Below are positions 1-34,695 of a stretch of DNA of 34,695 nt, one piece after another. Origin of the DNA: Alphaproteobacteria bacterium (GTDB lineage Bacteria > Pseudomonadota > Alphaproteobacteria > Thalassobaculales > Thalassobaculaceae); the NCBI GenBank assembly GCA_013203465.1, contig JABMNR010000203.1, positions 1 through 34,695 of the forward strand, read 5' to 3'. The position numbers and the translations under genes are program-made. Every line of letters begins with the position of its first letter. Position 1 is the stretch's first letter. Under the pieces are notes generated by a model. It searched no databases. It saw nothing but the letters and a program-made list of their open reading frames with translations, and had not been told where the DNA came from.

Positions 1-1
1 C

Positions 2-2089
2 ATGTGGTCCGAGCATTGTTCCTACAAATCCTCGAAGCGCTGGCTGAAGACCCTGCCGACCGAGGCGCCGCATGTGATCCAGGGCCCGGGCGAGAACGCC
101 GGTGTGATCGACATCGGCGAGGGCCTGGCCGCCATCTTCAAGATCGAGAGCCACAACCACCCAAGCTTCATCGAGCCCTATCAGGGCGCGGCCACCGGCG
201 TCGGCGGCATCCTGCGCGATGTGTTCACCATGGGTGCTAGGCCGGTGGCCAACCTAAACGCCTTGCGGTTCGGCAGCCCGGATCATCCCAAGACCCGGCA
301 TCTGGTCGCCGGCGTGATCGGCGGCATCGGTGGCTACGGTAACTGCGTCGGCATTCCGACCGTCGCCGGCGAGGTGAATTTTCACCCGGCGTACAACGGC
401 AACATCCTGGTCAACGCCATGACCGTCGGCATCGCCAGAACCGACCGCATCTTTTATTCCGCCGCCGCCGGCCCCGGTAACGCGGTGGTCTATGTCGGCG
501 CCAAGACCGGCCGCGACGGCATCCACGGCGCCACCATGGCATCGGCCGAATTCAACCAGGACAGCGAGGAAAAGCGCCCGACCGTCCAGGTCGGCGATCC
601 GTTCACCGAGAAATTGCTGCTGGAAGCCTGCCTGGAGCTGATGGAACGCGACTGCATCGTGGCGATCCAGGACATGGGGGCCGCCGGCCTGACCTCGTCC
701 AGCGTCGAGATGGCCAGCAAGGGCGCGTTGGGGATCGAGCTTGATCTCGACCGCGTGCCGGTGCGCGAGGACGGCATGACCGCCTACGAGATCATGCTGT
801 CCGAGAGCCAGGAACGCATGCTGATGATCATCCGCCCGGAGTCCGAGGGTGAAGCCCGGGCGGTGTTCGAGAAATGGGACCTGGACTTCGCGATCATCGG
901 CGCGGTGACCGAGACCGGCCGTATCGTGCTGAAGAAGGATGGGGCCGTGCAGGCCGACATTCCGGTCGACCCCCTGGTCTCCGAGGCGCCGGAATACGAT
1001 CGGCCCTATGTGTCCGCACCGTCTAGACCCGTGATCGACGCCGCCGAGGTGCCGAGCCCGGTCAGCCTGACCAAGGCGCTCGCCCAATTGATGTCCAGCC
1101 CCGACATGGCCAGCCGGCGCTGGATCTGGGAGCAGTACGACCATCTGGTCATGGGCGACACCATGGTGCGGCCGGGCGCCGATTCCGGAGTCGTCCGGCT
1201 TCAGGACAGCGACCGCGCGCTGGCCGTCACGGTCGATTGCACGCCACGCTACTGCCTGGCCGACCCGCGGGTTGGCGGCGCGCAAGCCGTGGTCGAAAGC
1301 TGGCGCAACCTGACGGCGGTCGGCGCGACGCCGCTGGCCGTCACCAACAACCTGAATTTCGGCAACCCGGAAAAGCTCGAGATCATGGGCCAAATCGTCG
1401 GTGCCGTCACCGGCATAGGCGAGGCCTGCCGGGCGCTCGACTATCCCGTCGTCTCGGGCAATGTCTCGCTGTACAACGAGACCGAGGGGCAGGCGATCCT
1501 GCCGACCCCGGTGATCGGCGGCGTCGGTCTGCTCGACCATCTCGACCACATCTGCACGCCCGCTTTCAAATACGCCGGCGATACGGTGCTCGTGATCGGC
1601 CAGCCGCCGGAACGCGTCGATGGCTGGCTCGGTGCGTCGGTGTATCTGCGCGAGATCGCGGGCCGCGAGGATGGCGCACCGCCGCCCATCGACCTGCCCG
1701 CCGAGCGTCGGACCGGCGATCTGGTGCGTCGCTTGATCCACAACGGACGTGTGACCGCCTGTCACGATGTCGCCGACGGCGGGTTGCTGGTGGCCGTGGC
1801 TGAGATGGCGTTGGCGGCGTTACCGGGACTGGGTGCTAGGCTCGACCGACCCGACGGCGCGGCGCGCCATGCCTGGGCCTTCGGCGAGGATCAGGGGCGC
1901 TATGTCGTGACGACGAGAGAGCCCGATGCGGTGTTGTCCGCCGCTTCCGCGATCGGGGTGCCCGTTGCCGCCATCGGCCGGGTCACCGACGACGGCGAAT
2001 TGACACTGGCCGAGGATGACCTCATATCCGTCGCAGCGCTGCGTCGTGATCACGAGGCGTGGTTGCCCGAGTACATGGCGGCTGTATGA
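2..2089 (+). CDS. purL: Phosphoribosylformylglycinamidine synthase subunit PurL (5' partial)
   Basis: PurL converts FGAR to FGAM in de novo purine synthesis, using ATP and ammonia delivered by PurQ in the PurS/PurQ/PurL complex of the cytoplasm. The visible 695 residues begin at the family motif [12 protein letters not shown], which lies some 40 residues inside intact small PurL proteins. The Met at position 2 is therefore internal, and the true start lies before the window. The next motifs follow in order: [21 protein letters not shown], a second AIRS-type half with [16 protein letters not shown], and [10 protein letters not shown] and [10 protein letters not shown] in the ATP/FGAR-binding part. 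The C terminus is complete and ends at a TGA. The length fits the short PurL that works with separate PurS and PurQ, rather than the ~1300-aa fused enzyme. bolA and grxD follow closely, a common alphaproteobacterial arrangement. Confidence 0.97.
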
Positions 2090-2120
2090 CCGACGTGAAC
2101 GGCGGACATAGGAGACGATG

Positions 2121-2354
2121 ATGGCGATGGACGCAGGCGAGATCGAACGCCTCATCAAGGCGGGAATTCCGGACGCCCAGGTCACCATCGAGGATCTGCG
2201 CGGCGACGGCGACCACTATGCCTGCCTCGTCGTCTCGCCCGCCTTCGACGGTAAGAACCGGGTGCAACAGCACCAGATGGTCTATAAGGCCCTGCAAGGA
2301 CGTATGGGGACCGAGCTGCACGCGCTCGCCCTGCAAACCGCGACGCCGGACTGA
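2121..2354 (+). CDS. bolA: BolA-family protein, small iron-sulfur partner of glutaredoxin
   Basis: This is a 77-residue BolA/IbaG-type protein. BolA proteins bind monothiol glutaredoxins and share a [2Fe-2S] cluster with them, acting in iron-sulfur trafficking or iron sensing. The class II KH-like fold is recognisable: an N-terminal helix (EIERLIKAGIPDA), strands with DLRGDGDHYACLVVS, then the family signature FDGKNRVQQHQMVYKAL with its invariant C-terminal-helix His. Three in-frame ATGs occur at 2118, 2121 and 2127. The AGGAG at 2110-2114 sits too close to 2118, so 2121 is preferred. The gene lies 31 bp after purL and 33 bp before the CGFS glutaredoxin grxD, its expected partner, and probably shares their transcript. 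The family call is firm; the exact subtype (BolA or IbaG) is not. Confidence 0.93.
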   Translation: MAMDAGEIERLIKAGIPDAQVTIEDLRGDGDHYACLVVSPAFDGKNRVQQHQMVYKALQGRMGTELHALALQTATPD

Positions 2355-2387
2355 CCGTTCGGCACGCGCGACAAGGAGGATACCCGT

Positions 2388-2729
2388 ATGCTCGACGAAG
2401 CTCTTAAACAACGCATCGACCAGGAAGTCGCCGCCCAGGACGTTGTCCTGTTCATGAAAGGCAGCCCGGTGTTCCCACAGTGCGGGTTTTCCGCCGCGGT
2501 GGTGCAGGTGCTTGGCCACATGGGCGTCAAGTTCAAGGGTGTGAACGTGCTTGACGATCCCTCGATCCGCGACGGCATCAAGGAATATTCGAGCTGGCCG
2601 ACCATCCCGCAACTCTACGTCAAGGGCGAGTTCGTCGGCGGCTGCGACATCATCCGTGAGATGTTCGAGACCGGCGAGCTGGCGGAAATGCTGCAGACTC
2701 GCGGCATCGAGGTTCAGCTGGACGCCTGA
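2388..2729 (+). CDS. grxD: Monothiol glutaredoxin, Grx4/GrxD (CGFS) family
   Basis: This 113-residue protein is a CGFS monothiol glutaredoxin. It coordinates a labile [2Fe-2S] cluster with glutathione, alone as a dimer or as a heterodimer with BolA, and hands clusters to target proteins. The active-site motif PQCGFS is at about residues 30-35, preceded by VVLFMKGSP with the glutathione-binding Lys. The cis-proline segment [16 protein letters not shown] and the glycine-rich GGCDI region complete the thioredoxin fold. The start at 2388 has a strong AAGGAGG eight bases upstream. Size matches the family (about 105-115 aa). Position directly behind bolA supports a joint role in cluster delivery. 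Confidence 0.96.
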
Positions 2730-2830
2730 TATCCGGCGGGCGGAATGCACATACCGGTTTTGCGGTGACCGCCGGGTGCGGTCTCCGTAAACTCGACATT
2801 CGTTCCATCACCTTCCCAGGATTTTTGTCC

Positions 2831-4228
2831 ATGGCCACGGCACACCCGGCGCCCGACGCCCTTGAGACCGCCCTCGCCGCGATCCGCCAACGTCTTGGCG
2901 ATCGACTGTCGGTCTCGAAAGCCATCCGACAACAGCACGGCCGCGACGAAAGCTATCATCCCAATCTGCCGCCCGACGCCGTGGCCTTCGTCGAGAGCAC
3001 CGAGGAGGTAGCCGCTGTCGTCGACATTTGCGCCACCTACGGCATTCCGATCATTCCCTTCGGCACCGGCACGGCGCTGGAAGGACATGTCGGCGCCGTC
3101 AACGGTGGCGTGACGGTCGATGTCTCGGCGATGAACCATATCCTGGAGGTCAACGCCGAGGATCTGGACTGCCGGGTACAAGCCGGTGTCACCCGCAAGC
3201 AGCTCAACGAATTCCTGCGTGATCAGGGTCTGTTCTTCCCGATCGACCCCGGCGCCAACGCCTCGATCGGCGGGATGTCCGCGACCCGCGCCTCCGGTAC
3301 CAACGCCGTGCGCTACGGCACCATGCGGGAGAACGTGCTCAGCCTCACGGTCGTCACCGCCGACGGCCGGGTGGTGCGAACCGCGCGGCGTGCCCGCAAA
3401 TCGGCCGCCGGCTACGACCTGACCCGGCTCTTCGTCGGCTCCGAGGGCACGTTGGGTGTGATCACCGAGGTGCAACTCAAGCTGTACGGCATTCCCGAGG
3501 CGATCTCCGCCGCCGTCTGCCCGTTCCCGGACCTGGAAAGCGCCGTCAACACCGCCATCCTGACGATCCAGGCGGGTGTGCCGGTCGCCCGGGTCGAGCT
3601 GTTGGACGATGTTCAGATGCAAGCCTGTATCGCCTACTCCAAGTTGGAAGGCTACCAGGCGGCACCGACGCTGTTCTTCGAGTTCCATGGCTCCGAGGCG
3701 GGTGTCGCCGAGCAGGCCGAGACCGTTCAGGCGATCGCCGCCGATTTCGGCGCCGGCGACTTCAAATGGGCCCGCAGGGTCGAAGACCGCAACAAGCTGT
3801 GGGAGGCACGGCATAACTGCCATTACGCCACCCGCGCCTTGCGGCCGAACGCCGAGATTATGTCATCCGATGTGTGCGTACCGATCTCGCGGCTGGCCGA
3901 GTGCATCGCCGAGAGCAAGCGCGACCTTGAGGACGTCGATCTTCTCGGCGTGGTGGTCGGTCATGTCGGCGACGGCAATTTTCACATCGGCTACGTGGTC
4001 GACCCCAACGACGCCGACGAGATCGCGCGTGCCAAGGCGCACAGCGAACGCATGGTGCTGCGCGCCATCGCCATGGACGGCACCTGCACCGGTGAGCATG
4101 GCGTCGGTCGCGGCAAGATCCGCTTCATGGAGGCCGAGCACGGCGAGGCCGTGGCCCTGATGCGATCGATCAAGCAGGCGCTTGATCCGGCCGGCCTGAT
4201 GAATCCCGGCAAAATCCTGCCGGGCTGA
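2831..4228 (+). CDS. dld: FAD-dependent D-lactate dehydrogenase (cytochrome/quinone type)
   Basis: This 465-residue flavoprotein of the GlcD/LDHD family oxidises D-lactate, or a related D-2-hydroxyacid, to the 2-oxoacid and passes electrons to the respiratory chain. The N-terminal PCMH-type FAD domain shows PFGTGTALEGHVG (about residues 76-88), NGGVTVDVS, and the pyrophosphate-binding DPGANASIGGM. The C-terminal substrate domain shows KLWEARHNCHYA, SSDVCVPISRL, GHVGDGNFHIG and GEHGVGRGK; the His residues of the last two are the usual substrate/metal ligands. SSDVCVPISRL resembles the mitochondrial LDHD subgroup more than glycolate oxidase GlcD. An in-frame ATG exists at 2765, but family similarity begins after 2831. 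The DUF3592 gene starts six bases after the stop. A lactate permease at 6132 supports lactate as substrate; glycolate or another hydroxyacid cannot be excluded. Confidence 0.88.
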   Translation: MATAHPAPDALETALAAIRQRLGDRLSVSKAIRQQHGRDESYHPNLPPDAVAFVESTEEVAAVVDICATYGIPIIPFGTGTALEGHVGAVNGGVTVDVSAMNHILEVNAEDLDCRVQAGVTRKQLNEFLRDQGLFFPIDPGANASIGGMSATRASGTNAVRYGTMRENVLSLTVVTADGRVVRTARRARKSAAGYDLTRLFVGSEGTLGVITEVQLKLYGIPEAISAAVCPFPDLESAVNTAILTIQAGVPVARVELLDDVQMQACIAYSKLEGYQAAPTLFFEFHGSEAGVAEQAETVQAIAADFGAGDFKWARRVEDRNKLWEARHNCHYATRALRPNAEIMSSDVCVPISRLAECIAESKRDLEDVDLLGVVVGHVGDGNFHIGYVVDPNDADEIARAKAHSERMVLRAIAMDGTCTGEHGVGRGKIRFMEAEHGEAVALMRSIKQALDPAGLMNPGKILPG

Positions 4229-4234
4229 AGCGAC

Positions 4235-4678
4235 GTGGCCATACTCACCGGCCGAGGGCCGACGCTGCGGCCGCGCACCCTTGTGTTCGTGGGATTGCTC
4301 GCGCTGATCGCCGGGGTTTGGACGATGAGCGACCATGCCGGCTTCCTGTCGCGTGTCGCCACCGTCGAGGCCGAGGTGGTGTCGGTGGAAACCTTCGATA
4401 GAGGCGAGATGTTTTCGCTGTATCGCGCGACCCTTCGATTTGTGACCGATGCGGGTCAGACGGTCACCGCGACGGCGCTTGAGAGCTACCGTCCGACCAC
4501 CGCGGGCGAGCGGTTGACGATCGGCTACGACACGGAGAACCCGACGGACGCGCGCTTGATGGACCTGCGTGACCGCTGGTTGACCCCGGTCTGGCTGGTG
4601 CTGTTTGCCGTGGTTACCTTGGCCGTGGGTGTGCGCCGAGCCCTTGTCGCTTCGCAAGATGAGAATGCGGGTCGATAA
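4235..4678 (+). CDS. Small membrane protein with DUF3592-like domain
   Basis: This is a 147-residue protein of unknown function starting with GTG. It has one hydrophobic segment near the N terminus (about residues 17-32) and a second near the C terminus (about 114-131), leaving a roughly 80-residue soluble domain between them. That middle part (VEAEVVSVETFDRGE, YRATLRFVTDAGQTVTA, ERLTIGYDTENPTDARL) has the short beta-strand pattern and the YDPxNP-like motif of DUF3592 proteins, which lie at the membrane and have no known activity. The gene starts six bases after the D-lactate dehydrogenase stop and is probably co-transcribed with it, although no mechanistic link is evident. It runs almost into the convergent TPR-methyltransferase gene, with three bases between. 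Confidence 0.8.
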   Translation: MAILTGRGPTLRPRTLVFVGLLALIAGVWTMSDHAGFLSRVATVEAEVVSVETFDRGEMFSLYRATLRFVTDAGQTVTATALESYRPTTAGERLTIGYDTENPTDARLMDLRDRWLTPVWLVLFAVVTLAVGVRRALVASQDENAGR

Positions 4679-4681
4679 GAC

Positions 4682-6007
4682 TTACTGGGTGTTGCCGTGT
4701 GCCGCCGGCTTGACCGCCAGATAGACGCGGCCGTCCAACGGCTCACCGCGCTCGTGCCGCAGCACGGAATTCCGGGCGGCCAACAGTCGCAAGCCGCCGT
4801 CGGCCAACAACCCCCGCACATACGCATCGCCATGCGCGTAACGGCCCGAAGGCCGGAGAAACCAACGAACCGGATCGGCCGCTGACTCAACCGAAAAGGC
4901 CAATAATCCGCCCTCGGTCATACGCCCGATAATCCGGCGAACGGTCTCGTCCAACCGACCGAGATAGACGAACACATCGCTGGCGACCACAAGATCGGCG
5001 TCTTCGGTTTCCGCATCGAGGAACCCGTCAATATCGCCGGGAACCAGACGGTCGTAAATTCCCTTGGCGGCCGCTTGAGCGAGCATCTTTTCCGACAGGT
5101 CGACGCCGACAAGGTCATCGATGTGTTCCGCCATCAACACCCCGATCAATCCGGTGCCGCAACCGAGGTCAAAGGCCCGGGCGAAACGGCGGCCTTCCGA
5201 CACGATCGACTGGATCAACCCGGCAATCTCTTTGTGTGTGCTGTAACGCAGCTCGCCGACCAGATGGGCTTCGAACCGATGGGCGTAGTCATCGAACAGC
5301 GACCGCACATAATCATCCGGCGCGGTGTCCGTGGTTTCACCCTCCAACGCGGCGATCAGATGCCGCGCGCCGTCACGTTTCGGCTCGATACGCAACGCCT
5401 CGCGTAAGTGGACCAAGGCTTCTTCCTTGCGTCCCAGCCGGTCGAGCAGCAAGCCGACATTGTAGTGCACTGTATCGCTGCCAACCATGTACTTGGCGGC
5501 GATCAGGTAGCTTTCGACCGCCTCCTCAAGCTCGCCGAGTTCCTGTAACCCGTTGCCCAGATTGTTGAATGCCTCGCCCAGGGTCGGGTCCAGCTCGGTC
5601 GCCCGGCGATAGTGGCTGATCGCCAGCGCGGTCTGGCCTTCGGCCTTCAACACCACGCCAAGATTGCAATGCGCCTCGGCGAAATTGGTGTTCACCAGCG
5701 TCGCCTGATAGTAGCAGCGCGCCGCCCCGGCAGCTTGATCCGCTAGCTTCATGAGCAGGCCAAGATTGTTATAGGCGCTGGCGGAACGCGGCTCCGACAG
5801 AACAGCCCGCGCCGAATAGGGAATGGCGCCGGTCAGATTGCCTTGCTGAAGATGCAGAGCACCAAGAAGGTTCAATGCATCCGGGTCAGCAGGATCGATT
5901 TCGAGCGCACGTTCATACAGATCGCACGCAGCGTCGAACTGTCCCGCCTGATGTTCTCGAATAGCCTGACGCACCAAAATAGGTGCCGCCACTATTGCCA
6001 TCGACAT
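4682..6007 (-). CDS. TPR-repeat protein fused to a class I SAM-dependent methyltransferase
   Basis: This is a 441-residue two-domain protein. Residues about 5-215 form five to six tetratricopeptide repeats (LNLLGALHLQQGNLTGAI, AYNNLGLLMKLADQAAGA, AHCNLGVVLKAEGQTALA, AFNNLGNGLQELGELEEA), a protein-binding superhelix. A DDYVRSLFDDYAHRFEAHL linker leads into a Rossmann methyltransferase with motif I DLGCGTG at about 280-286, acidic motif GVDLSEKML at 301-309, and motif IV DLVVASDVFVYLG. The start at 6007 has GGAG seven bases upstream; the longer frame to 6061 lacks a ribosome site. The linker plus methyltransferase arrangement is common in Rhodospirillales and resembles predicted TPR methyltransferases that modify proteins or small acceptors. 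The substrate is unknown. It lies alone, divergent from lctP. Confidence 0.88.
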   Translation of the reverse strand: MSMAIVAAPILVRQAIREHQAGQFDAACDLYERALEIDPADPDALNLLGALHLQQGNLTGAIPYSARAVLSEPRSASAYNNLGLLMKLADQAAGAARCYYQATLVNTNFAEAHCNLGVVLKAEGQTALAISHYRRATELDPTLGEAFNNLGNGLQELGELEEAVESYLIAAKYMVGSDTVHYNVGLLLDRLGRKEEALVHLREALRIEPKRDGARHLIAALEGETTDTAPDDYVRSLFDDYAHRFEAHLVGELRYSTHKEIAGLIQSIVSEGRRFARAFDLGCGTGLIGVLMAEHIDDLVGVDLSEKMLAQAAAKGIYDRLVPGDIDGFLDAETEDADLVVASDVFVYLGRLDETVRRIIGRMTEGGLLAFSVESAADPVRWFLRPSGRYAHGDAYVRGLLADGGLRLLAARNSVLRHERGEPLDGRVYLAVKPAAHGNTQ

Positions 6008-6131
6008 GACGCCGCTCCGTTCTGGAGGGCGGGTCGCCTCACCGACATTATGCCAGATCACACGTCCCTACTCCCCTAATCCTATCTCACACCAACGCGA
6101 TGAACAATTGGTTAATAGCGGCGGATGCGCC

Positions 6132-7649
6132 ATGGCCTATGGTATTCACGCTCTTCCCGCCCTCGACCATCGATGCCACACCATGCTCGTCTTACTCGCC
6201 GCGGCGCCGATCCTCCTGGCCGCCCTGACCATCCTATGGGCGCGTCGTGGCGCCGCGACCGCCGGGCTCATGGGGCTGATCAGCGCGATCTTGCTCGCCG
6301 TCACGGTGTTCGACCCACGTTTCGATCTCGCCACGAGCGCGGATGTCGGGTTGCGGACGGCGCTTATCGCCGCCCCAATCCTCTACGTGCTGCTGGGCGG
6401 GGTGCTTCTATACCGTGTGCTGCAGACCGGAGGTGCCCTGGATACCCTGGCCGATCTGGTGGCGCGCACCACGCCGGATCCAGGGTTGCGCGTGCTGTTG
6501 TTGGTGTTTGGGCTCGGTGTGTTTTTCGAGTCGGCAACCGGGTTCGGGGTCGGCACCATCGTGGTGGCGCCGCTGTTCCTGGTCCTTGGATATCCGCCGG
6601 TGATGGCGGCATTCCTGGCGTTGTTGGCCCAAGCGGCGGTCCCCTGGGGAGCCCTGGCCATTGGGACCGAGCTTGGCGCCCGCCTGTCGGGCGTGCCGAT
6701 CGTCACGCTTAGTCTGTGGGCGGCAGGGTTGACGGCGCCGTTCATCGTTCTGTGCGGATGGGCCGGGCTACGCGCCGTGGGGATACACCCAACCACCGGG
6801 CGGGCGCCCTATCATCTGGCGATCACCTCGGGAACGATGATCGCCGCGATCGTGGCGACCACAGCGGCCGGCGCGCCGGAACTGGCGGGGTGCGCCGCCG
6901 GCCTCGCCGTGGTGTTGGTTTGCACCGTGATCGGCCATACCGGCGCCACGGTGAGCGGTGCGCCGGTCGACCGCCGCCAGGTCCGGGCCGCGATCCTGCC
7001 GCTCGCCGTGCTGATCGCCGCGCTGTCGATCACCCGCATGGTCCCCGAGGTGAGAGCCGTGCTGCAAGGCGTCTGGGTGCTCGCGGTACCGGTCGAGAAG
7101 TTCACCCTGTCGCCACTTCATCACCCCGGCTTTTGGTTGATCGTGGCGGCGATAGTCGCTGTTCCGGCATTGTCGCTGTCACCGCGCCGCGCGGCCGGGG
7201 CACTGGTCCAGGGTTTACGGCAATGGGTGTTCGCGGCATCGGCCATCCTGGGCTTCATCGCCATGGGCCAGGTCATGGCGGCGTCCGGCATGACCGACGC
7301 GCTGGCGGCTCCGGTGGCGTCGGCTCCCAGATGGCTCGCCACCGCGTTGGCGCCGGTGATCGGCGCGATCGGCGGTTACCTGACGGCCAGCAACGCCGGC
7401 TCCAACGCGATCTTCATGCCGTTCCAGCTCACCGTCGCGGAGATCGGCGGCATATCGACCGCGCTGATCGTCGGAGCGCAGAACGCCGGCGCCTCGATTG
7501 CCTGCCTGGCGTCGCCCGGACGGGTGGCCCTCGCCTGTCTGGTCACCGGCCAGCAAGGAGGCGAGCACGCGCTTATGAAACGCGCGCTGCCCATCGTCGG
7601 CCTCGGCTTGATCGCGATGGCGGCTTTGCTGGTGATCATCCCACGGTAA
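6132..7649 (+). CDS. lctP: L-lactate permease family transporter
   Basis: This 505-residue inner-membrane protein of the LctP family (TC 2.A.14) imports lactate, or glycolate in some members, with protons. About 12-14 hydrophobic segments run through its length. Family signatures are FFESATGFGVGTIVVAPLF near residue 135, PWGALAIGTELGARLSG, and close to the C terminus GGYLTASNAGSNAIFMPFQ followed by AQNAGASIACLASPGR. The ATG at 6132 is favoured; 6183 is an in-frame alternative at the edge of the first membrane segment, and neither has a strong ribosome site. The gene is slightly shorter than the ~550-aa E. coli homologues. It lies 1.9 kb beyond the D-lactate dehydrogenase, so substrate uptake and oxidation are near neighbours but not in one operon, because the TPR gene lies between on the other strand. 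Confidence 0.92.
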   Translation: MAYGIHALPALDHRCHTMLVLLAAAPILLAALTILWARRGAATAGLMGLISAILLAVTVFDPRFDLATSADVGLRTALIAAPILYVLLGGVLLYRVLQTGGALDTLADLVARTTPDPGLRVLLLVFGLGVFFESATGFGVGTIVVAPLFLVLGYPPVMAAFLALLAQAAVPWGALAIGTELGARLSGVPIVTLSLWAAGLTAPFIVLCGWAGLRAVGIHPTTGRAPYHLAITSGTMIAAIVATTAAGAPELAGCAAGLAVVLVCTVIGHTGATVSGAPVDRRQVRAAILPLAVLIAALSITRMVPEVRAVLQGVWVLAVPVEKFTLSPLHHPGFWLIVAAIVAVPALSLSPRRAAGALVQGLRQWVFAASAILGFIAMGQVMAASGMTDALAAPVASAPRWLATALAPVIGAIGGYLTASNAGSNAIFMPFQLTVAEIGGISTALIVGAQNAGASIACLASPGRVALACLVTGQQGGEHALMKRALPIVGLGLIAMAALLVIIPR

Positions 7650-7664
7650 TCCCACAACGCGAAA

Positions 7665-7688
7665 CGGCCGATCCCGAGGGATCGGCCG
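7665..7688 (-). terminator. Hairpin terminator between lctP and rpsD
   Basis: A perfect inverted repeat with 11-bp arms (CGGCCGATCCC and GGGATCGGCCG) around two bases lies in the 66-bp gap between the convergent ends of lctP and rpsD. Read on the minus strand it is followed by TTTCG, a short T run, so it most likely ends rpsD transcription. On the plus strand no T run follows. It could also protect both 3' ends or act in both directions. Confidence 0.7.
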
Positions 7689-7715
7689 CGCGTACGGAAA
7701 AGCTGTATCGGCTGA

Positions 7716-8330
7716 TCAGCGCGAGTAGAACTCGACCACCAGGTTCGGTTCCATCTGCACCGGATAAGGCACGTCCTCAAGCTTCGGCCGTCGGATGAAC
7801 GTACCGACCATCTTGGCATGATCCACTTCCATGTAGTCCGGCACGTCGCGCTCGTTGGACTGCACGCCGTCGAGCACCACCGGCAGCTCACGGCTCTTTT
7901 CCTTGATCTCGATGACGTCACCCTCGCGCACTTGGTACGACGGTATGTTGACCCGCTTGCCGTTCACTCGGATATGACCATGGCCGACGATCTGGCGGGC
8001 GGCGAAGACGGTCGGTACGAACTTCAAGCGGTAAACAACGGCGTCGAGCCGGCACTCAAGAATACCAATCAGATTCTCACCGGTGTCGCCCCGCCGACGC
8101 TCCGCCTCGGCGAAGTACTTGCGGAACTGCTTCTCGCCGACATTGCCGTAGTAGCCCTTGAGCTTCTGCTTGGCCATCAGCTGGATGCCGAAATCGGTCG
8201 GCTTGCGGCGGCGCTGGCCATGCTGGCCGGGACCGTATTCACGTCGGTTAATCGGGGATTTCGGGCGGCCCCAAAGGTTAACGCCCAGACGGCGGTCGAT
8301 CTTATGCTTGGCCTGCACGCGCTTGGCCAT
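7716..8330 (-). CDS. rpsD: 30S ribosomal protein S4
   Basis: This 204-residue primary 16S rRNA-binding protein nucleates assembly of the 30S body. N-terminal family sequence [17 protein letters not shown] is followed by the [15 protein letters not shown] stretch, [17 protein letters not shown], and the S4 RNA-binding domain [37 protein letters not shown]. It ends in the invariant -LVVEFYSR. The N terminus lacks the Zn-cysteine knot, as in other alphaproteobacteria. The start at 8330 has AAAGGAGAT just upstream; the frame stays open to 8444, but that extension carries no conserved sequence. The gene stands alone here, outside the alpha operon where it lies in E. coli, which is usual for alphaproteobacteria. 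Confidence 0.98.
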
Positions 8331-8531
8331 GGAGTAATCTCCTTTCTTACGTCGCGGTGTCCGCGATCTTGATGTCCCGATAGGGTCTCCGGTCGCCATC
8401 CTGGGAAAGGCCGGGCCGGGAACGCGCCCAACGGCACGCCCCACGTTCTCGGGAATGAGCGGCGGTTATACGGTTTAGCCGTAGAAAGTCAACGCGCCCG
8501 CGCCAGAGCCGGCCGGCGAAGCGTTTGAATC

Positions 8532-8562
8532 TTGACCTTCCCGTCACTGGAAGTGTTAAGGA
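8532..8562 (+). promoter_or_regulatory. CueR-type (MerR family) copper-responsive promoter/operator
   Basis: A TTGACC -35 hexamer at 8532 leads into the dyad CTTCC-N7-GGAAG (8537-8541 and 8549-8553), then an AT-rich -10 (TAAGGA at 8557). The spacer is 19 bp, the overlong spacing that MerR-family activators correct by twisting DNA. The half-sites and 7-bp centre match the CueR box of copA promoters. The right half-site is imperfect (GGAAGTG instead of GGAAGGT). The start codon of the P-type ATPase follows 28 bp later, with GGAGG before it. No cueR gene is in the window. Confidence 0.82.
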
Positions 8563-8589
8563 CGCGCTCCACGCCAATCGGAGGCGACC

Positions 8590-10968
8590 ATGACCACGCC
8601 CACGGACCAACCCACTGGCCACGGACACGCCAAGGCCAAATCTCACGCTCACGGCGCCCACGGCCACGGCGCCCACGACCACGGGGGCCACGGGGCGGGC
8701 CACGGTCATCACGCCGACCGCGCGGTCTCGGACGAGGAGCGGCAACGCGGCGGCTACATCTGTCCGATGTGCGAAGGCGTGTGGAGCGCCGAGCCGTCGA
8801 TTTGCCCAAAATGTGGCATGGCGTTGGAATCGGCCAATCCGCTGCCGATGACCAAGACCCAGTACACCTGTCCGATGCATCCGGAAATCGTGCGGGACGA
8901 GCCCGGCAGCTGCCCGATCTGCGGCATGGCGCTGGAGCCGATGACCGTTTCCATCGAGCAAGGACCAAGCGCCGAGCTTATCGACATGACCCGGCGCTTC
9001 TGGATCAGCTCCGTGCTGTCGATCCCGGTTCTGTTGATCGCCATGGGCCGGCACCTGACGCCCGAGCTGTTCGGGTTTCTGTCCGGCGAGACCTTCGCCT
9101 ATATCGAACTGGTCCTCGCCACGCCGGTCGTGCTGTGGGGCGGCAAGCCGTTCTTCGAACGCGGCTGGGCGTCGGTCCGGACCATGAACCTCAACATGTT
9201 CACCTTGATCGCGCTCGGCACCGGCGCCGCCTATGCCTACAGCGTCGCGGCCGCCCTTGTGCCCGGCATCTTCCCCGATGCGTTCCGCGACGAGGCGGGT
9301 CAGGTGGGCCTGTATTTCGAGGCGGCGGCGGTGATCATCGCCCTGGTGCTGCTCGGTCAGGTTCTTGAGCTACGGGCACGGGAGCAAACCAGCGGCGCCC
9401 TGCGCGCCCTGCTTGATCTCGCACCGAAAACCGCGCGTCGCCTCGGCGACGGCGACAGTGAGGAAGAGGTCCCGGTCGACCGGATCATGGTCGGTGACCG
9501 GCTGCGCGTGCGCCCCGGCGAAAGCGTGCCGGTTGACGGCATCGTTCTCGACGGGCGCAGCTCGATCGACGAATCCATGGTGACCGGAGAGCCGGTGCCG
9601 GTTGAGAAGGAGGCTGGCTCGCAGGTCATTGGCGGCACGCTCAACGGTACCGGATCGCTGATCATCGCGGCCGAGAAGGTCGGCGCGGACTCCATGCTGG
9701 CGCGCATCGTCCAGATGGTGGCCGAGGCGCAACGCTCCCGCGCGCCGATTCAGAAACTGGCCGATCAGGTAGCCGGGTATTTCGTGCCCACGGTGATCGC
9801 GGTCGCCATCGTCTCCTTCATCGCCTGGTCGATCTGGGGGCCGGCGCCGGCGATGAGCTACGCGCTGGTCGCGGCGGTGTCGGTGCTGATCATCGCTTGT
9901 CCGTGCGCCCTGGGGTTGGCCACACCGATGTCGATCATGGTCGGCACCGGCAAGGGAGCGCAGGCCGGCGTGCTGATCAAGAACGCCGAGGCGCTGGAAC
10001 GGCTGGAGAAGGTCGACACCGTGGTGGTCGACAAGACCGGCACCTTGACCCTGGGCCGCCCCAAGCTGACCACGGTCGAAGCCACCGAGGGGTTCCAAGA
10101 CGACGACGTCCTCACCCTGGTCGCCAGCCTGGAGCGCGGCAGCGAACATCCGCTCGCCGGTGCCATCGTCGAGGGTGCCAAGGCGCGCGGCCTGTCCTTG
10201 TCCGAGACCAGCGATTTCGAGGCGGTGACCGGCCGTGGCGTGAAAGGTACGGTCAACGGACACGTGGTCGCACTGGGCAACGCGCGGTTCTTCACCGAGT
10301 TGGGCATCGCCTCCGACCCGGTGTTGGAACGCGCGGAACAGCTCCGCTCATCGGGGGGGACGGCGATGTTCATCGCGATCGACGGCGCCTTGGCCGGACT
10401 GGTGGCGGTGGCCGATCCGATCAAGGACACCACCCCCCGTGCCATCGAGGCGTTGCACAAGGCGGGCATCACCGTGGTCATGCTGACCGGCGACAACGCG
10501 ACGACGGCGGCGGCGGTGGCCCGTGAGCTAGGCATCGACCGGGTCGAGGCCGACGTGCTGCCGGAAGAGAAGCACGCGGTGATCCAACGGCTGCAAGGCG
10601 AGGGCCGCGTCGTCGCCATGGCCGGCGACGGGGTGAACGATGCCCCGGCCCTGGCCCAAGCCGATGTCGGCATCGCCATGGGCACCGGCACCGACGTGGC
10701 GATCGAAAGCGCCGGGGTAACCTTGGTGAAGGGTGATTTGAACGGCTTGGTCCGCGCCATGACCCTCAGCCGGGCGACCATGCGGAACATCCGGCAAAAC
10801 CTGTTCTTCGCCTTCGTCTACAACGCGCTCGGCGTGCCGGTGGCGGCGGGGGTGCTGTTCCCGGTGTTCGGCGTGCTGCTCAGCCCGATGATCGCGGCGG
10901 CGGCGATGAGCCTGAGTTCGGTGTCGGTGATCAGCAACGCCCTGCGCCTGCGCGGACTGCGCCTCTAA
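8590..10968 (+). CDS. copA: Copper-exporting P1B-type ATPase with His-rich, double metal-binding N terminus
   Basis: This 792-residue heavy-metal pump uses ATP to move Cu(I), or possibly Ag(I), out of the cytoplasm. Residues about 11-42 are His/Gly/Ala-rich. Two short Cys modules follow in place of a GMTCxxC HMA domain: YICPMC...CPKCGMALE (Cys 58, 61, 72, 75) and YTCPMHPE...[10 protein letters not shown] (Cys 94, 108, 111). Next come the paired N-terminal membrane helices, the actuator loop with TGEP (332-335), the metal-site helix CPC (437-439), the phosphorylation site DKTGT (481-485), SEHPLA in the nucleotide domain, TGDN, and [10 protein letters not shown] in the hinge. All catalytic residues are present. 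CPC class plus the CueR-type promoter favour copper/silver; MNLNMF and the C-terminal SLSSVSV motif agree with CopA-like (P1B-1) pumps. GGAGG precedes the ATG. Confidence 0.95.
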
Positions 10969-10991
10969 AGATCGCGGCGTAATACCAAGGT

Positions 10992-11765
10992 TCACGGCCC
11001 CCGGCGTTTGACCCCGGTCAACGCCTTGATCACCCCGTGCAGGGTCTGAACCTCCTGCTCGGTCAAACCGGCACGGGTGAACAGGGTGCGCAGGTTTTGC
11101 TTCATGGTCGGGGCCAAATGCACCGGGAAGAAGAACCCGGCGGACACCAACTCCTCTTCCAGCCGGGACAGGAAGAACTCGCGGGACGCGATCGTCGCCG
11201 GGGGTGACTCGGACATGATCTGAGTATCCGGCGTCGCATCGGCCGACTGGAACCACTCGTAGCCGATCAGCAGCACCGCCTGCGCCAGGTTCAGCGATAT
11301 GAAGCCGGGGTTCAACGGCACGCTCAATACCGCGTCGGCCAGGGCCACATCCTCGTTCACCAGCCCGGCCCGCTCCGGGCCGAACAGAAACCCGGCCGCC
11401 TGTCCAACCGCCAACCGGGATCGCATTTCGGCCGCCGCCAGACGCGGGGTCAACGCCGGCTTGACCATGTCCCGGGTCCGCGCCGTCGTGGCCAGCACAT
11501 AGGAGAGATCGGCGCACGCCTCGGCCGTGGTGTCGAACAGCCGTGCCCGCTCCAGCACGACCGTGGCGCCGGCCGCCATCGCCTCGGCCTTGGGGTTCGG
11601 CCAGCCGTCGCGCGGCCGTACCAGGCGCAAATCGGTCAACCCGCAATTCAGCATCGCCCGGGCGCAGGCGCCGATGTTCTCGCCCAGTTGCGGCTCGACC
11701 AGGACGATGGCCGGTCCGGGTGTGTCGGGCAGGCCCGAGCCTTTCGTGCGATCGGTTCCGGCCAC
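10992..11765 (-). CDS. trmJ: tRNA (cytidine/uridine-2'-O-)-methyltransferase TrmJ-type SPOUT enzyme
   Basis: This 257-residue TrmH-family group 1 RNA methyltransferase probably methylates the 2'-OH of residue 32 in tRNA anticodon loops using SAM. SPOUT motif 1 (EPQLGENIGACARAM with the catalytic Asn/Arg region) lies near residues 24-38. Motif 2 is FLFGPERAGL, and motif 3, which forms the trefoil knot, is VPLNPGFISLNLAQAVLL. The C-terminal helical extension (LVSAGFFFPVHLAPTMKQNLRTLF) is specific to TrmJ-like members. Start is a GTG at 11765, four bases past the cimA stop, with only a weak AAAGG upstream, suggesting translational coupling. The specific tRNA target is inferred from family membership. 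Confidence 0.9.
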   Translation of the reverse strand: MAGTDRTKGSGLPDTPGPAIVLVEPQLGENIGACARAMLNCGLTDLRLVRPRDGWPNPKAEAMAAGATVVLERARLFDTTAEACADLSYVLATTARTRDMVKPALTPRLAAAEMRSRLAVGQAAGFLFGPERAGLVNEDVALADAVLSVPLNPGFISLNLAQAVLLIGYEWFQSADATPDTQIMSESPPATIASREFFLSRLEEELVSAGFFFPVHLAPTMKQNLRTLFTRAGLTEQEVQTLHGVIKALTGVKRRGP

Positions 11766-11769
11766 CGGT

Positions 11770-13380
11770 TCAGCCTTTCGGCGTCACGACGCCGTCGCGC
11801 AGCAGCTTCCAGGTGATGGCATCGGCCAGGGCGGCGATCGAGGCGTCGATGATGTTCGGGCTGACGCCCACCGTGCGCCAGGTCCGGCCGGTCTCGTCGG
11901 CGCTCTCGACCAGCACCCGGGTCACGGCGTCGGTGCCGTCACCGTCTTCCGAGGGCGGCAGGATACGCACCTTGTAGTCGATCAGACGCATGGTCTCGAT
12001 CGCCGGCAGCGTCGGCAGCAGCGCCTTGCGTATCGCGGTGTCCAGCGCGTTGACCGGGCCGTTGCCGGACGCCACCTCGTGCCGCTGCTCGCCGCCGACG
12101 GTCAAGGTCGCCGTCGCCTCGGACTCGACCACCAGATCCCCGCGCGCGTTGAACCGCCGCTCGTCCATGACCCGCCAGCGTTCAATGGTGAAATAGTCGG
12201 GCACATCGCCGATCAACCGCCGCGCCAACAGCTCGAAGCTGGCCTCGGCGCTGTCGAAGGAATAACCGCGATACTCCTTGTCCTTCACCTCGTCGACCAG
12301 GCGCTGAACCTTGGGGTGGTTGGCGTCGATCTCGACCCCGATCTCGGCGAACCGCGCCAGAATATTGGAGCGCCCGGCCTGATCGGACACCAGGATGTGC
12401 CGCTCGTTGCCGACGCTGGCCGGCTCCACATGCTCGTAGGTCCTGGGGTCCTTCTGCACCGCCGAGACGTGCAGCCCGCCCTTGTGGGCGAAGGCGGCGG
12501 CGCCGACATAGGCACGGTGCGGATCGGACGGCCGGTTCAGCCGCTCGTCCAGCATGCGCGAGACGGCGGTCAGATGGGTCAGCTTGTCCGGGGTGACGCC
12601 GCAATCCACCCCCATCTTCAGCACCAGGCTGGGGATCACCGCCATCAGGTCGGCGTTGCCGCAGCGCTCGCCCAGCCCGTTGATCGTGCCTTGCACCTGC
12701 CGCGCGCCGGCGCGCACGCCAGCCAGCGAATTGGCCACCGCGTTGCCGGTGTCGTTATGGGTGTGGATGCCGAGATGGCTGCCCGGCACCCGCTCGGCCA
12801 TCGCGCGCACGATCGCCTCGATCTCCTCCGGCAGGGTGCCGCCGTTGGTGTCGCACAGCACCACCCAACGGGCGCCGGCCTCATACGCCGCGACGGCGCA
12901 GGCCACCGCGTAGTCGGGATTGGCCTTGTAGCCATCGAAGAAGTGCTCGCAGTCGAACATCGCCTCGCGACCGACCGCCTTGGCCCGGGCGATCGACTCC
13001 CGGATCATGGCGATGTTCTCGTCGCGCCCGATTTCCAGCGCCACGTCGACGTGAAAATCCCAGGTCTTGCCGACCAGACACACCACCGGCACCCGCGCGT
13101 CCAGGATCACCGACAGGCCGGGATCGTTCTCGACGCTGCGGCCCGGCCGCCGGGTCATGCCGAAAGCGACGAGCCGCGCTTGATCCATAGCGGGCGGCTC
13201 GGCGAAGAACCGGTTGTCGGTCGGGTTGGCGCCGGGCCAGCCGCCCTCGATGTAGTCGACCCCCAGCGCGTCGAGCGCCCGCGCGATCGCCACCTTGTCG
13301 GCCACGGTGAAATCGACGCCCCGGGTTTGCTGCCCGTCGCGCAACGTGGTGTCGAACAGATAGACGCGATCGTCGGCCAT
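11770..13380 (-). CDS. cimA: (R)-citramalate synthase, CimA family
   Basis: This 536-residue alpha-IPM synthase/homocitrate synthase family enzyme is expected to condense pyruvate with acetyl-CoA to citramalate, a threonine-independent entry to isoleucine. The HMGL-like TIM barrel has the catalytic FDTTLRDGQQTRG at residues 9-21, with metal-binding Asp and general-base Arg. IHTHNDTGNAVANS carries the two metal-binding His, and GLGERCGNADL follows. AFAHKGGLHVSAV lies in the subdomain, and the C-terminal regulatory (LeuA-dimer) domain extends over about 405-530. The LRDGxQxxGV and WPGANPTD signatures mark the CimA subgroup rather than LeuA. The start at 13380 is chosen because similarity begins there, although the frame is open further upstream. 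trmJ follows four bases after the stop. Feedback by isoleucine through the C-terminal domain is likely from the family. Confidence 0.9.
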   Translation of the reverse strand: MADDRVYLFDTTLRDGQQTRGVDFTVADKVAIARALDALGVDYIEGGWPGANPTDNRFFAEPPAMDQARLVAFGMTRRPGRSVENDPGLSVILDARVPVVCLVGKTWDFHVDVALEIGRDENIAMIRESIARAKAVGREAMFDCEHFFDGYKANPDYAVACAVAAYEAGARWVVLCDTNGGTLPEEIEAIVRAMAERVPGSHLGIHTHNDTGNAVANSLAGVRAGARQVQGTINGLGERCGNADLMAVIPSLVLKMGVDCGVTPDKLTHLTAVSRMLDERLNRPSDPHRAYVGAAAFAHKGGLHVSAVQKDPRTYEHVEPASVGNERHILVSDQAGRSNILARFAEIGVEIDANHPKVQRLVDEVKDKEYRGYSFDSAEASFELLARRLIGDVPDYFTIERWRVMDERRFNARGDLVVESEATATLTVGGEQRHEVASGNGPVNALDTAIRKALLPTLPAIETMRLIDYKVRILPPSEDGDGTDAVTRVLVESADETGRTWRTVGVSPNIIDASIAALADAITWKLLRDGVVTPKG

Positions 13381-13566
13381 AACGTATCCGCCCAACGCCG
13401 GGCGGCCCCCAGGGGTTCTCGATGCGGTGGGGGTCTCTAGCAGCGGGCACCAGGCGGGGCAAGGTTCGGGGCGATGACGCCAAGTCATCTGAGCGACGAT
13501 CTGGACAGCCCGCCGCCCCTCGCCGATGATCGCGGCACAGACCGACCAAGGGGACCTGTCGAAGCC

Positions 13567-14409
13567 ATGAACGCACCATCCTCCACCGTCGTCGATGCCT
13601 ACCGGCGCGATGGGTTCGTGTTTCCCGTCGACGTGCTGACCGAGGGCGAGGCGCGGGCCCTGCGTGCCGATCTGGAGGACGCGGAAGCGCGGTATAAGGA
13701 CGACCCCGCGACCCTGGGGTTGGTGCGCGGCTACCCCGACCGGCTGCTGCCGTCGTTCGACGCGCTGACGCGCCATCCGGCATTGCTGGCGATGGCGCGG
13801 GCGCTGCTCGGCCCCGACCTGCTGGTGTGGAGCGGGGCGCTGTTCCTCAAGGAGGCCAACACGCCAAGCTATGTCAGCTGGCACCAGGACCTGACCTACT
13901 GGGCGCTGGACAACGCGAACGAGGTCACCGCCTGGGTCGCCTTGTCACCCGCCACGGTGGCGAGCGGCTGCATGCGGTTCGTGCCCGGCAGCCACACCCG
14001 CCAGATCGTGCCGCACAGCGATACCTTCGCCGCGGACAACCTGTTGACCCGTGGCCAGGAAATCGCGGTCGACGTGGCGGAGTCCGATGCGGTGCCTATC
14101 GAACTGAACACCGGCCAGGCGTCGTTCCACCACGGCCATCTGTTTCATTCCTCCGGCCCGAACACCACCGACGACCGCCGCATCGGCGCCGCCATCCGCT
14201 ACATCACCCCGGACATGAAGCAAAAGACCGGCGAGAAAACCCTGGTCGCCCATGTCAGCGGCGAGGACCGGTACGGCCATTTCACCATCGCCCCGCTTTT
14301 GTCGGGACGGTTGCGTGAGGCCGAATTCGATCTGGTCCGCGCCGATGTCGCCCTGAAGAGCCGCTTGCTCTACCAGGGCGCCGAAGGCAAGGGCCGGAAA
14401 CGCGGATAG
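13567..14409 (+). CDS. PhyH-family Fe(II)/2-oxoglutarate-dependent dioxygenase
   Basis: This 280-residue double-stranded beta-helix enzyme of the phytanoyl-CoA dioxygenase superfamily hydroxylates or otherwise oxidises a small molecule using O2 and 2-oxoglutarate. The iron triad is visible: HxD in SWHQDLTYW (His 106, Asp 108) and the distal His 194 in HLFHSSGPN. An Arg eleven residues later (RRIG, about 204-205) is placed to bind 2-oxoglutarate. RFVPGSHTRQ is also typical. The ATG at 13567 is preferred over the in-frame 13474 because the added residues are low-complexity and an AGGGGA lies upstream of 13567. It is a single gene divergent from cimA with no pathway partner, so the substrate is unknown. 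It belongs to the broad environmental PhyH group related to halogenases and ectoine hydroxylase. Confidence 0.87.
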   Translation: MNAPSSTVVDAYRRDGFVFPVDVLTEGEARALRADLEDAEARYKDDPATLGLVRGYPDRLLPSFDALTRHPALLAMARALLGPDLLVWSGALFLKEANTPSYVSWHQDLTYWALDNANEVTAWVALSPATVASGCMRFVPGSHTRQIVPHSDTFAADNLLTRGQEIAVDVAESDAVPIELNTGQASFHHGHLFHSSGPNTTDDRRIGAAIRYITPDMKQKTGEKTLVAHVSGEDRYGHFTIAPLLSGRLREAEFDLVRADVALKSRLLYQGAEGKGRKRG

Positions 14410-14416
14410 GAGCCGA

Positions 14417-14557
14417 TCAGCGACCGTCCTTGGCTGGAGCCGCTTTCTCCATCTCCGCGTCGATAACCGGGCGCACCGCTCCCACCACCGCGTCCTTCTC
14501 CGCGTCGGTCAGCGGCAGCGCCACCGCGTAAACCGACAAGCCCAGCACGCCGGCCAC
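14417..14557 (-). CDS. Possible 46-aa ORF downstream of cysS
   Basis: Between the cysS stop and the convergent dioxygenase gene, a minus-strand frame from a GTG at 14557 encodes 46 residues: a short hydrophobic start (VLGLSVYAVALPL), then a charged helix (TDAEKDAVVGAVRPVIDAEME) and a polar tail. The amino-acid composition looks protein-like. There is no clear ribosome site, the frame is open far back through cysS, and I do not recognise the sequence. It could be a real small protein, the remnant of a longer gene, or chance in GC-rich DNA. Confidence 0.25.
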   Translation of the reverse strand: MAGVLGLSVYAVALPLTDAEKDAVVGAVRPVIDAEMEKAAPAKDGR

Positions 14558-14576
14558 CCCCGTCAGCGGCCTCGGG

Positions 14577-15992
14577 TCAGCTCCGCTTGCAGGTCGTGCC
14601 CGCCGGGCCGTCCTCAAGCTCAATGCCCTTGGCCTTGAGGGCGTCGCGGATGCGGTCGGCCTCGGCAAAGTTCTTGGCCTTGCGGGCGTTGGCGCGGGCG
14701 GCGATAAGGCGCTCGATCTCAATTGGTTTAATGTTGTCCAACTCACCTCGGAACCACGCATCCGGCGTACTCTGCAACAAACCCAACAATTCCGCACCTT
14801 GAAGTAAAGTTCTCTTGAGTGACGGTTTGTCTTCTTTTTGGGTCTTATTGAGCCGAGACGCCAAGCTATGCAGTCGTGATATTGCAAGCGGTGTGTTGAG
14901 ATCATCGCACAACGCCTCGGCAACATAATACGCTTGAGGATGGTCAATACCCACCATCGCTCTTTCCTGGTTCCGCAACTCCAGATGAGGCTGGACAGTC
15001 GGAACATCTTTGGCCAACTCGAGCGCCTGATACAGCCGGTCGAGCTGTGCCTTGGCCTCGCGCAGCCCCGCCTTGGTGAAGTCGAGCGGCGCCCGGTAGT
15101 GCGCCGACAGCAGCAGCAGGCGGATCACCTCGCCGGGCCACTCCTCCAGCAGCTCGTGGACGGTGTAGAAGTTGCCCAGCGACTTCGACATCTTCTCGCC
15201 CTCGACCACCACGAAGCCGTTGTGCATCCAGTACCGCGCCATGAAACCGGTGCCGAAGGCGCAGCGCGATTGGGCGATCTCGTTCTCATGGTGCGGGAAC
15301 ACCAGGTCGAGCCCACCGCCGTGGATGTCGAAGGTCTCGCCGAGATGCTCCGCCGCCATGGCCGAGCACTCGATGTGCCAACCCGGCCGCCCGCGTCCCC
15401 AGGGGCTGTCCCAGCCCGGGGTGTCGGCGTCGGACGGTTTCCACAGCACGAAATCGGCCGGGTCCTTCTTGTAGGGTGCGACCTCGACCCGGGCGCCGGC
15501 GATCATCTCGTCCCGGTCACGCCGCGATAGTTGGCCATATTCCGGCATCGACGGTACCGCGAACAGTACATGGCCTTCCGCCACGTAGGCATGGCCCTTG
15601 GCGATCAAGACCTCCATGAGCGCGATCATCTGCGGGACATGATGGGTCGCCCGTGGCTCCACATCCGGCGGCAGCACACCGATCGCCGCCATGTCCTCGC
15701 GATAGATTTGCGCCGTCCGGTTGGTCAGCGACACGATGCTCTCGCCGGACTCCTTGGCCCGGTCGATGATCTTGTCCTCGATATCGGTGATGTTCGATAC
15801 GTAGGTCACACGCGGGAAAAGCCGACGCAGAACCCGGACCAGCACATCGAACACCACGGCCGGCCGCGCGTTGCCGATATGAGCATAGTCGTAGACCGTC
15901 GGCCCGCAGACATAGAGGCGCACGTGCTCGGGATCGATCGGGCGGAGGATTTCCTTCTCCCGCGAGAAGGTATTGCTGATCTTGAGGTCCAT
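14577..15992 (-). CDS. cysS: Cysteinyl-tRNA synthetase
   Basis: This 471-residue class I synthetase charges tRNA-Cys. The HIGH-type motif is HIGN (38-41) within [18 protein letters not shown]. The catalytic Zn site uses Cys 29, the Cys of WHIECSAMA, and His/Glu of [19 protein letters not shown] is intact. The C-terminal DALR-like helical domain ends in [23 protein letters not shown], a typical CysRS tail. GGAG lies eight bases before the ATG. The coding DNA between about 14718 and 14970 falls to nearly 48% G+C by hand count and uses many A/T-ending codons, while both ends of the gene match the GC-rich neighbourhood. The protein stays in frame through this patch, so function is probably intact. 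It is downstream of gltX in the same direction. Confidence 0.97.
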
Positions 15993-16029
15993 TGGGAACG
16001 CTCCGAAGGCTAGTAGCTGAGGGGCTTAG

Positions 16030-16045
16030 GCGCGCTATCGCGCGC
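16030..16045. repeat. Short GC inverted repeat between gltX and cysS
   Basis: A perfect 6-bp stem GCGCGC around TATC lies in the 146-bp gap after gltX and 38 bases ahead of the cysS start. No T run follows on the minus strand, so it is a weak candidate for an attenuating or mRNA-processing hairpin. It may also be chance in GC-rich DNA. Confidence 0.3.
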
Positions 16046-16138
16046 GACTTCTCAGCAACAGACCTCGGCCGTCGGATAGAGCGCGATACCGATCGAGGCG
16101 ATGGTGCGGCGCGCGAACATCAACGGAACCCCATTTTC

Positions 16139-17488
16139 TTAATCCAACTCGCCGCGCAGCCGGGCGATCGCCCGGTCGCGACCGAGGAACGGTAACAGAT
16201 CGCCCAGTTCGGGTCCACGCTCGCGCCCGGTCAGCGCCAAGCGCAGCGGCATGAACAACCCCTTGCCCTTGCGCCCGCTCTCGGCCTTCAACGCACCGGT
16301 CCACACCCCCCAGGTCTCGGCGGTCGGCACCCCCTCGGGCAGATGTTCGGCGGCGGCGGCGCAGAACGCCCGGTCCCCTTCGGCGATCACCGGCGCGATC
16401 GGTGTGCTCACCACCCGCCACCACTCGGCGGCGTCGATCAGCTTCACCAGATTGCCCCGCACCGCCAGCCAGAACGCCTCACCACCGCCGACGCCGAGAT
16501 CGGCCAACCGATCGGCCACCGCCTCGTACGGCGTGGCGTGCAGGATCTTGGCGTTCACACCCTTCAGATCCTCGGGATCGAAGCGTGGTGTGGCGCGGCC
16601 GTAACGGGCGATGTCGAAACCGTCGACCAATTCCCGCAGCGTGGTGGCAACCACCGTCTCGTTGCTGCCGAGCCCGGCCAACAGCGAGTTAATCGCCATC
16701 GGCTCGATGCCGCCAAGGCGCAGGCTATCCAGGCTGAGACTGCCCAGGCGTTTCGACAGCCCCTTGCCCTCGGCGTCGACGATCAACGACAGGTGACCCA
16801 GCACTGGCGGCGGCGCACCCAGCGCCTGGAACAACTGAATTTGCGCCGCCGAGTTGGTAACGTGGTCCTCGCCCCGGATGATGTGGCTGACCCCCAATTC
16901 GATGTCGTCGACGACGCTGGCGAGGGTGTAGATCGGCCGGCCGTCGGCGCGCAGCAGCACCGGATCCGACTGCGATGCCATATCCTGATGCGAGGCTCCC
17001 CGCACCAAGTCTTCCCAGGCCACGGTTTCGTGGATCAGCTTGAAGCGCCAATGCGGCAGCAGCCCGGCGGCCTCCTTCGCCGCCTTCTCGTCTTCCGACA
17101 ATCTCAGGGCGGCGCGGTCGTAGACCGGCGGCCGGCCGGCGTTGAGCTGGGACTTGCGTTTGAGCGCCAGCTCCTCCGATGTCTCATAGCAGGGGTAGAG
17201 CCGCCCGTCGGCCTTCAACCGTTCGACGGCGGCGGCGTAGCGGTCCAACCGCTCCGACTGCCGGGCGAACCGATCCCACTCCAGGCCGAGCCAGCGCAGA
17301 TCGGTCTCGATCCCTTCGGCGAACTCGGTGGTCGAGCGCTCGGTGTCGGTGTCGTCCAGCCGCAGCAGGAAATGCCCGCCATGAGCCCGGGCGAACAGCC
17401 AGTTGATCAACGCCTGTCGCGCGTTGCCGACATGCAGCCGGCCGGTCGGGCTCGGCGCGAACCGCACCGTGACGGGAACATCAGCCAT
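16139..17488 (-). CDS. gltX: Glutamyl-tRNA synthetase (alphaproteobacterial GltX1-like type)
   Basis: This 449-residue class I synthetase attaches glutamate to tRNA. The N terminus has [17 protein letters not shown], with HVGN (19-22) as the HIGH motif, then [12 protein letters not shown] and HWRFKL. The second signature is [15 protein letters not shown], a KMSKS variant. The HVGN/GLSKR combination and HWRF segment resemble GltX1 of Brucella and rhizobia rather than the KxSKRHG form. Alphaproteobacteria often carry two GltX proteins, one of which can charge tRNA-Gln for later amidation by GatCAB; which role this copy has cannot be read here. The ribosome site GGAG overlaps the nadE stop, and the start lies nine bases after it, so the two are probably translationally coupled. 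Confidence 0.95.
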
Positions 17489-17497
17489 GGTGCGGTC

Positions 17498-19186
17498 TCA
17501 CTCCGCCGCGTCGCGTGTCTTGGGCCGATAGACCCCGACGAACGCGTTGGTGATCGGATAGCGCCGGTCACGGCCGAACGACCGCCGGGTGATCTTGACC
17601 CCCGGCGGGGCTTGACGGCGCTTGTATTCCGCCCGGTCCAGCAGCCGCCAGACCCGCAACACGGTGTCGGGATCGAAACCCTGCTCGACGATGTCGGCCA
17701 CCGGGGTCTCGTTTTCGATCAGCTCACCCAGGATCGCGTCCAGCACCGAATAGGGCGGCAGGCTGTCCTCGTCCTTCTGATCCGGTTTCAGTTCGGCCGA
17801 GGGCGGCTTGGTGATGATCCGCTCCGGCATGACCGGGCCAGCGGGACCCAGGGTGTCGGCCGGCTTGTGGGCGTTGCGCCAGCGGCACAGCTCGAACACC
17901 GTGGTCTTGTAGACATCCTTGAGCACCGAATAACCGCCGCACATGTCGCCGTACAGCGTGGCGTAGCCGACCGACATCTCCGATTTGTTGCCGGTCGACA
18001 GCACCATGTGGCCGAACTTGTTGCTGAGCGCCATCAGGGTCATGCCCCGCGCGCGGGACTGGATGTTCTCCTCGGCGATGTCGCTGTTGGTGCCGTGGAA
18101 CGCATCGGCCAGCATGGTCTCGAACGCCTGCATGGCCGGGCCGATATTGATCGAGCGGTAATCGACGCCCAGCAGGTCCGACGCCGCCGCCGCGTCCTCC
18201 AGGCTGTGCTCGGAGGTGTAGGGTGACGGCATCATCACGCAACGCACCCGATCGGCGCCCAGCGCGTCGACCGCCACCGCCGCCGACAGCGCGCTATCGA
18301 TGCCGCCGGACATGCCCAGGATGACGCCGGGGAAGCCGTTCTTGTTCACGTAGTCGCGCAGGCCGACCACCATGGCGCGGTAAATCGCCTCCAGCCCCTC
18401 CGGCTGCCGCGCCGTCGCGTCCGGCTCGCAGCGCCACCCCTCGGCTCCACGGCTCCACTCGGTGGTGAGCAGCGCCTCCTCGAACGCCGGCATCTGCGCC
18501 ACCAGCGACCGGTCGGCGTTCAGCACGAAGGACCCGCCGTCGAACACCAGTTCGTCCTGCCCACCGATCTGATTGAGATAGACCAGCGGCAGCCCGCTCT
18601 CGACCACGCGGGCGACGCCGAGTTGAACCCGGGTGTCGTGCTTGGTGTTCTCGAACGGCGAGCCGTTGATCACCAGCATGATCTCGCCGCCGGTCTCGGC
18701 CACGCACTCGACCACATCGGGGGTCCAGATATCCTCGCAGATCGGCACGCCGATCCGCACGCCGCGCAGATCGATCGGCCCCGGCATCGGCCCGGCGTCG
18801 AACACCCGCTTCTCGTCGAACACACCATAATTCGGCAGGTCGACCTTGTACCGCGCCGCCTGCACCCGGCCCGCGTCGAGCAACAATATCGCGTTGTACA
18901 GCTTGCCGTCCTCGGCCCACGGCGCACCGACCAGCACCGCCGGGCCGCCGTCGCCGGTTTCGCGCGCCAGATCCTCGATCGCGCGGCGAATCTCGGCCAC
19001 GAACATCGGCTTGCGCACCAGATCCTCGGGCGGATAACCGCAGGCGTACAGCTCCGGCGTGACCACGACATCGGCGCCGGCCGCCGCCGCCTCGGCCCGC
19101 GCTCGGCGCAGCTTGTCCATGTTGCCCGCCACGTCGCCGACGCGCGGGTTCAACTGGGCAAGGGTGATGGTGAGTGTATCGGTCAT
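17498..19186 (-). CDS. nadE: Glutamine-dependent NAD+ synthetase
   Basis: This 562-residue enzyme performs the last step of NAD+ synthesis, amidating deamido-NAD+ with ammonia taken from glutamine. The N-terminal nitrilase-type glutaminase domain (about 1-260) shows the Glu-Lys-Cys triad: Glu 45 in TPEL, Lys 114 in RYKVDLPNYGVFDE, and Cys 150 in PICEDIW. The C-terminal synthetase domain has the PP-loop SGGIDS (293-298), VMMPSPYTSEHS, LSTGNKSEMSVGYATLYGDM, and IITKPPSAELKPDQKDED. Both domains are complete, so it does not need an external ammonia source. It is preceded by a 105-aa conserved gene (61-bp gap) and followed by gltX (nine bases). The nicotinate phosphoribosyltransferase at 22890 acts two steps upstream in the same pathway but is in a separate unit. 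Confidence 0.97.
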   Translation of the reverse strand: MTDTLTITLAQLNPRVGDVAGNMDKLRRARAEAAAAGADVVVTPELYACGYPPEDLVRKPMFVAEIRRAIEDLARETGDGGPAVLVGAPWAEDGKLYNAILLLDAGRVQAARYKVDLPNYGVFDEKRVFDAGPMPGPIDLRGVRIGVPICEDIWTPDVVECVAETGGEIMLVINGSPFENTKHDTRVQLGVARVVESGLPLVYLNQIGGQDELVFDGGSFVLNADRSLVAQMPAFEEALLTTEWSRGAEGWRCEPDATARQPEGLEAIYRAMVVGLRDYVNKNGFPGVILGMSGGIDSALSAAVAVDALGADRVRCVMMPSPYTSEHSLEDAAAASDLLGVDYRSINIGPAMQAFETMLADAFHGTNSDIAEENIQSRARGMTLMALSNKFGHMVLSTGNKSEMSVGYATLYGDMCGGYSVLKDVYKTTVFELCRWRNAHKPADTLGPAGPVMPERIITKPPSAELKPDQKDEDSLPPYSVLDAILGELIENETPVADIVEQGFDPDTVLRVWRLLDRAEYKRRQAPPGVKITRRSFGRDRRYPITNAFVGVYRPKTRDAAE

Positions 19187-19247
19187 GACGGAGAGGTAGC
19201 GCGGCTCCGCTCAAGGGGCAATGGTGAGATGATGCCCCGGCCCACCC

Positions 19248-19565
19248 CTATTGCTTCGCCTTGATCCCCTCCCACACACCCCGAAAGTCGTAGGTCGGGT
19301 AGAATTCAGTGTCGAACGCCCCCCAGGCGCTCTTCTCGATCGCCAAATTGACCTCGCGCAGACGGTGGCCGGGCAGCTTCAGCGTCACCACCTGGCCGAT
19401 GCCCATCATCACGTACCAGGACACCACCTCGATGCCGTCGGGCGGGAACTGTTTCCAGAACCCGGCGGCCTCCAGCCGGGCGTTGATCTCGCCCAGGTTC
19501 TTGTCCTTCTGATGCTTCAGCATCACGGTGAGCAGAATCTCACCCTCGCCCGCCGGTTCCGTCAT
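19248..19565 (-). CDS. Conserved small protein of unknown function
   Basis: This 105-residue cytoplasmic protein has no signal peptide or membrane segment. The sequence alternates short amphipathic strands and helices (EILLTVMLKHQKDK, LGEINARLEAAGFW, PPDGIEVVSWYVMMGIGQVV, RLREVNLAIEKSAW, DTEFYPTYDF), a pattern suggestive of a ferredoxin-like alpha/beta barrel such as the Dabb or muconolactone-isomerase folds. I recall similar uncharacterised proteins in other alphaproteobacteria, with the VSWYVMMGIGQVVTL and TEFYPTYDFR segments most constant. AAGGAG lies six bases before the ATG, so it is a real gene. It is upstream of nadE on the same strand with a 61-bp gap and may be co-transcribed. No function is assigned. 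Confidence 0.83.
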   Translation of the reverse strand: MTEPAGEGEILLTVMLKHQKDKNLGEINARLEAAGFWKQFPPDGIEVVSWYVMMGIGQVVTLKLPGHRLREVNLAIEKSAWGAFDTEFYPTYDFRGVWEGIKAKQ

Positions 19566-19734
19566 CGCCGTCTCCTTATGTCATGATCCCGGAAATGCTA
19601 ACGTCGAACTCGCGCCATCGACGGCCGCCGGATCGCCCCATCCTTTGCATCCAACCCATGGTGCGGTCGCCGTTCCCTGGTCCGGGATCGTGGTCCATGG
19701 TCGCGCCCGCGTTGCGCGTCATCCAGCAAAATAT

Positions 19735-19763
19735 TTGGTTTAACGACGTCTATTGGCTATGAC
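19735..19763 (+). promoter_or_regulatory. Possible sigma70-type promoter close to a start codon
   Basis: TTGGTT (19735) and TATGAC (19758) are separated by 17 bp in an AT-richer stretch just before the methyltransferase gene. The -10 ends eight bases before the ATG at 19771, and no ribosome site is seen, so a transcript from here would be leaderless or nearly so. An ACGTC-N10-GACGT dyad (19746-19765) overlaps it. The hexamers are weak matches. Confidence 0.3.
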
Positions 19764-19770
19764 GTAGACG

Positions 19771-20415
19771 ATGACGATTTCAACGTTTGTGAAATATAAG
19801 GCGAAACGCCTTCTCGCCCCATTGCTGTTCAGGTATCCGCCCATCGGGTTGCAGCCGGAGCGGCTGCACCTATGGCTTGATACGCTGATCGCGACGCGAA
19901 ACGTTCCGGGGGCGGTGGTTGAAATAGGCTGCCACCTCGGGGGCACCGCCGCCTTTTCGGCGCGGATGATGACGCGGCAAGGCGACCGGCGCCCGTATGT
20001 CTGCATTGATACGTTCGGCGGCTTCGTATCCAGCGAGTTTGAAGAAGATTTGAAACTCGGAAACACCGAGAGCAACCGCCATCTGTTCGCCGACAACAGT
20101 CCCGATCTTACTCGGTGGGTTCTCGATCGCCACGGTGCGCCCGACGTCAAGCTCATTCAGGGCGATATTGTCTCGCTGAACCCGTCGCTTATCCCCGAGC
20201 AAATATCCGCCTGTTTGATCGATATCGACCTGGCGCAACCCATTGAGACCGCGATGGAAATCGTCACCAAACGCCTTGCCCCCGGCGGCAGGATTCTCGT
20301 CGACGATTGCCCGGAAGATTACGACTGGCAAGCGCGCAAAGGGTACGAGGCGTTCATGACGAAATCCGGGCTGACGCCGTCCTATAAAGCCGGGATGGGT
20401 CTCTTTACCCAGTGA
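19771..20415 (+). CDS. TylF/macrocin-type class I SAM methyltransferase, orphan
   Basis: This 214-residue predicted SAM-dependent methyltransferase may also be a catalytically related TylF/CmcI-family protein. SAM motif I is VEIGCHLGGTAAFSA (about residues 51-65), unusual in having CHLGG where the common form is GxGxG; this is the form seen in TylF-like O-methyltransferases. An acidic YVCIDTFGGFV follows. Later VKLIQGDI and ACLIDIDLAQPIETAM resemble the metal/acceptor region, and LAPGGRILVDDCP is the strand 5 motif with a paired Asp. Such enzymes methylate sugars on antibiotics or surface glycans, but no biosynthetic cluster surrounds it. Coding DNA is about 50-60% G+C in sampled stretches, below its neighbours, and the start lacks a clear ribosome site, which together suggest a transferred gene. 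Confidence 0.75.
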   Translation: MTISTFVKYKAKRLLAPLLFRYPPIGLQPERLHLWLDTLIATRNVPGAVVEIGCHLGGTAAFSARMMTRQGDRRPYVCIDTFGGFVSSEFEEDLKLGNTESNRHLFADNSPDLTRWVLDRHGAPDVKLIQGDIVSLNPSLIPEQISACLIDIDLAQPIETAMEIVTKRLAPGGRILVDDCPEDYDWQARKGYEAFMTKSGLTPSYKAGMGLFTQ

Positions 20416-20572
20416 GCCGCCGGGCGGGCGGAGTTGCGGGGCGGGTGTTCCCGTTCTCCTGGACTGACCTCCTTGGGGAAGAACCCGGTATAACGGCCTG
20501 AACCGTCGGCGCGCCGCCACAAGCAAACCTCATGCTCGGATTAGACATTCTCATCACCATAGACGCAGCATC

Positions 20573-20589
20573 GGTGTCAGGATGACACC
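20573..20589. promoter_or_regulatory. 17-bp perfect dyad upstream of DUF1330-aminotransferase operon
   Basis: GGTGTCA-GGA-TGACACC has perfect 7-bp arms and lies 34 bp ahead of the start at 20624. The size and symmetry suit a dimeric repressor or activator, for example of the GntR or IclR type. No T run follows, so it is not a terminator. No regulator gene is adjacent, and the binding protein is unknown. Confidence 0.45.
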
Positions 20590-20623
20590 AACAAAAAGCG
20601 ACCGAGGCTGGAGGACAACGCGT

Positions 20624-20917
20624 ATGGCTTACGGATACATCGTCGTGCAGGTTGACGTGCACGATCAGGAAAAGTTCGAGAAATACCGTGCGCTGGTGCC
20701 GGATACCATCAAGAAGCATGGCGGTGAATATCTGGTCCGTGGCGGTGCCTTCGAGAAATTGGAAGGGGCGGACCCGCTTGGCCGGATGGTCGTGCTCCGC
20801 TTCCCCAGCTATGCCCAAGCCAAGGCGTGGTACGACAGCGACGACTACGCCGGTCCCAAGGCGATGCGCCACGCCGCCAGCAGCGCCAACGCGATCTTGA
20901 TCGAGGGAGTGGAGTAA
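20624..20917 (+). CDS. DUF1330 family protein
   Basis: This 97-residue single-domain protein is of the DUF1330 family, dimeric alpha/beta-barrel (ferredoxin-like) proteins with no settled function. Characteristic sequence includes GYIVVQVDVHDQEKFEKYRALVPDTI at the N terminus (Y/F-x-x-Y pattern), a GGEYLVRGG turn, the conserved RMVVLRFPSYAQAKAWYDSDDY stretch, and a final ANAILIEGVE strand. The start is set by GGAGG eight bases before 20624; an in-frame ATG at 20582 falls inside the upstream dyad and lacks a ribosome site. The stop is four bases before the aminotransferase start, so the two are translated as a pair. A role linked to amino-acid or glyoxylate metabolism is an inference from this coupling only. 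Confidence 0.9.
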   Translation: MAYGYIVVQVDVHDQEKFEKYRALVPDTIKKHGGEYLVRGGAFEKLEGADPLGRMVVLRFPSYAQAKAWYDSDDYAGPKAMRHAASSANAILIEGVE

Positions 20918-20921
20918 GCCG

Positions 20922-22103
20922 ATGCCCCGTGTCCCCGGCCGCCAGTTTCTCAACATCCCCGGTCCGACCAACATCCCGGACCGTATCCTGCAGGCGATGC
21001 ACCGCCCGGCGCTCGACTTCATGACGCCGGAATTCTGGGAGATTCAGGTCGAGTGTCGCGACAACCTCAAGAAGGTGATGAAGACCGAGAACGAGGTGAT
21101 GGTCTTCGCGTCCTCGGGTCACGGGTCCTGGGAAGCGGCGATGACCAACACCTGCTCACCCGGCGACACCATTCTGATGTGCGAGACCGGCCGGTTCTCG
21201 GAATCCTGGGCCGAGATGTGCCGCGCCTTCGGTCTTAACATCGAGACGCTGGAGAACGACTGGGATCGGGCGATCGACCCCACTCGGGTCGAGGACCGGC
21301 TGCGCGCCGACACCAAGGGTGTGATCAAGGCGGTGGCCGTGGTGCACAACGAGACCTCCACCGGCATGACCCACGACGTCGCCGGGGTCGGGGCGGCGAT
21401 CCGCGCCGCCGGTCATCCGGCGCTGCTGATGGTCGACACCATCTCCTCGCTCGCCTCAATGGATTTCCGCATGGACGAGTGGGGCGTCGACGTGGCGGTC
21501 GCCGGCTCGCAAAAAGGCCTAATGCTGCCGGTCGGGCTTGGCATCTCAGCGGCCAGTGACAAGGCGTTCGAGGCGACCAAGACCGCCACGCTGCCGCGCA
21601 AGTATTATGACTGGAACGAAATCAAGACCGGCGACCACGGCCGCATGCGGTTCGCCGGCACCGCCCCCGGCCATCTGTTCTTCGCCATGCGCGAAGGGTT
21701 GCGCATGCTGCTGGATGAAGGATTGGACGCCGTGTTCGCCCGCCACCAGCGGCTGGCCGAGGCGACGCGCCAGGCCGTTCGCGCCTGGGGCCGGGGCAAT
21801 GGGCCGACCCTGTTCGGCAAGGACGAGGCGGCGTTGTCGAACTCGGTCACCGCCGTCACCATGCCCGACGGCTTCGACGCCAACGCCTTTCGCGGCCGGC
21901 TGCTGAGCGAAAGCAACGTAGCACTGGGCGGCGGGCTGTCACGGCTGAGTGGGACGGTGTTCCGGATCGGCCATCTGGGCGATTTGAACGAGCCGATGAT
22001 GCTTGGCTGTCTGGCGACGGTGGAAATGCACCTTAAGCGCCAAGGCATCCCCCACGGTGTCGGCGGCACCGACGCGGCGATGGCGTATCTGGCGGAGAAC
22101 TAA
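20922..22103 (+). CDS. sgaA: Serine-glyoxylate (alanine-glyoxylate type) aminotransferase
   Basis: This 393-residue class V PLP-dependent aminotransferase probably transfers the amino group of serine (or alanine) to glyoxylate, giving glycine and hydroxypyruvate. The N terminus IPGPTNIPDRILQAMHRPALDF is the family signature. FASSGHGSWEAAMTN binds the cofactor phosphate, VVHNETSTGM and the Asp of MVDTISSLASM contact the PLP ring, and AGSQKGLMLPVG carries the Schiff-base Lys (198). The C-terminal domain closes with VFRIGHLGDLNEPMML, in which Arg binds the substrate carboxylate. It follows DUF1330 by four bases. In methylotrophs this enzyme serves the serine cycle, but no other serine-cycle gene is present; glyoxylate detoxification after glycolate oxidation is equally possible. 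Phosphoglycolate phosphatase is encoded 12 kb away at 33906. Confidence 0.93.
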   Translation: MPRVPGRQFLNIPGPTNIPDRILQAMHRPALDFMTPEFWEIQVECRDNLKKVMKTENEVMVFASSGHGSWEAAMTNTCSPGDTILMCETGRFSESWAEMCRAFGLNIETLENDWDRAIDPTRVEDRLRADTKGVIKAVAVVHNETSTGMTHDVAGVGAAIRAAGHPALLMVDTISSLASMDFRMDEWGVDVAVAGSQKGLMLPVGLGISAASDKAFEATKTATLPRKYYDWNEIKTGDHGRMRFAGTAPGHLFFAMREGLRMLLDEGLDAVFARHQRLAEATRQAVRAWGRGNGPTLFGKDEAALSNSVTAVTMPDGFDANAFRGRLLSESNVALGGGLSRLSGTVFRIGHLGDLNEPMMLGCLATVEMHLKRQGIPHGVGGTDAAMAYLAEN

Positions 22104-22128
22104 TCTAATAGCCGGTTGGCAGGGCGCA

Positions 22129-22890
22129 CTACTCCGCCGCCTCGGCACGATGACGCATCACGCCCGGCATTCCCATGCGGTCGAACAGCGCCCGGCTCCA
22201 CCGCTCAATGCTGTCGTTGAACAGCTCGAACCCCTTGATGTGGGCGCGTTTGGGTTGCGCGCCGGGGCGGGTCAGCCGGTGGGCGCCGCCCATGTTCCAG
22301 CGGTGGATCATCTCAAGCGTGATCTCGGGGTGGAACTGAAGGCCATAGGCCTTCTCGCCGACACGAAAGGCCTGGTTGGGGAACGAGTTGGTTCCGGTCG
22401 CCAACAGCTCGCCGCCCGGCGGCACCTCGAAACCCTCGCGGTGGAACTGAAAGAAGTGGGTGGCGTGTTCGAACACGCCCCCGGCCCCCGGCTCGGGAAT
22501 AATCTCGGTGTAACCGACCTCGACATGATCCGAGGGATGCGGTGTCACCACCCCTCCCAAGGCCCGCGACAGGATTTGCGCCCCCAAGCATAGACCGAGA
22601 TAGGGAATACCCGCATCCAGCACTCGCTTGGCGTGCTCGATCTCAAGCCGGATTCCGTCGAATTTCTGACAGTCGTTGGCGCTCATCGGGCCGCCGAACA
22701 CCACCACCCCGCCATAAGGCGATAGGTCACGGGGAAGGTCGTCGCCACAGCATGGCCGGCAGCGCTCAAGCGTGTAACCTCGTTCTTCCAGCAACTCGCC
22801 CACACGACCGGCGGTCGATCCCGGTTGGTGCAGGACGATCAGGATACGATCCGCGTTGCCGTTTGCCGCCGCTGGTTGTCTGACGCTCAT
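22129..22890 (-). CDS. Class I glutamine amidotransferase (GMP-synthase-like), coupled to NAPRT gene
   Basis: This 253-residue stand-alone class I (triad) amidotransferase domain has its nucleophile Cys 101 in YLGLCLGAQIL and the His/Glu pair in LQFHPEI (His 187, Glu 189). The oxyanion segment VVFGGPMSAND is present. Similar GuaA-like proteins hydrolyse glutamine or gamma-glutamyl compounds; no synthetase domain is attached. The C-terminal 60 residues (from IHRWNMGGAHRLTRPG) extend beyond the usual domain. The ATG at 22890 shares its A with the TGA stop of the upstream nicotinate phosphoribosyltransferase (TGATG overlap); a GTG at 22893 is the alternative start. Such overlap implies tight co-translation. 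Whether it supplies ammonia to a partner or acts as a gamma-glutamyl hydrolase cannot be told from the sequence. Confidence 0.88.
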   Translation of the reverse strand: MSVRQPAAANGNADRILIVLHQPGSTAGRVGELLEERGYTLERCRPCCGDDLPRDLSPYGGVVVFGGPMSANDCQKFDGIRLEIEHAKRVLDAGIPYLGLCLGAQILSRALGGVVTPHPSDHVEVGYTEIIPEPGAGGVFEHATHFFQFHREGFEVPPGGELLATGTNSFPNQAFRVGEKAYGLQFHPEITLEMIHRWNMGGAHRLTRPGAQPKRAHIKGFELFNDSIERWSRALFDRMGMPGVMRHRAEAAE

Positions 22891-24077
22891 CACTCTTCTT
22901 TCCGCAACAGGAACTCACGCCCAACCTTGACCCCTGCCGCACCATCATAATCGATGATGTCGGCGGTCGCGTAGGTCTCACTCCATTTGTCGGGGAGATA
23001 GGAGCCCGTACCGATAATGTCCACCGGTGCCTTGGCCAACGCCATGACCCGGCATTTCTGCGGCCCAAACCCCGAGGACGCGACGATCTTGACGTTGGGA
23101 AAGCCAGCCTCGTTCAAGCGCTCGCGCGTATGCCAGATCGCCGCCGCCGACACACCGGTGCCAATTAATGACCGCAGCTCGGTCTCGCTGCGATAACCAC
23201 GGATCGCTTCCGGCGCGTTGCGCTCCAGCATGCGATAGGCCTCAGGCGTATCCAGCCCCTCGACATACCGACCGCCATGAGTGTCCAGCCGGACGTTCAA
23301 CCGACCCTCGGCGGCAAGATCGGAAAACCGGTGGCAGACCGCAAGGCTATCGGTGATCTCTTGGCCGAAATAGTCGACCAGCACCGTCAGGGTCTCGCTC
23401 GGATGGGTCTCGTGAAACATCTCGGCGGCGCGCACGGTCGAGCCGGCATAGCCAACCAGCGCGTGCGGCATGGTGCCGAAGCCACGGGTCTGGCCGAAAT
23501 AATGCGCCGTCGCGTCGCTGGCGTTGCCGGTGAAACCCTTGGCCCCGACCTTCTTCTGCGCCTTGGCCGAGCCGACGCTGGCGCCGTAGGCCATGATCTC
23601 GGCCATCTCGGTCCCGGCGCAGTGCCGCGCGTCCATCGCCAGAAACGCCGTGCCGGGAAGCTCCACGCACATGGTGTAGGCGTTGTAGGCGGCGACGCAG
23701 GCCGCGCCCAGCTTCTGCAGGTACAGGGTTTCGAGGTCGACCAGATGATACAGCGAGCCGGAAATGTAGAGGATCGGCTCACCGGCGCCGACCCACGCCC
23801 CCTCCTTGTGCAGCAGTTGCACCTCGATCTCGGTCCCCCGCTCCGCCGCCATGTAGCGCAGCCACTCGATGGCCAGCCTCGGCGCGCAGGTGACCGGTCG
23901 CCGCATGAACACGGCATAAGTGACCCGCTTGTCGCCAAAGTGCTCGACGCAGCTCTTGGTGCGCGAGAAATACTTGTCGACATACCCGCCGAGATCCGCC
24001 GGGGTGGGGTGCCGGGTGGTGGTGGGCCAACGCGGCGCCACCCCCTCCCGGTCATCGTCGCGTTCGATGGCGCTCAT
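22890..24077 (-). CDS. pncB: Nicotinate phosphoribosyltransferase (archaeal-like short form)
   Basis: This 395-residue enzyme of the NAPRT/NAMPT family probably makes nicotinate mononucleotide from nicotinate and PRPP in NAD salvage. The sequence shows KYFSRTKSCVEHFGD at the N terminus, then LLHKEGAWVGAGEPILYISG and the LETLYLQKLG core helix. AMDARHCAGTEMAEIMA follows, then GFTGNASDATAHYFGQTRGFGTMPHALV, VRLDTHGGRYVEG in the phosphate-binding barrel, and KIVASSGFGPQKC/VDIIGTGSYLP. The usual TDxYxLTM start of E. coli-type PncB is missing; the YFSRTK start and short length recall the Thermoplasma-type enzymes. Its stop overlaps the start of the amidotransferase gene by one base. NadE, which finishes the pathway, is 3.7 kb away in the same orientation. 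Confidence 0.87.
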   Translation of the reverse strand: MSAIERDDDREGVAPRWPTTTRHPTPADLGGYVDKYFSRTKSCVEHFGDKRVTYAVFMRRPVTCAPRLAIEWLRYMAAERGTEIEVQLLHKEGAWVGAGEPILYISGSLYHLVDLETLYLQKLGAACVAAYNAYTMCVELPGTAFLAMDARHCAGTEMAEIMAYGASVGSAKAQKKVGAKGFTGNASDATAHYFGQTRGFGTMPHALVGYAGSTVRAAEMFHETHPSETLTVLVDYFGQEITDSLAVCHRFSDLAAEGRLNVRLDTHGGRYVEGLDTPEAYRMLERNAPEAIRGYRSETELRSLIGTGVSAAAIWHTRERLNEAGFPNVKIVASSGFGPQKCRVMALAKAPVDIIGTGSYLPDKWSETYATADIIDYDGAAGVKVGREFLLRKEE

Positions 24078-24279
24078 AGTGGAACTCTCGTCCAGGAACG
24101 CCGAGGATACCGCGCTTTACCGGGGATCGCCAAGCGCTGGCTTGGCTCGGCGGTGTCTCGTTCCGGAATCGCAAGACTGGGAGGGGGTCGGGGTGGGCGT
24201 TCGGTATTGGGGATATGACTGCCCGTTGTGAGTTGCAAGCAAGTCATTGGCCTTGGAGATGCATTTAGGCTGCTAAGTG
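24078..24279. other. Upstream region of pncB, no gene seen
   Basis: This is the left part of the 499-bp gap between pncB and the DAHP synthase gene. It carries the pncB leader and promoter region and the 7-bp hairpin at 24129-24146. Short frames on both strands lack ribosome sites or family signatures. Base composition drops from about 24230 onward, where the repeat element begins. Confidence 0.6.
24129..24146. promoter_or_regulatory. 18-bp inverted repeat upstream of pncB
   Basis: GCCAAGC-GCTG-GCTTGGC has perfect 7-bp arms and lies 51 bp before the pncB start (minus strand). It could be an operator for an NAD-pathway regulator or a leader hairpin; no T run follows on either strand. Its sequence does not match an operator I can name. 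Confidence 0.4.
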
Positions 24280-24440
24280 CCGATTGTGTTGAAAAACTCC
24301 GCAAGTCACTTTGGTTCGTAACATTTGGAACGATTGGAATGTTCCTGCGCAATGATCGCCCACAATGGCCTCGTCGGCGAATCATCGTTGCGCAAGATCA
24401 GCCTCGAAGTATCTATAACCAGCTTTTTCAACACAATCGG
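24280..24440. mobile_element. MITE-like or IS-relic element with 17-bp terminal inverted repeats
   Basis: A perfect 17-bp inverted repeat (CCGATTGTGTTGAAAAA at 24280-24296 and its complement at 24424-24440) encloses 127 bp of AT-richer sequence. The TGTTGAAAAAC-like ends resemble termini of insertion sequences in proteobacteria, though I cannot assign a family. No transposase domain fits inside; the short plus-strand frame 24228-24464 and minus-strand frames are unrecognisable. No clear target duplication is seen flanking the arms. It is best read as a non-autonomous element or internally deleted IS; a structured RNA is the alternative. Confidence 0.6.
24346..24394. repeat. Imperfect hairpin nested in the repeat element
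   Basis: Arms at 24346-24360 (TGCGCAATGATCGCC) and 24376-24394 can pair over 15 bp with a three-base and a one-base bulge, around a 15-base loop. The hairpin lies near the centre of the 24280-24440 inverted repeat, so the whole element could fold back as a nested structure in single-stranded DNA or RNA. Confidence 0.5.
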
Positions 24441-24450
24441 TCACAATCGG
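24432..24450. repeat. Tandem 9-bp direct repeat at the right end of the element
   Basis: CACAATCGG occurs at 24432-24440 and again at 24442-24450 with one base between, a 10-bp period close to one helical turn. A third copy in inverted orientation forms the outer part of the left arm (24280-24288). Only the first right copy belongs to the 17-bp arm. Confidence 0.65.
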
Positions 24451-24576
24451 CATTAAATGTTTGATCCCGGTATTTGATGGCCGGTTTACGATCCCAGTGC
24501 GGACCTTGCCGGAACCAAAGCCCGTCACCACCCCTGGCCGATCCTGACCATTCGCGTTCAAGCCGCCGCGCTCGCC

Positions 24577-25965
24577 TCAGCTCGCCTGTTTCAGCCCCAG
24601 CGCCGCGCCGTTGCGGCGGTGGCGCAGCAGCTCGGCCACCTGGAACGCCAGTTCCAGGGACTGCGACGCGTTCAGGCGCGGATCGCAGTGGGTGTGGTAG
24701 CGATCGGCCAGGGCATGCTCGGTGACCTCGCGGGCGCCGCCGATGCATTCGGTGACGTCCTGGCCGGTCATTTCGAAATGCACGCCGCCGGCATAGGTGC
24801 CCTCGACCTCGTGCACCTCGAAGAAGCCGCGCACCTCGCCGATGATCCGGTCGAACGGCCGGGTCTTGTAGCCGGTGGACGACTTGATCGTGTTGCCATG
24901 CATCGGATCGCACGACCACACCACCGAGCGGCCCTCGCGCTCCACGGCGCGGATCAGCTTCGGCAGACCTTCACGCACTTGGTCGGAGCCAAACCGGGCG
25001 ATCAGGGTCAGCCGCCCCGGGTCGTTCGACGGGTTGAGGATATCGATCAATCGGATCAGCTCGTCCGGCTCCAAGCTCGGTCCGCACTTCAAGCCGATCG
25101 GGTTGCGAATTCCCCGGAAGTACTCGACATGGGCGCCATCCGGCTGGCGGGTACGGTCGCCGATCCAGACCATGTGGGCGGCGGTGTTGAACCACCCCTT
25201 GTCGTCGGTGATGGTGTCCCGCCGGGTCAGCGTCTCATCGTAACCAAGAAGCAACGTCTCGTGGCTGGTGTAGAACTCGGTCTCGCGCAACTGCTGGACG
25301 TTGTCCGGCGAAATGCCGCAGGCGCGCATGAACGCCAGGCATTCGTCGATGCGATTGGCGACTTGCTCGAACTTCTCACCCTCCGGGCTGTCGGCGACGA
25401 AATCCAGCGTCCAGCGATGGATCTCCTCCAGATTGGCGAAGCCGCCCTGAGCGAAGGCGCGCAGCAGGTTCAGCGTTGCCGCCGATTGGTTGTAGACACG
25501 GAGCAGACGATCCGGATCCGGCACCCGATCCTGCGGCGTGAAGTCCATGCCATTGACCATATCGCCACGGTAGCTCGGCAGCTCGACGCCATCGATCACC
25601 TCGGTCGGCGAGGAACGCGGCTTGGCGAACTGCCCCGCCATCCGCCCGACCTTCACCACCGGGCACGCCGCGCCGAAGGTCAGCACCACCGCCATTTGCA
25701 GCAACACCTTGAAGGTATCGCGAATGTTGTTGGGCGAAAACTCGGCGAAACTCTCGGCGCAATCACCGCCTTGCAGCAAGAACGCCTTTCCGGCCGCCAC
25801 CTGGGCCAACTCGGCGCGCAACCGCAGAGCTTCACCGGCGAACACCAAGGGCGGAAAACTCCGCAGCGTGCCTTCGACTTCGGCGACCCGGGCGGCGTCC
25901 GGATACTCCGGCACCTGACGGATCGGCTTGGTGCGCCAGCTTGTCGGGCTCCACTCGGCGGTCAT
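24577..25965 (-). CDS. Class II 3-deoxy-7-phosphoheptulonate (DAHP) synthase
   Basis: This 462-residue enzyme condenses PEP and erythrose-4-phosphate in the first step of the shikimate pathway. It is the class II (plant/mycobacterial) type, unrelated in length to E. coli AroF/G/H. Signatures run in order: [15 protein letters not shown] with the metal-binding Cys, [33 protein letters not shown]-like [33 protein letters not shown] with metal-ligand His, [15 protein letters not shown] with ligand Glu, and [16 protein letters not shown] with ligand Asp. The start at 25965 has AAGGAGG six bases before it; the frame extends to 26094 without family similarity. It is a single transcription unit divergent from the cupin gene. 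Regulation by aromatic amino acids is known in the class, but its sites cannot be confirmed here. Confidence 0.97.
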
Positions 25966-26124
25966 GATCCCCTCCTTCGGGGTCTTGCATGGGTCATCTT
26001 GCGCGGTTCTAGCAGCCGAATTCGCTGTCTTCCAGCCGATTCGGCCTTCTTCGCGACGATGCGCCATATTGCACTGCACCAGATCGCAGGGCATCCTGCA
26101 ACGTCATTGCTTGGGGAGAGCATC

Positions 26125-26430
26125 ATGACCGACACCCATCCGCCAGCCCAGGCGACGCTCCAGGTCGAGGACGAACGCGTGCGCGTCACCGAGTGGCGCT
26201 TTCCGCCGGGCTCCGCCACCGGCTGGCATCGGCACGCCATGCCCTACGTCGTGGTGCCGATCGCCGGTGGTCGGCTGCGCATGGATCAACCCGATGGCAG
26301 CGCCATCGAATCCATACTAGAATTTGGCAAGCCTTACTCGCGGCCCGAGGGGGTCGAACACAACGTGGTCAACATCGACGACCACGAGGTCGCGTTCATC
26401 GAGGTTGAGCTGAAGTCCTCCGCGTTGTAG
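26125..26430 (+). CDS. Small single-domain cupin
   Basis: This 101-residue protein is a minimal cupin beta-barrel. Cupin motif 1 is GSATGWHRHAMPYVVVPIAGG, with metal-ligand His 36 and His 38 and Tyr/Val in place of the usual Glu. Motif 2 is PEGVEHNVVNIDDHE, providing the last His. Both suggest a metal-binding fold; whether it is an enzyme (dioxygenase, isomerase) or a binding protein is unknown. The ATG at 26125 has GGGGAG nine bases upstream; the open frame extends far into the antisense of the DAHP synthase gene but that part is not coding. It is convergent with gor, with 20 bases between. Confidence 0.85.
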   Translation: MTDTHPPAQATLQVEDERVRVTEWRFPPGSATGWHRHAMPYVVVPIAGGRLRMDQPDGSAIESILEFGKPYSRPEGVEHNVVNIDDHEVAFIEVELKSSAL

Positions 26431-26450
26431 CCGGGCCGCGATGGCAATGC

Positions 26451-27830
26451 TCATTCGGCGGCGGCGCGTTCCTCGGGTTCCGGCCGTTTCTCGCGCATGG
26501 TGACGAACTCCTCGGCCGCCGTCGGGTGAATGCCGATGGTGCGGTCGAAGTCGGCCTTGGTGGCGCCCATCTTCACCGCGATCGCCACGCCTTGGATGAT
26601 CTCGGCGCTGTCGACGCCAACCATATGGGCGCCAACCACCTTCTGGCTTGCCCGGTCGACGATCAGCTTCATCATCCCGCGCTCGGTGTTTTCGGTCATG
26701 GTGTATTTCATCGGCCGGAAGCCGGAGATATAGACGTCCAGCGCGCCGTATTTCTTCTCGGCATCGGCCTCGCTGAGACCGACCGAGCCGATCGGCGGCT
26801 GGCTGAACACAGCGCTGGGCACATTTTCATGATCGGGGCTGGTCGGGTTGTTGTTGAACTCGGTCTCGGCGAAGGCCTGTCCTTCGGCCAACGCCACCGG
26901 GGTCAGATTGATCCGGTCGGTGACGTCGCCAATCGCCCAGATCGACGGCACCGAGCTGCGTGACCATTCGTCCACCTTGACCGCGCCGGTCGCCGTCAAC
27001 GCGACACCCGCCTCAACCAGCCCTATTCCCTTGGTGTTCGGGCGCCGGCCGGTGGCGTACATCACGGCGTCGACCTCCAGCACCTCGCCGTCGGTCAGGT
27101 GTACCAGGATGCAGTTGGCGGCTTTCTCGATGCGCGACGGCAAGGTCTCGGCGTGCAGGTGGATGCCTTTCTTCTCGATCTCCAGGTTCAACGCCTCGCG
27201 CACGTCCTCGTCGAAACCACGCAGCACCTTGTCGGCGCGGAAGATCAGGTGGGTCTCGCTGCCATAGCCATGGAAAATGCCGACGAACTCGACCGCGATG
27301 TAGCCGGAACCGACGACGGCGATCCGTTGCGGCCGCTCGGGCAGCTCCAACGCCTCGTTCGAGGTGATGGCGTGCTCGATCCCCGGCACGTCGGGCAGGC
27401 TCGGCCAGCCGCCGGTGGCGACCAGAATCCGTTCGGTGGTGTAGCGTTTGCTCGCGACCTCCACGGTGTGCGGATCGGCCACCACGCCGCGACCGTCCAA
27501 CACATCGTTGCCCGCACCACTGAGCAAATTCATGTAGATGCCGTGCAACCGGTCGAGTTCCCTCTCCTTGGCGGCGATCAGCGCCTTCCAGTCGTGGCGC
27601 ACGCCCTCGACCGACCAGCCGTAGCCGCGCATGTCCTCGATCTCGTCCGGCAGGTGCGAGCCGTAGACCAACAGCTTTTTCGGCACGCAGCCGCGCAGCA
27701 CGCAGGTGCCGCCGACCCGCAGTTCCTCCACCACGGCGACCTTGGCGCCATAGCGCCCGGCCAACCGCGAGGCCCGGACACCGCCCGAGCCGCCGCCGAT
27801 GGTGATCAGGTCATAATCGTACTGCGCCAT
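26451..27830 (-). CDS. gor: Glutathione-disulfide reductase
   Basis: This 459-residue FAD enzyme reduces oxidised glutathione with NADPH to keep the thiol pool reduced. It has the N-terminal FAD-binding ITIGGGSGGVRASR, the redox pair GGTCVLRGCVPKK (Cys 43 and 48), the NADPH-binding VVGSGYIAVEFVGI, YATGRRPNT, the FAD-contacting AIGDVTDRINLTPVA, and the C-terminal catalytic IHPTAAEEFVTMR His-Glu pair. The start at 27830 has AGGAGG seven bases upstream; the frame runs on to 27881. It is of the plant/bacterial form rather than mercuric reductase or lipoamide dehydrogenase, based on TCVLRGCVPKK. It connects functionally to grxD through glutathione but lies in a different region. Confidence 0.95.
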   Translation of the reverse strand: MAQYDYDLITIGGGSGGVRASRLAGRYGAKVAVVEELRVGGTCVLRGCVPKKLLVYGSHLPDEIEDMRGYGWSVEGVRHDWKALIAAKERELDRLHGIYMNLLSGAGNDVLDGRGVVADPHTVEVASKRYTTERILVATGGWPSLPDVPGIEHAITSNEALELPERPQRIAVVGSGYIAVEFVGIFHGYGSETHLIFRADKVLRGFDEDVREALNLEIEKKGIHLHAETLPSRIEKAANCILVHLTDGEVLEVDAVMYATGRRPNTKGIGLVEAGVALTATGAVKVDEWSRSSVPSIWAIGDVTDRINLTPVALAEGQAFAETEFNNNPTSPDHENVPSAVFSQPPIGSVGLSEADAEKKYGALDVYISGFRPMKYTMTENTERGMMKLIVDRASQKVVGAHMVGVDSAEIIQGVAIAVKMGATKADFDRTIGIHPTAAEEFVTMREKRPEPEERAAAE

Positions 27831-27964
27831 GATCGGCCTCCTGGTGAACACTCCGTCGGACATAATGCGCCGGCCGCCCAATCGGTACCACGGCGGCGTT
27901 CACACACCGATGCCGGGATGGAACGGACGCGGACGGACGCCCGATCACCCGAGAGAAACGACAA

Positions 27965-27987
27965 CGGCGGCCTCGTCACGGCCGCCG
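27965..27987 (-). terminator. Hairpin terminator after gabD
   Basis: CGGCGGCC (27965-27972) and GGCCGCCG (27980-27987) form an 8-bp GC stem with a 7-base loop. On the minus strand it is followed by TTGTCGTTTCTC, a moderately T-rich run. It lies 40 bases past the gabD stop and before the gor leader, consistent with separating the two same-strand genes. Confidence 0.6.
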
Positions 27988-28026
27988 CGGCCTTACTCAG
28001 CCGACTACGTTGAAAAGACCCGTCCC

Positions 28027-29505
28027 TCACGCCATCCCGAGGCCGCCCATGAGGATGTATTTGACCTCGACGAACTCCTCGGTGCCATATTTCGAGCCCT
28101 CGCGGCCGAGGCCGGATTCCTTCATGCCGCCGAACGGCGCCACCTCGGTCGAGATCACCCCCTCGTTCACGCCGACCATGCCGTATTCCAGCGCCTCGGC
28201 GACCCGCCAGACTCGGCCTAGGTCGCGGGCGTAGAAATACGACGCCAGCCCGTACTCGGTGTCGTTGGCGAGGCGGATCACCTCGTCCTCGTCCTTGAAG
28301 CGGAACAGCGGCGCCACCGGGCCGAAGGTCTCCTCGCGGAAGATCTTCATGTCCGGCGTCGCCCCGGTCAGCACCGTCGGCTTATAGAAGTTCGGCCCCA
28401 TGGACGTCAGCCGCTGACCGCCAAGGGCCACCTTGGCGCCCTTGCCGACCGCGTCCTGGACATGCTCCTCCACCTTGTCGACGGCCGAACCCTCGATCAG
28501 CGGGCCGAGCAGCACGCCGTCCTCGAAGCCCCCGCCCTGTTTCATTTTGGAGACCGCCTCGGACAGCGCCTCGGAGAACGCATCGTAGATGCCGTCCTGC
28601 ACGAAGATGCGGTTGGCGCACACACAGGTCTGGCCGGTGTTGCGGAACTTCGACAGGATCGTGCCCTGGACCGCCGCATCCAGATCGGCGTCGTCGAAGA
28701 TGATCATCGGCGCGTTGCCGCCCAGCTCCAGGCTGACTTTTTTCACCGTGCTGGCGGCCTGGGCCATGAGCATCTTGCCGATCGGCGTCGAGCCGGTGAA
28801 GCCGAGCTTGCGCACCAGCGGGTTGGTGGCCAGCTCAGTACCGATGGCCGACGCGCTGTTGCCGATGACGATGTTGACCACCCCCGGCGGCATCCCGGCC
28901 CGTTCGGCCAACTCGGCCAGCGCCAGCGCCGAAAACGGCGTCATCTTGGCCGGCTTGATCACCACCGGACAGCCGACCGCCAGGGCCGGCGCGCATTTGC
29001 GGGTGATCATCGAGTTCGGGAAGTTCCACGGGGTGATGGCGCCGACCACGCCGATCGGTTGCTTGATGACCAAGATCCGCTTGCCCGGCAGATGGTTCGG
29101 GATGATGTCGCCGTAAACCCGCTTGGCCTCCTCGGCGAACCACTCGACGAAGGACGCGCCGTAGGCGATCTCGCCCTTGGCCTCGGCCAGCGGCTTGCCC
29201 TGCTCGGCGGTCATGATGGCGCCGAGGTCGTCCTGGTTGGCCATCATCAGATCGAACCACTTGCGCAGGATCGCTGAACGCTCCTTGCCGGTTTTCGCCC
29301 GCCAGCCGGGCCACGCGGCGTTCGCCGCCTCGATCGCTCGCCGGGTTTCGGCCGCACCCTGGTCCGGCACCGTGCCGATTATCTTGCCGGTGGCCGGGTC
29401 TTCGACCTTCACGGTGCCGCCGTTGTCGGCATCGACCCACTGGCCGTTCACATAGGCTTGTTGCCGGAATAGGCTCGGGTCCTTCAGGCGGCTCGCGAGA
29501 TCCAT
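28027..29505 (-). CDS. gabD: Succinate-semialdehyde dehydrogenase, NAD(P)+
   Basis: This 492-residue aldehyde dehydrogenase superfamily member is closest to GabD, which oxidises succinate semialdehyde from GABA breakdown to succinate. The sequence shows ITPWNFPNSMITRK, the cofactor-binding Lys 184 (VIKPAKMTP), the FTGSTPIGK cofactor turn, the general base Glu 260 in SLELGGNAPMI, and the nucleophile Cys 294 in GQTCVCANR. The second Cys two residues on (296) is conserved in GabD and can form a redox-sensitive disulfide. EETFGPVAPLF and FGGMKESGLGREGSKYG also fit. GGGAGGAC precedes the ATG. No GABA transaminase is present, and glutarate semialdehyde or another aldehyde is possible. Confidence 0.92.
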   Translation of the reverse strand: MDLASRLKDPSLFRQQAYVNGQWVDADNGGTVKVEDPATGKIIGTVPDQGAAETRRAIEAANAAWPGWRAKTGKERSAILRKWFDLMMANQDDLGAIMTAEQGKPLAEAKGEIAYGASFVEWFAEEAKRVYGDIIPNHLPGKRILVIKQPIGVVGAITPWNFPNSMITRKCAPALAVGCPVVIKPAKMTPFSALALAELAERAGMPPGVVNIVIGNSASAIGTELATNPLVRKLGFTGSTPIGKMLMAQAASTVKKVSLELGGNAPMIIFDDADLDAAVQGTILSKFRNTGQTCVCANRIFVQDGIYDAFSEALSEAVSKMKQGGGFEDGVLLGPLIEGSAVDKVEEHVQDAVGKGAKVALGGQRLTSMGPNFYKPTVLTGATPDMKIFREETFGPVAPLFRFKDEDEVIRLANDTEYGLASYFYARDLGRVWRVAEALEYGMVGVNEGVISTEVAPFGGMKESGLGREGSKYGTEEFVEVKYILMGGLGMA

Positions 29506-29585
29506 GATGTCCTCCCAGGGGGCGTGCGTTATCGCGTTGACGCTACTATAGGAGCCGCATCGGCTAAGAAAAGGGTGGCAGCGCC

Positions 29586-30110
29586 GTGACCGTCACGATC
29601 CGTAAATTCGCACCGGATGACTGGCCGCTTTACCGCGCGATCCGCCTGGAGGCGTTGCAGCGGGAGCCGCAGGTCTACGGCACCGGGCTGCATCAGGCGC
29701 GGGCATACACCGACGATGACTGGCGACAGCGGCTGGTCAACCCCGACGCCGGAACCTTCGGCGCCCTGGATGGTGATGCGGCAATCGGCATGGCCGGTTG
29801 GTTCCTGGCACCAGGCGCCAATCAGCGACACCAAGCGTCCGTGATCGGTGTCTACGTGCGTGACGGGTATCGCGGCCGGGCGATCGGCCGTCGGCTGGTC
29901 GAGGCCACCGTCGCCGACGCCGAGACCCGCGCCGAAGACGTCAACCTCCACGTCGCCACCACGAACGAACCGGCGCGGCGGCTTTACGAGACGCTTGGCT
30001 TTCGCGTGGTGGCGACACTGCCACGCGCGCTTAAATACGCGGGGACGTATTACGACGAGCACTTGATGGTGCGTGAAGCCCGCCCGCGCGACCAACCTGT
30101 CAACGACTGA
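29586..30110 (+). CDS. GNAT-family N-acetyltransferase
   Basis: This 174-residue protein has the Gcn5-related acetyltransferase fold. The N-terminal strand (TIRKFAPDDWPLYRAIRLEAL) is typical, and the acetyl-CoA signature V-R-D-G-Y-R-G-R-A-I-G-R-R-L (motif A, about residues 91-104) provides the pyrophosphate-binding loop. NLHVATTNEPARRLYETLGFRVV is motif B and gives the classic NxxArrlYekxGF pattern. The start is a GTG at 29586. Substrate specificity cannot be read; members acetylate amino groups of small molecules, antibiotics or proteins. Its end overlaps the convergent secreted-protein gene by 11 bp. Confidence 0.92.
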   Translation: MTVTIRKFAPDDWPLYRAIRLEALQREPQVYGTGLHQARAYTDDDWRQRLVNPDAGTFGALDGDAAIGMAGWFLAPGANQRHQASVIGVYVRDGYRGRAIGRRLVEATVADAETRAEDVNLHVATTNEPARRLYETLGFRVVATLPRALKYAGTYYDEHLMVREARPRDQPVND

Positions 30111-30447
30111 CCCCGGGTACGATGCAGTCCCCAGTCGTGTACATGGTCCGGACCTGGGTCACGACGCCCAAGTCAATGACCAAGCTACCCCTGCAGTCGT
30201 TGAACGCCACCCAACCGGTGTAGCTCTGCACCGAGCGGTTCCGACCGGCGCCCAGATCGGGCGCTAGGTAGATCGACTTGATCCGGCTGCGATCAATACC
30301 GAGATCATTAATCACCGCCTCCACTTTGGCGTTGGCTTCATCGATCGGCGCGGCGCTGACGGAAGTGGCGGTGACCGTGATCAACCCCATGGTCAAGGTC
30401 GCGGCCAAGGTCATGGCCAAGGTCAAGGCAAGAATGGAAAGGCGCAT
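30100..30447 (-). CDS. Small secreted protein with two cysteines, unknown function
   Basis: This 115-residue protein has a classical signal peptide: Met-Arg, a hydrophobic core of Leu/Ala/Thr/Met, and a likely cleavage at VSA-AP near residue 33. The mature portion, about 83 residues, starts with a helix (IDEANAKVEAVINDLG), followed by predicted strands and two Cys (FNDCRGSL, TTGDCIVPG) that could form a disulfide in the periplasm. No family is recognised. GGGAGGAC precedes the ATG at 30447, so the gene is probably real. Its stop overlaps the GNAT gene on the other strand by 11 bp. The signal-peptide region is coded by a tandem hexamer (see the repeat at 30391). Confidence 0.78.
   Translation of the reverse strand: MRLSILALTLAMTLAATLTMGLITVTATSVSAAPIDEANAKVEAVINDLGIDRSRIKSIYLAPDLGAGRNRSVQSYTGWVAFNDCRGSLVIDLGVVTQVRTMYTTGDCIVPGVSR
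30391..30432. repeat. Tandem hexamer repeat in signal-peptide coding sequence
   Basis: Seven consecutive six-base units close to GGYCAA (GGTCAA, GGTCGC, GGCCAA, GGTCAT, GGCCAA, GGTCAA, GGCAAG) lie inside the gene for the small secreted protein. On the minus strand each unit gives a two-residue Leu/Thr/Ala/Met pattern, so the hydrophobic core could lengthen or shorten in frame by slippage. Confidence 0.6.
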
Positions 30448-30559
30448 GCTGTCCTCCCTGAAATAACGCGCTGATCCGATCAGCAGGACGTGGTCGTTGC
30501 GCCCGCTCATTACCCATCACAAGGCGGCGAGCAGTTGATCCCGACCACCGGATCAACCA

Positions 30560-32380
30560 TCACTCCACCGTCACGCTCTTCGCCAGGTTGCGCGGTTGAT
30601 CGGCATCGGTGCCTTTCTCGACCGCCGCCAGATAGGCGAGAATCTGCACCGGCAGCGCGTAAAGGATCGGGCTGACCACCGGGTCGACCGCCGGCAGCAC
30701 GACCACGTGATCCGCCCCCTCGCCCAGCCGCGCCGCACCATCGGGGTCGGTCAGCAGGATCACCCGCCCGCCGCGCGCCCGCACCTCGGCCATGTTGGAG
30801 GCGGTTTTCTCGAACCAGCCGTCGCTGGGAGCGACGATCACCACCGGCACATGCTCGTCGATCAGCGCGATCGGCCCATGCTTCATCTCGCCGGCGGCAT
30901 AGCCCTCGGCATGGATGTAGGTGATTTCCTTGAGCTTGAGCGCGCCCTCCAACGCGATCGGGTAGGACAGGCCACGGCCGAGATACAACACGTCCCGCGC
31001 CCGTGACAGCTCTTGGGCGATCGGATGGAAACGGTCGTCGTCGTGCAGCACCTCGCCGGCCCGCGCCGGCAGGGCGGCCAACGCCTCCCGTAGCGCCGTC
31101 ACCCGAGCCGCCGGCAAGTGCCCGCGCACCTCGCCCAACGCCACCGCCAGCGCGCAGAACGCCGTGAGCTGGGCGGTGAACGCCTTGGTCGAGGCGACGC
31201 CGAATTCCGGGCCGGCACGGGTCAACAGCACGCCGTCGGCCTCCCGCGCGATCGTGCTTTCCGGCACGTTGACCAGCGCCAGCACCTTTTGCCCCAACGC
31301 CTTGGCGTGGCGCAGCGCCATCAGGGTGTCCAGGCTTTCGCCCGATTGCGAGACGGCGATCGCCACCCCGTCCTTGGGCAGCACCGCGTCACGATCCCGG
31401 AACTCCGAGGCTAACTCGACCTCGCACGGGACACCGGCCAGGGATTCAAACCAATACCGCGCGGTCAGCCCAGCATAATAGCTGGTGCCCGCCGCCAGCA
31501 CGGTGATCTTGCTCACATTGGGCGCGTCAAGCGGCGATGGCAGTGTCGACGTGCCAGTGCCCGGATCGATTACCGCGTGCAGGGTATGGGCGATCGCCTC
31601 GGGCTGATCGTGGATCTCCTTCTCCATGAAGTGCCGGTAGTTGCCCTTGCCGATCAAGGCGCCGGAGATTGAGGACACCCGCTCCGGTCGCTTGACTGGC
31701 GCGCCATCTTCCTGGAACACGCTGGTTCCTGTCCGCCGCACCACCGCCCAGTCACCATCTTCCAGATAGATGATCCGCCGGGTCAGCGGCGCCATCGCCG
31801 TGGCGTCGGAGCCGACAAACGCCTCGCCCTCGCCCAGCCCGATCGCCAGCGGCGAGGCCCGCCGGGCGGCCAGCAGCAAATCCTCCTCGCCCTCGATCAG
31901 CACGACGAAGGCGAACGCCCCACGCAGCCGGGGCATCACCGCCGCCATCGCCTCCTCCGGACGACGGCCGGCGGCGATCGCGCGATCCAGCAGATGCGCC
32001 ACCACCTCGGTGTCGGTGGCGCTGTCGAAGCGGACGCCCTCGGCGATCAGCACCTCTTTCAGGGCCGCGTGGTTCTCGATGATGCCGTTGTGCACCACGG
32101 CGACCCGGCCGGCGACGTGCGGATGGGCGTTGGCCTCGGTCGGCGGACCATGGGTCGCCCAGCGGGTATGACCGATACCGCTGACCCCGGCCAACGGATG
32201 GGCATCCAACACCGCCTCCAACGCCGCGATCTTGCCGGCGGCTCGACGGCGATCCAACCCGCCGTTCACCAGCGTGGCGATACCGGCACTGTCATAGCCG
32301 CGGTATTCCAGCCGCTTCAGCGCGTCCAGCATCAGCGGGGCGGCGGGACGATCGGTCAACACGCCAATGATACCGCACAT
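30560..32380 (-). CDS. glmS: Glutamine-fructose-6-phosphate aminotransferase (isomerizing)
   Basis: This 606-residue enzyme makes glucosamine-6-phosphate from fructose-6-phosphate and glutamine, the first committed step to UDP-GlcNAc for peptidoglycan and lipopolysaccharide. Mature Cys 2 (CGIIGVL) is the Ntn-hydrolase nucleophile, with HTRWATHG and VVHNGIIEN in the glutaminase domain. Two SIS domains follow (AGTSYYAG, AVSQSGESLDTL, LGRGLSYPIALEGALKLKE) and the C terminus ends in the invariant LAKSVTVE. Start lies three bases past the glmU stop, with AGAGGAC inside the glmU 3' end as ribosome site, so translation is coupled. No glmS ribozyme leader is present, as expected outside Gram-positives. 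Confidence 0.98.
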   Translation of the reverse strand: MCGIIGVLTDRPAAPLMLDALKRLEYRGYDSAGIATLVNGGLDRRRAAGKIAALEAVLDAHPLAGVSGIGHTRWATHGPPTEANAHPHVAGRVAVVHNGIIENHAALKEVLIAEGVRFDSATDTEVVAHLLDRAIAAGRRPEEAMAAVMPRLRGAFAFVVLIEGEEDLLLAARRASPLAIGLGEGEAFVGSDATAMAPLTRRIIYLEDGDWAVVRRTGTSVFQEDGAPVKRPERVSSISGALIGKGNYRHFMEKEIHDQPEAIAHTLHAVIDPGTGTSTLPSPLDAPNVSKITVLAAGTSYYAGLTARYWFESLAGVPCEVELASEFRDRDAVLPKDGVAIAVSQSGESLDTLMALRHAKALGQKVLALVNVPESTIAREADGVLLTRAGPEFGVASTKAFTAQLTAFCALAVALGEVRGHLPAARVTALREALAALPARAGEVLHDDDRFHPIAQELSRARDVLYLGRGLSYPIALEGALKLKEITYIHAEGYAAGEMKHGPIALIDEHVPVVIVAPSDGWFEKTASNMAEVRARGGRVILLTDPDGAARLGEGADHVVVLPAVDPVVSPILYALPVQILAYLAAVEKGTDADQPRNLAKSVTVE

Positions 32381-32383
32381 GGC

Positions 32384-33745
32384 TCAGTCCTCTGTCTTGT
32401 TACCGGCCGTCCGCCGCGCCCGGAAGCGGATGGCGCCGCCGGGCAGCACCCGTGCCTCGGCACGTACCACGGCGACCGCGTCGGCGGGCACGTCGGTGGT
32501 CACCGTCGAACCGGCGCCGATGATCGCGCCGTCGGCGATTGTCACCGGAGCGATCAGCGCACTGTTCGAGCCGACGAACACCCCGGCGCCGATATCGGTC
32601 CGGTGCTTGGCGAAGCCGTCGTAGTTGCAGGTGATGGTTCCCGCGCCGATGTTGGCGCCGGCGCCGACCCGCGCGTCGCCGATATAGCTCAAATGATTGA
32701 CCTTGGCGCCGGCCTCCAAGGTCGCGGCCTTGACCTCGACGAAGTTGCCGACCCGCGCGTCCTGGCCGATTTCCGCCCCGGGACGCAGCCGGGCATAAGG
32801 GCCAATGACCGCGCCGGACGCCACCCGGGCGCCCTCCAGATGGCTGAACGCACGGATCTCGACCCCATCCTCGACCACCACGCCGGGGCCGAACACCACA
32901 TGCGGCTGTACCGTCACGTCGCGGCCAAGCCGGGTATCGTGGGACAGAAACACCGTCTCCGGTGCGATCAACGTGGCCCCTCCCTCCATCGCCGCGCGCC
33001 GGAGCCGCGCCTGCATCGCCGCTTCGGCCCGGGCGAGGCCGGCGCGGGCATCCACGCCCAAGGTCTCGATCGGATCACAGGTGATCACGGCACAGCCGCG
33101 GCCTTGTTCCCGAGCGATGCCGACAAGATCGGTCAGGTAGTACTCGCCCTTGGTGTTGCTGTTCTCAAGTCGATCCAAATACGCGAACAGAACCGCGGCA
33201 TCGATCGCCATCACCCCGCCGTTGCACAACCGGATCGCGCGCTCGGCCGGTCCCGCGTCACGTGCCTCGACAATGCGCTCCAGACCGCCGCCCGGGCCGG
33301 TGACCAGACGGCCGTAGAGCGCCGGATCCTTCGGCTCGAACCCCAACACGCACACCGCCGGATCACCGGCACCACGCCGCGTCTCGATCAGTTGGGCAAG
33401 GGTTGCAGGGGTGATCATCGGGGTGTCGCCGAACAGCACCAGCACCGTCCCGCCATCCCGGCACCACCCCTCCAGGCTTCCCCGCGCGGCCTTGACCGCA
33501 TCACCGGTGCCCAAGGTCTCATGCTGGATCGCCGAGCCGGCGCGGGATAGCACCGTCTGCCGCACCGTATCCTGGTCCGGGGCGGTGACCACCACGATCG
33601 GATCGACCCCGAGCGGGCCCAGCGCATCGAGCACCCAATCGATCATCCGTTTACCGGCCACGGCATGCAGCACCTTTGACCGGTCGGATTTCATACGGGT
33701 TCCCTTGCCAGCGGCCAGTACCACGGCGGCGAGGCGATCGCTCAT
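32384..33745 (-). CDS. glmU: Bifunctional UDP-GlcNAc pyrophosphorylase / GlcN-1-P acetyltransferase
   Basis: This 453-residue trimeric enzyme acetylates glucosamine-1-phosphate and then uridylylates it to UDP-GlcNAc. The N-terminal Rossmann-like domain has LAAGKGTRMKSDRSKVLH and LFGDTPM for UTP and metal binding, and VAREQGRG and NGGVMAID farther on. From about residue 250 a left-handed beta-helix of hexapeptide repeats follows (VSL/DV/TVQP, GARVASGAVIGPYARLRPG), with NFVEVK, NHLSYIGDA, GAGTITCNYDG and FVGSNSALIAPV forming the acetyltransferase site. AAGGAG lies nine bases before the ATG. It is first in the glmU-glmS pair, which makes substrate and product of adjacent steps. GlmM is not in the window. 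Confidence 0.98.
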   Translation of the reverse strand: MSDRLAAVVLAAGKGTRMKSDRSKVLHAVAGKRMIDWVLDALGPLGVDPIVVVTAPDQDTVRQTVLSRAGSAIQHETLGTGDAVKAARGSLEGWCRDGGTVLVLFGDTPMITPATLAQLIETRRGAGDPAVCVLGFEPKDPALYGRLVTGPGGGLERIVEARDAGPAERAIRLCNGGVMAIDAAVLFAYLDRLENSNTKGEYYLTDLVGIAREQGRGCAVITCDPIETLGVDARAGLARAEAAMQARLRRAAMEGGATLIAPETVFLSHDTRLGRDVTVQPHVVFGPGVVVEDGVEIRAFSHLEGARVASGAVIGPYARLRPGAEIGQDARVGNFVEVKAATLEAGAKVNHLSYIGDARVGAGANIGAGTITCNYDGFAKHRTDIGAGVFVGSNSALIAPVTIADGAIIGAGSTVTTDVPADAVAVVRAEARVLPGGAIRFRARRTAGNKTED

Positions 33746-33827
33746 TCCGGAACTCTCCTTAGTCGTTTGAAATCGGCTGCGACGATGCCACGACCGACCC
33801 GTTCGGCGAAGACACGTTTTACAACGA

Positions 33828-33835
33828 AGTATAAC
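33828..33835. promoter_or_regulatory. Possible overlapping -10 elements of divergent glmU and gph promoters
   Basis: In the 160-bp gap between the divergent starts, AGTATAAC can be read as TATAAC on the plus strand (toward gph, 70 bp to the start) and as TATACT on the minus strand (toward glmU, 83 bp to the start). No convincing -35 is seen at the usual distance on either strand. Confidence 0.3.
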
Positions 33836-33905
33836 GGCGCCACGACGGCGATGTCGCCACCGTCAAGCTCTTGCCGCTGGCCCGCGAGCCGCCTATGCAT
33901 GGGCG

Positions 33906-34634
33906 ATGATCGTCTCCCCGCCCGCCTTCCTCGACCAATCGATCCGCGCCGTGGTGTTCGACCTCGACGGCACGTTGATCGACAGCGCCCCCGACTTGGC
34001 ACGCGCGATCAACGCCGTGCTGGATGAGGACGACCGCGACCGCCTGAGCCTGACCCAGGTGAGGCGCTTCATTGGCGACGGTGCCCGTGTGCTGGTCGAC
34101 CGCGCCATGGCCGCGACGGGGATACCGCTCACCGGCGACGCCCTGGACACCGCGACCGCCCGGTTCCTCGACCACTATGGCGCCGGCTTGGCCATCGACA
34201 CCCAGATCTATGCCGGTGCCGCCGAGACACTTGAACGCCTAAAGGACAGCGGATTGGCCATCGGCGTTTGCACCAACAAACCGCAGGCGGCGACCGAGGC
34301 CGTGCTGGCGCATTTCGGCCTCGGCCGTTGGGTCGACGTGATCGGCGGCGGCGATCGGTTCCCGGTCCGCAAGCCCGAACCGGGCCATCTGCAGGGAGTG
34401 CTGGACGATCTCGGCGTTCCGGCGCACCGCGCCGTCATGGTCGGCGACAACGAACACGACATGGCGGTCGCTCGCGCGACCGGCACGGGATCGGTGCTGG
34501 TCTCGTGGGGTTACGCCCGACAACCGCTGGAGGAGATCGACGCCGACCGGCGGATCGATCGGCTGTCCGAGCTGTTGGTGTTGCTCGGTGTGGCCGGCGC
34601 ACCGACCGTTGACAACCCCCAGCCGGCCTCGTAG
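33906..34634 (+). CDS. gph: Phosphoglycolate phosphatase, HAD superfamily
   Basis: This 242-residue haloacid-dehalogenase-type phosphatase removes phosphate from 2-phosphoglycolate, which arises from DNA 3'-end repair or RuBisCO oxygenation. HAD motif I is FDLDGTLIDS, with nucleophile Asp 19 and general acid Asp 21. A helical cap (about 27-90) follows, then motif II VCTNK, motif III Lys in VRKPEPGHL, and motif IV MVGDNEHDMAVARA. The length and cap type match Gph. The start at 33906 has no strong ribosome site but is the first ATG that gives the full motif I lead-in. It is divergent from glmU and ends 23 bases before a tRNA gene. Other phosphosugar substrates are possible for the family. Confidence 0.9.
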   Translation: MIVSPPAFLDQSIRAVVFDLDGTLIDSAPDLARAINAVLDEDDRDRLSLTQVRRFIGDGARVLVDRAMAATGIPLTGDALDTATARFLDHYGAGLAIDTQIYAGAAETLERLKDSGLAIGVCTNKPQAATEAVLAHFGLGRWVDVIGGGDRFPVRKPEPGHLQGVLDDLGVPAHRAVMVGDNEHDMAVARATGTGSVLVSWGYARQPLEEIDADRRIDRLSELLVLLGVAGAPTVDNPQPAS

Positions 34635-34657
34635 ATACCGCTCTTCCGACCGGTTTC

Positions 34658-34695
34658 GGGCGCGTAGCTCAGCGGGAGAGCACTGCCTTCACACG
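34658..34695 (+). tRNA. tRNA-Val(CAC), 5' part only
   Basis: The 38 visible bases fold as the 5' half of a tRNA: acceptor GGGCGCG, TA, D-stem GCTC/GAGC around a seven-base loop, then anticodon stem CTGCC and loop TTCACAC with CAC at positions 34-36, decoding GUG valine. The window ends one base into the 3' anticodon stem. The sequence resembles tRNA-Val genes of alphaproteobacteria. Confidence 0.88.

Follow-up and report, generated by a model that had tools for sequence, protein, structure and literature searches.

What occupies the gap between two metabolic genes in this member of the Thalassobaculaceae, and how might it have arrived there? The window, a stretch of 34,695 nt on contig JABMNR010000203.1 (assembly GCA_013203465.1), contains a 499-bp gap (24078–24576) between a class II DAHP synthase gene (24577–26094, minus strand; TIGR01358 above cut-off, PF01474) and a nicotinate phosphoribosyltransferase-like gene (22890–24077, minus strand; PF02749 just at cut-off, 27.1 vs 27, with NCBIfam matches below cut-off). 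A preliminary description of the sequence had singled out a 161-bp segment in this gap and proposed either a MITE that depends on a partner transposase or a folded RNA. Our analysis indicates that the segment is very probably a MITE, related to IS1182-family insertion sequences but non-autonomous. This reading rests on its arms, on ends common to IS1182 elements, on the 4-bp duplications that flank sister elements, on the target sequence that these sisters prefer, and on the absence of the insertion in relatives.

Arms, boundaries and composition of the segment

The perfect 17-bp inverted ends noted earlier were confirmed at 24280–24296 and 24424–24440 (100% complementary, with 127 nt between them). 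A repeat search of the window with a 12-nt seed found no other perfect arm pair with 15 nt or more per arm at a distance of up to 400 bp. Six further inverted pairs in the window were 84–93% complementary, and five of these six were self-overlapping palindromes. From the base composition of the window, 0.0038 perfect pairs of at least 17 nt with a spacer of up to 400 would be expected. An inverted repeat that arose by chance in non-coding sequence would be in keeping with the single copy and with an interior that has no clear relative (see below). Against it stand the expectation of about 0.004 such pairs, the identity of the arms with IS1182 ends and the resemblance of both flanks to a target preference, and we regard its probability as negligible.

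The element proper appears to span 24282–24438 (157 bp, no strand assigned), with limits deduced from the 4-bp duplications around other elements. Its perfect 15-bp terminal inverted repeats are GATTGTGTTGAAAAA and TTTTTCAACACAATC. Because the identical 4-bp sites of sister elements lie outside GATTGTG...CACAATC, the transposon would start at GATTG and its arms would be 15 rather than 17 bp long; the outer CC/GG of the 17-bp arms is thus best read from the sequence as target site rather than element. The left terminal inverted repeat (24282–24296, plus strand) is of the IS1182 type, being the same as one end of IS1182 elements L012, L015, L017, L024, L090 and L091 and as both ends of L026. The right repeat (24424–24438, minus strand) was located by the inverted-repeat search and a 15-mer end scan.

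The segment was indeed AT-richer than its surroundings, with 47% G+C over 24280–24440, compared with 66% across the window and 59% in the remainder of the gap. Two open reading frames of at least 90 aa overlap the element, both on the minus strand. The first (24074–24385) had no Pfam match, and the second (24428–24919) is another frame over the end of the DAHP synthase gene that reaches the right arm only. Queries with IS1182 (two proteins) and IS1380 transposases gave chance-level matches only inside the element (best E 0.047), in agreement with the earlier statement that no transposase is encoded. In three respects the 157-bp element is as expected for a MITE: short length, terminal inverted repeats and no transposase match inside.

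Ends shared with IS1182 insertion sequences

Genome contigs were scanned for exact copies of the 17-mer arm, which returned at least 119 stretches. Among the matches listed, with up to three mismatches allowed in the partner arm, 72 paired elements were present in 71 of 119 loci, comprising 61 short (129–222 bp) and 11 long (502–1718 bp) elements. The other 48 listed loci had no usable pair and were left out of the counts; among these 48 are L012 and L027, which pair at long distance but lie at piece edges, and which contain IS1182 transposase. A reversed-partner control gave 1 short and 1 long pairing vs 69 and 14 real ones (129 arm occurrences among the matches listed), elements with two exact arms counting twice in this comparison.

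All 11 longer paired elements among the matches listed carried IS1182-family transposase sequence between their ends. Two representative long-element proteins both scored above the cut-off of NF033551 (curated IS1182), and four long-element proteins contained DUF772 and DDE domains. Both 15-bp arms were exact in the IS1182 elements L026, L042, L043 and L062, while seven further listed IS1182 elements had one exact arm and 1–2 mismatches in the other. The earlier impression that the ends recall IS termini agrees with these matches. Its proposal of a partner transposase is also supported, with IS1182 named as partner family from the ends rather than from an active or intact copy in the own genome. 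IS1182 transposase was found in the same piece (up to 8 kb) as the listed short elements in 0 of 60 loci.

IS1380 was considered as a partner and set aside: an IS1380 transposase lies near one arm at L071, but it has its own ends, ATTCCCCAAGTAG and CTACTTGGGGAAT (by eye). This IS1380-family element (968–2800 of L071) adjoins one arm, the sequence to its left resembles the long element class, and no right arm was found. It may have inserted into a longer-class MITE.

These comparisons also bear on whether the segment is a decayed solo IS1182 remnant, one that lost its transposase by internal deletion in situ and was never mobile as a short element. L062, from a Ramlibacter MAG, resembles such an intermediate: at 7486–7987 it is 502 bp long, with exact IS1182-type ends, a 102-aa transposase match and 4-bp sites GGCC/GGGC, and from its sequence it is a possible deletion intermediate, a step from IS to MITE. 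Another IS1182 remnant is also present in the own genome. Yet the interior of the window element matched the two IS1182 transposases only at chance level (best E 0.047, as above), and the short elements of other genomes have recurrent lengths and lie at unrelated sites, which makes in situ decay improbable.

Sister elements and their target sites

The earlier description had named copies with the same ends as support for a MITE. At least 61 such short elements occur in other genomes; the own genome has one copy only. By record titles, hosts of the short elements include Pseudomonas, Variovorax, Bradyrhizobium, Sphingopyxis, Ruegeria and Sulfitobacter. These genera belong to the Alpha-, Beta- and Gammaproteobacteria. 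The 61 listed short elements fell into 33 sequence clusters, and some sister elements were related to one another. L020 and L045 were 100% identical over 160 bp at unrelated sites on one contig with dissimilar flanks, and L057 held two copies of 99.5% identity, again at unrelated sites on one contig with dissimilar flanks. L050 and L053 had a 300-bp flank in common at 99% and, judging from this, may represent one insertion; two other pairs had short flank stretches in common.

No sister had an interior closely similar to that of the window element, the best of 61 comparisons beating 100 shuffles by half a point. Interior matches to L103, L060, L011 and L117 had scores reached by 0 or 1 of 100 shuffles, yet these too are the best of 61 comparisons. 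Two viral contigs carried elements with the same exact ends, L187 at 8240–8406 (167 bp) and L188 at 2588–2756 (169 bp). Their 4-bp sites were identical in one of the two (GACC/GACC in L187; ACCC/GCCC in L188).

The outer 4 bp were identical in 43 of the 61 listed short elements, vs 15.5 under random pairing and a maximum of 27 in 5000 shuffles. Counting one element per cluster among the matches listed, 22.6 of 33 had identical sites vs 6.3 shuffled. As the search demanded CC at the left edge, the left site is biased and the right site unbiased. The 43 identical sites were GGCC (21), AGCC (11), CGCC (8), GACC (2) and GCCC (1). Ten listed elements above 1 kb had 5 identical pairs vs 1.7 expected (chance maximum 7), a result that is weak alone.

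At the window element the expected duplication is not intact. The left target position, TGCC (24278–24281, no strand), is unmatched at the right, where GGTC (24439–24442, no strand) agrees with it at 2 of 4 positions; 18 of the 61 listed sisters also had no identical pair. We tentatively read the missing duplication at the window copy as decay.

Beyond the 4-bp sites, both flanks of the sisters share about AAyGnCnGCTTTn, read outward. We learned a target preference from the sister flanks, with the window flanks outside the training set. The left window flank (24262–24277, plus strand) scored 4.2, in the top 0.7% of window 16-mers, and the right (24443–24458, minus strand) scored 4.9, in the top 0.5%; both are below the lower quartile of the training scores (5.3). 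On sequence, then, the window flanks appear to fit the family preference weakly.

Left and right target arms of the same site agreed at 6.8 of 16 positions vs 6.5 shuffled, a value reached by 416 of 5000 shuffles (among the matches listed). For the 43 listed elements with clean duplications, the values were 6.72 vs 6.68 shuffled. Since same-site agreement is near that of shuffled arms, the target looks like a symmetric sequence preference rather than a per-site stem, and hairpin-dependent targeting of the IS1272 kind is unsupported.

Together these features suggest how the window copy could have moved. In this scheme, an IS1182 transposase would act in trans: it would bind both 15-bp ends and then excise or copy the 157 bp. 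The segment would be joined at a GGCC-like 4-bp site within the symmetric preferred sequence (outward about AAyGnCnGCTTTnGGCC), and insertion would duplicate the 4-bp site. That an IS1182 transposase moved this particular copy is inferred from these ends and sites.

Copies in the host genome and its relatives

One copy of the element was present in the own genome, an assembly of 4.48 Mb in 238 contigs. Several copies per host genome are usual for MITEs, a property that we did not take as strictly defining. A scan of this genome for the 15-mer end with up to two mismatches returned four sites: both arms, one on contig C212 where an IS1182 remnant ends, and one unrelated site. The same scan with a reversed control gave 1 match. 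Among 385 genomes of the class, the exact paired pattern at 142–172 bp occurred in one, namely the own genome.

A DNA search of 98 genomes, including the own, gave one other match, of 42 nt in genome G034. It was rejected as a copy, as the 350 surrounding bases contain no such arms and appear coding by reading. A gapped search for a shorter-end pair in 36 family genomes found one additional, divergent element in G026 (contig C2, 157722–157870; L126/L130), with TGTTGAAAAA ends and a different left outer part (GTCGAC). A plasmid search at E up to 10 matched 49 records. The 20 of these that were listed aligned to 11–17% of the query, at either element end or over the inner stem, with a best E of 0.07.

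The L017 transposase matched in 14 of 36 family genomes, many of the matches being weak, with full-length matches in G030 and G035, whose ends are GATACTGTTGAAAAA and GATACTGTTGAAGAA. In the own genome, the IS1182 remnant lies right where contig C212 begins; it consists of a 44-aa C-terminal match and, after it, the end GATTCTGTTGCAAAA. No intact IS1182 was found in the own assembly (238 contigs), this fragment being the only one. As the contig breaks inside the remnant, the assembly could have missed an intact copy. With one copy, no intact duplication and only an IS1182 fragment in the assembly, the window copy now looks stranded.

Three DUF772 matches in the own genome appeared, from a reading of their translations, to be fragments of a different, IS5-like kind. 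Contigs C197 and C179 (L127, L129) begin with an identical stretch of more than 100 bp beside short DUF772 fragments, as expected for a repeated element broken by assembly.

The locus in relatives and the RNA question

We located the DAHP synthase gene in 29 of 35 family relatives, the remaining 6 having no match. The phosphoribosyltransferase gene lay next to it in 28 of these 29 loci; the 29th locus is cut by a contig end and had no match. The gap in the 28 loci measured 19–224 bp (to the aligned start) vs 499 bp here, and none of the 28 relatives keeping both neighbour genes had the element in it. When the 15-bp end was sought in the 29 loci, allowing up to three mismatches, two sites came up, each with 3 mismatches and both outside the gaps. 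As none of the 28 loci with both genes has the element, the segment most likely arrived in its own lineage, as far as sequence comparison can tell.

Subtracting the 161 bp leaves a gap of 338 bp, still above that of any relative, a point against the MITE reading. A 19-nt inverted repeat of 84% complementarity (24532–24713) extends across the terminus of the DAHP synthase gene and is probably due to chance.

The second, imperfect stem reported near the centre is present at 24346–24394 (no strand), with arms 24346–24360 and 24376–24394 forming 15 bp with a 4-nt bulge. Such a stem could suit a structured RNA or riboregulator in the gap between the two genes, with the terminal arms as closing stem and the nested stem as inner domain. 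On both strands the whole segment did form a more stable fold than shuffled sequences (z -6.4 and -5.8), which is expected of a long inverted repeat. Taken by itself, the interior had a z of -2.2, below most sisters, and strong inner folds also occurred in a few sisters of comparable length (L099 -3.8, L060 -3.6, L061 -3.4, L082 -2.3).

Inner folds were not general, though: over 60 distinct listed short elements the median z was -0.61, with 8 of 60 below -2. The nested hairpin is therefore unsupported as a family trait, and the stem may be common to a minority of sisters. Nor did Rfam give any match up to E 1 over 24100–24600, and the arms are IS ends. The earlier description had taken conservation of a lone copy at the same locus across distant relatives as the sign of an RNA; the 28 relatives keeping both genes show no such conservation. 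We thus consider an RNA role highly improbable, and retain the MITE reading.

Relation to known elements and significance

Published systems were compared from the accessible portions of the sources cited. Among the closest are the ISMac2-derived MITEs of the archaeon Methanosarcina acetivorans, which have an IS1182 partner, sizes of 160 and 169 bp and 14 and 7 copies (PMC3852290); table columns of 26/4 and 25/0 were taken as lengths of inverted and direct repeats. They resemble the window element in partner and size but differ, by description, in their longer arms, archaeal host and multiple copies. ISPse1 of Paracoccus, an IS1182-family element of 1653 bp (IR 16/16, DR 4; PMC3281130), is by description similar in arm length and in the 4-bp duplication seen in sisters. 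Unlike the window element, IS1182-family insertion sequences such as ISPse1 encode a transposase.

IS1272 of Staphylococcus aureus, also of the IS1182 family, is reported to replace stem-loops without duplications (PMC5678879). It is similar in family and symmetric targets, whereas our sisters usually have a 4-bp duplication and target arms that agree per site hardly more than shuffled ones. In Pseudomonas syringae, MITEPsy1 has ends GGAAGGTCTGAAAAAGCC, a 4-bp duplication and CTAG or YTAA targets, and MITEPsy2 has ends like a Tn3-family element (PMC3189936). Both are likewise bacterial MITEs with IS-like ends, but the ends of both and the targets of MITEPsy1 differ from those of the window element.

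We found no prior description of these proteobacterial elements in the literature searched, with most subscription papers and ISfinder outside its scope; the accessible portions of PMC10969869 and PMC2680597 do not describe them. As IS1182-derived MITEs of like size have already been published (PMC3852290), the kind is known and the insertion at this locus is new. Among named repeats of Pseudomonas fluorescens, R178 was rejected as the 178-bp class because it is 101 bp long (PMC2718517). The R6 repeat, at 177 bp with 34-bp repeats in the same source, is possibly a 178-bp-class element.

Only tentatively, we suggest that there is a broad set of IS1182-driven MITEs, perhaps undescribed, across Alpha-, Beta- and Gammaproteobacteria, and that the window element is one of its members. 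Such a set would have length classes of about 156–169, 176–178, 188–190 and 212–222 bp, one 15-bp end and one symmetric, GGCC-centred intergenic target, with transposase, end and target matched across distant hosts.

For its own genome the element probably matters little: it is a lone copy, apparently stranded, with a metabolic gene on either side. What was an anonymous gap can now be described as a mobile element of defined extent whose partner family is named, and the comparison with sister elements supplies exact ends, a 4-bp duplication and a target preference that are usable for annotating similar intergenic repeats in other proteobacterial genomes.
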